NCBI RefSeq assembly: GCF_018986915.1
Contig: NZ_CP076723.1
Span: forward strand, 3,893,501 to 3,957,500
DNA length: 64,000 nucleotides
Direction of reading: 5' to 3'
From: Geomonas oryzisoli
Lineage (GTDB): Bacteria; Desulfobacterota; Desulfuromonadia; Geobacterales; Geobacteraceae
Shown: in pieces, positions 1-64,000 of the stretch
Numbering within the stretch: the stretch's first letter is position 1
How the letters are laid out: the number at the start of each line of letters is the position of its first letter
Notes under the pieces: generated by a model
The model's database searches: none
The model's input: only the letters and a program-made list of their open reading frames with translations
What the model was told of the DNA's origin: nothing
Program-made: the position numbers and the translations under genes

Positions 1-1088
1 CCGGTGCCGTTCCCGCCGACGTGGCGCGCGACCTCCCCGAGCTCTTCGGCTTCGACCTCGGCATCGCCGGTCCCTTCGAGATCGCCCCCGCCGAGGCCGG
101 CAGCGCCCTTCTTCTGAAAAGCGCCTACACCGTCCAGGGCGAGACCGCCATCATCGAGTGCCGCCTGGTGGACCAGGTGCTCAACCGCGAGGTGATCGCC
201 AAGCGCTACAGCGGCAGGGTGAAGGACCTGCGCCGCATGGGGCACGCCTTCTCGGACGAGGTGCTGCGCGTGCTGACCGGATCCAAGGGTCCCTTCACCG
301 GCAAGATCGCCTACGTCTCCAAGGCCTCCGGCAACAAAGAAATCTACATCATGGACTACGACGGGCACAACCCGCAGCGGCTCACCAACAACGGCTCCAT
401 CAACCTCTACCCCGACTTCGCCCCTTCGGGCAAGGAGCTCATCTACACCTCCTACAAGAAGGGGAACCCGGACCTGTACCGCCGCGAGCTCTTCACCGGG
501 CAGGAAGCGCGCGTCTCCTCCAGGAGCGGCCTGAACGCGATGGGGGTCTTCTCCCCCGACGGCAACAAGATCGCCCTCGTTCTCTCCAAGGACGGTAACT
601 CCGAGATCTACCAGATGAGCCGGGACGGCAAGGACCTGGTGCGGCTCACCAACAGCCACGCCATCGACGTCTCGCCGGCCTGGTCGCCCGACGGCTCCCG
701 TATCGCCTTCGTCTCCGACCGGCTGGGCAAGCCGCAGCTCTTCGTCATGGACGCCAGCGGCGGCAACCTCAAGCGTCTCACCAGCAACGGGGCCTACAAC
801 GTGACTCCGCGCTGGTCGCCCAAGGGGGACCGCATCGTCTACGCGCGCAAGGAAGGCGGTTTCCAGATCTACGCCATCAATCCGGACGGGTCCGGGGACA
901 CCCAGCTCACCAGCGCGGGGAGCAACGAGCATCCCCGCTATTCACCCGACGGCCGCTTCATCGTCTTCAGCTCGACGCGGGACGGCGGCGAAGGTCTGTA
1001 CCTGATGCGGGCCGACGGCAGCGGCCAGATCAGGATCTCTCCGGACCGGGCGCAGAACACGCACCCGACCTGGTCGGTGAACTGGTGA
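1..1088 (+). CDS. tolB: Tol-Pal translocation protein TolB (5' truncated by window edge)
   Basis: Periplasmic component of the Tol-Pal system, which links inner-membrane TolQRA to outer-membrane Pal and supports envelope constriction. The frame is open from base 3 with no start, so the gene begins upstream. The visible protein has the end of the N-terminal domain, then from about residue 95 a six-bladed propeller of repeated units with the pattern IAFVSDR..KPQLFVMDASG..LKRLT, WSPDG motifs recurring about every 43 residues and ending WSVNW. pal and cpoB follow on the same strand, the usual order. The family is normally about 430 aa, so roughly the first 70-80 residues are missing. Confidence 0.95.
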   Translation, partial: GAVPADVARDLPELFGFDLGIAGPFEIAPAEAGSALLLKSAYTVQGETAIIECRLVDQVLNREVIAKRYSGRVKDLRRMGHAFSDEVLRVLTGSKGPFTGKIAYVSKASGNKEIYIMDYDGHNPQRLTNNGSINLYPDFAPSGKELIYTSYKKGNPDLYRRELFTGQEARVSSRSGLNAMGVFSPDGNKIALVLSKDGNSEIYQMSRDGKDLVRLTNSHAIDVSPAWSPDGSRIAFVSDRLGKPQLFVMDASGGNLKRLTSNGAYNVTPRWSPKGDRIVYARKEGGFQIYAINPDGSGDTQLTSAGSNEHPRYSPDGRFIVFSSTRDGGEGLYLMRADGSGQIRISPDRAQNTHPTWSVNW

Positions 1089-1203
1089 CGTCGAAGCATT
1101 GCCGTTGCCTAACCCGGAAAACGTGGGTATACTTTCAGTCGTTTTTTCAAGAGACATCGGCATACAGCGATGTCTATATTCCATAGATCAAAAGGAGTGG
1201 GGA

Positions 1204-1797
1204 ATGCGCAAGAGAATCGCCGGATGCCTCGTTGTTCTAAGTTTGGGAGCGCTGGTAGCGGGAGGGTGCGCCAAAAAGGACCTGGTGAAGCAGGAACCGG
1301 CCCCTGCGGTGACGGCGCCCGCCCCCGAAGTAACCAAACCGGCCCAGGAAGCCAGACCCGAAGCGCCCAAGGCGCCGGTCACCGAGCAGACCCCGGTGCG
1401 CGAGCCGGTGGTGGCGCAGGAACCGGTCCGCGAGACGCCCAAGGCTGCGGCGGGCGACCTGCAGGGACAGTTGCAGAAGATCTACTTCAACTTCGACTCT
1501 TCGGATCTCTCCGAGGACTCGCGCAACGTCCTGACCAGGAACGCGGAGTACCTGAGCAAGCAGCCGTCGGTCAAGATCCGCATCGAGGGGAACTGCGACG
1601 AGCGCGGCTCGGACGACTACAACATGGCTCTGGGTGAGAGAAGGGCCAAGGCCGCCAAGGACTACCTGGTGAACCTGGGCATCTCCTCCGAGCGCATCAG
1701 CACCATCAGCTACGGCGAAGAAAAGCCGGTCGACGCAGGCCACGACGAGGCCGCCTGGAGCAAGAACCGGCGCGACGAGTTCGTCGTCGTCAAGTGA
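1204..1797 (+). CDS. pal: Peptidoglycan-associated lipoprotein Pal
   Basis: Outer-membrane lipoprotein that binds peptidoglycan through an OmpA-like domain and docks TolB. The ATG at 1204 is chosen because AAAAGGAG lies just upstream and it opens a lipoprotein signal ending VAGGC (Cys about residue 22). A Pro/Ala/Glu-rich linker of about 70 residues follows, then an OmpA C-terminal domain from about residue 95 (IYFNFDSSDL, GNCDERGSDDYNMALGERRA with the meso-DAP-binding Asp and Arg). It ends FVVVK. 197 aa; the linker is longer than in E. coli Pal. It lies 115 bp after tolB and is followed by a clear terminator. Confidence 0.95.
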   Translation: MRKRIAGCLVVLSLGALVAGGCAKKDLVKQEPAPAVTAPAPEVTKPAQEARPEAPKAPVTEQTPVREPVVAQEPVRETPKAAAGDLQGQLQKIYFNFDSSDLSEDSRNVLTRNAEYLSKQPSVKIRIEGNCDERGSDDYNMALGERRAKAAKDYLVNLGISSERISTISYGEEKPVDAGHDEAAWSKNRRDEFVVVK

Positions 1798-1816
1798 CGT
1801 TTGCCACGCAGCCCAA

Positions 1817-1840
1817 AGGAGCCTACGGGCTCCTTTTTTT
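1817..1840 (+). terminator. Rho-independent terminator after pal
   Basis: Perfect 7-bp stem AGGAGCC/GGCTCCT with a TACG loop, followed by seven T. It sits between pal and cpoB, so cpoB is partly uncoupled from tolB-pal. Its T-run ends 29 bp before the cpoB start. Confidence 0.85.
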
Positions 1841-1868
1841 ATCGACCGGCCTTAAAGGAGGTTTTGTC

Positions 1869-2720
1869 ATGAGGTTTACGAGGGGGGCGCTGGGAGCGCT
1901 GGTTGTGCTGACCTTTTTCGGCTGTGCCAGCCAGGGCGACCTGGAGTCTGTTCGCCGCGACAACGACGAGATCAAGAACCGTCTTTTCACGCTGGACCGG
2001 GGTCTGAACGAGGTCCGCGGCGAGGTGAAGGAAGGGGTGGAGAAGTCCCTGGCCGGTTACCGGCAGAGCCTTGAGGCGCTGCAGGCCGACATGGCGGGAT
2101 ACCAGAAGGACATGGCAGCCATCCGCAAGGGGGGCGCGGACCTGCAGGCGACCCTGGAGAGCGCCCGGGTGGACATGCAGCTTCTGACCGGCAAGGTGGA
2201 TGACGTGCGCATCCTGGCGCAGAAACCGGCCGACGACATCGCCCTTTTGAAGGAAGACCTGAACAAGAGGCTGGCCGCGCTCGAGGCGCGCATGACCAAG
2301 CTGGAGAAGGGGATCGAGGAGCAGCAGGCGAAGGCGCAAGCCGCACTCAAGTCCCCCGAGCAGCTCTACCAGCAGGGGCAGGATGCCTTGAAGGCCGGAC
2401 AGGGTGCCAAGGCACGTGAGTTCTTCGCGAGCTTCCTGGTGCAGTATCCCAAGCACAACCTGGCGGCCAACGCCCAGTACTGGATCGGCGAGAGCTACTA
2501 CCAGGAGAAGAACTACGAGCAGGCGGTGCTGGAGTTCCAGGAAGTGATCAAGAACTACCCGGACAAGGACAAGGCTCCGGCCGCGATGCTGAAGCAGGGC
2601 ATGGCCTTCAGGGAACTGGGTGACAGCAAGAGCGCCGCCTACATCCTGAAGAAGCTGGTGGACGAGCACCCCAAATCGGAAGAGGCGAAGATCGCCAGGG
2701 ACAAGTTCAAGATCAAGTAG
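1869..2720 (+). CDS. cpoB: Tol-Pal coordinator CpoB (YbgF)
   Basis: Periplasmic coiled-coil plus TPR protein that coordinates Tol-Pal action with peptidoglycan synthesis. The ATG at 1869 follows AAAGGAGG at good spacing. The signal sequence ends in a lipobox-like FFGC (Cys about residue 19), suggesting a lipoprotein here. A long coiled coil covers roughly residues 25-150. The C-terminal three TPR units (SPEQLYQQGQDALKAG.., NAQYWIGESYYQEKNYEQAV.., AAMLKQGMAFRELGDSKSA..) match the YbgF C-terminal domain. 283 aa, close to the family norm. Third gene of the tol cluster, and followed by a terminator. Confidence 0.92.
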   Translation: MRFTRGALGALVVLTFFGCASQGDLESVRRDNDEIKNRLFTLDRGLNEVRGEVKEGVEKSLAGYRQSLEALQADMAGYQKDMAAIRKGGADLQATLESARVDMQLLTGKVDDVRILAQKPADDIALLKEDLNKRLAALEARMTKLEKGIEEQQAKAQAALKSPEQLYQQGQDALKAGQGAKAREFFASFLVQYPKHNLAANAQYWIGESYYQEKNYEQAVLEFQEVIKNYPDKDKAPAAMLKQGMAFRELGDSKSAAYILKKLVDEHPKSEEAKIARDKFKIK

Positions 2721-2744
2721 AGAAAGCTAAGCACGAATTACCGA

Positions 2745-2774
2745 AAGGCCCTCCTGCCAGAGCTGGAGGGCCTT
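2745..2774 (+). terminator. Rho-independent terminator after cpoB
   Basis: Perfect 10-bp arms AAGGCCCTCC/GGAGGGCCTT around a 10-nt loop, closing the tol cluster. The T-tract is weak (TTCCCGTTT). Confidence 0.75.
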
Positions 2775-2815
2775 CCCGTTTGCGGCTGCGGCCGCCGCGG
2801 AAAAAGGAGAGCACC

Positions 2816-2998
2816 ATGTTCCTCGCCAGAGACAAGAACAACGACCTGTACCTTTTCGACAAGCTCCCGGTGAAAGGCAACGAATGCTGGTGGGCGGAAA
2901 CCGGGGTGGACGGCACCTACCTGAAGCTGGACAAGGCTCTCTACCCGGAAATCACCTGGGAGAGCGACCCGGTCCCGGCCGACTTGATCTTGAAATAG
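2816..2998 (+). CDS. Small conserved-looking hypothetical protein, 60 aa
   Basis: A 60-residue soluble protein starting at the ATG at 2816 behind AAAAAGGAG, a better site than the in-frame ATG at 2780. No signal peptide or membrane segment. The sequence is rich in aromatic and acidic residues (ECWWAETG, YPEITWESDP) and reads like a small beta-rich domain. I do not recognise the family. It stands alone between the cpoB terminator and a convergent gene. Reality is supported by the ribosome binding site and balanced composition rather than by any motif. Confidence 0.65.
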   Translation: MFLARDKNNDLYLFDKLPVKGNECWWAETGVDGTYLKLDKALYPEITWESDPVPADLILK

Positions 2999-3032
2999 GT
3001 GAGCATGCGGTGGGATGTTGCCGGGAAGGTAG

Positions 3033-3052
3033 GGGCGAATAATCATTCGCCC
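3033..3052. repeat. 20-bp palindromic repeat, copy 1
   Basis: GGGCGAATAATCATTCGCCC, a near-perfect palindrome found in five copies in this window (also 14631, 19287, 19361 and 22709). Here it lies between two convergent genes, where it could form a hairpin. Confidence 0.9.
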
Positions 3053-3059
3053 GCCTTTG

Positions 3060-3479
3060 CTACATGGGTCGGAAGTCGGGCTTGACGTTCTCGGGGGTGT
3101 AATTCTGCGCCACGGCCCATCCCTTACCCGGCACCAGTCTCGGTTCCAGGCGGCAGGCGATGTAGCCGATCAGGTTGGCGGGCTCGGGGAGATCCGAGGC
3201 GATGGTGACGATCCTAAAGCCGACGAACTCCCCCGGTTCCGGGTACCCCGGCGCTCCCTTCAGGGTGCAGCTCCAGAGCTTCAGCGCCCCGTCACTGGCG
3301 GCCAGCGTGATCTGGAAGGTGCGCTCGCCGTCGCGGTTCAGGCCGCACGACTCCTCGACCAGTGCCGGAACCAGCCCCCCGATCAGAGGGGTGTAGCCGA
3401 TGGAGCAGGCATGGGCGAAGGCGGCGGCGCTATCGGCGAACATCAGCTCCTCTTTCTTCTTCCTGAACCAGTTGAACAT
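3060..3479 (-). CDS. Hypothetical protein, 139 aa
   Basis: A soluble protein of 139 residues read leftward. The start at 3479 (MFNWFRKKK) is chosen over the ATG three codons upstream because AGGTGA lies six bases ahead. The N-terminus is basic and amphipathic; the rest alternates short beta-like stretches with several Pro/Gly turns (PEPGEFVGFRIVTIASDLPEP, written here only as orientation). No catalytic motif is evident and I do not recognise the family. It is isolated, convergent with the 60-aa gene and downstream of the Tat gene terminator. Confidence 0.7.
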   Translation of the reverse strand: MFNWFRKKKEELMFADSAAAFAHACSIGYTPLIGGLVPALVEESCGLNRDGERTFQITLAASDGALKLWSCTLKGAPGYPEPGEFVGFRIVTIASDLPEPANLIGYIACRLEPRLVPGKGWAVAQNYTPENVKPDFRPM

Positions 3480-3515
3480 AGGCGTCACCTGTGGCCGTCC
3501 ACGGCGGGGACCATA

Positions 3516-3546
3516 AGGGGACAGGCACCTTGCGGAGCCAGTCCCC
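3516..3546. repeat. Half copy of the REPIN-like repeat (family A)
   Basis: One arm of the dispersed element whose full copies lie at 18006, 33191 and 50520: AGGGGACAGGCACCT, a few bases, then GGAGCCAGTCCCC. It forms a hairpin by itself. Confidence 0.85.
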
Positions 3547-3572
3547 CTCGCTATTGCAGCGTAGAGGTAAGA

Positions 3573-3599
3573 AAAAAGGCGGGGTCACCCCGCCTTTTT
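3573..3599. terminator. Bidirectional terminator between tat and the 139-aa gene
   Basis: Thirteen-base arms AAAAAGGCGGGGT/ACCCCGCCTTTTT around one base. T-runs occur on both strands. It serves the leftward tat gene, which ends 24 bp away. Confidence 0.85.
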
Positions 3600-3622
3600 C
3601 GCGTCCGAATGTGTGGCGAACT

Positions 3623-3964
3623 CTAGGCCTTCTTCTCCGCTTCCGCGGTAGCAGCGGCGGCTGCGGCAACCGGAGCCGGCTCGGCGACAGCGGTCCCCTC
3701 GACCTTGGCCTTGAGCTCCTCGGCCTCGCGCGCCTTCTCCTCCTCGGCCTTCTTCTTGGCCTCGGCCAGCTTCGCCAGGTGCTCCTTCTCTTCTTCGGTC
3801 CTGCTGTCAGCCTCGATGGTCTGCTTGAAGTCATCGGTGGCCTTCTTGAACTCCGCCAACCCCTTCCCCAGCGACTTCGCAAGGTCCGGCAGCTTCTGCG
3901 GACCGATGACGATGAGCGCTATGACCAAAATGATGACCAGTTCAGGCATCCCGATTCCGAACAT
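3623..3964 (-). CDS. Sec-independent translocase subunit TatA/TatB
   Basis: Single-span inner-membrane protein of the twin-arginine translocase, which exports folded proteins. The start at 3964 (MFGIGMPEL) follows GAGGTAG. Residues about 2-20 form the membrane helix, then the conserved [16 protein letters not shown] amphipathic helix, a charged coiled segment, and an Ala/Pro/Glu-rich tail typical of TatB-type proteins. The GIGMPEL start resembles TatB more than TatA, but delta-proteobacterial TatA and TatB are hard to separate by eye, so no symbol is given. No tatC is adjacent. 113 aa. Confidence 0.85.
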
Positions 3965-4080
3965 ACTATCTACCTCGCTTGGTATGCGTTCAAACACGCG
4001 TTTGTCATACAAAAATTGTAAAAAATAATAGAGGTTTTACCGTCGGGTGTCAAGCTTGCAAAGGTAGGACCTTAATTGGT

Positions 4081-4109
4081 TTGACATGATCCCTAACATT
4101 GTCTACTAT
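4081..4109 (+). promoter_or_regulatory. Sigma-70 promoter for nadA
   Basis: TTGACA at 4081-4086, a 17-bp spacer, then TACTAT at 4104-4109. Transcription would start near 4116, which excludes the upstream in-frame start at 4086 and supports the ATG at 4164. Confidence 0.7.
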
Positions 4110-4163
4110 CGGTCCTGTTTACCATATATTTCAAATGAGAAAGACAGTTTGGTGGTGACAAAC

Positions 4164-5078
4164 ATGACGCAGGAATCTTTAAAGACTGATATTAAATCGC
4201 TGCTCAAAGAGCGCAAAGCCGTGCTCCTGGCGCACAACTACATGCGTGACGAAGTACAGGAGATCGCTGACATAACCGGGGACTCGCTGGCCCTTTCCAT
4301 TGAGGCGGCCAAGACTGACGCCGAGGTGATCGTCTTCTGCGGCGTCCACTTCATGGCCGAATCGGCCTCGATCCTGGCTCCGGAAAAGACGGTACTGCTT
4401 CCGCGCCTGGACGCAGGCTGCCCCATGGCCGACATGGTCTCGGCGGAAGAACTGAAGCAACTGAAGGCCAAACTCCCCGGCGTGCCGGTGGTGACCTACG
4501 TGAATTCCTCGGCCGCGGTCAAGGCCGAGAGCGACATCTGCTGCACCTCCGCCAACGCCCTCAAGGTGGTCCAGTCCATGAGCGAGCAGGAGATCATCTT
4601 CGCGCCGGACAAGAACCTCGGGAGCTACGTGGCTCGCTTCACCGACAAGAAGTTCCACCTCTGGGAGGGGTACTGCCCCACCCACGAGCGGCTGCGCCCC
4701 GAAGTGGTGAAGGAACTGAAGGCGCAGAACCCGGGCGCCCCCTTCGTCTGCCATCCGGAGTGCAACCCGGCCGTGGTTGAGCTGGCCGACCACGTCTGCT
4801 CGACCACCGGCATGTACGACTACTGCAAGAAAAGCGATGCCAAGCGCTTCATCATCGGTACCGAGGCCGGCATCCTGTGGCGGCTCAAGCGCGAGAACCC
4901 GGACAAGGAGTTCATCCTCGCCTCCCCGGCCCTCATCTGTCCCAACATGAAACTCACCTCGCTGGAAGACGTGCACGAGGCACTCTCCAGCATGAGACCC
5001 GTGGTCAAGGTCCCGGAAGAGGTCCGCATCCCCGCCAAGCGTGCCCTGGACCGCATGCTGGCCATCCCGAGGGATTAA
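4164..5078 (+). CDS. nadA: Quinolinate synthase NadA
   Basis: [4Fe-4S] enzyme that condenses iminoaspartate with dihydroxyacetone phosphate to make quinolinate in de novo NAD synthesis. 304 aa from the ATG at 4164, which lies downstream of a good promoter. Family hallmarks are visible: [16 protein letters not shown] near the N-terminus, [11 protein letters not shown], and three likely cluster cysteines in [15 protein letters not shown] and ALICPNMK. The length is typical of the short bacterial/archaeal NadA. nadB and nadC are not in the window. The next gene starts 58 bp downstream with its own ribosome binding site. Confidence 0.95.
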
Positions 5079-5136
5079 CAGCAGGGGCTGGGGGCTAGGG
5101 GCTGGTAGGACCTTTCTTTCCCAAGGAGCATCGACA

Positions 5137-5700
5137 ATGATCCGATCGTTTAAAGGCATGCATCCCAAGATCGCCCCGTCCGCCTTCATCGCCGAGGGTG
5201 CGGTGGTCATCGGCGACGTCACCATCGGCAAGGAAGCGAGCATCTGGTACAACTGCGTGGTGCGCGGCGACGTGAACTCGATCAGCATCGGGGACCGCAC
5301 CAACATCCAGGACCTCTCCATGCTGCACGTGACGCACAAAAAACACGCCGAGGACCCGGGCGCGCCGCTCGTCATCGGCAACGACGTCACCGTGGGACAC
5401 AGCGTCACCCTGCACGGCTGCACCATCGAGGACGGCGCCTTCATCGGAATGCAGGCGATGATCATGGACAAGGCGGTGGTCGGCAAGGGGGCTTTGGTCG
5501 GCGCCCGCGCCCTGGTCACCGAAGGAACCGTGATCCCCCCCGGCACCCTCTGGGTCGGGGCACCCGCCAAGTACAAGCGGGACCTCACCGAGAACGAGAT
5601 CGCCTGGCTGGGACGTTCCGCCGGGAACTACGTCAGGTACTCCAGGGAATACCTGGAAGATGCCGCCACCGAGGCGCAGAAGCTCAGCGGCGCACCCTAG
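5137..5700 (+). CDS. Gamma-carbonic anhydrase-family hexapeptide protein
   Basis: Left-handed beta-helix protein of the gamma-carbonic anhydrase/YrdA/PaaY group, 187 aa. The start at 5137 follows AAGGAG. Hexapeptide repeats run through residues about 10-150 (IGDVTIG, SIWYNCVVRGDV, ISIGDRTNIQD). Metal-binding histidines are recognisable in MLHVTHKKH and TVGHSVTLHGC, where GHxxxLHGC is the family signature. Members either hydrate CO2 or are catalytically silent scaffolds, and sequence alone does not decide which. It lies just downstream of nadA, possibly co-transcribed. Confidence 0.9.
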   Translation: MIRSFKGMHPKIAPSAFIAEGAVVIGDVTIGKEASIWYNCVVRGDVNSISIGDRTNIQDLSMLHVTHKKHAEDPGAPLVIGNDVTVGHSVTLHGCTIEDGAFIGMQAMIMDKAVVGKGALVGARALVTEGTVIPPGTLWVGAPAKYKRDLTENEIAWLGRSAGNYVRYSREYLEDAATEAQKLSGAP

Positions 5701-5729
5701 CGGGGAGCCGCGGCACCCGAGATACCGAC

Positions 5730-6395
5730 GTGGCACCAAGCGAAACACAGGCCCGCCTGCTGGACATTTACGACGCGATGTACCGGCGCTACGGGGCCCT
5801 CAACTGGTGGCCCGCCGACACACCTTTCGAGGTCTGCGTCGGCGCCATCCTCACCCAGAACACCAACTGGCTCAACGTAGAAAAGGCGATAGCGAACCTG
5901 AAACGGGAGGGGCTCCTCTCGGCTGAGGCGATCCGGGAAGTACCCCAGGAGCGGCTCGCCGACATGGTTCGCCCCTCCGGCTTTTTCAACGTGAAAAGCG
6001 CGCGGCTGAAGGGATTCGTGCAGTGGCTTTTCGAGCGGCACGGCAGCCTGGAGGGGATGTTCGCCGGAGAGTGGCAGAAACTGCGCGAAGAGCTGATCCG
6101 GGTCCCCGGCATCGGCCCCGAGACCTGCGATTCCATCCTCCTCTACGCCGGGGAGAAACCGTCCTTCGTCGTCGACGCCTATACCCGGCGCTTCTTTTCC
6201 AGGCTCGGGCTCGTCAGCGAAAAGGACGACTACCACCGGGTGCGTGCCCTGTTCATGGAGCACCTGCCCAACGAAGTGCCGCTGTTCAACGAGTACCACG
6301 CGCTGATCGTGGAACAGTGCAAGCGCCATTGCCGCAAGAAACCTTCCTGCGACGGCTGCCCGCTGGGCCGGGCCTGCTGCCACGCCACACCATAG
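5730..6395 (+). CDS. Endonuclease III-fold DNA glycosylase without the lyase lysine
   Basis: HhH-GPD DNA repair glycosylase with a C-terminal iron-sulphur cluster, 221 aa, GTG start at 5730. The N-terminal part reads FEVCVGAILTQNTNW. The helix-hairpin-helix is VPGIGPETCDSILLYA, followed by the catalytic Asp region FVVDAYTRR. Four cysteines at the C-terminus (spacing 6-2-5 within CRKKPSCDGCP..ACC) would hold [4Fe-4S]. The position that is Lys in Nth (GRKTA) is Glu here (GPETC), so a monofunctional glycosylase of the MagIII/3-methyladenine type is more likely than a true AP lyase. Confidence 0.85.
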   Translation: MAPSETQARLLDIYDAMYRRYGALNWWPADTPFEVCVGAILTQNTNWLNVEKAIANLKREGLLSAEAIREVPQERLADMVRPSGFFNVKSARLKGFVQWLFERHGSLEGMFAGEWQKLREELIRVPGIGPETCDSILLYAGEKPSFVVDAYTRRFFSRLGLVSEKDDYHRVRALFMEHLPNEVPLFNEYHALIVEQCKRHCRKKPSCDGCPLGRACCHATP

Positions 6396-6403
6396 CCCAC
6401 TCC

Positions 6404-7621
6404 ATGAAAAAATTCGCCAACGTCTTCCTGATCCTGTTCTTCGCCGACGGTTTCCTCTCGGTACTGGACGAGCTGTCCTCGCTGGTCGCCCCGGTGGCGC
6501 CGCTCACCATGTTCAGGATGCAGGTCGCCAACTCGGTCCTGCTCCTCGCCGTCCCCCTCTACTTCTGCCTGGGGATCGACCGACGCCTCCCCAAGAAGCT
6601 CTTCATCCCGCTGATCGCCTTCCTGTTCGCCTGCCCCCTGGCGGCCTGGATCTTTCCGGTGCTGGGGGACTCAAAGCTGTACGCCATCGCGATGGCGGCC
6701 ATCCAGGTCGGCGTGCCGCCTTTGTTGATCGCGCGCTACCGCGACGGCAAGGACCCGGGACTCACGCTCCCGTCCTGGCGCTTCGAGGGCCCGTTCTTCA
6801 GCCCGCGCAACACGCTCCTCTTCACCGCAGTCAACCTCGTCGTCCTCCCCCTGTTCCTGGCAGCCCTGACGCTGTGCGGGGCCGATCTCTGGGCGCAACA
6901 GGACACCGCCGGCTTCATCAAGGTGATGCCGCGCGGCCTTTACCTGACCGAGCGGGTGTACCGGCGCGGCAACCAGACGCTGCTGCTCACGGGAATGGTG
7001 CATGTCGGAGAGAAGGGATATTACCAGGACGTGGCGCGGGTTTCGGCCCAGGGGCGGACCGTGGTGCTGGCGGAAGGGGTGACCGACAAGAAACAGGTGC
7101 TGCACAACCACTTCGATTACCGTGAAGTGGCGAGTTTTCTCGGGCTTGCCTCGCAGGAGAAGCTGCTCATTCCCGGGAGGGTGATCGACGAGAAATCGCT
7201 GGAGGCTTCCCCCTCCAAGCCGGCGGCGAACCAGCCTGACGTGCTGGTGGCCGACACCGACCTGAGCACGTTCCGTCCCGAAACCCTGCTCTTTTTGGAC
7301 CATGTCGGGAAAGAGCTGCGCAGTGCCCCCTCCGTCGTCGGCGCCGTCTTAAACCTGAACCGCTGGGCCGACAAGAACGTCACCCCCGAGATGTACGCGG
7401 TGATCATGGACGACATCCTGACCCGTCGCAACCAGGTGCTGCTGGGCTACCTGGACCGGGCGCTGGAGCGCTACGACACCGTGGTGGTGCCCTGGGGGGC
7501 GCTGCACATGAAAGGGATCGAGGAAGGGGCGCTCAAGCGGGGTTTCGTGCTGCAAAAGGAGCAGAGGCGTCTCGCCATCGACCTGAAAAGGATCTTACTC
7601 GCCAAGGCCCGCCCGAACTAA
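6404..7621 (+). CDS. Membrane protein with C-terminal TraB/PrgY-like domain
   Basis: 405 aa, ATG at 6404 just after the glycosylase gene. The N-terminal half has about five or six hydrophobic segments (residues about 5-25, 40-60, 65-85, 90-110 and 145-165). The C-terminal half is soluble and carries the TraB/ChaN-type pattern: LLLTGMVHVGEKGYYQDV, then VLAEGV, and near the end VVPWGALHMKGIEEGALKRG. The GxxHxG, E and H residues are those conserved in the TraB/EreA-like metal-binding fold. The substrate is unknown; relatives include pheromone-shutdown protein TraB and GumN-like proteins. Confidence 0.75.
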   Translation: MKKFANVFLILFFADGFLSVLDELSSLVAPVAPLTMFRMQVANSVLLLAVPLYFCLGIDRRLPKKLFIPLIAFLFACPLAAWIFPVLGDSKLYAIAMAAIQVGVPPLLIARYRDGKDPGLTLPSWRFEGPFFSPRNTLLFTAVNLVVLPLFLAALTLCGADLWAQQDTAGFIKVMPRGLYLTERVYRRGNQTLLLTGMVHVGEKGYYQDVARVSAQGRTVVLAEGVTDKKQVLHNHFDYREVASFLGLASQEKLLIPGRVIDEKSLEASPSKPAANQPDVLVADTDLSTFRPETLLFLDHVGKELRSAPSVVGAVLNLNRWADKNVTPEMYAVIMDDILTRRNQVLLGYLDRALERYDTVVVPWGALHMKGIEEGALKRGFVLQKEQRRLAIDLKRILLAKARPN

Positions 7622-7622
7622 A

Positions 7623-7657
7623 AAGGGGACTGGCTCCGAAGGTGCCTGTCCCCCTTC
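7623..7657. repeat. Half copy of REPIN-like repeat (family A)
   Basis: GGGGACTGGCTCCG followed by AGGTGCCTGTCCCC. It sits right after the TraB-like stop codon and can fold as a hairpin between convergent genes. Confidence 0.85.
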
Positions 7658-7709
7658 TAGCCGTCCCCCTTCTTGCCCTGCCCCCTCGGTTCCTGCCGGC
7701 CCAGTCCCG

Positions 7710-8249
7710 CTAGAACTGCTCCGACTCCTCGCCCGCCTGCTCGACTCCCCACAACACGTCCAGGAAGTTCTTCAGTATCCGGGCGGTCAGCCCCCAGATC
7801 TCGTCGTCGCCGTAGAGGTAGAAGTACATCGGGTAGTTCTTGATCCCCTTGTGGTCCCAGTACTCGACCCGGTACACGCCCGGCTTGGAGAAGTGCGCCA
7901 GCGGCACCTCGATGAGCCTTTCGATCTCGGCGTCGTTGACGGTGAGGAGGTAGTTTTCCGGGAAGATGCCGACCACGGGGGTGACCAGGTAGTTGTGGAT
8001 GGAGTGGCAGTCGTCCAGCTCGCCGAGGATCTCGACGTCGGCGGGGTCGATGCCGACCTCCTCCCACGCTTCGCGGGTGGCGGTGTCGGCGCTGTCGCGG
8101 TCGCTTTCCTCGCAGCGCCCGCCGGGGAAGGAGATCTCGCCGCTATGATGGGTGAGATGGGTAGTCCGCTTGGTGAAGAGGATGTGGTACTCCCCGTCCT
8201 TCAGGAACAGGGGGAGCAGGACGGCGGCGGGGACCGGCCCCGCCTCCAT
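7710..8249 (-). CDS. NUDIX hydrolase, CoA pyrophosphatase (NudL) type
   Basis: Hydrolase predicted to cleave CoA or its derivatives. 179 aa from the ATG at 8249. The UPF0035 signature specific to CoA pyrophosphatases is present (LFTKRTTHLTHHSGEISFPGG spans it), followed by the Nudix box ending TREAWEEVGI. The frame stays open upstream and would encode IRERLKSSLAARRRVA, which looks like the normal N-terminus of this family, but I find no ATG, GTG or TTG with a ribosome binding site there. The start is therefore uncertain. It follows rpe by 89 bp on the same strand. Confidence 0.85.
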   Translation of the reverse strand: MEAGPVPAAVLLPLFLKDGEYHILFTKRTTHLTHHSGEISFPGGRCEESDRDSADTATREAWEEVGIDPADVEILGELDDCHSIHNYLVTPVVGIFPENYLLTVNDAEIERLIEVPLAHFSKPGVYRVEYWDHKGIKNYPMYFYLYGDDEIWGLTARILKNFLDVLWGVEQAGEESEQF

Positions 8250-8338
8250 GGCTACGCGGCGGCGCGCGGCGAGGGAGGACTTCAGCCGCTCCCTGATCGC
8301 GGCCGGCGACCCCGGCCGTTCCTGCCCGTTTTCGGCTA

Positions 8339-9004
8339 TCAGAGCACCGGCTCCTTGGCCCGCCGCTTCAGCTCTGCGATGGTCGCCGCGTAGTCGGGTG
8401 AGTTGAAGACGGCGCTGCCGGCCACGAAGACGTCGGCGCCGGCGTGGGCGATGCGGGCGATGTTGTCGGTCTTGACCCCGCCGTCCACCTCGAGCTCCGC
8501 CTCGACCCCCCTGCGGTCCATGGTGGCGCGCAGCGCCTGGATCTTCGGGATGCAGGCCTCGATGAAGGACTGACCGCCAAAGCCCGGGTTCACCGTCATC
8601 AAAAGGATCAGGTCCAGCTCCTCCATGACGTAGTCGAGAACGTTCAAGGGAGTCGCCGGGTTGAGCGACACGCCCGCCTTCTTGCCGAACGACTTGATCA
8701 GCTGGATGGTGCGATGCAGGTGGTTGGTCGCCTCGGCGTGCACCACGATGATGTCGCTCCCCGCCTTGGCGAAGTCCGGGATGTAGCGGTCCGGGTCCAC
8801 GATCATCAGGTGCACGTCCAGCGGCAGCGTGGTGGCCCGGCGCGCGGCCTCGACGATGAGCGGTCCGATGGTGATGTTGGGAACGAACTGGCCGTCCATC
8901 ACGTCGATGTGGACGTAGTCGGCGCCGGCCGTCTCGATGGCCTTGATCTCCTCGCCCAGGCGTGCGAAGTCGGCGGAAAGTATGGAAGGTGCGATCTTTT
9001 TCAT
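8339..9004 (-). CDS. rpe: Ribulose-phosphate 3-epimerase
   Basis: Interconverts ribulose 5-phosphate and xylulose 5-phosphate in the pentose phosphate pathway. 221 aa TIM barrel, the standard length. Start at 9004 behind AGGAG. Motifs: APSILSADFARLGEE, VHIDVMDGQFVPNITIGP (metal-binding His and Asp), LDVHLMI, MTVNPGFGGQSF, and EVDGGVKTDN with the second catalytic Asp. It follows rsmB by 8 bp and precedes the NUDIX gene, so rsmB-rpe-nudix is probably one transcript. Confidence 0.96.
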   Translation of the reverse strand: MKKIAPSILSADFARLGEEIKAIETAGADYVHIDVMDGQFVPNITIGPLIVEAARRATTLPLDVHLMIVDPDRYIPDFAKAGSDIIVVHAEATNHLHRTIQLIKSFGKKAGVSLNPATPLNVLDYVMEELDLILLMTVNPGFGGQSFIEACIPKIQALRATMDRRGVEAELEVDGGVKTDNIARIAHAGADVFVAGSAVFNSPDYAATIAELKRRAKEPVL

Positions 9005-9012
9005 GGCTTCTC

Positions 9013-10362
9013 CTACTTGATTTTCTTGAGGCGGGCGGCGAAGAAGCCGTCCATGCCGTCGCGGTGCGGCCAGCTCCTGAAAAAGCCGCGCTCGGTAAAG
9101 AGCGGCGCGAACTCGGGGAAGAGCGTGCGCAGGTCCTCGGCTACGAATTCGGGGTGCTCGCGCAGGAAGGTGTCGATGACGTACTCGTTCTCCTGGACGC
9201 TGGTGGAACAGGTGGCGTAGAGGAGCGTCCCCTCCTTCTCCAGGTACTTGCAGAGGTTCTCCAGGATGGTGACCTGGGTGCGCGCCTGCGGCAGCAGGTC
9301 ATCGGGGGACTTGCTCCACTTCCCCTCGGGGTTGCGCCGGATCACGCCGAGCCCCGAGCAGGGGGCATCGACCAGGATGCGCTGGAAGGTGACATCCTTG
9401 ATGGCGGGGGAGGGCGCATTGGCGTCCATGGTGAAGGTGCGCACCGTGGTGATGCCGAGCCGATCGCAGGTCTCCTTGATCAGTCTGAGCTTCTTGTGGT
9501 TCACGTCGCAGGCGTAGATCTCGCCGGTGTCCCCCATGAGCTGGGCGATCTGCGTGGTCTTGCCTCCGGGGGCGGCACAGGCGTCAAGCACCCGGTCACC
9601 CTTTTCCGGAGAAAGGAACAGGGGCGCCAGTTGCGAGGACTCGTCCTGCACGGTGAAAAGGCCGTCGCGGAAGGAGGGAAGCCGCGAGATCAGCCCGGAC
9701 TGGTTCAGCCTGACGCCGTCGGGAGACCAGCGGGTCGCGCTGCAGTTGATCCCCTCCTCGGTCAGACGCGCCATGAGCGCCTCTCGGGAGGTGCGCAGGG
9801 TGTTGACCCGGATGGTGAAGGGAGGCGGCTCCGACATGGCGGCGGCGAGTTCCTCGGCACCGTCCACGCCCAACTGATCGCACCACTGCTTAGTCAGCCA
9901 GGCGGGGTGGGAGTAGCGCACCGCCAGGTAGCCCACCGGGTTCTCGGCGCGGTCCGGGTAGCTGATGTTGTCGCGGTTGCGGTCGGCGTTCCTCAGGATG
10001 GCGTTGATGAAGCCGGACGCCCGCGGCGCGAGCTCCTTGGCGAGCTTCACCGTCTCGTTGACCGCAGCGGAAACCGGGACGCGATCCAGGAAGAAGCACT
10101 GGTACAACCCCAGGCGCAACAAGAGCAGCACGTAGAGCTCGAGCTTGTCGGTCCTCTGTGTGGAGAACTGCCCGATGATGTGGTCCAGGGTTCCCTGCCG
10201 GCGCAGCACGCCGTACACCAATTCGGTAAGAAGGCCGCGGTCGGCCCCCTTGATCATGTCCTTGGACAGTTCGTGGTCTATCAGGATGTCGGCGAAGGAC
10301 TTCTCTTTTTCGATGCGAAGCAGGATCTCAAAGGCGGCGCGGCGCGGGTTTTTGCTGGACAA
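9013..10362 (-). CDS. rsmB: 16S rRNA (cytosine-967 C5)-methyltransferase RsmB
   Basis: SAM-dependent methyltransferase acting on C967 of 16S rRNA. It has an N-terminal NusB-like RNA-binding domain (residues about 5-130) and a C-terminal Rossmann domain: ACAAPGGKTTQIAQ for SAM, VDAPCSGLGVIRRNP with one catalytic Cys, LLYATCSTS with the other. I place the start at TTG 10362 because AAAGGAAG lies just upstream and because a TATAAT promoter covers the upstream ATG candidates at 10407 and 10416. From TTG the protein is 449 aa. Confidence 0.93.
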   Translation of the reverse strand: MSSKNPRRAAFEILLRIEKEKSFADILIDHELSKDMIKGADRGLLTELVYGVLRRQGTLDHIIGQFSTQRTDKLELYVLLLLRLGLYQCFFLDRVPVSAAVNETVKLAKELAPRASGFINAILRNADRNRDNISYPDRAENPVGYLAVRYSHPAWLTKQWCDQLGVDGAEELAAAMSEPPPFTIRVNTLRTSREALMARLTEEGINCSATRWSPDGVRLNQSGLISRLPSFRDGLFTVQDESSQLAPLFLSPEKGDRVLDACAAPGGKTTQIAQLMGDTGEIYACDVNHKKLRLIKETCDRLGITTVRTFTMDANAPSPAIKDVTFQRILVDAPCSGLGVIRRNPEGKWSKSPDDLLPQARTQVTILENLCKYLEKEGTLLYATCSTSVQENEYVIDTFLREHPEFVAEDLRTLFPEFAPLFTERGFFRSWPHRDGMDGFFAARLKKIK

Positions 10363-10405
10363 AATACTTCCTTTCAGGCGTGAGTGTCTGGGCTGGGCCG
10401 GATTC

Positions 10406-10433
10406 ATTATATGCATTTCGCCCAAAACTGCAA
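10406..10433 (-). promoter_or_regulatory. Sigma-70 promoter for rsmB-rpe
   Basis: Reading leftward: TTGCAG (10433-10428), 16-bp spacer, perfect TATAAT (10411-10406). The predicted start is near 10399, about 37 bases before the TTG start codon chosen for rsmB. Confidence 0.65.
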
Positions 10434-10446
10434 GCGGTTAGGGGAC

Positions 10447-10474
10447 TTGACACATGAAAACCAAAGGCTACCCT
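10447..10474 (+). promoter_or_regulatory. Possible promoter for the thioredoxin-like gene
   Basis: TTGACA at 10447-10452, 16-bp spacer, TACCCT at 10469-10474. The -10 is weak. It is divergent from the rsmB promoter. Confidence 0.4.
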
Positions 10475-10513
10475 TTAGCGTGGGTTTAATGATAACCGGG
10501 AGGAGGGTTTACC

Positions 10514-11074
10514 ATGATACCTTGGGAAACGGACATGGGAAAAGCGCTGGCTCGGGCGAAGGCTGAACAGAAGACTGTCTTGATCGAATTCTTCAGCCCG
10601 CAATGTATCGGTTGCAAGCAGATGGAGGAGGTCACCTTCGCCGACGACGACGTGATCAACTTCATCGGGGACCGCGTCATCCCGGTCAGGATCCCGGTTT
10701 CCTCCACCACCCAGACCGGCGACTTCCGCATCTCCTGGACCCCGACCCTGGTCACCCTCGACCTGTACGGGCGCGAGCACCAGCGCACGGTCGGCTACCT
10801 TCCGCCCGACGAGATGGTCGGCTCGGTGCTCCTGGGCATGGCGAAGGCGAGCCTGGACAACGGCCAGTTCAACGAGGCGGTGATCCAGTTGACCACCCTC
10901 TTGAACGGCTGCCCTAAGTGCGCGGCGGCGCCCGAGGCGGTGTACCTGCGCGGGGTGGCCCGGTTCAGCTCGAGCCATGACCCCGTCGCCCTGAAGGACA
11001 TCTACCAGCAGCTCTCCAAGGAGTACCCGGACAGCGACTGGACCAAGCGGGCCCACCCCTTCACGCTGCTTTGA
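10514..11074 (+). CDS. Thioredoxin-fold protein with C-terminal TPR-like region
   Basis: 186 aa, start at 10514 with a strong GGGAGGAGG site. The N-terminal 100 residues are thioredoxin-like (TVLIEFFSPQCIGCKQME, with a CIGC redox centre at about residues 31-34, then WTPTLVTLDLYG with the cis-Pro region). The last 80 residues look helical, like one or two TPR units (ASLDNGQFNEAVIQLTTLLN, AVYLRGVARF), and contain an extra CPKC. There is no signal peptide, so it should be cytoplasmic. The substrate is unknown. A terminator follows. Confidence 0.8.
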   Translation: MIPWETDMGKALARAKAEQKTVLIEFFSPQCIGCKQMEEVTFADDDVINFIGDRVIPVRIPVSSTTQTGDFRISWTPTLVTLDLYGREHQRTVGYLPPDEMVGSVLLGMAKASLDNGQFNEAVIQLTTLLNGCPKCAAAPEAVYLRGVARFSSSHDPVALKDIYQQLSKEYPDSDWTKRAHPFTLL

Positions 11075-11111
11075 TCCCTGCATATCGCAGCAGTTGCCAG
11101 ATTCCACCGGG

Positions 11112-11138
11112 GGGCGGCAGCCATGCCGCCCTCTTTTT
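11112..11138 (+). terminator. Rho-independent terminator
   Basis: GGGCGGC/GCCGCCC stem with a 6-nt loop and CTCTTTTT tail, after the thioredoxin-like gene. Confidence 0.85.
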
Positions 11139-11191
11139 GCATGATATGACGGCTTCACGCCGGATGCTTTGCTGACGACAGGCTCATCCTT

Positions 11192-12622
11192 ATGGCACAC
11201 GTGCTGGACCACATCTTCACGACACTCCTTTTAGTCTCCCTGGCCTCGCTGGCGATCCTCTCGGCGGGGCACGCGCTGATCAACAAGCGGGATCCCCGCT
11301 CGGCCCTGGGGTGGATCCTCACCTGCCTCGCCATCCCGTTTTTCGGATCCATCTTCTACTGGGGCATGGGGGTGAACCGGATCTACAGCCGCGCCAAGCG
11401 CTGGCACCGCGAAGCAGGTCCCGCCCTGATACTCCCCCAGCCGGCCACGGACCTCCCTCCCACCAAGCTCCCCGGCGAGCTTTCCTATCTCAGGGAGTTG
11501 CGCAACCTCTCCGAGCGCGTGGTGAGCACGAGACTGTTGCCGGGCAACCACCTGGTGCCGCTGGAGAACGGCGAGGAGGCCTATCCCGCCATGATCGCCG
11601 CCATCGACGCGGCCCAATCGTCGGTGCACCTCTCCACCTACATCTTCGACGGGGATGAGACCGGAAAACGCTTCATCAGGTCGCTGACGCGTGCGGCGAA
11701 CCGCGGGGTTGAGGTACGGGTCATCGTGGACAGTCTGGGGGAAAAATACTCGGTTCCGACGGCATGGGAGCTGCTGAAGGGGTCCAAGGTGGAGTTCATG
11801 AGATTCCTCCCCCTGAGGCCGGGGGGATACCTGAACCTGCGCAACCACCGCAAGATCATGGTTGTGGACGGGGCAACCGGCTTTACCGGCGGGATGAACA
11901 TCGGCGGCAGGCACATGGTCACCGGCCCGGCCCCGGTAGTCAAGGACCTGCATTTCCAGGTGACCGGCCCGGTGGTGGCCGACCTGCAGCGGACCTTCCT
12001 CGAGGATTGGCACTTCGCCAAGGGAAAACAGCTGACCGACGCGCGCTACTTCCCGGAACTCACCGAGACGGGGACCGCCCTGGTGCGGGCGGTTAGTGAC
12101 GGGCCTGACAAGGAGTTCCGGAAGCTGAACTGGATCATACTCGGTGCGCTCTCCTGCGCCAGACGCACGGTCACCATCGTGACCCCCTACTTCATCCCGG
12201 ACCGGCCGTTGATTTCGGCCCTGATCACCGCGGCCCTGCGCGGCGTCGAGATCACCCTGGTGCTCCCCGAGCTCAACAACCTCCCCTTCCTGCAGTGGGC
12301 CAGCAATTCGTACCTCTGGGAGCTCCTGCAGCAGGGGGTGCGCATCTACACCCAGCCCGCCCCGTTCGTGCACACCAAGTTCATGGTGATGGACCGCAGC
12401 TGGAGCCTGATCGGCAGCGCCAACCTTGACCCGAGAAGCCTCAGGCTCAACTTCGAGTTCAACCTCGAGGTATACGACCTGAACTTCGCGGCCCAGCTCG
12501 AGGACCACAGCCAGGCCACCCTGGCGCTATCGCGGGAGCTCACGCTTGCCGAGATGGATGCCCGTTCTCTCCCCGTCAAGCTGCGCGACGCTGCCGCGAA
12601 GCTTTTCTCCCCGTACCTGTAG
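11192..12622 (+). CDS. cls: Cardiolipin synthase
   Basis: Phospholipase D-superfamily enzyme that joins two phosphatidylglycerols to make cardiolipin at the inner membrane. 476 aa. Two N-terminal membrane spans (residues about 8-28 and 42-62, with GWILTCLAIPFFGSIFYWG). Two HKD motifs: NHRKIMVVDGATGFTGGMNIG (middle) and VHTKFMVMDRSWSLIGSANLD (near the C-terminus). The length matches ClsA. The ribosome binding site is weak. The last 96 bp overlap the convergent GGDEF gene. Confidence 0.93.
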   Translation: MAHVLDHIFTTLLLVSLASLAILSAGHALINKRDPRSALGWILTCLAIPFFGSIFYWGMGVNRIYSRAKRWHREAGPALILPQPATDLPPTKLPGELSYLRELRNLSERVVSTRLLPGNHLVPLENGEEAYPAMIAAIDAAQSSVHLSTYIFDGDETGKRFIRSLTRAANRGVEVRVIVDSLGEKYSVPTAWELLKGSKVEFMRFLPLRPGGYLNLRNHRKIMVVDGATGFTGGMNIGGRHMVTGPAPVVKDLHFQVTGPVVADLQRTFLEDWHFAKGKQLTDARYFPELTETGTALVRAVSDGPDKEFRKLNWIILGALSCARRTVTIVTPYFIPDRPLISALITAALRGVEITLVLPELNNLPFLQWASNSYLWELLQQGVRIYTQPAPFVHTKFMVMDRSWSLIGSANLDPRSLRLNFEFNLEVYDLNFAAQLEDHSQATLALSRELTLAEMDARSLPVKLRDAAAKLFSPYL

Positions 12623-13687
12623 TTTCTCCCCCTCCGCCCTTTGATCCCGCTCCGATTCCGCCAGTGACACCCGGTTCTTCCCCAGCCGCTTGCTGCGGTA
12701 CATGGCCAGGTCCGCCTGCTTCACCACGCTCTTCAGGTCGTCGCCGTCCCAGGGGAAGGAGGCGATACCGGCCGACAAGGTGCATTCGATGAGGTTCCCG
12801 TCGTAGCTGAAAGGGCACGCGCTCATGGCGCGGACGATCCGCTCTACCGCGGGGCGGATCTGCTCCTTGTCGTGGTCGGTGTACATGATGATGAACTCGT
12901 CCCCGCCGAACCGTGCCGCGATGTCGCTCTCCCGGATGTTCGACCTGATCACCCGTGCGGTCCATTTGATCAGTTCCGTCCCCGCGAGATGTCCGTACCG
13001 GTCGTTGATCTGCTTCAGGTTGTCAGCGTCCAGCATGCAGATGGCGAAGGGAGTCCGGTACCGGCGCGCCACCTTCTCCTGCTGCAGGGCCAGGCTCTCG
13101 AAGCTGCGCATGTTGTTGAAGTCGGTGAGGTCGTCGGTAAGCGACAGGCGCTCCACCTCGGCGCGCGCGGCCTCGGTTTCTCCGGCAAGGATGGCGCCGA
13201 CGTGGGCGATCAGGATGAAGGGGAAGACGCGAATCAGATAACCGGGAATGTGGCTCCAGAGTGCGGGGGACTCGCCGGCCGCCAGCAGCGAATAGGAGGC
13301 GACGGCGAGCCCTGCCATGAGATAGGTGATGCGCCTGCCCAGCGTGAGCGAGGTGGCCATCAGCACCAGGTAGATCGCCGAGACGAACGGGCTGTCGGTC
13401 CTGCCGGTGCACCAGCAGACGAAGACCAGGTAGACCAGTAGCAGCACCAGTTCCAGCGAGGCCTTGAGCTGGCCGTCGGGCAGCAGCCGCCGCGTGAGCA
13501 GGAGTAAACCTGCCAGGGCCAGCGTGGCAAGCACCACGTACAGCCCCCACGGGGATTGCGGGGGAAGCAGGTAGACGTCGAGCAGCACCAGCCCGACCAG
13601 GAGCGAGGCGATCACGCCCAGCACCCGGTTATGGCCGGCGTACCTCTCCCCGACCTGCGCAGTCACCCATCCCTTTGCCTCTATCAT
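12527..13687 (-). CDS. Membrane diguanylate cyclase (GGDEF)
   Basis: Synthesises cyclic di-GMP. 386 aa: about six N-terminal transmembrane helices (residues about 20-185, no recognised sensor fold), then a GGDEF domain. The active site ARFGGDEFI is intact, and the product-inhibition I-site RESD stands five residues before it, so feedback control is expected. The last 45 residues are charged and low in complexity. They lie in the segment overlapping the 3' end of cls, which suggests the reading frame was extended into its neighbour. Confidence 0.92.
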   Translation of the reverse strand: MIEAKGWVTAQVGERYAGHNRVLGVIASLLVGLVLLDVYLLPPQSPWGLYVVLATLALAGLLLLTRRLLPDGQLKASLELVLLLVYLVFVCWCTGRTDSPFVSAIYLVLMATSLTLGRRITYLMAGLAVASYSLLAAGESPALWSHIPGYLIRVFPFILIAHVGAILAGETEAARAEVERLSLTDDLTDFNNMRSFESLALQQEKVARRYRTPFAICMLDADNLKQINDRYGHLAGTELIKWTARVIRSNIRESDIAARFGGDEFIIMYTDHDKEQIRPAVERIVRAMSACPFSYDGNLIECTLSAGIASFPWDGDDLKSVVKQADLAMYRSKRLGKNRVSLAESERDQRAEGEKLQVRGEKLRGSVAQLDGERTGIHLGKRELPR

Positions 13688-13787
13688 TCCGCCGCCTCGT
13701 CAGGTAATGGCGCAGAAATGCGCCCTTCCTCCTTATCGGCGGGTCTCCTGGAAAGTTAATCGGGCAGGTAAAAAAACCGGCGCGGGG

Positions 13788-14612
13788 TCAGGGGTGACGC
13801 AGCAGGGTCCGGGCGGCAAAGGCGCAGAGAAACACCGCGAAGTTGATCAGCACGATGGTGGCGCCGGTGGGGAGGTTAACGACGAAGGAGAGGGAGATGC
13901 CGATGATGACGGTAGCGACGCCGATCCCCGCCGCCGATACGATGGCGGTCTTGAACCCCTTGGCGATCTGCAGGGCGGAGACCGCCGGGAGGATGAGAAG
14001 GGCCGATATCAGCATGATCCCCACCACCTTCATGGCCAGCACGACGGTCAGGGCGGTGAGCAGCACCAGGACCGTGTTGATGCGGTCCGTGTTGAGCCCT
14101 GAGCTCTTGGCGAGTTCCTCGTCGAAGGTGCTGGCGAAGAGCTCGTTGTAGAACATGACCACCCCGGCGATGACGATGCAAAAGAGCACCGCCGCGATGG
14201 CCAGTTCGCTGGAGCTGATGGAAAGGATGTTGCCGAAAAGGTAGCTGAAAAGGTCGACGTTGAAGCCGCCGGCGACGCTGGCGAGGAGCACGCCGGTCGC
14301 GATGCCGATGGCGGAGACCATGCCGATGGCGGCGTCGCCGTAGATCCTCGCCTTCTGGGCCAGCTTCAGGATCCCCAGGGCCGAGGCGAGCACCACCGGG
14401 ATGATGGAGAGGGTCATGTAGACCGAGTGCAGCCGGAAAAAGAGCGCGAGCGCCACACTGCCGAAGGTGACGTGGGCGAGGCCGTCGCCGATCAGCGACA
14501 GCCTGCGCAGCACGAGGAAGACCCCGAGCACCGAGCAGAGGATCGCGATCAGCGACCCGCCGATCAGCGCCCTCTGCATGAAGCCGTAGCTGAGCATCTC
14601 GTTCAAGTTCAT
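13788..14612 (-). CDS. znuB: Zinc ABC transporter permease ZnuB
   Basis: Membrane subunit of the high-affinity zinc (or manganese) importer. 274 aa with about eight hydrophobic helices. Family markers include RRLSLIGDGLAHVTFGSVA near the N-terminus and KVVGIMLISALLILPAVSA. The start at 14612 follows AGAGGTTTG. It is the last gene of zur-znuA-znuC-znuB, separated from znuC by 162 bp filled with repeats, so its expression may depend on reading through those hairpins. Confidence 0.92.
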   Translation of the reverse strand: MNLNEMLSYGFMQRALIGGSLIAILCSVLGVFLVLRRLSLIGDGLAHVTFGSVALALFFRLHSVYMTLSIIPVVLASALGILKLAQKARIYGDAAIGMVSAIGIATGVLLASVAGGFNVDLFSYLFGNILSISSSELAIAAVLFCIVIAGVVMFYNELFASTFDEELAKSSGLNTDRINTVLVLLTALTVVLAMKVVGIMLISALLILPAVSALQIAKGFKTAIVSAAGIGVATVIIGISLSFVVNLPTGATIVLINFAVFLCAFAARTLLRHP

Positions 14613-14630
14613 TTCAAACCTCTAAAGGCG

Positions 14631-14650
14631 GGGCGAATAATCATTCGCCC
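14631..14650. repeat. 20-bp palindromic repeat, copy 2
   Basis: GGGCGAATAATCATTCGCCC, 18 bp upstream of the znuB start and inside the presumed znu transcript. Confidence 0.9.
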
Positions 14651-14655
14651 TACGT

Positions 14656-14775
14656 GGTACCCGCCCCCCTCCCTTGACGGGAGGGGCTGGGGGTGGGTGA
14701 CCTTGCCATGATTGTCGAAGGTGGCACCTTACCCCACCCACCTGCCCCCTCCCGCAAGGGGAGGGGGAGGTACGT
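14656..14775. repeat. GC-rich inverted repeat between znuC and znuB (family F)
   Basis: CCCCTCCC..GGGAGGGG followed by TGGGGGTGGGTG, and on the other side CCCCACCCACC and CCCCTCCCGCAAGGGGAGGG. The two halves are inverted copies, so the block can fold as nested hairpins. Similar G/C tracts occur at 26790, 32487 and 43155. Confidence 0.75.
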
Positions 14776-15527
14776 CAGTGCCTATGACAAACCAAATGCT
14801 GCCCGTGCTCGCCGAAGAACCCGGTCATCTCGCTGGAGTTGCAGAAATCGTCGAAACTGCCGTAGAAGACCACCTTCTTGTCCAGATACAACAGGTGGGA
14901 CGCGTACTTGCCGATGGTCGCCGTGTCGTGGGTGACCAGGAGCACGGTGCACTTCTTCTCCCGGTTCATCTCGAAGATGAGCTTGTAGAAACTCTCCCTG
15001 GTTTCGGGATCGAGTGCCGTGGTCGGCTCGTCCATAACCAGCAGCGCCGGTTCGTTCACCAGCGCCCGGGCCAGCAGCACCCGCTGCCGAAGCCCCCCCG
15101 ACAGTTCGCCGATCATCGCCCCCCTGATGTGGGAGATTCCCATCCATTCCATGGTCCTCTCCACGGCCGCGGCATCGTCCCGGTTGAAGCGCCTGGGAAA
15201 CTTCTTCGCGGAGAGCCGCCCCAGGCGGATCACCTCGTCAACGGTGGCCGGGAAGTGCGGGTTGAAGAACTGCAACCCCTGGGGCAGATAGCCGATCCGA
15301 TGCCAGTCGTGGAAGGATGCCTGCGGGGTCCCGAGCAGCGACACCTCTCCCGAGGTCGGTGCCAGCAGCGACAGGATGATCTTGACCATGGTGCTCTTCC
15401 CCGAGCCGTTGGGGCCGCAGATCCCGACGTAGTCACCGGCGCTCACGCTGAAGCTGATGTCCTGCAGCACCTCGGTGCCGTGATAGCCGGCGCAGAGCTT
15501 GCGCACGCTGAGAGCTTTATCGTTCAT
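14775..15527 (-). CDS. znuC: Zinc ABC transporter ATPase ZnuC
   Basis: Nucleotide-binding subunit of the zinc importer, 250 aa. Walker A GPNGSGKST (residues about 36-44), Q-loop at LPQG, signature LSGGLRQRVLLARAL, Walker B ALLVMDEPTTALD, switch His in LLVTHD. The ATG overlaps the znuA stop (ATGA), indicating translational coupling. The C-terminus has His and Asp residues common in this family. Confidence 0.94.
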   Translation of the reverse strand: MNDKALSVRKLCAGYHGTEVLQDISFSVSAGDYVGICGPNGSGKSTMVKIILSLLAPTSGEVSLLGTPQASFHDWHRIGYLPQGLQFFNPHFPATVDEVIRLGRLSAKKFPRRFNRDDAAAVERTMEWMGISHIRGAMIGELSGGLRQRVLLARALVNEPALLVMDEPTTALDPETRESFYKLIFEMNREKKCTVLLVTHDTATIGKYASHLLYLDKKVVFYGSFDDFCNSSEMTGFFGEHGQHLVCHRH

Positions 15528-16456
15528 TGCAGTCCCGTCTTCAGGTTTTGGAGATTTTCTTCCATGAGGGAGATGAAGCTGACGCCACGCTGCAGGTCAT
15601 CCCTGGTGACGTTGTGCCCGGCCCGCAGCATGAGCACCTTGGCACCGGTCTCCCGGGCGATGGTCTCGGCGACGCGGGGGCTCAACAGTTCCTCGGTATA
15701 CACGTAGTTCAGGTGTTCGCGGCGCATCACCTGCACCAGTTCGGCCAGCTTGGCCGGAGTGGGCTCGGCATCGGCGTTCACCGCCGAGGCGGAGATGTAC
15801 TTGAGGCCATAGCGCCTGGCGAGGTATCCGAAAGCGTAATGCCCGCCATGCAGCAGCACCTTCTTCAGGCACTGTGCCAGGGTCTCCCGGTAGCGCTGAT
15901 CCAGGGCCGCCAACTGCCCGTCCAGCCGGGCCGCGCTCTGCTCGTAGAGGGCCTTGTTACCCGGATCGCGGGCGACGTAGGCGGCAAGGATGTTCCTGGC
16001 GATGGTGCGGGCATTGTCGAAGTCCAACCAGATATGGGGATCTCCCCCCTTTCCTTCGTGCGCGTCGTGCTCCCCGCGGTGCTGGTCCGAGACCGGCCCC
16101 TGCATCAGGGCAATCCCCTTTCCGCCCTCGACGACCTCGACCTTACCTTTGTCCAGCCCGGAGATGATGTTGGCGGCCCAGGGCTCCATCACCGCATTGG
16201 TGTAGATGAAGAGATCGGCGCGGTTGACCCGGACCACGTCCTCGGGGCGCGGCTCGAAGGAATGCGGCTCGACGCCCGGCGGAAGCAGCAGGGTCACCTC
16301 CGCCCGGTCGCCGCCGATGGTCCGGGCGAAGTCGTACAGCGGAAACAGGGTCGTCACCACCTGGAGTTTGCCGTTTGCGTGCTGTTTTTCCTTTTCCCTG
16401 CTGCATCCCGGTGTTATGAGAAGCAGCGTCAGCAGTAAGGCCATGAGCCATTTCAT
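15524..16456 (-). CDS. znuA: Zinc-binding periplasmic protein ZnuA
   Basis: Substrate-binding subunit of the zinc importer, 310 aa. The signal peptide ends in a lipobox-like TPGCS (Cys about 17), so it is probably a lipoprotein. Metal ligands are visible: GVEPHSFEPRPEDV (first His), a short His-rich loop SDQHRGEHDAHEG (residues about 127-139) next to DPHIWLD, and GGHYAFGYLA (third His). The His-rich loop favours zinc over manganese. The start overlaps the zur stop (ATGA) and the stop overlaps the znuC start. Confidence 0.93.
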   Translation of the reverse strand: MKWLMALLLTLLLITPGCSREKEKQHANGKLQVVTTLFPLYDFARTIGGDRAEVTLLLPPGVEPHSFEPRPEDVVRVNRADLFIYTNAVMEPWAANIISGLDKGKVEVVEGGKGIALMQGPVSDQHRGEHDAHEGKGGDPHIWLDFDNARTIARNILAAYVARDPGNKALYEQSAARLDGQLAALDQRYRETLAQCLKKVLLHGGHYAFGYLARRYGLKYISASAVNADAEPTPAKLAELVQVMRREHLNYVYTEELLSPRVAETIARETGAKVLMLRAGHNVTRDDLQRGVSFISLMEENLQNLKTGLQ

Positions 16457-16887
16457 TGTTTTTCCCCGTTATCGGCGCAACCGCCGCACAGTCCGTTCAA
16501 CTGCAGGATGTGCGAGAGTACCTTCCCGCCGTTGCGCCTGGACACCTCCTGCTCCAACGCTTCGATGCCGCAAGCCGGAATGTCCTCGACCTTGCGGCAG
16601 GAAAGGCAGACGAAGTGGTGATGGTGTTCGCGGTTGCTGCAGAAGTAGTAGTAGAGCTGGCGGTTCGGGTGGATCACCTTGGAGAGGACGCCGCTTTCAG
16701 AGAGTTCCTCGAGGTTGCGGTACACCGTGGGCAGCCCCAACCGGTCGAAACGATCCTTCAACCTCTTCCACAGTTCCTCGGGGCTCGCGTATCCCGGCTC
16801 AGCCTCGAGCATCTCGAGAATTGCCAGCCTCTTGGGCGTCGCCTTCATGCCGGCAGCCTTCAAGGCCGTTGCGTGACGCTGGTCCAT
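16453..16887 (-). CDS. Fur-family regulator, probably Zur
   Basis: Metal-dependent repressor of the Fur family, 144 aa from the ATG at 16887. It has an N-terminal winged helix with GLPTVYRNLEELSESG as the recognition region and a dimerisation domain with HHHHFVCLSCRKVEDI (metal site) and a structural-zinc CGGC near the C-terminus. Being first in an operon with znuACB makes a zinc-uptake regulator the most likely role, but the sequence alone could also be PerR or Fur. A candidate operator overlaps its promoter. Confidence 0.88.
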   Translation of the reverse strand: MDQRHATALKAAGMKATPKRLAILEMLEAEPGYASPEELWKRLKDRFDRLGLPTVYRNLEELSESGVLSKVIHPNRQLYYYFCSNREHHHHFVCLSCRKVEDIPACGIEALEQEVSRRNGGKVLSHILQLNGLCGGCADNGEKQ

Positions 16888-16902
16888 ACCCGCCTCTAAA
16901 TA

Positions 16903-16946
16903 GAAATGATTTCGTTTTAGGATAGCCAGCATGGGTTTGTTGTCAA
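16903..16946 (-). promoter_or_regulatory. zur-znuACB promoter with candidate Zur operator
   Basis: Reading leftward: TTGACA (16946-16941), 16-bp spacer, TATCCT (16924-16919), then the inverted repeat GAAATCATTTC (16913-16903) over the expected transcription start. A 5-1-5 palindrome at the start site suits autoregulation by the first gene product. Confidence 0.65.
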
Positions 16947-17185
16947 GAAAAATATTGTAATTAAAAGACACTTTACGTTAAGATTCCAGCGCTTCCGGTG
17001 ATATGGCCCAGGATTTCCGGTCTTTCACGGAACACGCTGCACCATGATTAGAAGCACTGAACACGGTACCCCTGTTAGATCAGCGGGTTGGACGCCCCAC
17101 CGTTACCAGGGGCACCGTTGGCGTTTGTATTGCATCCATTAACAGCTGTTGCTATGCGGTTATTTTATCTGGTGGGCGGCGTCAC

Positions 17186-17920
17186 ATGCAAAACGGAACC
17201 TACAACTATAAGGACTACTTCCAACCCGGCCAGAAAGCCCGGGTCGAAGTGGCGTTATCGGGGGACACTGTTTTCAATGATGGCGCGGTAGTCACCGAGA
17301 TCAACGACACCGAGGTCCGTCTGCGGCTCTCGCGCGAGAAGCTGCCCGAAGGGGTGCTGCTGCGGCGCGAAGCGCCGCTGGTGGTCCGGGTCGGCGTGGG
17401 GGGCAGCAGCTATCGCTGCAAAGGCGTCGTGGTGGACGACCACGGCGAGGAGGACCTGCGAGTCGCCTTCACCGACCGGGTGACCCCCGAGGACCAGAGA
17501 GAATACTTCCGCCTCGGCACCGACATCCCCGTGATCCTCTTCAACGTGACCGCAGGCACCGCCGAGGAAAGCGGCACCGCCGGACTGCGCGTGGCGAGTC
17601 AAAGCAGCCTGCCGAGGATCGTCAACATCAGCGGCGGCGGGTTGCGCACCGAGACCGAGATGGAGATGACGCGGGACGACATCGTCTATGCCACCTTCCA
17701 CCTGCCGTTGCCCGAGCCGAAAGTGGTGCCGGTGGTCGCCCAGGTGATGCATTGCGAGAAGATCACCAGCGGCGACGGGATGGTCCACAGCGCCGGGTTG
17801 CGTTTCATGCACATCAACGAGAGGGATCGCGACGCCATAGTCCGCTACGTCTGTAACGAGGAGATCAAGCGTATCAGGCTCTGCCGCAAGGACTTCTATT
17901 CCCTCAACAGCGCTTCGTAA
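17186..17920 (+). CDS. PilZ-domain cyclic di-GMP-binding protein
   Basis: 244 aa cytoplasmic protein. Residues about 1-105 form a YcgR-N/PilZN-like beta domain. The PilZ domain begins at EDQREYFRLGTDIP, which supplies the arginine motif, and continues to NISGGGLRTE, matching the second part D/NxSxxG. There is an insertion of about 25 residues between the two motifs. It probably senses the output of cyclases such as the GGDEF protein at 12527. The start at 17186 has a poor ribosome binding site. A 298-bp non-coding region precedes it, in which I see only weak hairpins and no clear GEMM riboswitch. Confidence 0.88.
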   Translation: MQNGTYNYKDYFQPGQKARVEVALSGDTVFNDGAVVTEINDTEVRLRLSREKLPEGVLLRREAPLVVRVGVGGSSYRCKGVVVDDHGEEDLRVAFTDRVTPEDQREYFRLGTDIPVILFNVTAGTAEESGTAGLRVASQSSLPRIVNISGGGLRTETEMEMTRDDIVYATFHLPLPEPKVVPVVAQVMHCEKITSGDGMVHSAGLRFMHINERDRDAIVRYVCNEEIKRIRLCRKDFYSLNSAS

Positions 17921-17966
17921 CGACGGCCTCCAGGCCGGCGAGAATTTATGTAATGCAGCAACTGAC

Positions 17967-17999
17967 AAGGCCAACCGGGCACCCGGCTGGCCTTTTTTT
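17967..17999 (+). terminator. Rho-independent terminator after the PilZ gene
   Basis: AAGGCCAACCGGG/CCCGGCTGGCCTT hairpin followed by TTTTTTT. Confidence 0.9.
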
Positions 18000-18005
18000 G
18001 ATCCT

Positions 18006-18116
18006 AGGGGACTGGCTCCGCCAGGTGCCTGTCCCCTTAGTGCTTGGTGAGTTTGTTGAGCAGAATGGAGCGTTCCGCTAAAGGGACAGGCACCTAAACG
18101 GAGCCAGTCCCTTCTG
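18006..18116. repeat. Full-length REPIN-like repeat (family A)
   Basis: 111 bp: left arm GGGGACTGGCTCCG + AGGTGCCTGTCCCC, a 46-bp middle containing GGAGCGTTCCGC, then the right arm as its inverted copy (GGGACAGGCACC, GGAGCCAGTCCC) ending CTTCTGC. The middle is also conserved with the copies at 33191 and 50520. Confidence 0.9.
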
Positions 18117-18138
18117 CTACCACCTATCGCGACTCCCT

Positions 18139-19218
18139 TTACCTCAACGCCTCCGTCAGTCCCCGCAGCAGCAAATCATTTTCCTCCTCGAGCCGCACCG
18201 CAACCCTGAAGAAGCCGGCATCCAGCCCCTGGAAGTTGCCGCAGTCCCGGATCAGTATCCCCTTGGCGAGCAACGCCTCGCGCAACTGTCTCGCGCTCAC
18301 CTCCTGGCGCAGAATCCGAACCAGCACGTAATTGGCCCGCCCGCTGAAAACCTGCAGCCCCTGGATCTGCTCAAGAGCCGCGGCAAGTCTGGCGCGCTCG
18401 CGATCCACATAGCTCCTGGTGCGGCGGCAGTACCCTTCGTCCGCCAGCGAAGCGATGCCCGCCACCTGGGCCGCCGTATTCACGCTCCAGGGATCCTGCT
18501 GTGCGGCGATCTGCTCGATGGTTTCCGCAGCGGCGATGGCGTATCCCAAACGCAGCCCCGGGATGCCGAAGAATTTGGTCATGGAGCGGAGCAACACCGC
18601 CCGCGGGTTCTCGCGCACGAGGTGCTTCGCCGACTCATCCTCGCAGAAATCGATGAACGCCTCGTCCAGCACCAGGAAGGTGCCGCTCTCCCGGCACAGG
18701 TCGATGATCCCCGCGACGTCCCGCAGCGGCAGCAGGTTTCCGACGGGGTTACCCGGATTGCAGAGAAAGAGCATGTCGTAGCCGGCGCCAAGCCTTCCAG
18801 CCAAGGCCTCAGTATCGAGGGCGAAGTTGTCAGCGGCAGACAGTGCGAAATACTCGACCTGCCACCCCGCCCGCTCCAGGGCCAGCGCGTACTCCGCGAA
18901 TGCCGGCGCCACGATGAGGGCCTTCTTCCCGTAGAAGGTGCGCGGCAGCAGGTGTATCAGCTCCGTCGACCCGTTGGCAACGGCGATTTGAGCGGCATCC
19001 ACAGCGTGATAGGCGGCCAGCGCCTGCTTCAGTTCGGCGGCACCCTTGTCCGGGTAATGGAGCAGGCGATCCAGGCTCGCCGTCAGCGCCTCGCGTACCC
19101 CCGGCGCCATCCCCAGCGGGTTGATGCTGGCGGAGAAGTCGATGATCCGCTCCGGCGCCAGCCCGAGGTTCCTGGCCACGGCGAAGACGTTGCCTCCATG
19201 TTCATGTGCGATTGCCAT
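18139..19218 (-). CDS. cobD: Threonine-phosphate decarboxylase CobD-type
   Basis: PLP enzyme, histidinol-phosphate aminotransferase fold, that makes (R)-1-aminopropan-2-ol phosphate for the cobalamin side chain. 359 aa. DFSASINPLG at the N-terminus is typical of CobD. PLP Lys in SMTKFFGIPGLRLGYA; also FLCNPGNPVG and LVLDEAFIDF. It closes the cobalamin gene cluster, directly after cbiB, which uses its product. That context separates it from HisC. A variant palindromic repeat lies upstream. Confidence 0.9.
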   Translation of the reverse strand: MAIAHEHGGNVFAVARNLGLAPERIIDFSASINPLGMAPGVREALTASLDRLLHYPDKGAAELKQALAAYHAVDAAQIAVANGSTELIHLLPRTFYGKKALIVAPAFAEYALALERAGWQVEYFALSAADNFALDTEALAGRLGAGYDMLFLCNPGNPVGNLLPLRDVAGIIDLCRESGTFLVLDEAFIDFCEDESAKHLVRENPRAVLLRSMTKFFGIPGLRLGYAIAAAETIEQIAAQQDPWSVNTAAQVAGIASLADEGYCRRTRSYVDRERARLAAALEQIQGLQVFSGRANYVLVRILRQEVSARQLREALLAKGILIRDCGNFQGLDAGFFRVAVRLEEENDLLLRGLTEALR

Positions 19219-19286
19219 AAGTTACCTTTTCCGCTTCAGGCGGCGTGACCTTCCCGTACGGCGCATTGGACAGCGTCAGACTGGAG

Positions 19287-19380
19287 GGGCAAATAATCAT
19301 TTGCCCAGCCGCGCGTGCCCCGCTGATGCGGCCGCATTATCGGTGATCCTGGCGAAACCAGGGCGAATGATTATTCGCCC
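19287..19380. repeat. Paired palindromic repeats, copies 3 and 4
   Basis: GGGCAAATAATCATTTGCCC at 19287-19306 (variant) and GGGCGAATGATTATTCGCCC at 19361-19380, inverted to each other across 54 bp, between cobD and cbiB. Confidence 0.88.
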
Positions 19381-19391
19381 CTACAGGTGCA

Positions 19392-20351
19392 TTAACGATT
19401 AAAGAGCGCGACGATGGCAAGCCACCCAGCCACCAGCAGCGCTTCGCTGCCGTACATGAGCCGCACCACCCCGGCGTAGCTCGCCTGGGACAACGGCAAT
19501 GACGGGTCGCCGATGGTCGGCTTCTCCACTATCTTGCCGAAATAACGGTTTGCCCCGCCCAACCGGACGCCGAGCGCCCCGGCGGCCGCCGCCTCGGGAA
19601 AGCCGCTGTTGGGAGAGGAATGGTTCCTGCCGTCCCTGCGCAAGATGCGCCAGGCACCGCCACCGTTCAAGCCGCACAACGGAGCTGCCAGCACCATGAG
19701 CAGCCCGGTCAGCCGCGCCGGCACGTAATTGGCCAGATCGTCGAAGCGGGCCGAAGCCCAGCCGAACTCGAGATAGCGCTCGTTCTTGTACCCCACCATC
19801 GAGTCCAGCGTGTTCACCGCCTTGTAGGCGATGGCCAGTGCGGGACCGCCCAGCAGCAGGTAGAAAAGCGGGGCGATGACGCCGTCGCCAGTGTTCTCCG
19901 CAACGGTCTCCACCGCTCCCCGGATGATCTCCGGCTCGTCCAGCTCCGCGGTCTCGCGCCCGACGATATACGACAGCGCCAACCTGGCGGCAGGGAGATC
20001 GCCGCTTTGCAGCGCCTGCACCACCTTGGCTGACTCCTGGTGCAGCGAGCGCGCCGCCAGTGAAACCCACGCGAGGTAGAGGGAGACTACCAAACCGGCG
20101 GCCGGAGCGAGCAGGTAAGCGGCATAGATAAGCGACGCTGCCAGCGCATAACTGATGCCGACAGTGGCGACCAGCAGCAGGACACCCGCGATGCGCACGT
20201 TCGGGATCATGCGGCGCAGCGGCTTTTCGAGCCCGGAAATCAGTTCGCCGATGCCGACCACCGGGTGGGGCAAAGCGCGCGGGTCGCCGAGGACCAGGTC
20301 CAGCAGCACGGCGCCGAGGACTACCGCGACCGGTGATTCCGCGACTGTCAT
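19392..20351 (-). CDS. cbiB: Adenosylcobinamide-phosphate synthase CbiB
   Basis: Inner-membrane enzyme attaching aminopropanol phosphate to adenosylcobyric acid. 319 aa with four to five hydrophobic segments. Family motifs DLVLGDPRALPHPVVGIG near the N-terminus, VAENTGDGVIAPLFYLLLGGP, and NTLDSMVGYKNERYLEFGWASAR. The ATG overlaps the stop of the CbiH-CbiP gene (ATGA), so the two are translationally coupled. Confidence 0.95.
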   Translation of the reverse strand: MTVAESPVAVVLGAVLLDLVLGDPRALPHPVVGIGELISGLEKPLRRMIPNVRIAGVLLLVATVGISYALAASLIYAAYLLAPAAGLVVSLYLAWVSLAARSLHQESAKVVQALQSGDLPAARLALSYIVGRETAELDEPEIIRGAVETVAENTGDGVIAPLFYLLLGGPALAIAYKAVNTLDSMVGYKNERYLEFGWASARFDDLANYVPARLTGLLMVLAAPLCGLNGGGAWRILRRDGRNHSSPNSGFPEAAAAGALGVRLGGANRYFGKIVEKPTIGDPSLPLSQASYAGVVRLMYGSEALLVAGWLAIVALFNR

Positions 20352-22675
20352 CGACCGCGCGAGATGCCGCAGATCCGGAAGATCCGCTCCAGGTCGAGGT
20401 GCTTTTCCATGTGCACCGCGAGCTCATCGAAGGGATCGGGCGCAAGCGCCGCTTCCGCCCGCTCCGGGATCCCCTTGTGCCGCCTGATCCGGTTCAGGAA
20501 CCCGGTCCGGAAACCGTGGTTGTCGAAGATCCCGTGCAGGTAGGTGCCGAAAACCCTGCCGTCGGCCGAAACCGCTCCATCCTCCAAATCGGTGCCGGTG
20601 CCGGAACGGCTGCTGATGCGCGCGAACGGGCTCGCGCTGCTGCCGAGCACGCTGTCGCCCATGTGGATCTCGTATCCCGCCACAGCGGCGCTGCATCCCG
20701 GCGCCACCCCCTGCCCTGCCGGCAACAACTCCCCTTGGGCCTGGTGGGTCTGCTTCTCCTTCAGCATGGTGGTCACCACGTCCAGCAGCCCCAGTCCCTC
20801 GGTGCTTTCCAGGTTTGACTCGACCCGGTCCGGATCGTTCACCGTGGCCCCGAGCATCTGGTAGCCGCCGCAGATGCCGACTACCGGCCCCTGGTAGCGG
20901 CATAGTGCATCGGCGATCCCCTGCTCCCTGATAGCGACGAGATCGGCGATGGTGGACTTGGTCCCGGGGATGATCACGAGATCCATGCTCTCTACCAGCC
21001 AGGGCGAATGGATGTAGTAGACATCCACATCGGGCTCCGCCTCCAGCACGGAGAAATCGGTGTAGTTGGAGATCCGCGGTAGGCGCACCACGCCCACGCG
21101 CAGCTTCTCACCCGACTGCAGCGCCTTGGGGGCCGTCGGCTTCTTCTGCAGGGCGACGCTGTCCTCTTCCGGAAGAGCGAGGCTTTTGAACCAGGGGAGC
21201 ACCCCCAGGACCGGGACGCCGGTGCGTTTTTCAACGTACTCGATGCCCGAGTCCAGCAGCGAAACGTCCCCGCGGAACTTGTTGATGATGACGCCTTGCA
21301 CCAGCGCCTTCTCTTCCGGCGTGAGCAATTCCAGGGTTCCCACTATCTGCGCGAAGACCCCGCCCCGGTCGATATCCGCCACCAGGATAACCGGTGCGCC
21401 GGCCATGGCCGCCACCTTCAGGTTGGCGATGTCGTGCGCGCGCAGGTTGATCTCCGCGATGCTCCCGGCCCCTTCCAGGACGATGAAGGCATAACGCTCG
21501 CGCAACCGCTGGAAGCTCTCCTGCACCTTCAGGAAGGCCTCCGGCTTATAGGCGTTGTACTCCTTGACGCCCATGTTGCGCACCACCTTGCCCTGCACGA
21601 TGACCTGGCTGCCGGTGTCGGAGTTCGGCTTCAAGAGGATCGGGTTCATGTCGGTGTGGGGCGGGATGCCGCACGCCTCCGCCTGCACGCCCTGGGCGCG
21701 CCCGATTTCGCCCCCCTCCGGGGTGACCGCCGAGTTGAGCGCCATGTTCTGCGATTTGAAGGGAGCGACCGAGAGGCCGTGGCGCTTGAGGATGCGGCAG
21801 AAGCCGGCAGCGAGCACCGATTTCCCCACGTCGGACCCGGTGCCGCAGAACATCACCGCATGCGGGTCGGCACTGGGCGCATCGGTGGCCGTGGCGGCGC
21901 TCCGCTTCCTGCGGTTGGGATTCTGGCTGTCGCCGCGGGTGGCGTAGCCGCGGGGGGTGACGATCCTGCCGTCCTTGCAGAGGCGGGTCGAAGCGTTGCC
22001 GATGATGACGATGGAGAACATGTCGATCGGGTGGTTCAGCATCTCCCCCAGCGTGGTGATGATGCGCTCCTCGCCGTCCCGGCAGGCGTTGCGAACGATG
22101 CCGACCGGTACCTGCGGGCCGCGCGCCGCGATCAGGATGGCAGCCGCCTCCTCGATCTGGGTGGTGCGCCCCTTGCTGCGCGGGTTGTACAGCGCCACCA
22201 CGAAATCCGCCTCGGCGGCAGCCCGGAGACGTTGACGGATCTTGTCCAACGGAGTCAGCAGGTCCGAGAGGGAGATCACGGCAAAGTCGTGCATGAGCGG
22301 CGCACCGAGGACCGAAGCCGCGGCCTGCACCGCCGAGACACCGGGAACCACGACCACCTCGACGTCGGAGGGTGCGTCCGGCTCGTCGGCCAGTTCCAGG
22401 GCGAGTCCGGCCATGCCGTAGATGCCCGCATCGCCGCTGGAAACCAGCGCCACCGTCTTGCCCGAGGCGGCAATGGTGAGGGCCTGCGAGCAGCGCTCCA
22501 CCTCGCGCATCATCCCGGAAGAGTAGAGGATCTTGCCGGAAAGAAGCGGCTGTATGAAGTCAAGGTAGGCCTGGTACCCGACGATGACGTCGGCATCCTC
22601 GATGGCCTGGCGCGCCTCGAAGGTCATGTGGTTCAGCCCGCCCGGGCCGATGCCTACTACGTAAAGTTTGGACAT
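20348..22675 (-). CDS. Fused precorrin-3B C17-methyltransferase (CbiH) and cobyric acid synthase (CbiP)
   Basis: 775-residue bifunctional protein. Residues 1 to about 240 are a tetrapyrrole methylase (LYVVGIGPGGLNHMTFEA, VSSGDAGIYGMAGLALE, ALYNPRSKGR) of the CbiH/CobJ type, performing ring contraction chemistry. A linker rich in Arg, Ala and Thr (about 241-270) leads to a full CobQ/CbiP amidotransferase: MFCGTGSDVGKSVLAAGFCR (P-loop), PFKSQNMALNS, ADIDRGGVFAQ, and a C-terminal GATase-like domain with GICGGYQML (nucleophile Cys). These steps are not adjacent in the pathway, so the fusion is unusual. No frameshift or internal stop. Confidence 0.9.
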   Translation of the reverse strand: MSKLYVVGIGPGGLNHMTFEARQAIEDADVIVGYQAYLDFIQPLLSGKILYSSGMMREVERCSQALTIAASGKTVALVSSGDAGIYGMAGLALELADEPDAPSDVEVVVVPGVSAVQAAASVLGAPLMHDFAVISLSDLLTPLDKIRQRLRAAAEADFVVALYNPRSKGRTTQIEEAAAILIAARGPQVPVGIVRNACRDGEERIITTLGEMLNHPIDMFSIVIIGNASTRLCKDGRIVTPRGYATRGDSQNPNRRKRSAATATDAPSADPHAVMFCGTGSDVGKSVLAAGFCRILKRHGLSVAPFKSQNMALNSAVTPEGGEIGRAQGVQAEACGIPPHTDMNPILLKPNSDTGSQVIVQGKVVRNMGVKEYNAYKPEAFLKVQESFQRLRERYAFIVLEGAGSIAEINLRAHDIANLKVAAMAGAPVILVADIDRGGVFAQIVGTLELLTPEEKALVQGVIINKFRGDVSLLDSGIEYVEKRTGVPVLGVLPWFKSLALPEEDSVALQKKPTAPKALQSGEKLRVGVVRLPRISNYTDFSVLEAEPDVDVYYIHSPWLVESMDLVIIPGTKSTIADLVAIREQGIADALCRYQGPVVGICGGYQMLGATVNDPDRVESNLESTEGLGLLDVVTTMLKEKQTHQAQGELLPAGQGVAPGCSAAVAGYEIHMGDSVLGSSASPFARISSRSGTGTDLEDGAVSADGRVFGTYLHGIFDNHGFRTGFLNRIRRHKGIPERAEAALAPDPFDELAVHMEKHLDLERIFRICGISRGR

Positions 22676-22708
22676 TAAACTGGAACCTCAGGTGATTCGA
22701 TTTTGTAG

Positions 22709-22728
22709 GGGCGAATAATCATTCGCCC
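22709..22728. repeat. 20-bp palindromic repeat, copy 5, overlapping the cbiG stop
   Basis: GGGCGAATAATCATTCGCCC. The leftward cbiG gene ends inside it: the last codons (Gly-Glu) and TGA are palindrome sequence. Confidence 0.9.
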
Positions 22729-23768
22729 GCCTGCGCAACGGCGAGGGTGACGTTGCCGTCCTTCACCTTGTGCAGCAACAGCTTTCCCCCCGCAGCCGCG
22801 AGCAGCGCCGCCGGTTCGGCGACCCCGCGCGCCCCGATTGCGGCGAAGGCATGCTCCGACGGCGGCGAAGGAACATTGACAGCGTTCAGCTCCACGCTGC
22901 TGAAGAAAACAAGCGGGATACCCTTTCCCCGCGCATAGGTCAACAGCCCCTCTTCATCGGCCTTTGCCTCGGCGCTCGCCAGGCACTTGATGCTTCCCTC
23001 GGCGAGGGAGAGCTGCGCCAGGTGCCTCGAGACCACCGAAGCGATCTCCTCGGCAGCAGTTCCGCGGTTGCAGCCGATCCCGAGGCAGAGATCGACGGGG
23101 CGCAGCACCAGGGTCCGCTCCAGGTCGATTCCGACGGGCACCTGCTTGTTGGTCACCAGCACCATCCCTTTGGCCCCGGTTCGTGCCGCCTGCGCCCAAT
23201 CTTCCACGAACAGAAGGTTTCCCTTTCCGCCGCAGTACTGTGCCACTTTCCCGGTCGGATCGATCACTGCGACCTGCTGGCCCTCCAGGAGCAGTGCATT
23301 GAGTACCTTGACCCGGGACAGGTCGTCGATGTGCCAGCCGTTCTCCTGGGCCAGCATATCGAATGAAGGGAGGTCGTTGACATCGGTCGCGGTGGTGATG
23401 ACCGCCGTGGCGCCGACAAAGTCGGCGCATTGGGCAGCGAGGGCGTTGGCGCCCCCAAGATGGCCGGAGAGAAGAGAAATGGCGAAGCGCCCCGCCTCAT
23501 CCATCACCACGACCGCCGGGTCCTGTTCTTTGCCCTGCAGCAGCAGCGCGATGGAGCGGACCACGATGCCGGTGGCCATGAGGCAGACGAATCCGTCGAA
23601 GTCCGCCCAAAGCCGTGCCAGAAGCGCCGGCACCCGTTCCGAGAACGGCACCGCGCCGGACGCGGCGTGCTTCTCGAGGACAAAGAGCGTACCCTGCGGC
23701 AGGCCGCCTTTGAGCGTCGCACCCAAGCTGGCGCCGTTGGCGGTTATGGCGATGATGGCAACACGCAT
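22719..23768 (-). CDS. cbiG: Cobalt-precorrin-5A hydrolase CbiG
   Basis: Opens the delta-lactone and releases acetaldehyde in the anaerobic corrin pathway. 349 aa. N-terminal domain with FDGFVCLMATGIVVRSIA and LLSGHLGGANALA; C-terminal CobE-like domain with LCLGIGCNRGTAAEEI, then SAEAKADEEGL. Start at 23768 behind AAAGGTCGG. The final codons lie in a dispersed 20-bp palindrome, so the C-terminus has been reshaped by a repeat insertion. Confidence 0.93.
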   Translation of the reverse strand: MRVAIIAITANGASLGATLKGGLPQGTLFVLEKHAASGAVPFSERVPALLARLWADFDGFVCLMATGIVVRSIALLLQGKEQDPAVVVMDEAGRFAISLLSGHLGGANALAAQCADFVGATAVITTATDVNDLPSFDMLAQENGWHIDDLSRVKVLNALLLEGQQVAVIDPTGKVAQYCGGKGNLLFVEDWAQAARTGAKGMVLVTNKQVPVGIDLERTLVLRPVDLCLGIGCNRGTAAEEIASVVSRHLAQLSLAEGSIKCLASAEAKADEEGLLTYARGKGIPLVFFSSVELNAVNVPSPPSEHAFAAIGARGVAEPAALLAAAGGKLLLHKVKDGNVTLAVAQAGE

Positions 23769-23803
23769 AGTACCGACCTTTGTGGAGAGAGGGTGCGCAG
23801 CGG

Positions 23804-23876
23804 AAGGGACTGGCTCCGTCGCAGCGTCCCCATTGCACTGGTAGTAACGTAGAACCTAGAACATAGAACGTAGAAC
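23804..23876. repeat. REPIN-like half copy plus heptad repeats
   Basis: A degenerate family-A arm (23804-23831) followed by about four tandem units of GAACNTA (23846-23876, for example GTAGAACCTAGAAC). It lies between cbiF and cbiG. Confidence 0.75.
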
Positions 23877-23881
23877 AGCCT

Positions 23882-24667
23882 CTAAGTTACGATTCCTTCC
23901 CTGCACCCGTGGCTGAATCCCTTGTCGTAAAGGAGCGACTTCGCCTTCATCCCTTCGCTGCGCGCCCGCAGCACGTCCCCCACCACGATGAGCGCCTGCT
24001 TGCCTATACCGGCATCTCTCACCTTGGCCGCGATATCCGCCAGCGTCCCGGTCAGCACCTGTTCGTCGGCCCAGGAAGCCTTGGCCACCACGGCGACCGG
24101 GGTGTCCTCCTGGTAGGCGCCGGACAGTAGTTCCTCCACCACTTTCTCGATCATGGAGATGGAAAGGTAGATCACCAGGGTGGCGCCTATTTGCGCGATG
24201 TTGCCCAACTGCTCCCGTTCGGGCACCGGGGTCCTCCCGGCCAGGCGCGTGATCACCACGGTCTGCGACACCTCGGGGAGAGTCAACTCCTGCTTCAGGG
24301 TCGCCGCGGCGGCGAAAGCGCTGGTCACACCGGGGACCACCTCATAGCTGATGCCGAGCTTGTCCAACTCCTCCATCTGTTCCTGGATGGCGCCGTAGAT
24401 GGAAGGATCACCGGTGTGCAGTCGCACCACCAGTTCCCCCGCAAGTACCGCCTCGGCCAAAACCTTGGTAGTCTGCTCCAGGTCCATCCCGGCGGAGTCG
24501 TAGACGCGGGCATCCGGTGCGTAGGTGAGCACCAGTTCGCGGTCGACGAGGCTGCCGGCATAGACGACGACATCGGCCTCGCCCAAGAGGCGAGCCCCCT
24601 TCACGGTGATGAGTTCGACATCGCCGGGACCGGCGCCGACAAAATGGACTATGTTCTCATGGGACAT
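23882..24667 (-). CDS. cbiF: Cobalt-precorrin-4 C11-methyltransferase CbiF
   Basis: SAM-dependent tetrapyrrole methylase of the anaerobic pathway (CobM equivalent). 261 aa from the ATG at 24667; an upstream in-frame GTG at 24682 is less well placed. Motifs: FVGAGPGDVELITVKGARLL, DVVVYAGSLV, LHTGDPSIYGAIQEQM, VPGVTSAFAAAA, and VIYLSISMIEKVVEELL. All match the CbiF/CobM subfamily. Flanked by repeats on both sides. Confidence 0.94.
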   Translation of the reverse strand: MSHENIVHFVGAGPGDVELITVKGARLLGEADVVVYAGSLVDRELVLTYAPDARVYDSAGMDLEQTTKVLAEAVLAGELVVRLHTGDPSIYGAIQEQMEELDKLGISYEVVPGVTSAFAAAATLKQELTLPEVSQTVVITRLAGRTPVPEREQLGNIAQIGATLVIYLSISMIEKVVEELLSGAYQEDTPVAVVAKASWADEQVLTGTLADIAAKVRDAGIGKQALIVVGDVLRARSEGMKAKSLLYDKGFSHGCREGIVT

Positions 24668-24679
24668 GGAAAGACCTTT

Positions 24680-24810
24680 CACAAAGCGTTAACGCAAAGA
24701 CGCCAAGCCGTGGAGCCGCCAAGAAAAACGAAAAAGGGGAAAGGCTGCCACATCCCCCACGCTTTAACTTTGCGCCTCTGTGCCTCCGCGCCTTTGCGTT
24801 GAAGGTTTAA
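24680..24810. repeat. CGCAAAG-type inverted repeat (family D)
   Basis: Left arm TTAACGCAAAGACGCCAAG, right arm CTTTGCGCCTCTGTGCC and CGCGCCTTTGCGTTGAAGG in inverse orientation, about 130 bp overall, between cbiL and cbiF. Related copies at 37236 and 42431. Confidence 0.8.
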
Positions 24811-24827
24811 AGCTGACCGGCCGGGAA

Positions 24828-25538
24828 TTACAGCGGGTTCTTCCTGACGATCAGCATGGAGAGGTAATCGAGCTTCTGGCCGACCAGCGCCTCAAGGTCG
24901 TGATGCACCTCTTCCTCCGCGGAACCGACCCGGCGCACGAAGACGCCTCCCTTTTCCCGCCCCAGCTCCTTCAGCGCCGCGTAGACGGAGTCGAACACCC
25001 GGTTCACCTTCATGAGCACCACGGTATCGAACTCTTCCAGGGTACGTTTCAGCTCGTCCTTCTCGTAGGTGGCAGGGAGGATGGCGATGCGCTCCGCCCC
25101 AAGGCCAAGCGGCAGCCCGGAGACGGCGGAGGAGGCGAGAATGCTGGAAATGCCCGGCACCACTTCTATCTTGATCTCGGGATATTTGGCGAGGAAGATC
25201 CTGTGGATGTAGAGGTAGGTGGAATAGAGAAACGGGTCGCCGATGGTGACGAAGGCGACGTCCTTGCCGGCCGCTATCCGCTGCGCCACCTGGTCCGCGG
25301 CCTCTTCCCAGAACGGGTCCAGCCCCTGCTGGTCTTTCACCATGGGGAACAGCTGGATCAGCACTTCCTGGCGGCTGCGGTCGATGAACTCCTCTACTAT
25401 GGAGAGCGCGTAGCTCCCCCCCTCGGCCGCACCGGTAGGAGCACAGATCACATCCACGCTCCGCAAGATCCGCTCCGCCTTCCTGGTCAACAGTTCCGGA
25501 TCGCCCGGCCCCACACCTACCGCATAGACAACCGCCAC
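24828..25538 (-). CDS. cbiL: Cobalt-precorrin-2 C20-methyltransferase CbiL
   Basis: 236 aa tetrapyrrole methylase (CobI equivalent) that methylates C20 of cobalt-precorrin-2. VVYAVGVGPGDPELLTRKAERIL at the N-terminus, DVICAPTG, FVTIGDPFLYSTYLYI, VPGISSILASSAV. Starts with GTG at 25538, whose G is the last base of the cbiET TAG stop (one-base overlap), so translation is coupled. In the window's leftward cobalamin series it follows cbiET. Confidence 0.94.
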   Translation of the reverse strand: MAVVYAVGVGPGDPELLTRKAERILRSVDVICAPTGAAEGGSYALSIVEEFIDRSRQEVLIQLFPMVKDQQGLDPFWEEAADQVAQRIAAGKDVAFVTIGDPFLYSTYLYIHRIFLAKYPEIKIEVVPGISSILASSAVSGLPLGLGAERIAILPATYEKDELKRTLEEFDTVVLMKVNRVFDSVYAALKELGREKGGVFVRRVGSAEEEVHHDLEALVGQKLDYLSMLIVRKNPL

Positions 25539-26755
25539 TACTCCTCCCCTTTCCAGGCGGCGATCACGTACACCGGGTTGTGGGCAGCGAACATCTTGTA
25601 GTCGGTAAGGCTGCGGGTCTTGGATATGTTGACGCAGGTGACCTCGACGGTGTAGCCGTGATCTTCAAGAAATTCCACGGACTTGGTCAGGGTGTCCAGG
25701 GTCACCGCGTTGAGGACGATGAATCCGTCGGGCTTCAAGCGCTTGTCGACCGCCTCGATGATCTCTTCGAGCATGCCGCCGGAGCCGCCGATGAAGACGC
25801 GGTCCGGATCGGGCAGGTCCTCCAGCCCTTCGGGTGCGAAGGCCTCGGCCACGGTGACGTTGCGGGCCACGAACTTCTTGAGGTTTTCCTTGAGGTAGGT
25901 CAGGTACTGCGGGTTCTTCTCCAGGGCGAAGATGCGGCCGTTGGGCATCAGATTGCCCGCCTCGATGGAAACGGAACCGCTGCCGGCGCCGATGTCCCAC
26001 ATCACCAGGTCGTCCTGCAGCTGCAGCTTGCCCAAGGTGATGGCGCGCACCTCTTCCTTGGTGATCAGTTTCTTCGCGGTGGCGAACTCGTCATCGCGGA
26101 TGCCGATCACCGGGTAGTTCTCGAGGTTCGGCTCCCAGGTCTTGATCAGGATCAGGATGTTGAGCGGCGAGCACTTGAAGTCGACCAGGCCGCGCACGTC
26201 GGTCTTGGTGAATTTCTCGGTAGCAAGCCCCAGGTCCTCGCAGACCCAGGCCTCGTACCCCTCGGCGCCGCGGTGGATCAGCTCTCTGGCGAGGACCGCC
26301 GGGGTGTTGACGCTGTCGGTGAGGATGGCGATCTTTTCGTTGGCCACGATGCGATCCAGGGCCGGCTTGATCCCCCTGCCGTGCACGGACACGAAGGTGG
26401 CGTCGTCCCAGGGCTCTTTGATCCGGGCGAAGGCGTACTGCACGCTGGTCACGTTGGGGTAGATCTCGATGCGCTCTTTGGGGAGGTTCCTGAGCAGGAA
26501 CCGGGCGACACCGAAGAAGTTGGGATCGCCGGAACCGAGGACCACCGTTTTCTTCTCCGTGTTCTTCAGGTGCTCCAGCATGATGGAGAGGTCTTCGAGG
26601 AGACGCTTCTCCCCCTTGAAGTCGGGAAAGATGTCCAGCAGACGCTTGTGGCCGATTAGGACTTCGGCGCTGTCGATGACCTCGAGGGCCTGTTTGCCGA
26701 AGCCTTCCCATCCCTCGATGCCCGCGCCGACGAGGTAAATCTTTTGTTCCGCCAT
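25538..26755 (-). CDS. cbiET: Fused cobalt-precorrin-7 methyltransferase/decarboxylase CbiET
   Basis: 405 aa. Residues 1 to about 205 are the CbiE tetrapyrrole methylase (IYLVGAGIEGWEG, VVLGSGDPNFFGVA, YPNVTSVQYAFARI). Residues about 210-405 are CbiT, a Rossmann methyltransferase (MWDIGAGSGSVSIEAG, RVFIGGSGGMLEEI). Together they methylate C5 and C15 and decarboxylate the C12 side chain. The E-T fusion is common (CobL). Start at 26755 follows AAGGAGGGG. Confidence 0.95.
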   Translation of the reverse strand: MAEQKIYLVGAGIEGWEGFGKQALEVIDSAEVLIGHKRLLDIFPDFKGEKRLLEDLSIMLEHLKNTEKKTVVLGSGDPNFFGVARFLLRNLPKERIEIYPNVTSVQYAFARIKEPWDDATFVSVHGRGIKPALDRIVANEKIAILTDSVNTPAVLARELIHRGAEGYEAWVCEDLGLATEKFTKTDVRGLVDFKCSPLNILILIKTWEPNLENYPVIGIRDDEFATAKKLITKEEVRAITLGKLQLQDDLVMWDIGAGSGSVSIEAGNLMPNGRIFALEKNPQYLTYLKENLKKFVARNVTVAEAFAPEGLEDLPDPDRVFIGGSGGMLEEIIEAVDKRLKPDGFIVLNAVTLDTLTKSVEFLEDHGYTVEVTCVNISKTRSLTDYKMFAAHNPVYVIAAWKGEE

Positions 26756-26789
26756 GCCCCCCTCCTTTCCTTCAAAACATAATCAATGA

Positions 26790-26895
26790 GCGTCCCTCCC
26801 CCTGGAGGGGGGAGGCTAGGAGGGGGGAAAGCGTCGGCATCGTGCCATTAAGCCGCAGCCCCCTCCCTGTCCCTCCCCCTCCGGGAGAGGGGACG
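26790..26895. repeat. G/C-tract inverted repeat between cbiD and cbiET (family F)
   Basis: CCCTCCCCCTGGAGGGGGG near one end and CCCTCCCCCTCCGGGAGAG near the other, about 105 bp, hairpin-forming. Confidence 0.75.
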
Positions 26896-26900
26896 TAGTG

Positions 26901-27971
26901 CTACCGGTCGAAGTACAGCATCTCCCCCTGGTACCCGGCCAGGAACACACGCACCTTAAGCAAGGGCGCCAGTTGGGCGCATGCCTCGGCTACCTTGCCA
27001 CAGACCAGCTTGATGAGCGCCTTGTCGAAGCCGGAAGCCTCCAGCAGGTGGCGCGCCGTGTTTGCTTCCCGCGCCAGCTTTGCCAGGTGAACTGTGCCCG
27101 GGGAGTCCGCGAGCCACGAGGCAACCGTCACCAGGTCCAACTCCGAAGAGGTGACGTGGGTCTGCTCGTGGCCGCAGGCGATCTTCACCAGCTTCGCGAA
27201 CTGTCCAGCGACGACCACCTCCGGGACTCCTTTCCTGGCGCAGCTCTGAAAGGAGTACCCGAAATGGTCGCCCATCATCACGTACGATTCATCGGTGAGC
27301 TTCAGGACCCGCTGCACCGCCATCTCCGAGCTGCGGCCCGTGGAGAGAACCACGGTGCGGGAGCCACAGGCGAGGGCAACATCGACCGCGGTGTCCACGG
27401 TATCGGTCCAGGCCCTGGTGGATATCGGCTTGACGATGCCGGAGGTCCCCAGGATGGAGAGCCCGCCGACGACGCCCAGCCGCTCGTTCAGCGTCTTCTT
27501 GGCCAGTTCCTCTCCGTTGGGGATACTGATGGTGAAGGTGAACGTGGCCGGCACGCACCGGACGGCGAAGACTTCCTTCACCACCTCGAGGATCATGCTG
27601 CGCGGCACCGGGTTGATGGCCCACTCGCCCACCGGGACCGCCAGCCCCGGCTTGGTCACCTTGCCGATGCCGGTCCCCCCCTCGATCACGATGCGGTTCT
27701 TGGTGAACATTTCCACCCGCGCGGTGACGTGGATCTCGGCGCCGTTGGTCACATCCGGATCGTCGCCGGCGTCCTTGACCACGAAGCAGGAAGCGGTGTT
27801 GTCGTGCAGCACGCCACCCTCGATGCGGAACCTGGCCCCCTTGCCGCAGGGGAGCGTCAGTTGCACCTCGTCGACCAGTACTTGGTCGCGCAGCATCTGG
27901 GCAGCGCCTTTAACTGCGGCGGCGGCACAGGCACCGGTGGTGAAGCCGTATCTGAGTTCTTTCCCGCTCAT
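26901..27971 (-). CDS. cbiD: Cobalt-precorrin-5B C1-methyltransferase CbiD
   Basis: 356 aa, the anaerobic-pathway C1 methyltransferase. LRYGFTTGACAAAAVKGAA at the N-terminus is the family signature; also GGTGIGKVTKPGL and GTSGIVKPISTRAW. The presence of CbiD and CbiG shows that the oxygen-independent, cobalt-early route is used. An inverted repeat (27999-28013) lies 28 bp upstream. Confidence 0.95.
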   Translation of the reverse strand: MSGKELRYGFTTGACAAAAVKGAAQMLRDQVLVDEVQLTLPCGKGARFRIEGGVLHDNTASCFVVKDAGDDPDVTNGAEIHVTARVEMFTKNRIVIEGGTGIGKVTKPGLAVPVGEWAINPVPRSMILEVVKEVFAVRCVPATFTFTISIPNGEELAKKTLNERLGVVGGLSILGTSGIVKPISTRAWTDTVDTAVDVALACGSRTVVLSTGRSSEMAVQRVLKLTDESYVMMGDHFGYSFQSCARKGVPEVVVAGQFAKLVKIACGHEQTHVTSSELDLVTVASWLADSPGTVHLAKLAREANTARHLLEASGFDKALIKLVCGKVAEACAQLAPLLKVRVFLAGYQGEMLYFDR

Positions 27972-27998
27972 ACTTCATCCCATGTGAAGGCAAAATAA

Positions 27999-28013
27999 CA
28001 TTCAATTTGAATG
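27999..28013. promoter_or_regulatory. Inverted repeat upstream of cbiD
   Basis: CATTCAATTTGAATG, a 7-1-7 palindrome between cbiC and cbiD in an AT-rich patch. Size and symmetry suit a repressor site, but no regulator is known. Confidence 0.3.
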
Positions 28014-28059
28014 AACAACGGCCGGCGATGGGTTCCCGGCATCAAAAACGAGTTCCAGA

Positions 28060-28701
28060 TCAAGCCCCGACGGCCTGGATGAGTATGGCATTCATCACCG
28101 CGGCCGCAACGTTGGAGCCCCCCTTGCGTCCGATGTTGGTGACGAACTGCAACTCCGGATATTCCTGCGCCAGCTCCCGCAAAGCGTCCTTGCTCTCGGC
28201 GGCGCCGACGAAACCGACCGGCAGCGCCACGATCAGCCTGGGGCGAACCCCTTCCTCCCGGATCAGCCTGATCAGCTCGAACAGGGCGGTGGGTGCATTA
28301 CCGATGACGAATATACCGTTACCCGCGTCCCTTGCCGCCTTACGCATGGCCAGGATGGAACGGGTCACCCCCAGTTCCTTGGCCTCCTTGGCGACCTGCG
28401 GGTCCGCGACGTAACAGGTGAGCTGCGCGCCGAACCTGTTGAGCCTCTCCTTGTTCATGCCGGAGATGATCATGGTGGTGTCCGTGACGACACCCAATCC
28501 GGCCTTCAGTGCCTCGATGGCGCCGGTCACCGCCCGGTCCGTGATCACCATGCTGCGGGCATAGTCGAAGTCGGCACTGGTGTGGATGGCGCGACGCACC
28601 AGCGGCCACATCTGCGCGTTCCAATCGTGCGGCCCCAGTTCCTCCTCGATGATGCGGAACGACTCCGCCTCGATTTCCTCGGGGCGCAGGTGCACCGACA
28701 T
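28060..28701 (-). CDS. cbiC: Cobalt-precorrin-8 methylmutase CbiC
   Basis: Moves the C11 methyl to C12 to form cobyrinate. 213 aa from the ATG at 28701, whose A is the last base of the cbiX stop; GAGGTGG lies five bases ahead. PEEIEAESFRIIEEELG at the start, the catalytic-His region VRRAIHTSADFDYA, and SGMNKERL, VGFVGAAESKDAL later. Length and order are normal. Confidence 0.94.
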   Translation of the reverse strand: MSVHLRPEEIEAESFRIIEEELGPHDWNAQMWPLVRRAIHTSADFDYARSMVITDRAVTGAIEALKAGLGVVTDTTMIISGMNKERLNRFGAQLTCYVADPQVAKEAKELGVTRSILAMRKAARDAGNGIFVIGNAPTALFELIRLIREEGVRPRLIVALPVGFVGAAESKDALRELAQEYPELQFVTNIGRKGGSNVAAAVMNAILIQAVGA

Positions 28702-29084
28702 CAGTGCCACCTCTGCTCGGTAAGGCTCTCCGCGACGCGCTCGACCACGACCTCGGCCAGCTTGTCGTGCACGCCCAGGTGTTTGCCGAGCACCATCTCC
28801 ACGCCCGGGTGGCGTTTGCGCGCCTCCTCCAGTTCCTCGGGGAGGTCCTCCAGGACGTGGGCCCCCATGTAGAGGAAGTAAGGAACGAGCAGGATCCGCT
28901 GCGCCCCCTGTGCCACGCAGGCGTCCACACCCTGCTGGATATTGGGGAGGTGCTGTTCGCGGAAGGAGACCTCTACGATCTCGAACTGCGTCATCTTCTT
29001 AACCCGTTTAGCGATCTCGTGCACCGCGTTATTCGCCTCGGCGATCCTGCTGCCGTGAGCCATAAGCAACAAAGCTGTCTTCAT
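28701..29084 (-). CDS. cbiX: Sirohydrochlorin cobaltochelatase CbiX, short form
   Basis: Inserts cobalt into sirohydrochlorin, the entry step of the anaerobic pathway. 127 aa from the ATG at 29084 (GAGGTGTGT ahead; a GTG at 29090 is less likely). LLLMAHGSRIAEANNAV carries the first metal-ligand His; LVPYFLYMGAHVLEDLP carries the second. The single-domain CbiX-S form is about half the size of CbiX-L and works as a homodimer. First gene of the cobalamin series. Confidence 0.93.
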   Translation of the reverse strand: MKTALLLMAHGSRIAEANNAVHEIAKRVKKMTQFEIVEVSFREQHLPNIQQGVDACVAQGAQRILLVPYFLYMGAHVLEDLPEELEEARKRHPGVEMVLGKHLGVHDKLAEVVVERVAESLTEQRWH

Positions 29085-29098
29085 ACACACCTCAAAAA

Positions 29099-29269
29099 CC
29101 GTTCAACGTTCTACGTTCAACGTTCGATTTATCGCTTCAGTTTTTTGCTACCGTACCTTGACTTGCCAACGTGCTGTCCCCGGTCCGTTCCACTTCCACA
29201 CATGCCGTCACCGGCCCGAAGCCATCGACACGTGCCCGGCTCGAACGTTGAACGTTGAACCTTGAACGG
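29099..29269. repeat. Inverted-repeat element of GAACGTT heptads (family C)
   Basis: CCGTTCAACGTTCTACGTTC at the left and GAACGTTGAACCTTGAACGG at the right are ends of about 29-bp inverted repeats with few mismatches, enclosing about 110 bp without a gene. It separates the M16 peptidase from cbiX. No B12 riboswitch core is apparent here. Confidence 0.75.
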
Positions 29270-29278
29270 TTTCTGCCG

Positions 29279-30571
29279 TTAGCTCCACCCCTTCTGGTAC
29301 TCGCGGACCAGCTTCTCCACCGCGCGCTTGGCGGGCGCCTTCCAGGGGCCTACGGCGGCGAGAACCAGGTTCTTCGGGGCGAACAGGGCATGGGCCATGT
29401 GCAGCAGCTCTTGCGCACCCACCGCGGCCGCCTCGGCCCGGTCCTCTTCGATGGTCCTCTCCAGGGACATCAGCTCGCCCCAGCCGTAACGGACCTGCAT
29501 TTCGTAGGTGGAATCGGCGCTGTACTCGAGATCGTAGAAGTATCCTTCCTTGACCCGTGCCAGCTCCGCCTCCCCGACTTCCTCGAAAGCGAGACTCTTC
29601 ACCTCGCGCAACACCTCGGAGACTGCCAGCACTAAATTCTCCGGTGCGGTGGAGAGCTCTATGGCGAAAGCCCCCGTCTCCTCGTAGGCGGACAAGGAAG
29701 CATCCACGGAATAGACGATGCCCAGTTTCTCCCTCAGCGACAGGTGCAGACGCGAACTGCCGCCGCCGGAAAGGATGCGCCGCATCAGCCGAAGCCCCAT
29801 CAACCGCTTGTCATGGCGGGCAAAACCGCGGAAGGCGATCTGCAGGTTCACCTGGCTGTCCGAGTCCTTGACGAACACCGCACGCGGCTCCTGCTGCACC
29901 TGGTTGGCCGGGACGGGCGGGATGGCGCTGCCGCCGCTCCAGCCGGCAAAGAACCTTTCGCAGGCGGCGAAGAACTGCTCCGAATTGTGCCTTCCGGCTG
30001 CGACAATGAGTGCGTTGCCGGGAACATAGTGGTCGGCGAGATAGCGGCGCAGGTCGTCTTCGGTGACCCCCTTGATGCTCTCCAGGTAGCCGATGGTGGG
30101 GGTGCCGAGCGGATGGTCCGGCCACAAGAGCCTGCTGCAGAGGTTACTGGTGTTGGTCTCCTCGCCGCGCTCGTTGATGTCCTCCAGCGCCTCCTCGGTG
30201 ATGATCCGCTTCTCTATTTCCAGCCCTTCCAGGGTCGGGGTCAAAAGCATCGAGGAGAAAAGACGAATTCCCTCAGCGATCTGGCCGGGATGGACGCGGG
30301 AGAAGTAGCAGGTGGTCTCCTCGTCGGTCGCCGCGTTGACGTTGCCGCCGATGGCCTCGAAGGCGATCTCAAGCTCCAGGTTGGAAGCGAACTCGCTGGA
30401 GCCGCGGAAGAGCATGTGCTCCAGGAAATGGGAGATGCCGGCCTTGCCGGGGGTGTCGTTGCGGCCTCCCGCTTTTATGTAGATGGCAATCTCCGCGCTG
30501 TGCAGATGCGGCATCTCGACTGAAACGAGGCGCAGTCCGTTGGGGAGAACCTTCTTGGTACAGCTGAGCAT
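29279..30571 (-). CDS. M16 family zinc peptidase
   Basis: Processing-peptidase-type metalloprotease, 430 aa. The start at 30571 is set by GGAGGTTTG directly upstream. The zinc site HFLEH is at about residue 49, with downstream glutamates (AFEAIGGNVNAATDEETTCYF, then EEALEDINERGEE). The second half carries the inactive M16_C-type domain with LRLMRRILSGGGSSRLHLSLRE. There is no signal peptide, so it is probably cytoplasmic. It starts 14 bp after the yqaA-like gene, so the two are likely co-transcribed. Confidence 0.92.
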   Translation of the reverse strand: MLSCTKKVLPNGLRLVSVEMPHLHSAEIAIYIKAGGRNDTPGKAGISHFLEHMLFRGSSEFASNLELEIAFEAIGGNVNAATDEETTCYFSRVHPGQIAEGIRLFSSMLLTPTLEGLEIEKRIITEEALEDINERGEETNTSNLCSRLLWPDHPLGTPTIGYLESIKGVTEDDLRRYLADHYVPGNALIVAAGRHNSEQFFAACERFFAGWSGGSAIPPVPANQVQQEPRAVFVKDSDSQVNLQIAFRGFARHDKRLMGLRLMRRILSGGGSSRLHLSLREKLGIVYSVDASLSAYEETGAFAIELSTAPENLVLAVSEVLREVKSLAFEEVGEAELARVKEGYFYDLEYSADSTYEMQVRYGWGELMSLERTIEEDRAEAAAVGAQELLHMAHALFAPKNLVLAAVGPWKAPAKRAVEKLVREYQKGWS

Positions 30572-30585
30572 CAAACCTCCGTACT

Positions 30586-31035
30586 TCAGAGTGCCGCCCC
30601 CGCCAGGGTGAGCCAGGCGACCGCCGCGTAACGCGCCAGCTTGCCGGTCAGAACCAGGAGGGAAAAGCGGATGAAACCGACCTGCAGTACGCCGCCGACC
30701 AGACAGAGCGGGTCGCCGATCACCGGCAGGAAGCTCAACAGAAGCGACCACGAGCCGAAGCGATCATAGAACCGCTCCGCCTTCTGCGTGGTCTGCTCGT
30801 CCATGCGCAGCACCCGACGCCTCAGGAAGTCGCCGCCATAGAGGCCGATCCAGTAGGTGCTGAGCGCTCCGAGGTAATTGCCGGCGGTGGCGACGAGGAC
30901 CACGGCGACGGGATTTTCCCGCCCGATCAACAGCGCCACGACCAGCCACTCGGAGCCGAGCGGCAGCAGGGTGGCTGCCAGGAAACTCAGCAGAAACAGG
31001 GAGTAAAACCCGTAATTGACCAGCCACTCATGCAT
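30586..31035 (-). CDS. YqaA family membrane protein
   Basis: 149 aa DedA/SNARE-associated-like inner-membrane protein of the small YqaA group. Start at 31035 (MHEWLVNYGF). About four hydrophobic segments. Family-specific stretches: FLAATLLPLGSEWLVVALL, ATAGNYLGALSTYWIG, LLSFLPVIGDPLCLVGG and TGKLARYAAVAWL. The proline and glycines in PVIGDPLCL match the conserved YqaA core. Function is unknown; DedA relatives act in lipid handling and membrane potential homeostasis. Confidence 0.85.
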   Translation of the reverse strand: MHEWLVNYGFYSLFLLSFLAATLLPLGSEWLVVALLIGRENPVAVVLVATAGNYLGALSTYWIGLYGGDFLRRRVLRMDEQTTQKAERFYDRFGSWSLLLSFLPVIGDPLCLVGGVLQVGFIRFSLLVLTGKLARYAAVAWLTLAGAAL

Positions 31036-31152
31036 TCCGGTCAAATTAGCGGAAAGGGTGGTGATTGTCAAACAACATTGAATTAATTCGGGACTAAGTA
31101 AGTGCCGATACGGGCGGCGTGTCACAGGGGACGAGCAGGGGCAACTTTTTTG

Positions 31153-31181
31153 TTGACATTAGAGCGTGCGGGTAGCATAAA
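31153..31181 (+). promoter_or_regulatory. Promoter of the DAHP synthase leader
   Basis: TTGACA at 31153-31158, 17-bp spacer, CATAAA at 31176-31181. The predicted start is at or next to the leader ATG at 31189, so the leader peptide would have almost no 5' untranslated region. Confidence 0.55.
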
Positions 31182-31188
31182 CGCTGTC

Positions 31189-31275
31189 ATGATCAACACC
31201 GGCTACTTTACCTTTACTAACTTTTACTTTTGGTACGGCTTTTATTTTAGGCCGTCGCCCCGGGTAGAGGTGTAA
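31189..31275 (+). CDS. Aromatic leader peptide of the DAHP synthase gene, 28 aa
   Basis: A short open frame starting at 31189 and ending TAA 31275. In its first 20 codons it has six Phe, four Tyr and one Trp: after MINTG comes YFTFTNFYFWYGFYF. Such density of all three aromatic amino acids directly ahead of the first enzyme of aromatic synthesis is the hallmark of a ribosome-mediated attenuator. The tail is RPSPRVEV. No clear ribosome binding site is seen. The RNA after it folds into competing hairpins and an intrinsic terminator before the enzyme gene. Confidence 0.85.
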   Translation: MINTGYFTFTNFYFWYGFYFRPSPRVEV

Positions 31276-31402
31276 TTTAGGTAGCAGGTACTAAATTCCG
31301 AACCGAAGCCGGGGTGGCAGGATTCTCCTCCCCCTTACGGTTCGGATAGCAGATTACCAGAACATCATACTAAGGGCCGGGGGAGCAATCCTTCCGGCCC
31401 TT
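31274..31402 (+). promoter_or_regulatory. Attenuator upstream of DAHP synthase
   Basis: Stem I: AATTTAG (31274-31280)/CTAAATT (31291-31297), beginning at the leader stop codon. Stem II: CCGAACCG (31298-31305)/CGGTTCGG (31338-31345). Terminator: AGGGCCGG (31373-31380)/CCGGCCCT (31394-31401), then TTTCGCTTTC. CTCCCCC (31328-31334) and CCCTTA (31332-31337) are complementary to GGGGGAG (31379-31385) and TAAGGG (31371-31376), so an antiterminator that breaks stem II and the terminator is possible. Phe/Tyr/Trp shortage would stall the ribosome in the leader and shift the balance. Confidence 0.75.
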
Positions 31403-31432
31403 TCGCTTTCGGGGACCAAAAGGAGCGTGAGT

Positions 31433-32452
31433 ATGATCGTGGTAATGAAGGCAGGAGCGGCAAAGAAGGAACGGGACGCGGTAACGAAGAGGATCAAGGA
31501 GCTCGGCTACACCCCGCACATCATCCGGGGCACCACCCGCGACGTGATCGGTGCGGTCGGCGACGAGCGGGGCAAGAGCGTGCTGCAGTCGCTCGAATCG
31601 ATGCAGGGCGTCGAGAGCGTGGTCCCCATCCTGCAGCCCTACAAACTGGCCTCCAAGGAAGTGAAGAAAGAGCCGAGTGTCGTGCGCATCTCCGACACCC
31701 TCGCCATCGGCGGCAAGGAACTGGTAGTCATGGCCGGCCCCTGTTCGGTGGAGAGCGAGGAGCAGATCATCGAATCCGCCAAGGCCGTCAAGGCCGCCGG
31801 TGCCCAGATGCTCAGGGGGGGCGCCTTCAAACCCCGCACCTCCCCCTACTCCTTCCAGGGTCTTGAAGAAGAAGGCCTCAAACTTCTCGCCAAGGCCCGC
31901 GACCTCACCGGCCTCCCCTTCGTCACCGAAGTCATCGATCCCGAAACCGTCGACCTGGTCGCCTCCTACTCCGACATGCTTCAGATCGGTGCGCGCAACG
32001 CGCAGAACTTCGCCCTCTTGAAGAAAGTCGGGCAGATCAACAAGCCGATCCTGTTGAAGCGCGGCATGTCCATGACCATCCAGGAATTCCTGATGAGCGC
32101 CGAGTACATCATGAGTGAGGGGAACCAGTCGGTGATCCTGTGCGAGCGCGGCATCAGGACCTTCGAGACCGCCACCAGGAACACCCTCGACCTCTCCGCC
32201 ATCCCGGTTCTGAAGAACAAGACCCATCTCCCGATCGTCATCGATCCCTCCCACGGCACCGGCAACTACCACTACATCGCGCCGATGTCCTATGCCGCGG
32301 TTGCCGCAGGCGCCGATGGTCTGATCATCGAAGTGCATCCCGATCCCGAGAAGGCGTCCTCGGACGGGCCGCAGTCTTTGAAGCCGAAGAAGTTCCAGGC
32401 ACTGATGGACCGTCTGAAACTGTTCGCGGAGGCGGCGGATAAGACGCTGTAA
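31433..32452 (+). CDS. aroF: 3-deoxy-7-phosphoheptulonate (DAHP) synthase
   Basis: First enzyme of the shikimate pathway, joining phosphoenolpyruvate and erythrose 4-phosphate. 339 aa from the ATG at 31433 (AGGAG seven bases ahead; the GTG at 31427 is too close). It is of the class with an N-terminal ferredoxin-like/ACT-like regulatory domain (residues 1 to about 70) and a TIM barrel with [44 protein letters not shown] and [12 protein letters not shown]. Expression is predicted to be attenuated by the upstream aromatic leader; the regulatory domain suggests product feedback as well. Confidence 0.95.
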
Positions 32453-32486
32453 AGCAGAGGCAGGGGCTAGGCACTGGGGGGCGGGA

Positions 32487-32585
32487 AGATAATTCCCTCC
32501 CCCGGAGGGGGAGGGTCAGGGAGGGGGCGCTTAGCGACTCTTTCAGGCTATCCCCCCTCCCAACCTCCCCCCTCCGGGGGGAGGA
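32487..32585. repeat. G/C-tract repeat (family F)
   Basis: CCCTCCCCCGGAGGGGGAGG, then AGGGAGGGGGCG, and an inverted CCCCCCTCCCAACCTCCCCC with CGGGGGGAGG. It follows the DAHP synthase gene and may act as its terminator region. Confidence 0.7.
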
Positions 32586-32679
32586 GCGCTGCCAGTTCAT
32601 CAACTAGCAGTGGCAACGACTGGCACCGCATACATTTTAAGGTATGCTCTCCGGGTACTTGCACTGGAGGAGGTGAATC

Positions 32680-33177
32680 ATGCCCGTCCTGCGTCCCTTG
32701 CTGATCCTTCTGTTTCTTGTCGCCATCGCTGCCGCACCGTCCGAGGGCGCCCGGCGCGGTGTCCCCGCACGCGACGCCGCATCCGCCGGTGAACAGGAGG
32801 TGCTGAAGGACTTCGAGGCCATCCTCGACCTCTGGCGCGACGGCAGGTACGAGGAACTTTACCAGCGCACCAGCGGCGGCAAAGACGGCAAAGAGAAGTT
32901 CGCGAACCGCCTCGCCTCCGCACCGCGCAAGCCCGCCTGTTGCTGGGAGAAGATCCAGGAGCCCAGGGTCTCGCTGAAAAGTGGCAAAAGCGCCGTCGTG
33001 CAGGCACGCCTCGGCTTCGAGGTCAGCACACCCGGCACCGAATTCGTTACCAAGTCCATCCATCTCAAGCGGGAAGGTTCCGGTTGGAGCATAGCCCAGT
33101 CCGATCTCTACTCGTTAGCGGATCTCACCAGCAAGAAGCGCAGGTACAAGTACCTCCCCATCCAGCCCAAGAAGTAG
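32680..33177 (+). CDS. Secreted hypothetical protein, 165 aa
   Basis: Start at 32680 with a strong GGAGGAGGTG site. Residues 1 to about 23 are a signal peptide (LLILLFLVAIAAAPSEG). The mature part begins with a charged segment, then a helical region EQEVLKDFEAILDLWRDGRYEELY and a beta region ending GWSIAQSDLYSL. A nuclear transport factor 2-like fold is imaginable (helix, then beta sheet, with a W..I..SDL ending) but not certain. A Cys pair (ACCW) is present. Flanked by repeats, no operon partners. Confidence 0.7.
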   Translation: MPVLRPLLILLFLVAIAAAPSEGARRGVPARDAASAGEQEVLKDFEAILDLWRDGRYEELYQRTSGGKDGKEKFANRLASAPRKPACCWEKIQEPRVSLKSGKSAVVQARLGFEVSTPGTEFVTKSIHLKREGSGWSIAQSDLYSLADLTSKKRRYKYLPIQPKK

Positions 33178-33190
33178 CCCTCCCCGGAGG

Positions 33191-33299
33191 AGGGGACTGG
33201 CTCCGCCAGGTGCCTGTCCCCTTAGTGTTTGGGAAGCTGGCTAAGCTGAAATGAGCTCCGCAAGAGGGACAGGCACCTAACGGAGCCAGCCCCTTCTGC
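33191..33299. repeat. Full-length REPIN-like repeat (family A)
   Basis: 109 bp with both inverted arms (GGGGACTGGCTCCG..CTGTCCCC and GGGACAGGCACC..GGAGCCAGCCCC) and a middle resembling that at 18006 (TTAGTGTTTGG.., GAGCTCCGCAAGAG). A further C/G hairpin follows at 33318-33352. Confidence 0.9.
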
Positions 33300-33408
33300 C
33301 ATGCACGTGACCTAACGTCCCCCCCTTTTGCGAAGGGGGGACAGGGGGGATTTGAGCCCCTGCCCGTTGCCCCTTGACCCGTGCCCCCCCTTCCGGTACT
33401 CTAGGCAG

Positions 33409-35787
33409 ATGTCATTAAAATCAAACGCCGTCGTTACCAATAAACCCGAACTACTCTCACCCGCAGGCTCGCTGGAAGCCTTTTTCGCCGCCATGGAGAA
33501 CGGCGCCGACGCGGTCTACGCCGGTTTGCGTGACTTCTCCGCGCGCGCCAAGGCGAAGAACTTCACCCTCTCCCAGATGGAGCGCATGACCGCCTATGCC
33601 CACGCCCACGGCAGGAAGGTCTACGTCACCCTCAACACCCTCGTCAAAGAAAACGAGCTGCCGCTGTTGGTCGACAACCTGGCCGCCCTGGAGGCGATGC
33701 GGGTGGACGGCGTGATCCTGCAGGACATGGCGGTGGCGCGCCTGGCGCGGGAATTCTTCCCGGGCATTCCGCTGCACGCATCCACGCAGATGACCATCCA
33801 CAACTCGCTGGGTGTGCGCCAGCTCGAGGAGCTCGGTTTCGAACGCGTGGTGCTGGCCCGCGAGCTGCACATCGACGAGATAAAGTCGATCGTGGCGTCA
33901 AGCCGCGCCGAGATCGAGTGCTTCATCCACGGCGCCCTCTGCTTCTCCATTTCCGGCCAATGCTTCTTCTCCTCGTTCCTGGGCGGACACAGCGGCAACC
34001 GCGGGCGCTGCGCGCAGCCCTGCCGCCGCCAGTACAAGCATAAGGGAAAGGAAGGGTACTACCTCTCCACCAACGACTTCTCCAGCATCGAGATGATCCC
34101 GCAGCTCATCGAGGCGGGCGTCCATTCCCTGAAGATCGAGGGGCGGATGAAATCGGCGGAGTACGTCGCGAGCGTCATCGGCGCCTACCGCATGGTACTC
34201 GACGCGGCGCCGGGCGAGCATGCGGCCAAGGTGGCCCAAGCCAAGGAGCTCCTGAAACTCTCCTTCGGGCGGGTGCCGACCAAGGGCTTCCTCGCCTCGC
34301 ACAACCCGACCGACATCTCCACCCCCTCCATCAAGGGAGCGACCGGACGCTACCTCGGCGACATCAGGGAGATCCGCGGCAACCGGATCAGCTTCGACAC
34401 CAAGGACGCGCTGCACGTCGGCGATCGCATCCGGGTCCAGCCCAAGAGCGACATGGCCGGCCGCGCCTTCACCATCAAGGAGCTCTACCTGGGCGGCAAG
34501 AAGATTATGAACGCCAAGGCGAACACCCTGGTGTCGACGCCTTCTCCCTTCCCGTTCAAGCTGGGCGACTCGGTGTTCAAGGTCTCTTCCGAGACCGCTT
34601 TCACCATGAGCGAGAACGCCTGCCTGAGGCGGCTGGAAGGGGTGAAGGGAGGCAGCATCCCCTGCCGGCTCACCCTCTCCTACCAGGACCAGAAGCTGAA
34701 GATCGACGCCAAGGTGCTCGGCTGCGACCTCACCACCGAATTCGAACTGGGCGAATTGGAGCCCTCGCGCACCAGCGATATGGAGGGTGTGCTGCGCGCG
34801 CAGTTCTCCAAAAGCGGCGACACCCAGTTCACCCTGGCCTCGCTGTCGGCCCCGGACTTCCCCGCGCTGATGATCCCTCCCCCCGTCCTCAAGGACATCC
34901 GGCGCCGCTTCTACGCCTGGCTTGCCGAGCAGTCGCTGGGTGCGCTCAAGGACAGGAGCGCCCAGAACCGGGACAAGGCGCTCGCTGCCCTGGTCGGCAA
35001 ACGCACGGCACCGTTTCGGGGCAAGGAAGAACTGGCGGTGAAGCTCGAGCACGTCAAGGACTGGCACGAATTGCACCGCGACCTGGTCGACACGGTGATA
35101 CTGCCGGTCTCCAAGGCGAACCTGCATCAGTTCGGCCCCTTCGCCCGCAAGCTCAAAGGAAGCGAGCACAAGGTCATCTGGCAGCTCCCCTTCATCATCT
35201 TCGAAGCGGACCTCCCCTTCTACCGCGACGCGGTGCAGGGCATACTCCAGGCCGGCTTCAAACGTTTCGAGCTCACCAACCTGTCCCAGTTCCAGTTCTT
35301 CAAAGGGACAGACGCGGAGCTCAACACCGACTACCGGCTCTTCTCGCTGAACAGCCAGGCGCTTCTGTCCTGGCAGGAGCTGGGGGTGTCCCGCGCCACC
35401 CTGTACATAGAGGACGACCGCGCCAACCTGGCACAGCTGCTTGCCAGCGACCTGAAGATCGAGCGAGGCGTGCTCCTCTACGCGCCGGTCCCGGTGATCA
35501 CGTCCAAGATCGCCATCAAAGACATGAAGGGGGACGCGCCCCTCGCCTCGGACCGCGGCGACCTCTATTCGGTGAAGGTGAAGGACCACCTGACCGTGGT
35601 GAGCGCACAGACGCCGTTTGCCCTGACCCAGTACCGAAACGACCTGCGCGGGCTCGGCTGCGGCAAGTTCCTGCTCGACCTCTCGGGGCTGCAGCAGCAG
35701 GAACGCGACCGGGTGCTGGAGGCGTTCCGCAAGGGGATCGCCGTTCCAGGCGCTTCGGAATTCAACTTCAGCACCGGACTGGTGTAA
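33409..35787 (+). CDS. U32 family peptidase / tRNA-rRNA hydroxylase-like protein
   Basis: 792 aa from the ATG at 33409 (weak ribosome binding site). N-terminal TIM-barrel-like U32 domain: ELLSPAGSLEAFFAAMENGADAVYAG, then FIHGALCFSISGQC and GNRGRCAQPCRRQY, whose conserved cysteines may bind an Fe-S cluster, and HSLKIEGRMKSAEYV. The long C-terminal part (from about residue 380, DUF3656-like and beyond) is shared with RlhA-type enzymes that hydroxylate RNA bases. So an RNA-modifying role is as likely as proteolysis. First of three closely packed genes with 35791 and hslO. Confidence 0.88.
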   Translation: MSLKSNAVVTNKPELLSPAGSLEAFFAAMENGADAVYAGLRDFSARAKAKNFTLSQMERMTAYAHAHGRKVYVTLNTLVKENELPLLVDNLAALEAMRVDGVILQDMAVARLAREFFPGIPLHASTQMTIHNSLGVRQLEELGFERVVLARELHIDEIKSIVASSRAEIECFIHGALCFSISGQCFFSSFLGGHSGNRGRCAQPCRRQYKHKGKEGYYLSTNDFSSIEMIPQLIEAGVHSLKIEGRMKSAEYVASVIGAYRMVLDAAPGEHAAKVAQAKELLKLSFGRVPTKGFLASHNPTDISTPSIKGATGRYLGDIREIRGNRISFDTKDALHVGDRIRVQPKSDMAGRAFTIKELYLGGKKIMNAKANTLVSTPSPFPFKLGDSVFKVSSETAFTMSENACLRRLEGVKGGSIPCRLTLSYQDQKLKIDAKVLGCDLTTEFELGELEPSRTSDMEGVLRAQFSKSGDTQFTLASLSAPDFPALMIPPPVLKDIRRRFYAWLAEQSLGALKDRSAQNRDKALAALVGKRTAPFRGKEELAVKLEHVKDWHELHRDLVDTVILPVSKANLHQFGPFARKLKGSEHKVIWQLPFIIFEADLPFYRDAVQGILQAGFKRFELTNLSQFQFFKGTDAELNTDYRLFSLNSQALLSWQELGVSRATLYIEDDRANLAQLLASDLKIERGVLLYAPVPVITSKIAIKDMKGDAPLASDRGDLYSVKVKDHLTVVSAQTPFALTQYRNDLRGLGCGKFLLDLSGLQQQERDRVLEAFRKGIAVPGASEFNFSTGLV

Positions 35788-35790
35788 GCC

Positions 35791-36348
35791 ATGGGGATCA
35801 TCGACAGGCTCAAGGACCGCATCCAGGACCGGCTCAACGATCCCGCGTTCATGGGGCTGGTACAGGAGCAGAGTCTCAAGGATCTCCTGTTGCGCCGGGA
35901 ATTCCGGATCACCCAGGAGTACCTGCAGCGCGAGTTCCTGGACAAGGCGCTGGACGACGAGCTGATTGAGTTCAGGCTGATCATCGAAAACGGGTACTGC
36001 GAGGTCTCCGGCCGACTCAAGAAACGGCTGGTCCCTTTCGCCATCCCCTTTTCCGCCAGCTTCACGCTGGAAGGGATCGAGTTCAGCGCCGCGCGTAAGT
36101 GCGTATTTCTCAAGCTTGGCCCGGTTGCGCCGCTCGATCTCGACTGGCTGACCAGGAAGGTGGTGCAGAGGATACCGTTCTTGAGCATGATGGGTGAATT
36201 GCTGGTGTGCGACCTGAACCGGGTGCCGCGGCTCGCCGAACTGTTCGCCCACCGGGTGAAGGGGATCAGCATCTGGGATTACATTACATTGAAGGAACTC
36301 TGGTTTAAGCAGGGTGAAATAGGAGGAAGGGTGGGGGTGGTTCTATGA
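35791..36348 (+). CDS. Hypothetical protein, 185 aa, between U32 and Hsp33
   Basis: Starts three bases after the U32 stop and ends overlapping the hslO start (ATGA), so it is translated as part of that operon. The sequence is helical and charged at first ([37 protein letters not shown]), then has a beta-rich centre ([20 protein letters not shown]). No membrane segment and no catalytic motif. I do not recognise the family. The beta region looks like an amphiphilic barrel segment, so lipid binding is possible but unproven. Confidence 0.8.
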
Positions 36349-37226
36349 CAGATTACTTGGTGCGCGCCATAGCCAAATCCGGGAGCGTAAGGGCCCTTAC
36401 CTGCGTTACCACCAACACGGTCAGCGAGGTGTGCCGGCGCCACGGCACCCTGCCGACGGCAACCGCCGCATTGGGACGCGCCCTTACCGCAGGCGCGCTC
36501 ATGGGTGCCATGCTGAAGAGCGGCCAGCGGGTGGCGATGCGCTTCGAGGGGAACGGCCCACTGAAGAAGATCGTCATCGAGGCGGACAGCGACGGCAGCG
36601 TGCGCGGCTACGTCGGCGACACGCAGGTGCACATGCTTCGTCCCGACGGCGCCCTCGACGTGCCCAATGCCCTGGGACGCGCGGGCTTTCTCACCGTCGC
36701 CAAAGATCTCGGGCTCAAGGAGCCCTATCGCGGCACCGTTCAGCTTTACACCAGCGGCATAGCGGAAGACTTGGCCCTCTACCTGGTGGAGTCCGAGCAG
36801 ATCCCGTCGGCCGTGGGCATCGCCGAATTCATCGAGCAGGATGGCGAAGTGACCGCGTGCGGCGGTTTCCTGATTCAGGCCATACCGCCGCTCGATCCTC
36901 TGGTGGTAGAGGAGTTGATGGATCACATCGACAAGCTCCCCCCTTTGAGCGAACTGCTGCGCGGCGGTAAGACGCCCGAAGAGATCATGGAGATGCTTCT
37001 CTCCGGCATGGAGTACGACATCCTGGAGAAGCGCGCCGTCGGGTTTGCCTGCAGCTGCAGCCGCGAGCGCATCGAGCGGGTGCTCATTTCGATGGGGACG
37101 AAGGAACTGAGTTCGATACTCAAAGAGCAGCATGGCGCCGAGGTTACCTGCGAATTCTGCGGCGAGCGCTACCGCTTCAGCGAGGCCGACCTCGAGCGGC
37201 TGATTGCTGAAGTCGAGCCTTCCTAA
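36345..37226 (+). CDS. hslO: Redox-regulated chaperone Hsp33
   Basis: Holdase chaperone activated by oxidation and unfolding. 293 aa. The core domain includes [20 protein letters not shown] and the C-terminal zinc switch has CSC (Cys 236 and 238) and CEFC (Cys 269 and 272), the intact four-cysteine site. The start overlaps the stop of the preceding hypothetical gene. Length and motifs are standard, so redox sensing should be functional. Confidence 0.95.
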
Positions 37227-37235
37227 ATTCCAAAA

Positions 37236-37338
37236 GGCATTAACGCAAAGGCGCAAAGGCGCTAAGTCGCAAAGAGAAGAATCCGCGTAATCTTGTACAA
37301 GGCTATCTCTTGGCGCCTTTGCGGCTCTGCGTTGAGCC
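37236..37338. repeat. CGCAAAG-type inverted repeat (family D)
   Basis: ATTAACGCAAAGGCGCAAAG at the left, GGCGCCTTTGCGGCTCTGCG at the right in inverse orientation, then GAGCCGTTTTTTTTG, which may let it act as the hslO terminator. Confidence 0.8.
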
Positions 37339-37404
37339 GTTTTTTTTGATCTGCGTTATACTTACCGGTGCCGCTTCACATTAAGTTGTTCCGGGAGGTG
37401 CCCC

Positions 37405-38085
37405 ATGAGAATCCACGACATCAGCGTAGCGCTGTCACCCGATCTCCCTTCCTACCCCGGGGACCCCTCTATCAGCGTGGAGCCCTGGCACCGCATCGCC
37501 AAGGGCGACACCGCCAACCTTTCCCGCATCACGATGGGCACCCACTCCGGTACCCATATAGATCCTCCCCGCCATTTCAACGATGCCGGCATAACGGTCG
37601 ACGAGATCCCGCTCGACCTGCTCATCGGGCAGGCACGGGTGGTGGAAATCCCCCGCGCCAAAAAGATCGGCCGCGACGAACTGGAGGCGCTGGAGTTGAA
37701 GGGAGTGGAAAGGCTGCTGATCAAAACCGGCAACTCCGAATTCTGGAAAGACAACACCTTTCATGACGACTTCGCTGCTCTCACGGCGGAGGGGGCGCAC
37801 TACCTGCACCACTTGAAGGTAAAACTGGTGGCGGTCGACTATCTTTCGGTGGAACCGATGGACGGGGACGGCGAGGTGCATCGGATTCTTCTGAACGGAG
37901 GCATCCCCGTTATCGAAGGAGTCAACCTTGCCGGCGTTCCGGCGGGATATTACCAGTTGATCTGCCTGCCGTTGAAGCTGAAGGACGGAGACGGGGCGCC
38001 GGTTCGTGCGCTATTGATCGACAATCCCGATGCTACCGGGCAGCAAGCCTTCGACCCGCACACCAGCAGGTGGCCTCTTTCGTAA
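37405..38085 (+). CDS. Cyclase family protein (kynurenine formamidase-like)
   Basis: 226 aa metal-dependent hydrolase of the KynB/cyclase family. Start at 37405 behind GGGAGGTG. The metal motif GTHSGTHIDPPRHF (residues about 49-62) is intact, preceded by LPSYPGDPSISVEP. Near the C-terminus, PVIEGVNLAGVPAGYYQLICLPLKL matches the family end. The substrate cannot be deduced; bacterial members include kynurenine formamidase and enzymes of unknown function. No tryptophan-degradation genes are nearby. Confidence 0.88.
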   Translation: MRIHDISVALSPDLPSYPGDPSISVEPWHRIAKGDTANLSRITMGTHSGTHIDPPRHFNDAGITVDEIPLDLLIGQARVVEIPRAKKIGRDELEALELKGVERLLIKTGNSEFWKDNTFHDDFAALTAEGAHYLHHLKVKLVAVDYLSVEPMDGDGEVHRILLNGGIPVIEGVNLAGVPAGYYQLICLPLKLKDGDGAPVRALLIDNPDATGQQAFDPHTSRWPLS

Positions 38086-38100
38086 GCGTAGTTAGGGGGT

Positions 38101-38134
38101 GGGGACAGGCTCCGTCAGGTGCCTGTCCCCTTTT
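38101..38134. repeat. Half copy of REPIN-like repeat (family A)
   Basis: GGGGACAGGCTCCGTCAGGT then GCCTGTCCCCTTTTTC. The hairpin plus T-run may terminate transcription of the cyclase-family gene. Confidence 0.8.
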
Positions 38135-38171
38135 TCATTCACGTCGGCAGGCCGAAGCCCGTATCGAGAAT

Positions 38172-38573
38172 TTACATAACCTTCTGCTTCTTGCAGCATT
38201 CCTTCTGGACCGGTTGGTCCGCAGGGGCCTGATCCTGCTGCAGCTTCGCGCACTTGGCGCAACCAGCCACCGGAGCGGCCTGAGCACCCTTCAGTTTCTG
38301 GCACTTGTCGCAAGCCGGCTGAGTTGCGGCATCCTTCTTCGGGCAGTTGTCGCACGGCACGGCAGCACCCTTGGCGCATTTGTCGCAATTGGGCTGAGCT
38401 GCGGCATCCTTTTTCGGGCAGTTGTCGCACGGCGCCTGCTGCTGGGCCTGCTGCATCTTGGCGCAGTTGCCGCATTTGGGCTGCACCGGTGTCTGCTCAT
38501 CGCCCCAGACCGCAAAGGCTCCCGCCACCAGCAATACCACCGGAACCAGCATCAGTAACAACGTCTTCTTCAT
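38172..38573 (-). CDS. Secreted cysteine-rich CxxC-repeat protein
   Basis: 133 aa, start at 38573 behind GAGGGTAATT. Signal peptide residues 1 to about 24. The mature protein has six CxxC motifs (CGNC, CDNC, CDKC, CDNC, CDKC, CAKC) spaced 11-20 residues, plus a terminal ECCKK. None is followed by His, so these are not haem c sites. Between them are Lys/Gln/Ala/Pro-rich linkers, and the block PCDNCPKKDAA..QP.CDKC is duplicated. Metal binding (zinc, copper or Fe-S) or a periplasmic thiol buffer are the plausible roles. Function unknown. Confidence 0.82.
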   Translation of the reverse strand: MKKTLLLMLVPVVLLVAGAFAVWGDEQTPVQPKCGNCAKMQQAQQQAPCDNCPKKDAAAQPNCDKCAKGAAVPCDNCPKKDAATQPACDKCQKLKGAQAAPVAGCAKCAKLQQDQAPADQPVQKECCKKQKVM

Positions 38574-38611
38574 AATTACCCTCCGTATTACGATTAGTGA
38601 AAAAACCTGTC

Positions 38612-38708
38612 TAACAGGGATAAAGGGGATAAAAGGGATAAGACCTAAACTTCTTAGGTTTTTCCTTTGTCTTCGCCGTTATCCCCTGCATCCCTTTTAT
38701 CCCTGTTA
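38612..38708. repeat. GGGATA-type inverted repeat (family E)
   Basis: TAACAGGGATAAAGGGGATA at the left and TATCCCTTTTATCCCTGTTA-type sequence in inverse at the right, about 97 bp, between two leftward genes (CxxC protein and rluA-like). A second copy lies inside the repeat at 42431. Confidence 0.8.
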
Positions 38709-39611
38709 CTATGCTGTTGCGTCTTTCTCCTGCTGCTCGAACGCCCCTTCCGGTGCGGCCTCCAGGAAATCCGCATCAAGCGGCGCCACCGCTTCTATGA
38801 TCTTGCCGCGCGGCCCGGTGAAGCGCATGGCCCGGCAATGCAGCATCATCCTGCTGGCGGGAATGCCGCCGTAGCTCTCGTCGCCGATGATGGGAAAGCC
38901 GGAATGGGCCAGGTGCACGCGGATCTGGTGGGTCCGCCCGGTAAGCGGCTTCGCCTCGATGGCGGTCACCCCGCGCCCTTCGCCCAAAACGTTGAACACG
39001 GTGCGCGCCGGCTTGCCCCTGTGCGACACGCCGTAACGGAACTTGCTGACCCGGTCCAGCGGCGCATCGACCTTCCAGCTCTGCTGATCCGGCGATCCCG
39101 ACACCAGCGCCCAATAGGTCTTCTGCACCTTCCCTTCCTTGAGAAGGTTGGAAATCAGCGTCGCCGCCTGCTTGTGCTTGGGGAAGAACATGACGCCGCT
39201 GGTGCCGCGGTCCAGGCGGTGCACCACGCGGGACGGATCCCGCAGTCCGATGCTCTTCATGTAACACTCGACGGCGTACTCCACTGTCCCCTTTAACTGG
39301 TACGGCGTGCGCTGGCTGTTGACACCTACCGCCTTGTACACGGCGAGGAAGTCCTTGTCCTCGTACAGCAGTTCGTGCTTCTGGTACACGAGGTCGATGC
39401 AGCGCTCCGCCTCCATCAGTCCCAGGGCTACCTCGTCCCCCTCTTTCACCTGACGGGATGCGACCCGGACCAGCACCTGGTTGATGTTGCAGCCGCCCCA
39501 GTCGATCACTCGGCGGATCTCACCCTTGGAGAGCTGGGGGAACAGCAGTTTGGCTGCGTCATCGAGCCTGAGTCCCGCCTGCTCAGCGTCTATCCGTGCG
39601 GTCAGTATCAT
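38709..39611 (-). CDS. RluA family pseudouridine synthase
   Basis: 300 aa. N-terminal S4-like RNA-binding domain (LRLDDAAKLLFPQLSKGEIRRVI, residues about 14-75) and catalytic domain with VVHRLDRGTSGV, where Asp134 is the nucleophile; later GVTAIEAKPLTGRTHQIRVHLAH. Its exact target uridine (tRNA or 23S rRNA) cannot be assigned from sequence. The start overlaps the stop of the NUDIX gene (ATGA). The stop is at the edge of a repeat. Confidence 0.92.
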   Translation of the reverse strand: MILTARIDAEQAGLRLDDAAKLLFPQLSKGEIRRVIDWGGCNINQVLVRVASRQVKEGDEVALGLMEAERCIDLVYQKHELLYEDKDFLAVYKAVGVNSQRTPYQLKGTVEYAVECYMKSIGLRDPSRVVHRLDRGTSGVMFFPKHKQAATLISNLLKEGKVQKTYWALVSGSPDQQSWKVDAPLDRVSKFRYGVSHRGKPARTVFNVLGEGRGVTAIEAKPLTGRTHQIRVHLAHSGFPIIGDESYGGIPASRMMLHCRAMRFTGPRGKIIEAVAPLDADFLEAAPEGAFEQQEKDATA

Positions 39612-40129
39612 GCCAGGTGCCTCTGGGCGCGCAAAAGCGCCACGATGGTCTTGCCGTCGGTGATGCTGCCGTCGATGGCCATGGCCAGGGCCTGGTCAAA
39701 CGGGATCTTCTGGCAGGAAATCTCCTCGTACGCTTCCGGTGCGGCCTCCCCCTGGGACAGGCCGGTGGCGAGGTAGAGATGAACCACCTCGTCGAAGACG
39801 CCCGGCGAAGGATGGACGATGCCGAGGGAAACGATGCTCTTTGCCACCAGCCCGGTCTCCTCCATCAGCTCGCGCGCAGCGCAAAGTTGCGGGTCCTCTC
39901 CGGGGGCGAGCCTCCCGGCGGGGATTTCCAGCAGGAAGTCGTCCACCGCGGGACGCAGTTGCCGGATCAGGGTCACGCAGCCGTCGTCGTGCAGCGCGAG
40001 AACGCCGGCGCCGCCGGGATGACGGATCACCTGGTAGGTGTACCACCCCTGTTTGCCGATGAGCACGTCCATCTGCTCGATGCCGACCACGAGGCCGTTG
40101 AAAAGCATTGCCCTGTTCTTCGTCTCCAT
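39608..40129 (-). CDS. NUDIX hydrolase, ADP-sugar pyrophosphatase-like
   Basis: 173 aa from the ATG at 40129 (GGGGGATT ahead). Resembles the NudF/ADP-ribose pyrophosphatase group: VTLIRQLRPAVDDFLLEIPAGRLAPGED then the Nudix box with AARELMEETGL, and a downstream HPSPGVFDEVVHLYLA loop typical of NudF. Translationally coupled to the RluA-like gene behind it. The substrate could be ADP-ribose, another ADP-sugar or GDP-mannose. Confidence 0.88.
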   Translation of the reverse strand: METKNRAMLFNGLVVGIEQMDVLIGKQGWYTYQVIRHPGGAGVLALHDDGCVTLIRQLRPAVDDFLLEIPAGRLAPGEDPQLCAARELMEETGLVAKSIVSLGIVHPSPGVFDEVVHLYLATGLSQGEAAPEAYEEISCQKIPFDQALAMAIDGSITDGKTIVALLRAQRHLA

Positions 40130-40325
40130 GAATCCCCCAAGGGTAGATACATACCATTTCCGTGATGGATTTGACAAAAGATAAATGCGGCGGGAACGCA
40201 AGCGACCGCTACGGCAAGGCCGGCGCCTGCCCGGCGAACGGGGAAAAACAATAAAACGGTGGATTATGTCACGGTCATCTGGTAACCTCTGGAGCTTATG
40301 TCCAAAATAATGCGAGGTGAACAAT

Positions 40326-40778
40326 ATGGCACAAGCTAAAGACGGGGACCGCGTAAAGGTTCATTATACTGGGAGACTTGACGACGGCACCGTGTTCGAC
40401 TCTTCCGAGTGCGGCGAGGACGATTGCGGCTGCGGCCACGGCCCGCTTGAATTCGTCATCGGCTCCGGCCAGGTCATTCCTGGTTTCGATGCGGGGGTCA
40501 AAGGGCTTTCCGTGGGCGAATCCAAGACCATCCACATCCCCGTGGACGAAGCGTACGGCGAGAGGATGGAAGAGATGGTGGCGGTGGTGCCGCGCGGCGA
40601 CCTCCCCCCGGAGATGAAACCCGAAGTCGGACAGCAGTTGGAAGTGACCCAGGAAGACGGCCAGATCTTCAACGTGATGGTGACCGAGGTGACCGACGCA
40701 ACCATCACCATCGACGCCAACCATCCGCTGGCAGGCCAGGCACTCAACTTCGACCTGAAGCTGGTTGAGATCCTCTAG
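40326..40778 (+). CDS. FKBP-type peptidyl-prolyl isomerase
   Basis: 150 aa. ATG at 40326 is preferred over GTG 40317 because GAGGTGA sits correctly. KVHYTGRLDDGTVFDSS and LEFVIGSGQVIPGFDAGVKG are FKBP core motifs, followed by an insert-in-flap domain (VPRGDLPPEMKPEVGQQL) as in SlyD. An unusual acidic, cysteine-rich insert ECGEDDCGCGHG lies after the first strand, where it could bind a metal. No His-rich tail as in E. coli SlyD. Probably cytoplasmic. Confidence 0.92.
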   Translation: MAQAKDGDRVKVHYTGRLDDGTVFDSSECGEDDCGCGHGPLEFVIGSGQVIPGFDAGVKGLSVGESKTIHIPVDEAYGERMEEMVAVVPRGDLPPEMKPEVGQQLEVTQEDGQIFNVMVTEVTDATITIDANHPLAGQALNFDLKLVEIL

Positions 40779-40810
40779 TAAAATCAGAAACCAGCCCATC
40801 CGGACAACAA

Positions 40811-40843
40811 AAAATCCCCTCCCGAAAAGGAGGGGATTTTTTT
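40811..40843 (+). terminator. Rho-independent terminator after the FKBP gene
   Basis: AATCCCCTCC/GGAGGGGATT stem with a CGAAA-type loop and TTTTTT tail. A-rich on the left, so it may act in both directions. Confidence 0.9.
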
Positions 40844-40873
40844 GTATCCCGGTACGACGTCGAAAGACAGGAT

Positions 40874-41350
40874 CTAGTTCTCGGTCATGAAGTGCTGCTC
40901 GTACAGGTCTTCCAGTTCCTGGAGGTGGCGGGACTCGTCCGCAAGCATCTTTTTGAACAGGACGGCCATGGGAGCCCCCTCGCAGCCGCGGGACATCCGG
41001 TCGTAAAAGTCGATGGAGCCCTTCTCCAGGTGAATGGCGTAGGCCATGGCGTCACGTGCTGTGGAATCGGGGCGGAGTTCCTTCTTCGGCAGCACGTAGT
41101 CGAGGTTCATGGTGGGAACCGGCTGGTGCAGCCCTTCTCCCCCTTTCATCTCCCCTTCGACCAGCGCCTTCTCCAACTGGTGCTTGTGCTCCAGCTCGTC
41201 GAAAGCGGCTTCTTTGATGATCTGGCGGGCAGCCTTGTCCTTGACGATGCGCAGCGCGGCTAGATAAGCGCGAAAGCCCTCGTTTTCCATCTGGGCGGCC
41301 ATTTCGATCGCAGCTTCAAATGTGTAACAGACATCACCTTGCTCAGCCAT
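40874..41350 (-). CDS. Ferritin-like/rubrerythrin-type diiron protein
   Basis: 158 aa four-helix bundle. Iron ligands: Glu in MAAQMENEGFRAYL, ExxH in DELEHKH (residues about 54-57), Glu in IHLEKGSIDFYD, and ExxH in ADESRHLQEL. No rubredoxin domain, so it is erythrin-like. Such proteins in anaerobes reduce peroxide or store iron. It reads alone toward the FKBP terminator, and the region upstream holds only a weak promoter. Confidence 0.9.
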   Translation of the reverse strand: MAEQGDVCYTFEAAIEMAAQMENEGFRAYLAALRIVKDKAARQIIKEAAFDELEHKHQLEKALVEGEMKGGEGLHQPVPTMNLDYVLPKKELRPDSTARDAMAYAIHLEKGSIDFYDRMSRGCEGAPMAVLFKKMLADESRHLQELEDLYEQHFMTEN

Positions 41351-41533
41351 GGCGGGTCTCCTCTAGTCTTTGTTGTGAAAGGCTTTTTAACACAAGAAAA
41401 CCCTGAACACAAGATTTTGTATACAGTTTGTTGCCCGAATGGAGAATCCAGGAACACCTGCTACACTATCCGCTGTTATCATTAATCCAGAACCCGGTGC
41501 TGGTTACTGGCGGCAGATGCGGTGGAGGCGTGT

Positions 41534-42418
41534 ATGTTGATCTTTCTGGCGGGCGGCACGGGTTTCGTGGGAGGGCATGTAAGAGAGGCGCTTCTGGCGC
41601 GGGGACACAGCTTGAGGCTGTTGGTGCACCGCAGAAGCCTGGGGAGCATCGAGCCCGACGTCGAGGAGATCGTGGGAGACGTCACCCGGCCGGAAAGCTT
41701 CGAGGAGGCGGTGCGCGGCTGCGACGCCACCATCAACCTGGTCGGGATCATCAGGGAATTCTCCGGGCGCGGGGTCACCTTCCAGCGCCTGCACATAGAG
41801 GCCACCCGCAACATCCTGGCCGCGGCGAAGAAAGGCGACGTGAGGCGCCACCTGCAGATGTCCGCGCTGGGCACCCGTGCCGAGAGCACCGCCCGCTACT
41901 TCAAAAGCAAGTACCAGGCGGAAGAACTGGTGCGCCAGTCGGGACTCGACTACACCATCTTCCGTCCCTCCATCATCTTCGGCCCCAAAGATGAATTCAT
42001 CAACATGCTGGCCGGCTACATGCGCACCTTCCCCGCCATGCCCGTCATAGGCGACGGGAACTACCAGCTGCAGCCCATCTCCGCCGACGACGTCGCCCGC
42101 TGCTTTGCCGACTCCCTTGAAAAGCCGGAGACCGTTGGGCAGGAGTACGATCTGTGCGGTCCCGACCGTTACACCTACAACGAGCTCCTCGACATCATCG
42201 GGCGTGTTCTGGGCAAAAGCCACGTCGCCAAGATAAAGAATCCGTTGTCCCTCATGCGCCTGGTGGTTCCCTTCTTCGAGGGCTTTTCCTTCTTCCCCAT
42301 CACCTCCGATCAGATCGCCATGCTGGTGCAGGGCAGCACCTGTGACGGCAGCTGGCGCAGGACCTTCCATTTCGAGCCCGTCAACTTCGAACCCGGCATC
42401 CGCAGCTACCTCAAATAG
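41534..42418 (+). CDS. NAD(P)-binding epimerase-like protein (NDUFA9-like SDR)
   Basis: 294 aa atypical short-chain dehydrogenase. Start at 41534 behind GGAGGCG. N-terminal cofactor motif FLAGGTGFVGGHVREALL, followed by the LVGIIREF and QMSALGTRAES..YFKSKYQAEELVRQSGLDYTIFRPSIIFGP stretch characteristic of the complex I NDUFA9-like group; the Tyr-Lys pair is shifted (YFKSKY). Members bind NAD(P) and often are not simple epimerases. The substrate is unknown. Confidence 0.88.
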   Translation: MLIFLAGGTGFVGGHVREALLARGHSLRLLVHRRSLGSIEPDVEEIVGDVTRPESFEEAVRGCDATINLVGIIREFSGRGVTFQRLHIEATRNILAAAKKGDVRRHLQMSALGTRAESTARYFKSKYQAEELVRQSGLDYTIFRPSIIFGPKDEFINMLAGYMRTFPAMPVIGDGNYQLQPISADDVARCFADSLEKPETVGQEYDLCGPDRYTYNELLDIIGRVLGKSHVAKIKNPLSLMRLVVPFFEGFSFFPITSDQIAMLVQGSTCDGSWRRTFHFEPVNFEPGIRSYLK

Positions 42419-42430
42419 TTCAACGGCTTT

Positions 42431-42605
42431 GTCACCCAAAGCCGCAGAGGCGCAAAGAAAGAACCAACTTCATAAACAAACAGGGATAGAGGGGATAAAA
42501 GGGATACAACCAAATCGTGGTTGGTCATCCCCTTTATCCCTTTTATCCCTGTTAAACGTTTTAAGCCTTGCTTTTCTTTGCGCCTTGGCGGCTTTGCGTG
42601 AGGTC
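42431..42605. repeat. Nested repeat: family D with family E inside
   Basis: Outer arms CAAAGCCGCAGAGGCGCAAAG and its inverse CTTTGCGCCTTGGCGGCTTTG. Within, at about 42480-42556, ACAGGGATAGAGGGGATAAA and an inverse TTTATCCCTTTTATCCCTGT. The inner unit equals that at 38612. Confidence 0.82.
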
Positions 42606-42609
42606 GGTT

Positions 42610-42638
42610 TTGACTCTCCTTTGTCTTTCACGTATAGT
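42610..42638 (+). promoter_or_regulatory. Sigma-70 promoter for nikR
   Basis: TTGACT at 42610-42615, 17-bp spacer, TATAGT at 42633-42638. The transcript would start about 23 bases before the start codon, at the edge of the repeat. Confidence 0.7.
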
Positions 42639-42667
42639 AAGGCACTTTTTCTCAAGGAGAGTCATGC

Positions 42668-43087
42668 ATGGGCGAGACAGTAAGATTCGGCATTTCCATG
42701 GACGACCAGTTGCTGGAGAGCTTCGACCGGCTTATCGAACAAAAAGGGTACGCCAACCGCTCCGAGGCGATCCGCGACCTGATCCGGGCCGCCCAGGTCG
42801 AGCTCGACTGGGAAGAAGGTGAAAAGGAAGGAGTCGGCACGGTAACCCTGGTCTACAACCACCACGTGCGCGATCTTTCCGATAAGCTGACCGAGCATCA
42901 GCACGCCCACCACGACCAGATCATATCGGCGCTGCACGTACACCTCGATGCCCACAACTGTCTGGAAGTCCTGGTTGTGCGCGGCAAGGCCCGCGACGTG
43001 CGCCGCATCGCCGATGAACTGATCGGCGTCAAAGGCGTGAAGCACGGCAAACTCGTCATGACCACCACCGGCGAAGGACTCCACTAA
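42668..43087 (+). CDS. nikR: Nickel-responsive regulator NikR
   Basis: 139 aa ribbon-helix-helix repressor with an ACT-like nickel domain. [36 protein letters not shown] is the DNA-binding part (described by its ends: VRFGISMDD and [10 protein letters not shown]). The nickel site is formed by [17 protein letters not shown] (His, His, Cys). A clear promoter is present. No nickel transporter is adjacent, so it acts on targets elsewhere. Confidence 0.95.
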
Positions 43088-43096
43088 GGCTAACAC

Positions 43097-43192
43097 CCGT
43101 TCTACGTTCTACGTTCAAAACCGCTTTCCCCTCAGCTTTTTCTGCCGGCACCACGTCCCCGCCCCCGGAGGGGGAGGGTCAGGGAGGGGGAA
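43097..43192. repeat. Heptad and G/C-tract repeats between nikR and tadA
   Basis: CCGTTCTACGTTCTACGTTC (43097-43117, family C) followed by CCCCGCCCCCGGAGGGGGAG and AGGGAGGGGGA (43155-43192, family F). Confidence 0.75.
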
Positions 43193-43223
43193 TACGGCCC
43201 GACATCTCAGAGAAGAAGGCAGC

Positions 43224-43712
43224 ATGATCAAAGACGACCACTACTGGATGGGCAAGGCCATCGACCAGGCCCGAAAGGCCGAGTCGATCGGCGAGGTACC
43301 CATCGGTGCCGTGATAGTGAAAGACGGGGCCGTGATCGCGCGCGGGCACAACCTGCGCGAAAGCAAACAGGACCCTTCCGCCCACGCCGAGATGATCGCC
43401 ATACGCAAAGCGGCAAAGAAGCTCGCCAGTTGGCGCCTCACCGGCGCCACCCTCTACGTCACCCTCGAGCCCTGCACCATGTGCATGGGAGCCATAATCC
43501 TCTCGCGACTGGACCGCGTCGTCTTCGGCAGCTACGACCCCAAAGGGGGCGCGGCGGGATCGCTCTTCGACTTCTCCGATGACAAGCGGCTGAACCACAG
43601 CGTCGTTCTCACCCCCGGCGTACGTGGCGAGGAAACCTCGCGTATGCTCTCCTGTTTTTTCGCAAACTTACGCGCGCAGAAAAAACAGGAGAAAAAGTCC
43701 CTCAACAGCTGA
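43224..43712 (+). CDS. tadA: tRNA-specific adenosine deaminase TadA
   Basis: Deaminates the wobble adenosine 34 of tRNA-Arg(ACG) to inosine. 162 aa. Zinc/catalytic site: HAE (His54, Glu56) and PCTMC (Cys84, Cys87). GEVPIGAVIVKDG and GGAAGSLFD are family-specific. Ends in a Lys-rich tail (AQKKQEKKS). Its start at 43224 has a purine-rich AGAAGAAGG ahead. A hairpin follows at 43735-43770 without a strong T-run. Confidence 0.94.
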   Translation: MIKDDHYWMGKAIDQARKAESIGEVPIGAVIVKDGAVIARGHNLRESKQDPSAHAEMIAIRKAAKKLASWRLTGATLYVTLEPCTMCMGAIILSRLDRVVFGSYDPKGGAAGSLFDFSDDKRLNHSVVLTPGVRGEETSRMLSCFFANLRAQKKQEKKSLNS

Positions 43713-43805
43713 GAAAAAAAGAGAAAAAAAGCCCTAAACCTTTTCGGAGCTTGAGCCGAAAATTTAGGACAACCAATCTTTTTTCTACGGCTTTGAGAGG
43801 GGCCT

Positions 43806-44066
43806 ATGCAAATTGAAGAAATCACCCCGAACGCCATCATGGCGACGCACCATGAGATAACCCGGCTGGCGACCTATACCGAGGAGTTGCTGCAGGGGAC
43901 CATTGCCTCGGAAGATCATTCGCGCCACAAACTCACCGCCGTGCTCAGGGTATACAGCGAGCTCGGTCTTATCTGGCGCATCTTGTCGGAGATAGACACA
44001 AGGGGTGTTCTGACCAAGACACAGCGGCAATTTCTGCAGGATTTCTATGCGGGACTTACCTATTGA
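43806..44066 (+). CDS. Hypothetical helical protein, 86 aa
   Basis: Small soluble protein starting at 43806 with GAGGGG ahead. Predicted mostly helical (MATHHEITRLATYTEELLQG, HKLTAVLRVYSELGLIWRIL). No Cys, no signal peptide, no recognised motif. It ends 93 bp before tRNA-Ser. The size and amphipathic helices suit a small adaptor or regulator, but nothing more can be claimed. Confidence 0.65.
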   Translation: MQIEEITPNAIMATHHEITRLATYTEELLQGTIASEDHSRHKLTAVLRVYSELGLIWRILSEIDTRGVLTKTQRQFLQDFYAGLTY

Positions 44067-44159
44067 AGTCGGGGTACCACAACAGGGTTGAATTTCTCTT
44101 TGGAATAAGGTATATCTTTCTGCTCTGAGGAGCCTCGCTCCTTTGACAACAGCATATCC

Positions 44160-44247
44160 GGAGAGATGTCCGAGTGGTCGATGGTGCCTGACTCGAAATC
44201 AGGTGTACCGAAAGGTACCTAGGGTTCGAATCCCTATCTCTCCGCCA
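44160..44247 (+). tRNA. tRNA-Ser (anticodon CGA)
   Basis: Seven-base-pair acceptor stem GGAGAGA/TCTCTCC, long variable arm TGTACCGAAAGGTACCT typical of class II tRNA, T-loop GGTTCGAATCC, encoded CCA. The anticodon stem-loop CCTGACTCGAAATCAGG places CGA at the anticodon. The 3' 60 bases are repeated at 47783-47842, showing that an element integrated here and rebuilt the gene. Confidence 0.95.
44188..44247. repeat. Left attachment repeat (in tRNA-Ser)
   Basis: 60 bp from the anticodon stem through CCA, identical to 47783-47842. Sequence beyond the CCA diverges at once (ATAAAA versus TATTAAG), which fixes the right boundary of the repeat. Confidence 0.92.
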
Positions 44248-44249
44248 AT

Positions 44250-44291
44250 AAAAACAAAGGGTTATGGTTATCGCCATAACCCTTTGTTTTT
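44250..44291. terminator. Element-supplied terminator for tRNA-Ser
   Basis: Perfect 18-bp stem AAAAACAAAGGGTTATGG/CCATAACCCTTTGTTTTT, loop TTATCG, beginning 3 bases after the tRNA. Works on both strands, so it also faces the cargo gene. Confidence 0.9.
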
Positions 44292-44303
44292 GCATTTTCC
44301 TCC

Positions 44304-44326
44304 GTGCAACCTCTCGTGCAACCTCT
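44304..44326 (+). promoter_or_regulatory. Left cluster of GTGCAACCTCT repeats
   Basis: Two direct copies of GTGCAACCTCT at 44304 and 44316, spaced 12 bp start to start. The same motif is clustered at the right end, suggesting integrase arm-type sites. Confidence 0.65.
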
Positions 44327-44454
44327 TCGACAGACCAACCTATCAAGTACCCATCAAGTAAACATCAACGCGAGAAACTATCCGATTCCATTGATGTTTT
44401 TCACCTCATAGCAGTATGGATTTTTCTGATATGGCCTTGAGCGTCAAGTAGCTA

Positions 44455-45948
44455 TCAACTCCCCCCACCCGTAGGTGCTGCCCACCAGGGAACATATTTC
44501 ATCAGCTTGGGGGCAGCCGTGACGTCATAGGGTACTATGGCTCCTGCGGCTACCGCCTCTTTGATGAGCCTTGACGCTACGGCCATGTTCTTTGGCTCTA
44601 TACCGAACCGCTCCCTTAGGGATGTGTTGGTCAGATACTCCCTGTTGACGTACTTCAGGCATGCATGAAGGTAGCATGCTCGGACCCTATCCTCCTTGTC
44701 CATCTTGGTCAGCGTGCGATGCGCAAACAAAACCGCACGTGTATTGTCACCAGTCACCTCAAATACTGGAGCCGGGAGTTGAAAACATTCCGTCTGGAAA
44801 ACGACCTTATCGACACCGCTGCCGCGCTCCTCACAAACCCCTATCCGCCGCAGAAATGATGCAAGCGCTTCATTTCTGGATCTCGGTGGAGTATCCAAAA
44901 AGCGGTCGATCTGCACAAGCGGTATGCCCGGGTTGCTGATCTCCATTCTGTCAGAGAAGATCTCGATCATGGGCCCGCTGCCCGTGACAAAAAAGTCTTG
45001 GTGGATAAGAGCGTTCGCCACCAGTTCGCGGACGGCGAGTTCAGGATACATTGGCACCGTCTTACGCAGTGCTTTCCCTATCACCTCATTGGACGGCAAA
45101 AGGGCGTTTATGTATCCGATCAAACCTTCGAACCCGCTTGCGTATCCTTTAGAGCCATCCTGTTCCCGAATGGTCTCAATCCTGCTGTTGTCTTTATAGG
45201 CAATGACGCGGACCGCCTTTCGCCGCAATGCGCGGAAGAGGTCCAACCTCTTGGCAAACAACATCGCGCCCAGGTTCATAATATTCCAGCGTCCTGCCTC
45301 CGTTCGTTGGATGAGGTCATCAGCCTCCAGGCTCTGGAGAACCCCATCCCGCGACTCCGGAAGCGGCAGCTTGAGCAGATCAAAGTACGCCGGGTAATCA
45401 AGGAGCTTGAGGACATCCTCGCCAGGAAGTTCCTCGCCGGCAACAAGATTTTCAAAGGGAATGTGATCGAATATCCGCCAAAGCTCACGCTCCTTTTCCG
45501 GGAAATCCTTCAGCTTCTTTTTGTACGATCCAACCCGAATGTACTCCTGATTTTGGAACTGCACGGGATGCCGGAAAGCTCTTCCGATTTCCAAAACGAC
45601 CACCTTTTTCCCTTCGATCTCGACTTCGAAGAAACGAAAATGGATCTTCGGTGACAGCTGGTGCAACAGCCAGTTCTCCAGTTCTTCGTTGCCGATACGA
45701 GCTAACATTGGAGAAAAGTCGGTGCCTAGGATGTCATGGGTGGCGTTATCTATTCCCCACACCATGTAACCGAAAGCCTTCCCGGCCAAGACTGCTGAGT
45801 TGGCCAATGCCGAAAGATATTGCCCGACATCTTCCGGCGCCGCCTTGCTGACCTTGAACTCAAGCCACTCGGTTTCCTGCGGTAATTTACGAAATTCGCT
45901 TACCAGACTGATAAGGTATTCGGTGCTCCTATTTGCAGTCAAATTCAT
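44455..45948 (-). CDS. AlbA_2-domain / GHKL-ATPase protein (element cargo)
   Basis: 497 aa from the ATG at 45948; an upstream GTG at 46008 is possible. The N-terminal Schlafen AlbA_2 domain (residues about 15-135) is seen in ETEWLEFKVSKAAPEDVGQ, GYMVWGIDN, FQNQEYIRVGSYKKK. The C-terminal part from about residue 300 contains ELAVRELVANALIHQDF and MEISNPGIP, matching HATPase_c_4, and ends with a winged-helix-like segment. Proteins of this architecture are widespread, sometimes in defence loci, and are thought to act as ATP-dependent nucleic-acid binders. It is the only cargo gene of the element. Confidence 0.85.
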   Translation of the reverse strand: MNLTANRSTEYLISLVSEFRKLPQETEWLEFKVSKAAPEDVGQYLSALANSAVLAGKAFGYMVWGIDNATHDILGTDFSPMLARIGNEELENWLLHQLSPKIHFRFFEVEIEGKKVVVLEIGRAFRHPVQFQNQEYIRVGSYKKKLKDFPEKERELWRIFDHIPFENLVAGEELPGEDVLKLLDYPAYFDLLKLPLPESRDGVLQSLEADDLIQRTEAGRWNIMNLGAMLFAKRLDLFRALRRKAVRVIAYKDNSRIETIREQDGSKGYASGFEGLIGYINALLPSNEVIGKALRKTVPMYPELAVRELVANALIHQDFFVTGSGPMIEIFSDRMEISNPGIPLVQIDRFLDTPPRSRNEALASFLRRIGVCEERGSGVDKVVFQTECFQLPAPVFEVTGDNTRAVLFAHRTLTKMDKEDRVRACYLHACLKYVNREYLTNTSLRERFGIEPKNMAVASRLIKEAVAAGAIVPYDVTAAPKLMKYVPWWAAPTGGGS

Positions 45949-46223
45949 CACCCCGAGAGAGATTTCAAAAAGGTTTTGGCCATCCGGTGCACCAGCTTTA
46001 TAAAGCACAGGTTAGAAATTGTAAAGGACATAGGAGATACCCTCATACCCCTTTTGTTAGCCTCCTTTCTGACCACTTGGAATACAGCTGTCACTATGAA
46101 ACCGGCGTTGAGTAGACTTCACTCCAGCTTCACTTGATCGCTGCTCACTGCAGGCAAAAGTGTCCCGCCAAGAACAAAAATGGCTTCCTTTTATGACGTT
46201 GCCGCGACGGTACCGGCGGTACC

Positions 46224-46259
46224 GCAATAAAAACAGCCTCTTGAGGCTGTTTTTATTGC
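46224..46259. terminator. Terminator between integrase and cargo gene
   Basis: 17-bp perfect arms GCAATAAAAACAGCCTC/GAGGCTGTTTTTATTGC around two bases, with GGTACC flanks on both sides. A T-run on both strands. The rest of 45949-46365 holds no gene I can support. Confidence 0.85.
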
Positions 46260-46365
46260 AGTACGGTACCATGCAACACCTTAAAAGGACGGATTTTCAA
46301 GCGACGGAAGTCGATAGGGCTGCGTCAGGTGTATATGCAGAACGGCTGGACTTTTGATCTAGACT

Positions 46366-47577
46366 CTATCGTGGTAGCCGTATAACTTTGGCGACAGGCT
46401 CAGCTACAGTAAGCATCGTTAGTTTGCGCTCCCAACTCTCCATTGCTTCTCGCTTCTCGCGATCATACGTGTAGCGGTTGTAGACGTGCCCCACTCCCTG
46501 TTTTTGACGAGTGATATGATTCTGCAACCTGTCAATCAACTCACCTGGCACCCCCATCTCCGCCCAGCAGGTTGCAGCGGTACGACGCAGGTCGTGAGGA
46601 ACAAAGTGAGGGATCCCCAGGAGGTCTTCAACCCTGCTTTCGGGCCGGTGCGGCAAGTTGTCCTTTATGGCGCTTGTCAGGGTCCGAACCTCGAGGGGCT
46701 TCCCTTCGTTCCTGGGAGAGGGAAAGATATACTCTGTGGCGTCTCCGATTAGCTCTTGCGCCATCCTCGTCAGGTACACCCTGTGAGCCTGCTTATTTTT
46801 GGACCTCTCTCCGGGAACCATCCACCAGTCACCGTCGATCTCACGCCGATGCATACCGATCACTTCCCCAGGGCGCTGCCCTGTTACCAGTATCAATTTA
46901 AGAGCGCGTCGCACGCTATCGCTCATCCTTGCCTCGTCAAGGTTTCGCCAAAAAGTTCTGATTTCCGTCGCCGAAAGAACCCGTTCCCTGGAATGCTCTC
47001 GCTCAGGACGATCCATCCCCATGAACGGGTTCACCTCCAACACATCTCTCTTGACCGCATAGCTGAACATCTTGCGGGTATAGGCTAATAACCGATTGGC
47101 CATAACCGGAGCTCCTCGATCAGCGACCTCATCGAGAATCAAGACTAGATCCCGGCGCCGTATGTCGGTTATTTTCCGCTTTCCCCACTTGGGCAGTATG
47201 TTTGCCTTCAGGGCGCGCTCAATCTCCTTCCAGCCCCTGTTATGGTCCTTTGCGTGGCGCTGCAGGTACTCTTCTATAAAGTCCGCGACGAATGGAGTCC
47301 GTTTACGCTCTAGACGTTTCTCTTCCTCTAGGGCGCCAGGGTTCTTTCCGTTGTTGAGGATCTTGACGGCTTCCGCATGACGCTCCCTTGCCGTTTTGAG
47401 CGATACGTCCGGATAGGGGCCAAGAGCCAGTTCCCTGCGTTTCCCGTCGAAGGTGTAGATGAAGAGCCAGGTCTTGGCCGCCGATGGCATCACCCGAATT
47501 GCAAATCCGTTGCCTTCACGTTCGTAGTATTTGCCAGCCTTCGGCTTCAAGGCTTTTATGTACTTGTCGGTGAACAT
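46366..47577 (-). CDS. Tyrosine-type site-specific integrase (P4 type)
   Basis: 403 aa from the ATG at 47577 behind GGAGG. N-terminal DUF4102 arm-binding domain (FTDKYIKALKPKAGKYYE, GKRRELALGPYPDVSLKTAR), central SAM-like core-binding region, and a catalytic domain with Arg in TGQRPGEVIGM, HDLRRTAAT (His-x-x-Arg), and a likely nucleophile Tyr in GVGHVYNRYTYD. P4-type integrases insert in tRNA 3' ends, as here. The upstream region carries repeated GTGCAACCTCT motifs overlapping its leader, so it may autoregulate. Confidence 0.94.
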   Translation of the reverse strand: MFTDKYIKALKPKAGKYYEREGNGFAIRVMPSAAKTWLFIYTFDGKRRELALGPYPDVSLKTARERHAEAVKILNNGKNPGALEEEKRLERKRTPFVADFIEEYLQRHAKDHNRGWKEIERALKANILPKWGKRKITDIRRRDLVLILDEVADRGAPVMANRLLAYTRKMFSYAVKRDVLEVNPFMGMDRPEREHSRERVLSATEIRTFWRNLDEARMSDSVRRALKLILVTGQRPGEVIGMHRREIDGDWWMVPGERSKNKQAHRVYLTRMAQELIGDATEYIFPSPRNEGKPLEVRTLTSAIKDNLPHRPESRVEDLLGIPHFVPHDLRRTAATCWAEMGVPGELIDRLQNHITRQKQGVGHVYNRYTYDREKREAMESWERKLTMLTVAEPVAKVIRLPR

Positions 47578-47593
47578 TTGACCTCCGCGGGGA

Positions 47594-47656
47594 AGAGGTT
47601 GCACGGTTTCGTGCAACCTCTCGTGCAACCTCTCGTGCAACCTCTGTGCAACCTCC
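47594..47656. promoter_or_regulatory. Right cluster of GTGCAACCTCT repeats
   Basis: One inverted copy (47594-47604) and four direct copies (47611, 47623, 47635 and 47646, the last ending in C), directly upstream of the integrase start and 127 bp from the right attachment repeat. Confidence 0.7.
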
Positions 47657-47782
47657 TTGCGGTTAAAAAAGCCTCAAATAAGATCAAAACACAACCCTCA
47701 CATTATGCAATAAACACTATGAAGTCAACAACTTACTGAAACACACTGAAACGAATTGAACCGCCATGAAAAGGCTATTTTT

Positions 47783-47842
47783 CTGACTCGAAATCAGGTG
47801 TACCGAAAGGTACCTAGGGTTCGAATCCCTATCTCTCCGCCA
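47783..47842. repeat. Right attachment repeat (tRNA-Ser 3' remnant)
   Basis: 60 bp identical to 44188-44247. It lacks the 5' half of the tRNA and is not a functional gene. It is the original chromosomal 3' end displaced by integration. Confidence 0.92.
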
Positions 47843-47846
47843 TATT

Positions 47847-47879
47847 AAGAAAGGCCGGTCACTATGACCGGCCTTTCTT
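47847..47879 (+). terminator. Displaced original tRNA-Ser terminator
   Basis: AAGAAAGGCCGGTCA/TGACCGGCCTTTCTT, 15-bp perfect stem with CTA loop, five bases after the tRNA remnant. Confidence 0.85.
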
Positions 47880-47998
47880 GCATTTCGCCAGCGGCCTCAT
47901 TCCTGCCTTCCCACTCGTGAACCTGCCTCTTTGTCTTAGTCATCCTCTCTCACTCCCATTCACCAGAGCTTTTTCCGTGATCCCTCAGAGTACAGCTT

Positions 47999-48007
47999 TG
48001 ATATAAT
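47999..48007 (+). promoter_or_regulatory. Extended -10 promoter
   Basis: TGATATAAT: perfect TATAAT at 48002-48007 with the TG extension. No good -35. It would start transcription near 48014 for the gene at 48047. Confidence 0.6.
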
Positions 48008-48046
48008 AAGTGCTTGGAACCGCAACACATAGTGTGGAGGTGGGAC

Positions 48047-48505
48047 ATGAAGTTACTTAAGACAGTACTTCGTTCTTTTTGTGTCCTATCGCTGGTCGCA
48101 AGTCTTTCCGGCATGACACCCGCCCTTGCGGCTGACGATAACCCGACCGGTGATCTCAGCAAGGATCTGAAGGAGATGCCGGTGCTCACTGGGGAAACTT
48201 GGCAAACTCTTCCCCCTGAGGCGAAGATCACTTTCATCTGGGGAATCGGACACGTGGTGACCATCGAGGAAAACGTGATTCAACGCCACCCCGAACTGAA
48301 GAGACAGGGGTTCGCTGCAAAGCTGGCCGAGGGCCTGCGCGGCGTCCCGATGGAAACCATCATCGTCGATATCGACAGCTACTATCACAACAAACCTGAC
48401 GATCTCGACGTACCGGTCATGCACGTAATCTGGAACCAGATCGTCAGACCTAAGTTGAAAGTTGGCATCGCCGACCGGCCCTTCGCCGGTTCAGGCGGAC
48501 CGTAG
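48047..48505 (+). CDS. Secreted hypothetical protein, Rap1a/Tai-like
   Basis: 152 aa from the ATG at 48047 (GGAGGTGGG ahead). Signal peptide to about residue 29 (cleavage after PALA). The mature region WQTLPPEAKITFIWGIGHVVTIEEN, followed by a helical domain and a DIDSYYHNKPDDLDVPVMHVIWNQIV ending, resembles small periplasmic proteins of the Rap1a/Tai immunity fold. I am unsure of the family. It shares a transcript with the Gly-zipper lipoprotein gene 20 bp downstream. Confidence 0.75.
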   Translation: MKLLKTVLRSFCVLSLVASLSGMTPALAADDNPTGDLSKDLKEMPVLTGETWQTLPPEAKITFIWGIGHVVTIEENVIQRHPELKRQGFAAKLAEGLRGVPMETIIVDIDSYYHNKPDDLDVPVMHVIWNQIVRPKLKVGIADRPFAGSGGP

Positions 48506-48525
48506 GCCAGGCAAGGAGGCAGCGC

Positions 48526-48771
48526 ATGAAAGCTCTAAGATATATCGCAATCGTGCTGCTGGCAGCGCTTAGCTTTGGGTGCGTGGGGATGACGCGCCAG
48601 CAACAGAGCACCCTTAGCGGAGGCGCAATAGGCGCCGGCGGCGGAGCCTTGATAGGCGGACTTTCCGGCGGAAGTCCCGCAGTAGGAGCTATACTCGGGG
48701 GCGCAGCGGGCGCTCTGACCGGTTACATCCTGGGTGAACCCGGCTCCGGCCGTTATTATCAACGCCGTTGA
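48526..48771 (+). CDS. Glycine-zipper lipoprotein
   Basis: 81 aa. Start at 48526 with AAGGAGG. Signal ends in LSFGCVG (lipobox, Cys about 19). The mature part has a Gly-zipper pair: SGGAIGAGGGALIGGLSGG and AVGAILGGAAGALTGYILG, then a basic C-terminus. Such proteins sit in the outer membrane and affect envelope stability; the exact role is unknown. A terminator follows at 48799. Confidence 0.85.
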   Translation: MKALRYIAIVLLAALSFGCVGMTRQQQSTLSGGAIGAGGGALIGGLSGGSPAVGAILGGAAGALTGYILGEPGSGRYYQRR

Positions 48772-48798
48772 CGTCTTTGATGATGCATAACCACAACC

Positions 48799-48829
48799 AA
48801 GGGGTTGCAGCCAAGCGCTGCAGCCCCTT
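48799..48829 (+). terminator. Rho-independent terminator
   Basis: AAGGGGTTGCAGC/GCTGCAGCCCCTT around CAAGC, tail TTTCCTTTTT. The rest of 48830-49150 has no supported gene. Confidence 0.85.
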
Positions 48830-49150
48830 TCCTTTTTCTCAGCCCGTGCTCCAGCCCGTCGTCCCGTGCGCTTCACGCGGCATCTTCCCTTGCAGTTCAA
48901 GTTTTGAGCTGCTGTTCATTTTTAGCGAGCACTAATGTCGTTAGACACTTACCTGCATTCCGGTTCATCCAGGTGTGCGAACGGAGTACAGACGAGGGTG
49001 AAAGCTCATTTCAACTCGGTACAGCAGAAAAAGCCAAACATAAATAATCACAAACAAATGAAAGATTTTTCACAGACCAACAGCCGCTTGGCACATTCGC
49101 TGAAATACCTCCGGGTAGAAGCGCAACCCAACCACATACGGAGGTAGACC

Positions 49151-49528
49151 ATGGACGAGTACGTTTTCAAATCAACCGGCCCTGACCCCATCTACATGGC
49201 AAACGTCAACATCTTCTTCCCCGTTCTGTTCAACCTGGAACTCTTCAAGAACGGATGGCCGGAAGACAAGTTCGGTTCCCAAAGCGTGCTGCAAAACGAC
49301 GTGGACTGGTACAGACAGATGTACGAGAGCGGACGCACCGGAAACCGTCCGCACATAGCAGCCCGGAAGTCCGCCCGGGAGCACCTCAGTGAGCGCATCC
49401 GGAAAATCTTGCGGTATGCGACGCTGATGGCAAACGAAAACGATGTAAAGGCCCTGCTCAATTCGGGTGTGGTCATCTACAAGACCAGAAAGAGAGCCCA
49501 CAGGACTGCAAAGCAAGTTCAATCCTAA
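49151..49528 (+). CDS. Hypothetical protein, 125 aa
   Basis: Starts at 49151 behind ACGGAGGTAG. Soluble and mixed charge: an N-terminal beta-like part (DEYVFKSTGPDPIYMANVNIFFPVLF) then helical (DVDWYRQMYESGRTG, AREHLSERIRKILRYATLM). No Cys, no signal, no recognised motif. A GGAGGCG/CGCCTCC hairpin follows at 49531-49558. It stands alone in a gene-poor stretch, so its reality rests on the ribosome binding site and composition. Confidence 0.65.
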   Translation: MDEYVFKSTGPDPIYMANVNIFFPVLFNLELFKNGWPEDKFGSQSVLQNDVDWYRQMYESGRTGNRPHIAARKSAREHLSERIRKILRYATLMANENDVKALLNSGVVIYKTRKRAHRTAKQVQS

Positions 49529-50300
49529 CGTCAAGGAGGCGCAGGCAGTCGCCTCCCTCCGACAGCCTCTCTATCAATTCGTTCCTGCTTCCAACCACCC
49601 CGACGGAACCGCACCTGATGATCAGGTCAGGATTTCCGCCGGGGTCCTTTTGTCCCTGGCCCAGCCTCGCAATGCTCAAGCCTTCTCCCCCCTCCAAAGC
49701 AGCCATTTTTTCTAATGTAGGTGCACGTTCAAAATAAACACGGTCGTTATTTCTAATGTAAGGGCATGATCCAAACAAATCAGTTCGCAGGTGCTCAAAG
49801 TGAAGGGCAAACACATCAAGAAGGGCGGTTACCCATGCCTTTTTCACCAGATCCCAAACCAAGTCTCTCCTCCACAACTCGCCAGCCCTCCCATTTCTCT
49901 TCAAGTAGCTCTTCCCGTGGTCAGAAATCACTGATTTTCAGCGCTGCCAGCACCGATACCATCGCTGGGATGCCTTGTTTAAATTAAGTATGACCTGCTT
50001 TATTTTAGCTACGGTCATAGTTAATTTAAAAGCGACCTTCTTTTATTTAACTGCGGACCACACCCCCTTCCCACGAGGTTGCCTCCTGTAAAACCCAATC
50101 GTCGTGAATTTGGTTGCACCCGAGCTTATATCCGTTGCGACCAGTTCCGCAATCGACGCGCTGCGGTCACAATCGACCGTGACCAGATGCAACCTAATTG
50201 CGCCAGCGATAAATTTGCGATATTTGGGCGGCCGTGATAACATTAGCTGTCGCCAATATAGTGACACGTTCTTCTGCTTAAAGCAGGAAAGGAGGACACC
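49529..50300. other. Gene-poor region with long AT-rich inverted repeat
   Basis: 772 bp with no supported gene. It has a duplicated TTTCTAATGTA (about 49710 and 49749), and an 18-bp inverted repeat with one mismatch: TTTAAATTAAGTATGACC (49978-49995) and GGTCATAGTTAATTTAAA (50013-50030), separated by 17 bases. The repeat suits a strong hairpin or an operator. The entericidin-like gene follows. Confidence 0.5.
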
Positions 50301-50438
50301 ATGAAACGTAAAATCGCAACTGCAGTCATGCTCACCCTAACCACCGTCTGGGCCCTCGCAGGCTGTCACACCGTCAAAGGGGTCGGCCAAGACATGCAAA
50401 GCGGCGGCAAAGCAATCGAGAATTCTTCCGGGCGATAA
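50301..50438 (+). CDS. Entericidin-like small lipoprotein
   Basis: 45 aa, start at 50301 behind AAAGGAGG. MKRKIATAVMLTLTTVWALA is the signal, with lipobox ALAGC (Cys 22). The mature HTVKGVGQDMQSGGKAIE matches the EcnA/EcnB family signature NTxxGxGxDxxxGGxAI. These are stress-induced outer-membrane lipoproteins. Usual length. A terminator follows at 50457. Confidence 0.9.
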   Translation: MKRKIATAVMLTLTTVWALAGCHTVKGVGQDMQSGGKAIENSSGR

Positions 50439-50456
50439 TTTCCTCACTCTGAAACG

Positions 50457-50486
50457 AAAAGGCCAGTCTCAAAGACTGGCCTTTTT
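50457..50486 (+). terminator. Terminator after the entericidin-like gene
   Basis: AAAAGGCCAGTC/GACTGGCCTTTTT, loop TCAAA. Confidence 0.9.
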
Positions 50487-50519
50487 CTATTGCTCTTAGC
50501 AACTCACCCCTTTTCCCCT

Positions 50520-50637
50520 AAGGGACGGATTGGCTCCGCCAGGTGCCTGCCCCCTTAAGGCTTGGATAAGGTGGATGAGCCGAATAAAGCGTTCCGCGAG
50601 AGGGACAGGCACCCAACGAGCCAGTCCCTTCTGCCAT
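50520..50637. repeat. Full-length REPIN-like repeat (family A), slightly degenerate
   Basis: 118 bp. Arms ATTGGCTCCGCCAGGTGCCTG..CCCC and GGGACAGGCACCCAACGAGCCAGTCCC, middle with TAAAGCGTTCCGCGAGAG, ending CTTCTGCC. It abuts the end of the next leftward gene. Confidence 0.88.
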
Positions 50638-50639
50638 AA

Positions 50640-51035
50640 TCATCTTTGCGTCACCCGCGCCACCCGTCCGCGGATGGCGAAGGCGAGACGGGCCAGACGG
50701 CGGTGCGGGTAGCTCGGATCGATGACCGGGATCCCCTCTCGACAGGTCACCAATCCCTCCTCCTGCGCCCTCTCGAAACAGTCGTGGGCCGCGTTCCTCA
50801 GGGTGTCGAAAAAGAAGATGGAGGAGATCATGGCGTTGTAACAGGTGACGCCCAACACCTCGTGGGACATGAGGCCGCTGGCATAGCCTCCCAGTGCCAC
50901 CAGGGCGACGTACGGCGCGCTTACCAGCGCCGTGTAGAAGATCAGCGTCGCCCGCGCCCGGATCGCCGCCTTGGTGAGCCGCACCCCTTCCCAAGGATCT
51001 TCTTCATCGTAATAGTAGTAGTCACGTTCGCGCAC
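50640..51035 (-). CDS. Hypothetical membrane-associated protein, 131 aa
   Basis: Starts with GTG at 51035 behind GGAGGG. N-terminus very Tyr/Asp rich (RERDYYYYDEEDPW), then two hydrophobic helices (residues about 28-55 and 60-80), then a cytoplasmic basic tail (YPHRRLARLAFAIRGRVARV). Two Cys. No known family recognised. It ends at the edge of a REPIN-like copy. No other gene is visible in 51036-51468. Confidence 0.7.
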   Translation of the reverse strand: MRERDYYYYDEEDPWEGVRLTKAAIRARATLIFYTALVSAPYVALVALGGYASGLMSHEVLGVTCYNAMISSIFFFDTLRNAAHDCFERAQEEGLVTCREGIPVIDPSYPHRRLARLAFAIRGRVARVTQR

Positions 51036-51468
51036 GACACCCTCCTACTGCTCCGGAAACGGCCCGCTCCGCTTCCTCCGGTTTAGGAATTATCCTCAAA
51101 CCGCAATTCCCTGTCAATCGTCAGTCGCAATGCGCACCGTTCCGGCGATTATCCACCTAACCCTGCTTGTTACAATCAAAAACAGGCTTCCCCCTGCCCG
51201 TCAGTCCCCCCTCTCTTGCTCCTCATCCACAGGCATATGATTCTAACTGGTTACACCGCGTGTCACGGCCTTCGTTCTCCTCTGAAAGCCCCCCGGCATG
51301 TCACAGGGAGGCAACAAATCCACAGTGGCAGCTGCTTTATCAACACGCCAAACCATATCCGTAAAAACTTTTTTCGTCGCTTTCATTTCACCTGATTGCA
51401 ACACGACTGCAACATCCGCGCGCTAAGCTGCCCGCTAAATAATGAGAGAAGAAAAGGAGAAAGCCATC

Positions 51469-51663
51469 ATGGAGCTTATGGCGGTAGGAGACAGCTATAT
51501 CTGGTACTGCGACTGGTGCGACACCAAAAATGTCACCCCCTGGGTGAGAGCCCGGGAGAACGAAGTGTGCTGTGCCGCGTGTCACAAGAAATTCACGGCG
51601 CACGGCAATGACAGGCCGGGCAGGGAGGCTACACCGCATAGTCAGGTTGCTCTCGGCTGTTAA
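51469..51663 (+). CDS. Small zinc-ribbon-like protein, 64 aa
   Basis: Start at 51469 is set by AAGGAG nine bases ahead; an in-frame start at 51442 is less likely. IWYCDWCDTKNVTP and NEVCCAACHKKF give two C-x2-C knuckles, typical of a zinc ribbon. The last 20 residues look like filler, and the same frame, after the TAA stop, continues straight into pstS-like sequence, so this gene and the remnant may once have been joined by a deletion. Confidence 0.6.
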   Translation: MELMAVGDSYIWYCDWCDTKNVTPWVRARENEVCCAACHKKFTAHGNDRPGREATPHSQVALGC

Positions 51664-51870
51664 CCACGGACAGAAACGGACGGAGCCGAACCGGACTACC
51701 GCCTGTCGCTGGTGAACCAGCGCGGCAAAGATGCCTACCCCATCGTGGGGCTCACCTGGCTGGTTAAAAAGGGGGAAAAGATGACGTCCACGCTGCACTA
51801 CACCCCGCTCCCCGACACCTGGTCCAGCCAGGTCGAGAAGACGATCAAGAGCATCAACGTTGCACCGTAG
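51664..51870 (+). pseudogene. pstS: 3' remnant of a PstS-like phosphate-binding protein gene
   Basis: The frame reads DYRLSLVNQRGKDAYPIVGLTWLV, then GEKMTSTLHYTPLP and VEKTIKSINVAP, and stops at TAG 51868-51870. This matches the C-terminal end of PstS (YPI..TW, then Y-x-PLP), but roughly 20 residues normally between the two parts are missing. No start or signal peptide is present. It lies upstream of arsC. Confidence 0.65.
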
Positions 51871-51952
51871 CTTCGAGAGAGTTCCGTGAGATGCGCGGCG
51901 CCCTGCCTGGAGGTGGAGCGCCGCGGCTGCGCCTGATCCTGTCACAGTGAAC

Positions 51953-51981
51953 TTGACCATATTAGGATTCACAGATATAGT
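51953..51981 (+). promoter_or_regulatory. Promoter of the arsC-acr3 operon
   Basis: TTGACC (51953-51958), 17-bp spacer, TATAGT (51976-51981). Transcription would start near 51988 and favours ATG 52019 as the arsC start. Confidence 0.7.
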
Positions 51982-52018
51982 CGCAGCCGCAATACAAGCT
52001 CATTTAGGAAAAAACGTG

Positions 52019-52438
52019 ATGCCTCGAAAGAAGATCCTGTTCCTGTGCACCCATAACTCCTGTCGCTCCCAGATGGCAGAGGGACTGGCCAATCACCTCC
52101 TCGGCGCGGGGTTCGAGGCCCACTCGGCCGGGACCGAGGCTACGCGCGTCAACCCGCTGGCCATCAAGGTTCTCGCCGAGATCGGGATCGACATCTCCGG
52201 TCACCGCTCCAAGACTCTCGATGAGTTCGACGGCGAGAGTTTCGACTACGTGGTGACCTTGTGCGGTGACGCCAACGAGAAATGCCCCCTTTACATCGGC
52301 AGCACGCAGCGCAGCCACCACGGTTTCGACGATCCCTCGCGCTGCGTCGGCAGCGAAGAGGAAGTCCTGCCGCAGTACCGGCGCGTACGCGATGAGATCA
52401 AATCCTGGGTTCTCCAATGCTTCGGAGGCAACGCGTGA
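52019..52438 (+). CDS. arsC: Arsenate reductase ArsC, thioredoxin-coupled type
   Basis: Low-molecular-weight phosphatase-fold enzyme reducing arsenate to arsenite. 139 aa from the ATG at 52019. The P-loop CTHNSCR (Cys10, Arg16) and the redox pair Cys82 and Cys89 (TLCGDANEKCP) match the thioredoxin-linked class. The stop overlaps the GTG start of the inserted gene (GTGA). No arsR is seen in the window. Confidence 0.94.
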   Translation: MPRKKILFLCTHNSCRSQMAEGLANHLLGAGFEAHSAGTEATRVNPLAIKVLAEIGIDISGHRSKTLDEFDGESFDYVVTLCGDANEKCPLYIGSTQRSHHGFDDPSRCVGSEEEVLPQYRRVRDEIKSWVLQCFGGNA

Positions 52439-52500
52439 GCGAACATCTTTTCCGCAGACCATTGTTCCTGGACCGCTGGCTGACGCACTGGATTTTCATC
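52413..52500 (+). repeat. Left copy of the duplicated arsC/acr3 junction
   Basis: From AATGCTTCGGAGGCAAC through the overlapping arsC stop/GTG start to CTGGACCGCTGGCTGAC and TGGAT. It aligns with 53757-53843 with about four of five bases identical. Confidence 0.8.
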
Positions 52501-53781
52501 GCGATAATACTCGTCTGTGGTATTTATTCGGCGTGGGACAAATACGAAACGTCTATCGCTATTGATTTTTACCAAATGTGGGGGATTGGCAATGCTATGA
52601 AAGCAAGCGACCACTCCCTGCCCACCCCTTATTTTGCAAAAAGCCAGTACGGAAAAATTCTCGATGCGATAAGCGAAGCAACTCCCGACGAACGGCTGCA
52701 GGTTGCCAATAAAACAAATCATCAAATCTACGATTTTGGCTTGGAACCGACTGCCTCACCGCTACTTTTTGCCCTTTTCGCCCTTTTCCCGCGAGGTTAT
52801 TCCCAGTCCTATGGTATCTTTCTCGCTTGTGACCTTTCTCTGTTTGCTTTTTCCATAGTCCTTTTATTCAAGCGGTTTAGTTCGTTGTCGACGTTCCTGG
52901 TCCTGCTATTTGGCATCATCCTATTTGAGCCTTTTCGCTCCGATTTAAACCTTGGCAACCTCAACCTGTTTCAGTTTAGTGCTGTTTCGATTGGGCTTTA
53001 CTACTCCGAAAAGGTCAGATCACATGACGCGAGTTTTGCATCCCGTGGCATTTTCCTGGCTTTGATCGCATTTGGTACGCTCATAAAGCCGAACCTCGCA
53101 CTGATTGCCATTGCCTTTGCGGCACCTCTTTTATTACCAATCCGACGAGAGGAAATAATCAGATTACTGGCCACACTCGTCACTTCAGTTTTTTTATTGC
53201 TGGCCATTCCCTGTATCTATTTCAAGTCCTTTACCGTATGGAGCCATTGGCTGCAATACCTCACGACTGCAGGCAAGCTTAATTTTGGCTTATTTAGCGG
53301 CAACTTGTCCACTACAGCCGTTATCGCTTTCGTTTCAGGTCAACCTTCCGACAGCCTTAAGATCGTTATCCTGGTACTGTCTGCGATATTCGGCACCGTT
53401 GCAATGTTCTGCTCCACGCCTCGGTCGCTCCGGTGTCTGCTAGGCTGCTCCGATTCGAGCATCGCGATTGCGATGATAGTGACTTTAGCTATCTCCCCTC
53501 TGGTTTGGTGGCACTATTACTTGATATTATTGGTCCCGATCATCTGGCTCGTGAATGTCGGGCCAATGTTCTCAGTCCCCTCGGCTTTAGGTGTATTGTC
53601 GCTGCTACTGGCTTCTAACATCATTTCGCTCTTCGACAGAAACCTGTACTTGTACAACGTTTATATCGTACCAAGCTGCTGGATCCCCCTACTGGTCGGC
53701 GTACTACTAGCTTGCCGGGCACAACTCGACGTGCATAATCCATCGTCACGCCAACACGAAATGCTTCGGAGCAACTCATGA
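52435..53781 (+). CDS. GT87-like membrane glycosyltransferase with acr3-derived N-terminus
   Basis: 448 aa, GTG start at 52435 within GTGA overlapping the arsC stop, CGGAGG ahead. About eleven hydrophobic helices. [30 protein letters not shown] and [15 protein letters not shown] match DUF2029/GT87 polyprenol-phosphate mannosyltransferase-like proteins. Residues 1 to about 22 ([18 protein letters not shown]) copy the start of Acr3. Codon use is AT-richer than in neighbours, a sign of transfer. It ends in MLRSNS, coming from duplicated junction DNA, and overlaps acr3 by four bases. Confidence 0.82.
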
Positions 53782-53843
53782 GCGAACATCTTTCACGCAA
53801 ATTGTCTTTTCTGGACCGCTGGCTGACCCTGTGGATCTTCGCG
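53757..53843 (+). repeat. Right copy of the duplicated arsC/acr3 junction
   Basis: AATGCTTCGGAGCAACTCATGAGCGAAC.. (first bases given in part) through CTGGACCGCTGGCTGAC. It contains the native acr3 start and a second ATGA overlap. One base shorter than the left copy, which shifts the frame upstream of the start. Confidence 0.8.
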
Positions 53844-54836
53844 GCCATGGCCCTGGGCGTGGCCGTCGGCTACCTGGTGCCGGGGGTAGAATCCTTCATC
53901 AACCGCTTCCAGGTCGGCACCACCAACATCCCCATCGCCTGTGGTCTCATCCTGATGATGTACCCGCCCTTCGCCAAGGTGCGCTACGAGGAGATGCCCG
54001 AGGTGTTCCGGAACAAGAAGGTGCTCGGCCTCTCCCTGGTGCAGAACTGGGTGATCGGACCGGTACTCATGTTCGTGCTCGCCGTCGTCTTCCTCCCGGA
54101 CAAGCCCGAATACCTGGTGGGTCTCATCATGATCGGCCTCGCGCGCTGCATCGCCATGGTGATCGTCTGGAACGAACTGGCCAAGGGGAACACGGAGTAC
54201 GCAGCGGGACTGGTAGCGTTCAACAGCATCTTCCAGGTCCTCTTTTACAGTGTCTATGCCTGGTTTTTCATTACCGTGCTCCCGCCTTATTTCGGTCTGG
54301 CCGGCAGCGCCGTCGACGTCAGCATCAAACAGATCGCGCAGAGCGTCTTCATCTACCTGGGCATCCCCTGCATCGCCGGCGCCATCACCAGGCTGATCGG
54401 GGTGAAGGCGCTCGGGGTGGAGCGTTATCACCGGGAGGTCGTGCCGCGCATCGGCCCGATCACCCTGGTCGCGCTCCTTTTCACCATCGTGGTCATGTTC
54501 AGCCTGAAAGGGAACCTGATCGTGCAGCTCCCGCTCGACGTGGTGAGGATCGCCATCCCCATGCTGATCTACTTCGTGGTGATGTTCCTGGTTTCGTTCT
54601 ACCTCGGCAAGAAGCTCGGGGCCGATTACTCCAAGACCACCACGCTTGCCTTCACGGCCGCCAGCAACAACTTCGAGTTGGCCATCGCCGTCGCCGTGGC
54701 GGTGTTCGGCCTCAATTCCGGGGCGGCCTTCGCCGCGGTGATCGGACCGCTGGTGGAGGTGCCGGTCATGATCGCGCTGGTGAACGTCGCCTTCTGGTTC
54801 CAAGGTCGCTACTTTGCCGAACAGGCCCGGGGCTGA
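53778..54836 (+). CDS. acr3: Arsenite efflux transporter Acr3
   Basis: 352 aa, ten-helix arsenite antiporter of the BART superfamily. [25 protein letters not shown] at the start (shown by its ends), the conserved Cys in [19 protein letters not shown], and Glu in [19 protein letters not shown] are the family's essential residues. The start overlaps the stop of the inserted gene. With ArsC upstream it completes arsenate reduction and arsenite export. Confidence 0.95.
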
Positions 54837-54879
54837 CGCCAAGGCTGCTACGCGCGGCACCAGGGGCGGGGGGAAAACA

Positions 54880-55062
54880 TCACCGGCCGATCTTCTTGAT
54901 GAGATCCCCCATGCGGTCGTCGGCCTTTCCCAACTCTTTGCCGATCTTCTCTACGGCCTTGTCGACATCCCTGCCGGCACGTTCCGCGGGACCTTCCTTC
55001 TTGCAGCCGCAGATACCGCTAAGGCTACCAACCACTATCACGGTGACGATGCCTTTGCTCAT
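54880..55062 (-). CDS. Small lipoprotein, 60 aa
   Basis: Start at 55062 is chosen because GGAGG lies six bases ahead; the ATG at 55068 is too close. Signal VTVIVVGSLSGICGC, with Cys21 a possible lipidation site. The mature part EGPAERAGRDVDKAVEKIGKELGKADDRMGDLIKKIGR (ends given) is a charged amphipathic helix, reminiscent of entericidin-like or Lpp-like small lipoproteins. Last gene of the leftward Exb/TonB-like cluster. Confidence 0.75.
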   Translation of the reverse strand: MSKGIVTVIVVGSLSGICGCKKEGPAERAGRDVDKAVEKIGKELGKADDRMGDLIKKIGR

Positions 55063-55130
55063 GTTCATCCTCCAGCACCTCCTTTTCGACCATCGGGAGC
55101 GGCGGCAGGGCACGCCGCTTCCCGCCCCTG

Positions 55131-55595
55131 CTAAGAGTTGTTGCGCCCCCTGCCGTGTCCGCCGCGATGTCCGTTGCCGGGCCCGTCGCCGCGCCCACCA
55201 CCCCGCTCGCTGCCCCCTCCGGCGAAGTGGAGATCACCATTTTTCAGGGCATGGAATTCGCGAGACCCCGGCTTAATGCCGAGCTCCTTGGCTATGGCTC
55301 CCCACCCCTTCTTCCTGTTGGGCTGGTACACGGCAAGAACCGACTCCGGCGGCCGGTGCGACATCTGGCCCAGTTGCAGGATCATGAAGGCGTCGGCGGG
55401 TTCGGCGACCGACCGGACCACCATCTGCACCTGGGTCACCGGCACCCCGAACTGGGTGCTGAGCCCCAGTGAAAACCCGGGCAGGTCGGCGCGGGCCTGG
55501 ACGTTCACGTTGGAGAGGAAAACCTCGAGCCCGCCGGCAAAGGCCGCAGTCGGGATTAAAATGCACAATGCCAGCAGGATAATGATCTGGCGCAT
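55131..55595 (-). CDS. Secreted protein with Gly/Arg/His-rich tail, 154 aa
   Basis: Start at 55595 behind CGGAGGCAC. Signal peptide to about residue 20 (PTAAFA). The mature domain begins GGLEVFLSNVNVQARADLPG and contains MVVRSVAEPADAFMILQLGQMSHRPP; about 110 residues without a match I know. The last 30 residues are GGGSERGGGRGDGPGNGHR-like, disordered and cationic. Position after the tandem small genes suggests it serves the same envelope complex. Confidence 0.75.
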   Translation of the reverse strand: MRQIIILLALCILIPTAAFAGGLEVFLSNVNVQARADLPGFSLGLSTQFGVPVTQVQMVVRSVAEPADAFMILQLGQMSHRPPESVLAVYQPNRKKGWGAIAKELGIKPGSREFHALKNGDLHFAGGGSERGGGRGDGPGNGHRGGHGRGRNNS

Positions 55596-55627
55596 CGTGG
55601 TGCCTCCGGAAATCTGCTTCATGTCTT

Positions 55628-55891
55628 TCATTTCAATTTTCTCCTTCTGATTTTTTCAGAAAAGGCCTTGTCGAGTCTCACCCTGTAGTAAAAGTTGTGA
55701 GACGCCGTCGCCATGCTGTTATCCAGCAGGAAATCATAATAGGAGCCCTCATCTTCCACCTCGATAGTGATCCTGTATTGCTGAATCAGGCTGTAAGACG
55801 GGCTCAGTCGCTCCACCCTGCAGCCGACATACTCGTCGCACAGGATCTGCAGTTCAGCAGGCCCCAGAATCAGCACATCGGTGATTCTCAT
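55628..55891 (-). CDS. Small protein of unknown family, paralogue B, 87 aa
   Basis: Start at 55891 behind AGGAGGTGATGCG. Similar along its length to the product at 55952: both have ..I..LILG or LIIG near the start, IQQYRITIE or IQRYRVILK, YYDFLLDNSMAT or YFEFLQDNCMAM, and FYYRVRLDKAFSEKIR or FYFRVKNDKAFAEKMR. No signal peptide or membrane helix; alpha/beta, cytoplasmic. Unknown function. Confidence 0.75.
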   Translation of the reverse strand: MRITDVLILGPAELQILCDEYVGCRVERLSPSYSLIQQYRITIEVEDEGSYYDFLLDNSMATASHNFYYRVRLDKAFSEKIRRRKLK

Positions 55892-55951
55892 CGCATCACC
55901 TCCTGCCACGCTGTGCCAAGGTCATCGGCACGATCGCCGGTAATGGGTCGG

Positions 55952-56287
55952 TCAAGCATTGTCTTTTATTTCTCCTTTCAGCCCCGTGCCGGGCCGGTCG
56001 CCTGGTTCCCTGCCGCAGCCGCCTCCCCCAAGCCGCGCCCTCATCTTCTCCGCAAAGGCCTTGTCGTTCTTGACCCTGAAGTAGAACCTGTTCGAGGTCA
56101 TCGCCATGCAGTTGTCCTGAAGGAATTCGAAGTAGCGCTCTTCATCCTCGTCCTTCAGGATGACCCGATACCGCTGGATCATCGCGTCCGCACGGGTGAG
56201 CTTCGTCACCTTGCAGTCGGGGAAGGCTTCGGTCAAAATGGTCGGTTCCCCGAGCCCTATAATCAGCGTATCGATGATCACGCTCAT
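55952..56287 (-). CDS. Small protein of unknown family, paralogue A, 111 aa
   Basis: Start at 56287 behind AAAGGAG. About 85 residues align with the next gene's product (see 55628), then a Gly-rich tail (GGGGCGREPGDRPG) specific to this copy. Lies directly after the TonB-like gene. As a tandem duplicate in a proton-channel cluster, it is likely a cytoplasmic accessory subunit. I do not recognise a family. Confidence 0.75.
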   Translation of the reverse strand: MSVIIDTLIIGLGEPTILTEAFPDCKVTKLTRADAMIQRYRVILKDEDEERYFEFLQDNCMAMTSNRFYFRVKNDKAFAEKMRARLGGGGCGREPGDRPGTGLKGEIKDNA

Positions 56288-56318
56288 CCACGGTTCTCCT
56301 TTCCCTCCCTGCGCTGTC

Positions 56319-57818
56319 TCAGCGCGCAGGAAGGAAATCGATCGGGTACAGGATGGTGGTTTTAGGCACTCCGTCCTTGGGACCGAAGTTGAATTTCCTG
56401 ACCCTGTCCACGATCTGCTCACAGAACTCGGTGGCGTTGATGTTGGTGGATTCAACCGAGCAGGCGGAGACCACGCCGCTTGGTTCGATGGCGATCTTCA
56501 GGACCATCTTGCCGCGCAGGGTCGGGTCCTTGCGCAACTGGGTGTTGTAGATGCGGTAGAGGGCCGCCTTGTAACGGTCGAAGAGGATCTGGATTTCCTC
56601 GTCGGTGCGTGCGGCACGGGCGTTGGAGCTAAGCGGCCTCCCCTCTTTCGCCCCTCCTGCTCCGGCGATCCCGCTTTTGACCTGGGTGAAGCCTGCGCCG
56701 CCCCGGCCGAGCCGGCCCTCTTTGCCTCCCCCGATGTTGCGACCGACCGCGGCGTTGCCGATACCGCCGCTGCCGCCGTTGCCGACGTTCTGGCTCACCG
56801 CGGCGTAGCCACCTCCGCTCCCGGCTCCCCCCTGCATGGTCACCAGAGACCGGCTGGCAACCGCCTGACCTGCGGCATTGGCGCTGTTGAGACGGGCCTC
56901 GGCGCCAAGTCTCGGGGTGGGGGTCTCGTCGATGAGATCCTTGAAGCTGTCCTTGAAGGCAAGCATCCCCGTGTTCTGCGACCTCTTGGGGGCCGCCGTC
57001 TGCTCGACGGCCGCCGTCTTCGGCCGGTCCTGGGTCCGCTCCTCCTGGGCCTCAGCCTGCTTTTTCTCCTCGTTTTTCTGGCTAGCCTGCTCCTTCTTGG
57101 CCGGGTCCTTGTCCGTCTCCTTTTTCTCCTGCTCTTTCCTGGGTGGGGGCGGTTTGGGGGTCTCCTTGCGCACCATCATGGCGAGCCGCTCCGGGACCTC
57201 GGCTATGACGGGGTGCACCGGCGGCGGGACCGTCACCACGCGCACGATGACGCTCAGGATGAGGCTGAGCAGCATGGCGATGGACATGGCACGGCGGTAG
57301 CGCCGCTCGACCTCGCCGTCGTTGCTCCAGGGCATCACCAGGATGTGCTCGGGGAGAGGGAAAAGCTCCCGTTCCACGAGGAATTCCTCTTCGCGCCGCT
57401 CGTCACGTGCGTGGGCGTCCTGGATGGCATCGTAGAGACACTCCAGCTCCTCGCGGCGCCGGTCGACCTGCGTCTTGAGACGGGCCTTTGTTTCCAGGAC
57501 GCCGTGGATCTCACCGTCGAAAGCCGCGATCAGGCTCCGCATCTGGGCGACCCGCGCCGCGGAGTCCTTCACCTCCGGCACCGCTTCCCAAAAGAGATGG
57601 TTCCCGTCCAACTCGGCAAGCCGGTCGATGGCGTTGCAGGCGTCCCTGAGGGCGTCGAAACGCATCCGGTCGGCGGAAAACATGTCCAGTTCCGACTCCG
57701 TCACGCGCAACTGCATCTCCAGGTCGTTGAGCGCTTCCTTGACCTGTCTGACCTGCGCGTTGAGCGGCGCCAATTCCTGTTCCAGTAAGGATGTATTCAC
57801 AGTGCACCCGCTAGGCAT
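56319..57818 (-). CDS. TonB-like protein with AgmX/PglI-type C-terminal domain
   Basis: About 499 aa from the ATG at 57818 (GTG 57800 is an alternative). Residues 1-150 are a predicted cytoplasmic coiled coil. One transmembrane helix at about 177-197 (AMSIAMLLSLILSVIVRVV). Then a Pro/Lys/Glu-rich periplasmic stalk, a Gly/Ala-rich stretch, and a C-terminal domain of about 85 residues (LFDRYKAALYRIYNTQL.. GKMVLKIAIEPSGVVSACSV.. FNFGP) as in myxobacterial AgmX/PglI (GltJ/GltG). It probably transmits proton-driven motion from ExbB/ExbD across the periplasm. Lacks the zinc-ribbon and GYF start of AgmX. Confidence 0.85.
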   Translation of the reverse strand: MPSGCTVNTSLLEQELAPLNAQVRQVKEALNDLEMQLRVTESELDMFSADRMRFDALRDACNAIDRLAELDGNHLFWEAVPEVKDSAARVAQMRSLIAAFDGEIHGVLETKARLKTQVDRRREELECLYDAIQDAHARDERREEEFLVERELFPLPEHILVMPWSNDGEVERRYRRAMSIAMLLSLILSVIVRVVTVPPPVHPVIAEVPERLAMMVRKETPKPPPPRKEQEKKETDKDPAKKEQASQKNEEKKQAEAQEERTQDRPKTAAVEQTAAPKRSQNTGMLAFKDSFKDLIDETPTPRLGAEARLNSANAAGQAVASRSLVTMQGGAGSGGGYAAVSQNVGNGGSGGIGNAAVGRNIGGGKEGRLGRGGAGFTQVKSGIAGAGGAKEGRPLSSNARAARTDEEIQILFDRYKAALYRIYNTQLRKDPTLRGKMVLKIAIEPSGVVSACSVESTNINATEFCEQIVDRVRKFNFGPKDGVPKTTILYPIDFLPAR

Positions 57819-58308
57819 GCGACGCTTTCTGGATGACGGCAAGTGATATCTTTCCGTATCCGGAAGCGGTGCAGCTCGTCATGATTTTTTTGAGCACCTT
57901 GAACGGGATGTTCTTGTCCGCGAGCAAGGTCACTTCCCTCGTTTCGTTTTCGGCGATCTGCGTGTTCCGGCCCTGGTCGATCTTGCTTTGGATCTCGTTC
58001 AGCCGATCCGTCACTTCGCGCACCGTTGCAACCCTGTCGTCGTAGAGCTCCGCAGTCTTGACCACAGGCTGTCCCTGCACCACGACCGTCTCGGGAGTCA
58101 CCGAGACCACCACCGTCCCCCTGGGCTTGGTCTCCACCACCGAGTTCGGCAGGGTGAGACGCTGCTCGGGCATGTCGCCGTTGAACGAGTGGAAAAGCAG
58201 GAAGAACACCAGGACCGAAAGGACGTCCAGCATCGGGATGAGATTCAAAAATGCCTGTCGGCGATGGTTGTTGCGCTCCAGCCGCTTCATGCGCCTGCTT
58301 TCTCTCAT
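57811..58308 (-). CDS. ExbD/TolR-type proton channel subunit, copy 2
   Basis: 165 aa. One transmembrane helix after a basic N-terminus: FLNLIPMLDVLSVLVFFLLF, with the proton-carrying Asp (about residue 28). The periplasmic domain includes VVVSVTPETVVVQGQPV and ends VIQKASHA. The start overlaps the previous ExbD stop (ATGA), and the stop overlaps the TonB-like gene. Longer than E. coli ExbD, with a 30-residue insertion. Confidence 0.9.
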   Translation of the reverse strand: MRESRRMKRLERNNHRRQAFLNLIPMLDVLSVLVFFLLFHSFNGDMPEQRLTLPNSVVETKPRGTVVVSVTPETVVVQGQPVVKTAELYDDRVATVREVTDRLNEIQSKIDQGRNTQIAENETREVTLLADKNIPFKVLKKIMTSCTASGYGKISLAVIQKASHA

Positions 58309-58805
58309 GGTGCATCTCCTATCGATATCTTCGGGAAGAGGACGATCTTCGCCCCTTGCGCGCTCCCCGGCGTCTTCACCACGGTGCCGCGCACCACGTC
58401 CATTACCTGGACCAGATAGTCGTATTCGACCTTCGGCTCCATCAGGACGGTTGCATCTTCCTTGTCGGGGTACTGGGCCTTGATGCCGCGCATCACTTCG
58501 GAGAGCTTTTCGAGATCGTACCTGTCCCCCTGCTTAGGGATGACGGCCTCCACGGACTTGCCGTTGGCGATCTCCAGCCCCGCCTTGCGGACGATCACCT
58601 CGATGGCGAAGTTCGGCTTGGCGGCAGCCGCCGCCCCGGCGCCGGTAGGGACGCTCAACTCCATGATGGTGATACTGGTGAAGACCGCAGTGATGAGCAG
58701 AAAGACGACGAGAACGGTGAAAACGTCCATCATGGGCGTCAGGTTCAGCACCTCCATGATGTCCATATCCAGTTCTTCTTTCTGCCTTCTTCTACGTCTG
58801 GCCAT
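58305..58805 (-). CDS. ExbD/TolR-type proton channel subunit, copy 1
   Basis: 166 aa. Basic start MARRRRRQKEELDMD, then LNLTPMMDVFTVLVVFLLI with the conserved Asp, followed by a periplasmic domain (FAIEVIVRKAGLEIANGKSV, LMEPKVEYDYLVQVMDVVRG). Two ExbD paralogues per ExbB is the AglQ/AglS arrangement of the myxobacterial gliding motor. Lies 41 bp after the ExbB gene. Confidence 0.9.
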   Translation of the reverse strand: MARRRRRQKEELDMDIMEVLNLTPMMDVFTVLVVFLLITAVFTSITIMELSVPTGAGAAAAAKPNFAIEVIVRKAGLEIANGKSVEAVIPKQGDRYDLEKLSEVMRGIKAQYPDKEDATVLMEPKVEYDYLVQVMDVVRGTVVKTPGSAQGAKIVLFPKISIGDAP

Positions 58806-58846
58806 AACCGGCTCCTGTCATTTTCTCTGTAGTGGGTTTCGGGTTC

Positions 58847-59482
58847 TCAGTACGCACGCTTGGCGAAGGTGGAGATGCTGTTCAGCGCCTTCACCGAAAC
58901 CATCTCCAGGCTCCCCACGATCTGACCGGTGGTCGAGGTGAGGCGGGCGTGGATCAGCAGCAGCGGGATCGCGGACATGAGGCCGAAAGCGGTGCAGTTC
59001 ATCGCCTCGGAGATGCTGGCGGCCAGCAGTGCCGCCTTCTCGGCCGGACTCGCCGTGGCGACCGCGGTGAAGGCGGCGATGAGGCCCATGATGGTGCCCA
59101 GCAGCCCGAACAGGGTGGCTATGTTCGACAACAGCGCAAGGTACGGGGTGCGCTTCTCCAGCTGGGGTATGATCTCCATGAGGCTTTCTTCCATGGCGAT
59201 CTCTATGTCTTCCCTCCTTCTCACCGCCCCCTGGCGCGCGAGTCCCATGGAAAGCATCTGTGCTATGGTGGAGCTGTCCTCGTTGACAAGGGCTCGCGCC
59301 CTGTCGAAGTCGCCGGTCGCCAGGATGGGGTGCACCTGGTCCCAGGTCTGGCTGTTCTCCTTCTTCACCCGGTTAAGATGGATCCAGCGCTCCACCGCGA
59401 TGGCGAGCCCCGCCGCCAGTACCAACAGAATCGGGAACATGAAGAACCCACCCATCTGGAAAAACCTTACGATTGCGTGCAT
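58847..59482 (-). CDS. ExbB/TolQ/MotA-type proton channel
   Basis: 211 aa from the ATG at 59482 (AAGGAGG six bases ahead). Three transmembrane helices: residues about 10-30, 125-150 and 165-190. FGLLGTIMGLIAAF and SEAMNCTAFGLMSAIPLLLIHA are the ExbB/TolQ signatures that line the proton path. With the two ExbD proteins it should form a 5:2-type ion-driven motor in the inner membrane. Confidence 0.93.
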   Translation of the reverse strand: MHAIVRFFQMGGFFMFPILLVLAAGLAIAVERWIHLNRVKKENSQTWDQVHPILATGDFDRARALVNEDSSTIAQMLSMGLARQGAVRRREDIEIAMEESLMEIIPQLEKRTPYLALLSNIATLFGLLGTIMGLIAAFTAVATASPAEKAALLAASISEAMNCTAFGLMSAIPLLLIHARLTSTTGQIVGSLEMVSVKALNSISTFAKRAY

Positions 59483-59539
59483 CACTTGCCTCCTTGCCTG
59501 TAGACCTCTGTGGGTCGATTGATCCGCTGATGCGGTGAT

Positions 59540-59893
59540 TTATTCAGCGCTCGCCTTGGCCCCTGCGCTCACGTCGTAGAAAGCGACCTCGCGCAGAAGG
59601 ACCTCCCGGTCCACCGGTGTGGCTCGCTCGTCCAGTGTCCTCGCGAGACTGGCTTCGGCGCCGAGCTCCGAGCTTTTCCAGGGGACGATGACCAGGGACA
59701 TGGGAGCCTCCTTGTTGCCGAGGACCGACATACCCGAAACCATCTTGGGTTCGGAGTCGCCGGGGAGCGCAGTGCCTGCCGCGCCCACGTTGACATTGGG
59801 GTCGTCAGGCGCGGCGGTGCCATCGTCCTGCGCGATGACGATACCGACCGGGAGAAGGACCAAAAAGATGAAGAAAAACAGCCTGCCATACAT
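59540..59893 (-). CDS. Small secreted protein, 117 aa
   Basis: Start at 59893 behind AAGGAGGAACG. Signal peptide to about residue 22 (VGIVIAQ). The mature part begins acidic and Gly/Pro-rich (DDGTAAPDDPNVNVGAAG), then KMVSGMSVLGNKEAPMSLVIVPWKSSELG and a helical end REVLLREVAFYDVSA. The phrase MSVLGNKEAPMSLVIVPW is distinctive but I know no match. Conserved position between the TPR lipoproteins and ExbB suggests a periplasmic subunit. Confidence 0.78.
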   Translation of the reverse strand: MYGRLFFFIFLVLLPVGIVIAQDDGTAAPDDPNVNVGAAGTALPGDSEPKMVSGMSVLGNKEAPMSLVIVPWKSSELGAEASLARTLDERATPVDREVLLREVAFYDVSAGAKASAE

Positions 59894-60048
59894 AGTACGT
59901 TCCTCCTTGTAGCGGCGATGTCCGAGGGAAAACCTGATCTGCCGGTAACGGTGGTGCCTCCATGAAAAGCCCGGCGGCCTCGCCTCCCGTCCGGCCGGCG
60001 GAGCTCGCCTCCCGCTTTGTATCTGGGGGCACTCGAAGTCCTCAACAC

Positions 60049-60768
60049 TCATTGGCGCGGCCCCGACTCCTTGTGCATGGCGACCTGCCCGCTGCGCCCC
60101 TGCAGGTCGGCGATCCACAGCTTCACCTGCTTGTCGTCGGGGGTCGCCCTGCTGTACGCCTCGTAGTGCGCCCGGGCGCAGGAGAGATCCTTGAGGTAGA
60201 GATCGCAGAGGATGGCGAGGTTGCGCTCCAGGGGCCGGTATTCAGGGAACGCCGCCAGGGATTTCTCGTAGACGGCGCGCGCCTCGGTGAAGCGACCGGC
60301 CTTGCGCAGCAGCAGGCCGTACTCGTTGCCCGCCACCGGGTGCCCCGGGATCGCCTCCAGCGCGGCCTTCAGGTGCTGCTCGGCCTGTTCGGGCCTGTTC
60401 AGCCGGCTGTAGGCACCGGCTGCGTCGATGCGGGGTGCGGTGAGCGCCGGCGCCTGCGCGATCACCTTTTCCAGCAGTTCCGCGCCCTTCTGGTCTTCGC
60501 CCACCTTCAGGAGCTCGATCGCCTTGTCGAAGTCCGCGCGCGCCTGCCGGTCGAGGTTGACGGGCTCCCTGATAACGAACCCTTCTCTCCCCTCGCCCAG
60601 ACGTTTCACCGAAGGACCGGATGGCTGCGGCTGGGACGTCTCGGCCACGGGGGGCGGGACGGCATCGGGTACCTTTTTCGCGTGCCCGCCGGTCACGCAC
60701 CCGGACAAGACCAGGAGCAAAAGGAACAGGAGCGGAAAACCCGGACGGTCGTTCACCAATCGCTTCAC
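60049..60768 (-). CDS. TPR lipoprotein (GltE/AglT-like)
   Basis: 239 aa, GTG start at 60768 that overlaps the stop of the large TPR gene (GTGA). Lipobox VLSGC (Cys 24). A Pro-rich linker, then three to four TPR units from about residue 72 (ADFDKAIELLKVGEDQKGAELL, AAGAYSRLNRPEQAEQHLKAAL, YGLLLRKAGRFTEARAVYEKSL). It could anchor in the outer membrane and act as the partner of the TonB-like stalk. Resembles AglT/GltE in size and design. Confidence 0.85.
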   Translation of the reverse strand: MKRLVNDRPGFPLLFLLLLVLSGCVTGGHAKKVPDAVPPPVAETSQPQPSGPSVKRLGEGREGFVIREPVNLDRQARADFDKAIELLKVGEDQKGAELLEKVIAQAPALTAPRIDAAGAYSRLNRPEQAEQHLKAALEAIPGHPVAGNEYGLLLRKAGRFTEARAVYEKSLAAFPEYRPLERNLAILCDLYLKDLSCARAHYEAYSRATPDDKQVKLWIADLQGRSGQVAMHKESGPRQ

Positions 60769-63700
60769 TTGTTACCCCCCTTCGGGCGCCGCTTCGCGGC
60801 CCCCTTCTTCGATTTCTTCACCTTGGTCGGTGCGGCTTTCGGGGCAGCCTCCTTGGTATCCGCCGATGCGGCATTGGCGGCATCTCCCTCCGCTGCGCCC
60901 CCCTCCGTGACCTTGCCCGCCGCCTTTGCTTCTCCGGGGCCGGCCGCCGCGCCTTCCGCGGCATTGCCGACCGCGGCGGCAGGCTCGACAGGCGCCACCG
61001 CATCGCTTAGGACCGGGTTCCCCGCTGCCGGAACCGGTGCCGCGGGTGCTGCCGGTTTTTCGATCTCATAGCTGTAGCTCTCCAGCGAAGCCATCATGCC
61101 GCTGGCGGCTTCCGGCTTGTCGTAGCGCACCGGCAGGAGCTTCGCCAGCTTGCCGAGGCTCTTGTCGATCCAGCCGTTGTAGATGCCCAGGGAGATCAGC
61201 TCCATGTTCTTCTCGTGGACCGTGATCGCCTTCTCCTCGAAGGGGAAGGCCTGTTCCTCCAGGGCCATCTCGTACTCCTGCAACTCCTGGGGGTTGAGGT
61301 CGCCCGGACGTTCGGAACCGGTGAGCGCCTTGGCGAAGTGCCCGTAGATCTCGGCGAGATAGAAGGTCGCCGCCGCGGTCACCTCGCCGACTTCGTACTG
61401 CGGCAGCTTGTTGAACTCCTGAATGGTGGCCTTCATCAGCTCCTTCTTCTTGGCCAGGTTGGTTTCGAACGGCTGCACCAGGCGGATCTCGGTGAAGCGT
61501 TCGTAGCTCTGCTCGGCGAGCACCAGGGCCCCCTTGCCGGCCAGGTACCTGGTGCGCGGGGTGCGCGCCGGGCCGGCCGCGGCGTCGATGGCCACGATCT
61601 CCCTCAGTTCGTCGAGGTACCCCTTGCGGTCGTCCTCCTTGAGGAGCTCGCAGACCTTGTTGCGCATCTCCAGGTTCACCTCGACCGGCTCCGGGAAGTA
61701 GCCGACGTAGCGACGGTAGACGACGAGGGCCTGCTTCCGGTTTCCGGTCTGCTGGTGCAGGTCCGCCGCCAGCATGAGGGATTCCCTTCTGACCTCCTCG
61801 TCCTTGAACTCCGTCTCCAGGCGTTCGTATTCGCCGGCGGCCAGGGAGAGCTGCCCGTCCTCCTTGTAGACGTGGGCGAGCTTGCGGGTCACCTCCGGCT
61901 GCAGTTCATGCCCCGGAAAGAGCCCGCGGAAGCCGGTGAGGACCGCCGTCGCCGCTTTCCAGTCCTTGAGCTGGATCAGCGCGACCGAGGCGTCGTACTC
62001 GGCGTTGACCCGGATCTTGGACCCGGCGGCCATGCGGCCGACGCGCAGGAAATGGTCCGCGGCGCCGCGGTAATCCTTGGCGGCGTTGGCCTGCTCCCCC
62101 TGTTTGTAGATGGAGGCCGCCAGGTTGTCGGTGAAGCCTTCCCGGCTCTTGTCGTCCGCGGGGACCAGCGCCAGTACCTGGACGTAGGCGGCCTCGGCGT
62201 CGACGTATCCCTTCAGCTCGTAGGAGGAGTGCCCGACCACGATCCAGGCCGACTTGAGCACGTCCTTGTCGGCGGCCGGGAAGGTGGCGATCAGCTTGCG
62301 CCCCACCGTGAGCGACTGCTGGTAATCCTTCAACTCGTAGAGGTCGTCCGCGGCCGCCCCGAGCACGATCGCCGCCTTCTCGTGTTCCGGGAAGGTGTCG
62401 GCGAACCGCAGCGACGTGCGCACCGCTTCCCGCTTGACCTGGTCCTTCTCCTCGTCCCGGGCGCCCTTCAGCTGTTCCCGGTAGGCGAACACGGCCGCAT
62501 AGCCCGCGGCGGAAGACTTCTCGTAGCGCGGGTAGTCGTAGGCGGTCCGCTCGTATTCCTGCGCCGCGCGGGCGAAGGAGCGGTTCTCCATGAGCAGGTC
62601 CGCCATCTGGTAGTTGATCACCGGCGACTCGGCATCCTTGGGGAAGGAGACCAGAAACTCCCCGTACCAGTGCAGGGCCTCCTGGAAGTTCTCCTCCCTC
62701 TCCTTGGCGTGTTCCGGAGCCTGGTACAGCGCATGGTAGTGGTGGGCGAGATCGGTGAAGTTTGTCTTCAAAAAGCCCAGGACCTCGGGGCGGGAAGCCG
62801 GCTCGAAATGCTTCCAGTACTCCGCCTTCAAGCCGTAGTTCCTGGCGAATTCCTTCTTCGCCTCGATCACCAGGGTCGGGAAGCCACCCGCGATGTGGAT
62901 CTCGATCACGCGCATGCTGAACTGCGGCGAGGCGCGGTGGAAGGGGTTGCGGCTCACGAAGGCGTTGTACGCCGCCGCAGCGTCGCTGTAACGGCGCTTC
63001 TCATAGTAGAACTCGCCCAGGTTGCTGTAGACCCGGTCCTCGTAACTGCGGCTGCCTTTCTTCTCGAAGTACTCCACGGCGGAAGCGGCGCCGTGCAGAT
63101 AGGAGAAACTCTGGCTGACGACCCGGAAGGTGTCGTCGACCCGTTTGTGCTCCAGGTCGTCGCCGCTCTGGGCGAAGTCGTACCCGGTGGCGACCTTGTG
63201 GTCCAGCAGCGCGATGAACCGGTCCAGCCCCTCCTCGTAGAGCTCCTGCTTGTAGAAGGTCCACCCCAGCTTGTACAGGGCCAGTTCGTAGTAGGAGGTC
63301 TCGGGGCCGGCCTCGACCAGCCCCTTGTACACCCCTTCCGCCTCGATGTACTGCCTGTGGGTGAAGAAGTACTCCGCGCGGCGGAACTGCACCTCGTTCA
63401 GGTAGCGCGACTTCGGGAAGTCCTTCACCATGCGCTCCAGCACGCCCATCGCCTGCTCGGTCTCGCCGAGCTCCTCGTAGGCGCGGGACATCTGGTAGAG
63501 AACCTGGTCGTTGCCGTCGTAGCGGGGGTACTTGTCCAGGAGCTTCTGGTACAGGGCGATCGCCTCGCGGGCTCCGGCCCGTTCCCCCGTCTCGTGTCCC
63601 CCCTGGGCCTTGAGCGCCCTCTGTTCGAAATCGCCCTCGGGCTCCCCTGCTTTCTCCGCGTGGGGAACAGCGGCGGGGGCCGCCTGGAGTTGGGTCCGCT

Positions 63701-64000
63701 CCGGTGCCGGGAGTGCGGCATCGCGGCTGCTCCCGGCGGGGGCGGCAAGGTAGCCGTACTCCTTCTCGATCTTCAGGTCGGCCAGGCGACGGATCGCGGC
63801 CGGGGTGAGCGACGACTCCGGCGTCTCGTCGAGGAAGCGCTGGTATCCTTCCATCGCCTTGTCGAGCCCCCCCTCGATCGGCTCTTCCTTGATCTCGACC
63901 TGCACGTTCCTGAGCTGCGCGATGGTTTCCCTGCCGCCGCCGGACTGGCACGCGGCAAGGAGCGCGGCGACTGCCAGGAGCAGGAATCTGGTCCGCTTCA
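60765..64000 (-). CDS. Large TPR lipoprotein (start one base outside the window)
   Basis: The frame is open to the window edge and reads KRTRFLLLAVAALLAACQSG from base 63998 leftward, with TG at the very edge, so the ATG must use the next base (64001). Lipobox LLAAC, Cys 18. The full protein would be 1078 aa: at least fifteen TPR-like units from about residue 140 to 850, then a helical domain and an Ala/Glu/Lys-rich low-complexity tail ending in KKSKKGAAKRRPKGG. Size and repeats resemble AgmU/GltD. First gene of the leftward cluster seen here. Confidence 0.88.
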   Translation of the reverse strand, partial: KRTRFLLLAVAALLAACQSGGGRETIAQLRNVQVEIKEEPIEGGLDKAMEGYQRFLDETPESSLTPAAIRRLADLKIEKEYGYLAAPAGSSRDAALPAPERTQLQAAPAAVPHAEKAGEPEGDFEQRALKAQGGHETGERAGAREAIALYQKLLDKYPRYDGNDQVLYQMSRAYEELGETEQAMGVLERMVKDFPKSRYLNEVQFRRAEYFFTHRQYIEAEGVYKGLVEAGPETSYYELALYKLGWTFYKQELYEEGLDRFIALLDHKVATGYDFAQSGDDLEHKRVDDTFRVVSQSFSYLHGAASAVEYFEKKGSRSYEDRVYSNLGEFYYEKRRYSDAAAAYNAFVSRNPFHRASPQFSMRVIEIHIAGGFPTLVIEAKKEFARNYGLKAEYWKHFEPASRPEVLGFLKTNFTDLAHHYHALYQAPEHAKEREENFQEALHWYGEFLVSFPKDAESPVINYQMADLLMENRSFARAAQEYERTAYDYPRYEKSSAAGYAAVFAYREQLKGARDEEKDQVKREAVRTSLRFADTFPEHEKAAIVLGAAADDLYELKDYQQSLTVGRKLIATFPAADKDVLKSAWIVVGHSSYELKGYVDAEAAYVQVLALVPADDKSREGFTDNLAASIYKQGEQANAAKDYRGAADHFLRVGRMAAGSKIRVNAEYDASVALIQLKDWKAATAVLTGFRGLFPGHELQPEVTRKLAHVYKEDGQLSLAAGEYERLETEFKDEEVRRESLMLAADLHQQTGNRKQALVVYRRYVGYFPEPVEVNLEMRNKVCELLKEDDRKGYLDELREIVAIDAAAGPARTPRTRYLAGKGALVLAEQSYERFTEIRLVQPFETNLAKKKELMKATIQEFNKLPQYEVGEVTAAATFYLAEIYGHFAKALTGSERPGDLNPQELQEYEMALEEQAFPFEEKAITVHEKNMELISLGIYNGWIDKSLGKLAKLLPVRYDKPEAASGMMASLESYSYEIEKPAAPAAPVPAAGNPVLSDAVAPVEPAAAVGNAAEGAAAGPGEAKAAGKVTEGGAAEGDAANAASADTKEAAPKAAPTKVKKSKKGAAKRRPKGGNK

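Follow-up and report, generated by a model that had tools for sequence, protein, structure and literature searches.

A probable ribosome-mediated attenuator with an aromatic leader peptide upstream of aroF, and the spread of its RNA core in related bacteria

The window (the whole 64-kb stretch of DNA that was analysed) carries on its plus strand a type I-beta DAHP synthase gene, aroF, which is preceded by a short leader ORF and a series of RNA arms (Table 1). The two best named matches of AroF among the matches listed were both from Geomonas and 98% identical. The window corresponds to G000:C1:3893501-3957500 of a Geomonas-like genome, called the own genome below. The first 20 of the 28 leader codons comprise six Phe, four Tyr and one Trp codon, and the spacing from the leader stop to the aroF ATG (31433) is 157 nt; an earlier note on this DNA had given the same frame, composition and distance, and all were reproduced. 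Such a density, 11 aromatic residues in 20 codons, was unique to the leader ORF among the six frames of the window, and the sole case that came near was one minus-strand 20-codon stretch with 9 aromatic residues. So the locus has what is typical of an attenuator at the coding level, that is, a short ORF rich in codons for the end-product amino acids and placed 5' of the cognate gene.

Table 1 Positions of the aroF leader features in the window
Feature	Position	Strand	Details
-35 element TTGACA	31153..31158	+	Conserved 29/29
Weak -10 candidate CATAAA	31176-31181	+	17-bp spacer; start predicted at about the leader ATG
Leader peptide ORF, 28 codons, MINTGYFTFTNFYFWYGFYFRPSPRVEV	31189..31275	+	ATG 31189, TAA 31273-31275
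Aromatic codon block Tyr6 to Phe20, predicted ribosome-stalling zone	31204..31248	+	Masked folding, codon counts
Arm 1, inside leader ORF	31251..31263	+	Core GTCGCCCC 31254-31261; covered by ribosome in leader tail (model)
Stem I at leader stop codon	31274..31297	+	31274-31280 with 31291-31297; swap test
Hairpin 2:3 (stem II of the earlier note)	31297..31346	+	31298-31305 with 31338-31345
Long-range stem P0	31298..31412	+	About 31298-31307 with 31402-31412; encloses 2:3 and 4:5; swap test
Arm 2, partner of arm 1 or arm 3	31308..31321	+	Core GGGGTGGC 31311-31318
Arm 3, partner of arm 2 or arm 4	31325..31340	+	
Arm 4, partner of arm 3 (antiterminator) or arm 5 (terminator)	31372..31385	+	
Arm 5 and poor U-tract; 4:5 terminator candidate	31389..31409	+	Stem 31372-31385 with 31389-31402; U-tract UUUCGCUUU 31401-31409
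aroF, type I-beta 3-deoxy-7-phosphoheptulonate synthase	31433..32452	+	PRK08673 / TIGR01361

In all 29 sequences compared (the window and L004-L031), an exact TTGACA precedes the leader ATG by 29-32 nt; 26 of them were counted by program and three by eye, namely L007 (by an ATG immediately ahead of the TTG listed) and L020 and L030 (by a second TTGACA). Six SD-like words were absent from the 20 nt before the leader ATG in 28 of the 29, with AAGG in L008 as the one case, and were present instead in the distant relatives L033-L037, L039, L040, L047 and L056. The -10 candidate of the leader promoter is non-canonical, and a consensus scan found no sigma-70 promoter in 31050-31450 and no promoter in L022, L009 or L066 either. 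From the promoter geometry, the transcript would start at the leader ATG or within a few bases of it and would be nearly leaderless, as the earlier note had suggested; the constant TTGACA spacing and the missing SD-like words both support this. C. glutamicum attenuators of the aroR kind are said to be leaderless as well, reportedly after Neshat et al. 2014.

Downstream of the aromatic block, the RNA may form a relay of five arms with two registers, 1:2 with 3:4 for read-through and 2:3 with 4:5 for termination. Arm 1 has the core GTCGCCCC in the window and GTCTGCCC in most relatives, and its partner arm 2 follows about 50 nt downstream. The pairing scheme proposed before, with its stems and the alternative 3:4 pairing, is present and comparison-supported, but arm 1, the element that a ribosome could cover, was missing from it. 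P0 is nested with 2:3 and 4:5 and would form a pseudoknot with 1:2; it ends a few bases before the aroF Shine-Dalgarno (SD) sequence, which itself lies outside P0. The his operon attenuator of enterobacteria likewise has alternating stems in a chain, one register of which causes termination and the other read-through, but there the codons are His codons in front of his genes, whereas here U-runs are possible after both 2:3 and 4:5.

Support for the pairings came from comparison of relatives. In alignment A2 (38 sequences, 37 distinct), standard pairs made up 94.3% of the cells of arm 1:arm 2 versus 87.7% in shuffles (0/500 as high), and sliding arm 2 by 1-3 columns lowered its pairing with arm 1 to 32.9-44.3%. 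Cells altered on both sides numbered 20, versus 4.3 ± 1.7 in shuffles (0/500), and four pairs had two-sided change versus 2.2 (21/500 as high). The window itself has two-sided changes at two 1:2 pairs, U-A to G-U and G-C to C-G, and the outermost pair (columns 46-129) was unpaired in 14 of 36 sequences. In the swap test, own partners were compared with swapped partners in the 29 sequences (2000 swaps, kinship ignored). Own partners of arms 1 and 2 had a mean of -21.99 kcal versus -20.47 kcal for swapped ones, and none of the 2000 swaps was as low; the corresponding counts were 0 for 2:3, 6 for 3:4, 0 for 4:5, 1 for stem I and 0 for P0. Control pairs outside the model made no difference, neither arm 1:arm 4 (1481/2000) and arm 2:arm 5 (405/2000) nor the P0 controls arm 1:P0b (1169/2000) and P0a:arm 5 (1259/2000). 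Stem I, the terminator stem and the 3:4 alternative of the earlier note are thus supported by own-partner fit, and compensatory change, which it had named as a check, was also found as two-sided changes in 1:2. Mutually exclusive RNA pairings backed by comparison are a second mark of attenuators, and they are seen here with kinship among the sequences ignored. RNAalifold on a MAFFT alignment gave 4:5 plus fragments and nothing more, presumably because the alternative pairings compete. In alignment A3 the windows were picked by arm complementarity, so its pair counts are biased towards the model, and A2 and the swap test are fairer.

The aromatic codons are positioned with respect to arm 1: in 51 leaders, 485 of 999 codons upstream of arm 1 were aromatic versus 7 of 386 from arm 1 onward, the leader ORFs in relatives having been chosen by aromatic content and the identity of the downstream gene being unselected. 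We then masked the ribosome footprint, with its size assumed from E. coli, codon by codon in the 51 leaders on transcripts that stopped just past arm 2. When an aromatic codon was occupied, the 1:2 pairing formed (P over 0.5) in 414 of the 492 such placements, and an A-site positioned where arm 1 begins brought P(1:2) below 0.05 in 51/51 leaders. In the window, 9 of the 11 aromatic stall positions left arm 1 free, and the stop position gave P = 0.00. L008, L026, L028, L033 and L039 had 1:2 at under 75% of their aromatic positions. A ribosome exactly at the stop codon was already past arm 1 in 16/51 leaders, so in these the ribosome has to be held up further upstream in the tail. Among 40 further loci of the phylum, 261 of 340 aromatic stall positions left arm 1 free, loci with mis-assigned arms included. 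By computation, then, the control codons are placed so that stalled and completed translation free different arms, which is a third mark of attenuators. In ribosome-free transcripts ending at arm 2, 1:2 was predicted to be absent in the window, L004-L006 and some relatives and to be formed in many others, and in the model the basal behaviour of the switch may differ between genera.

For 15 of the 51 leaders, folding was extended to longer transcripts. For the stalled window, 2:3 was favoured at equilibrium directly after arm 4 (12.9 expected pairs versus 0.2 for 1:2), the state was mixed at +4 nt, mainly 1:2 with 3:4 at +7 and +10 (7.9 and 11.9 expected pairs at +7, respectively) and mixed again at +13. 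From +16 on, 2:3 with 4:5 won in the stalled state. The stop state had 2:3 throughout and then 4:5, with the 1:2 plus 3:4 phase absent, so that 2:3 with 4:5 prevailed in both states after arm 5 had been made. The read-through register is thus transient at equilibrium in the window, which means that the choice must be kinetic, with 1:2 made before arm 3 exists. Eleven other stalled leaders (L009, L012, L018, L027, L050, L053, L055, L058, L063, L066 and L070) had 1:2 with 3:4 from the start, and in L004 this phase was barely seen. The 3:4 pairing formed in both states in L006 and L070, and L053, L055, L063 and L066 had early 3:4 at the stop as well.

We consider it likely, at a probability of roughly 80%, that the leader region is a ribosome-mediated transcription attenuator of aroF; the computed support covers pairing conservation and compensatory change, codon position relative to arm 1 and the sign of the 1:2 switch. 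Translation of the leader ORF would take place on a transcript that is leaderless or almost so, and if Phe-, Tyr- or Trp-tRNA ran short, the ribosome would stall in the aromatic block. Arm 1 would then remain free and pair with arm 2 on emergence, arm 3 would be available for arm 4, and 2:3 and 4:5 would not form in time, so that aroF would be reached. With the aromatic tRNAs charged, the ribosome would enter the non-aromatic tail and cover arm 1, 2:3 and then 4:5 would pair, and transcription would end at the terminator or terminators.

For the window, termination is the weakest-supported step of this model. The tail of the terminator stem there is a poor U-tract (UUUCGCUUU), hairpin 2:3 has no U-run in the window and L004-L006 (many relatives have one), and the consensus scan found no terminator in 31050-31450. 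The missing terminator site and U-run, together with a P0 stem that passes the own-partner test and stops just short of the SD sequence, fit another reading in which, in the genus of the window, the leader acts mainly at the level of translation or RNA stability, with 2:3, 4:5 and P0 gating ribosome access and little termination. We regard that reading as unlikely, and several observations speak against it. The SD sequence lies outside P0. In L066 (Rokubacteria) 4:5 is clearly terminator-like. A looser terminator script, which had no shuffled control and allowed one bulge at most, found U-tailed 2:3 and/or 4:5 in 41 of 51 regions, including 4:5 of the window.

The consensus scan gave one terminator site each in L022, L009 and L066, little more than in shuffles (means 0.6, 0.7 and 0.2). 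By the looser script, 2:3 had a U-rich tail in 28 of the 51 regions, 19 of them with 4:5 too, and 13 had 4:5 only: the window, L004-L006, seven Rokubacteria loci, L012 and L023. The last two were filed as 4:5 only, yet their 2:3 runs into U-rich stretches. Neither hairpin was reported in the remaining 10 (L031-L040), which were missed because only one bulge was allowed; the hairpin finder mostly saw U-rich tails after their 2:3, and it still fails on hairpin 2:3 of L042. Since 4:5 is the only candidate in the window, L004-L006 and the seven Rokubacteria loci, the signal of the attenuator must pass via 3:4 in these.

Phe, Tyr and Trp were each found in 29/29 leaders (window and L004-L031), so the aromatic codons are conserved in relatives, a point on which the earlier note had let its reading stand or fall. 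A nine-codon core anchored on the Trp has a Gly two codons further on in 29/29, and many of its remaining changes are synonymous or Phe/Tyr swaps. The frame in which arm 1 is read is not constant. It was frame 2 (mostly Ser-Ala) in 37/51 leaders, a count that takes in L047 and L056, where arm 1 is located at the stop codon or 3' of it. In 11/51, among them the weak L006, it was frame 0 (Val-Cys-Pro or similar), and in 3/51 frame 1. For the 40 further phylum loci the numbers were 13 in frame 2, 16 in frame 0 and 5 in frame 1, where the arm finder gave no frame for 6 and mis-assigned the arms in at least L133, L145, L157 and L160, all counted. The arm 1 nucleotides are thus kept across three frames, which indicates RNA constraint and not peptide constraint.

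To survey the distribution, two models were searched. Model R1 matched 247 of 277 genomes of the class (175/187 good-quality ones, 78/82 genera), with no match in 30, and it had a single match in the own genome. In all 30 loci kept from the R1 class search, aroF was next downstream; since the aromatic codons are part of R1, its matches are to some extent selected for aromatic leaders. Covariance model R2 matched 49 of the best 80 aroF loci listed (named genomes) at E up to 0.01, with 19 of the 49 in its training set and L006 just outside at E 0.011. Two Rokubacteria loci, L051 (1608-1702) and L073 (1577-1674), have the element at a distance of 1.3-1.4 kb upstream of their aroF match; the intervening DNA of L073 includes the end of another DAHP synthase, which suggests tandem aroF genes. 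Within the own genome, R2 gave 11 matches at E up to 5, of which only the window was convincing (7.4e-6); the next, G000:C1:522737-522795, is weak (E 0.006).

Besides aroF, the own genome encodes a type I-alpha (C1:1967539-1968432, L087) and a type II (C1:1614682-1615995, L088) DAHP synthase. Their regions were not among the R2 matches and no aromatic ORF was seen by eye upstream of them, so the idea that all DAHP synthases of this genome share the leader was rejected, and the leader gates one of three DAHP synthase isoenzymes. The earlier note had read the locus as one leader sensing all three aromatic amino acids on the shared first enzyme; a DAHP synthase is indeed downstream, but with two isoenzymes lacking the leader this was overstated.

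In a set of 395 genomes from the phylum (which we take to be Desulfobacterota in the wide sense, and which would include Desulfovibrio vulgaris by common classification), R1 matched 109, and 94 of these were outside the class. We examined 40 loci outside the class, nearly all with E up to 1.5e-4 (G457:C21 at 1.3e-3; G650 and G409, also in that range, were left out). The gene downstream was a DAHP synthase in 22, of which 20 were 57-71% identical to that of the window and L152 and L163 only 33%, and an ADH synthase in 5. Six loci (L122, L133, L136, L151, L154 and L164) had a phenylacetate-CoA ligase, where the three scanned scored just below the TIGR02155 curated cut-off and the three others were 79-93% identical to L122; in L123 a phenylacetate-CoA ligase came after an intervening TPR gene. 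Five loci had a periplasmic solute-binding protein, with Peripla_BP_6 (Pfam) in L135 and L137, 86% identity in L156 and only about 30% in L153 and L161, and one (L147) had a shikimate kinase with chorismate synthase, by eye.

The leader codons track the gene, the leaders having been chosen by aromatic content here too. Leaders of 20 DAHP synthases had F 90, Y 76 and W 18, with Trp absent in 6/20, and those of the five ADH synthases had F 21, Y 20 and W 4, which means Phe and Tyr, usually with Trp, at the pathway entry. The six ligase leaders were mainly Phe (F 50, Y 4, W 4; Tyr and Trp in L133 and L136), and the five solute-binding protein leaders (F 18, Y 16, W 0) were individually mostly Tyr or mostly Phe. 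In L135, L137 and L156 the core is the same and the leaders are rich in Tyr (GYYYYGYLRRSAL and the like), which suggests, as far as codons can tell, tyrosine uptake. Leaders of this kind are not peculiar to aroF, since several other aromatic genes of the phylum also have one with this core upstream.

These data also bear on whether the ORF is a small functional hydrophobic peptide, with the hairpins being an ordinary terminator and 5' UTR structure. The well-conserved peptide core near the Trp with its invariant Gly would suit such a peptide, but the tail peptide is not conserved, arm 1 being read in three frames across lineages, the aromatic block ends at arm 1, arms 1 and 2 covary, and the codon content follows the downstream gene, so we find this very improbable. 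In Rfam at gathering score, the window had nothing but a tRNA at 44160-44244, an E-value threshold added two sub-threshold chance-level matches, and 13 related loci had one tRNA and no leader, T-box or riboswitch family. A metabolite-binding riboswitch or T-box controlling aroF, with an incidental ORF, would agree with a biosynthetic gene downstream and mutually exclusive structures, but it is scarcely credible given that, tRNAs aside, no Rfam family was matched at gathering score in the window or the 13 related loci and that the best-conserved parts are the aromatic codons and the complementary arms. Leader conservation and the swap tests both speak in favour of the earlier note's aromatic leader peptide with attenuator-like structures before DAHP synthase.

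The core of the putative family consists of arm 1 GTCTGCCC, arm 2 GGGCAGAC and two terminator hairpins. We lean towards the view that one homologous attenuator family spans the window's phylum and Rokubacteria, in which the core was copied before five gene kinds (DAHP synthase, ADH synthase, phenylacetate-CoA ligase, shikimate kinase and solute-binding protein genes), its nucleotides stayed the same while the frames changed, the codons were re-tuned and the terminator moved from the first to the second hairpin in some lineages, that of the window among them. It seems somewhat probable, on the same view, that mixed aromatic codons go with pathway entry, a predominance of Phe with the ligase and Tyr or Phe with uptake.

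Several related systems are in print. In C. glutamicum, aroF attenuation with an aromatic leader (aroR) has been described (PMC11802643, PMC4046766), and in the available text of these papers it is alike in having an aromatic (Phe-Tyr-Phe) leader before a DAHP synthase gene and in being ribosome-mediated. C. glutamicum belongs to a different phylum, and, compared by description, the element here differs in its longer block, which holds all three aromatics, and in its relay of five arms, where two terminator candidates are frequent. For Acholeplasma, attenuation upstream of aroF was proposed for the uORFC-13-1 motif (PMC8632094), in which a candidate uORF before aroF, Phe coding and a terminator are shared with our element, whereas the sequences are from Acholeplasma and the environment and the accessible part of the paper describes an RBS and at least one Phe codon. 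The same source mentions an E. coli aroF attenuator as a hypothesis. A putative attenuator of the D. vulgaris aroA' operon was predicted in Merino's database (PMC1173090); the gene of the same alternative entry enzyme, ADH synthase, is preceded by the core in 5 loci here, but the prediction is for one species, and in the part of that source available a leader or shared core is undescribed. The available parts of two further papers list a Shewanella aroF motif (PMC2659441) and report conserved RNA structures before phenylalanine or tyrosine operons as absent in Actinobacteria (PMC1262725). In the literature searched, with most subscription papers outside it, the element in Geobacter or the shared core was nowhere described, so the kind of attenuator is known and this branch seems undescribed there.

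Work on attenuators has mostly dealt with single genes in a small number of model bacteria. The RNA core described here can be recognised throughout a class (247/277 genomes) and at several aromatic genes beyond it, and the frame shifts through the core let RNA-level and peptide-level constraint be separated directly. The relay also offers a natural series in which the terminator has seemingly shifted between two hairpins. From the leader codons, the family would predict Tyr or Phe uptake by the solute-binding proteins and a phenylacetate-CoA ligase that serves Phe supply, and it predicts an aromatic regulon in bacteria that are relevant to metal reduction and electrochemistry.
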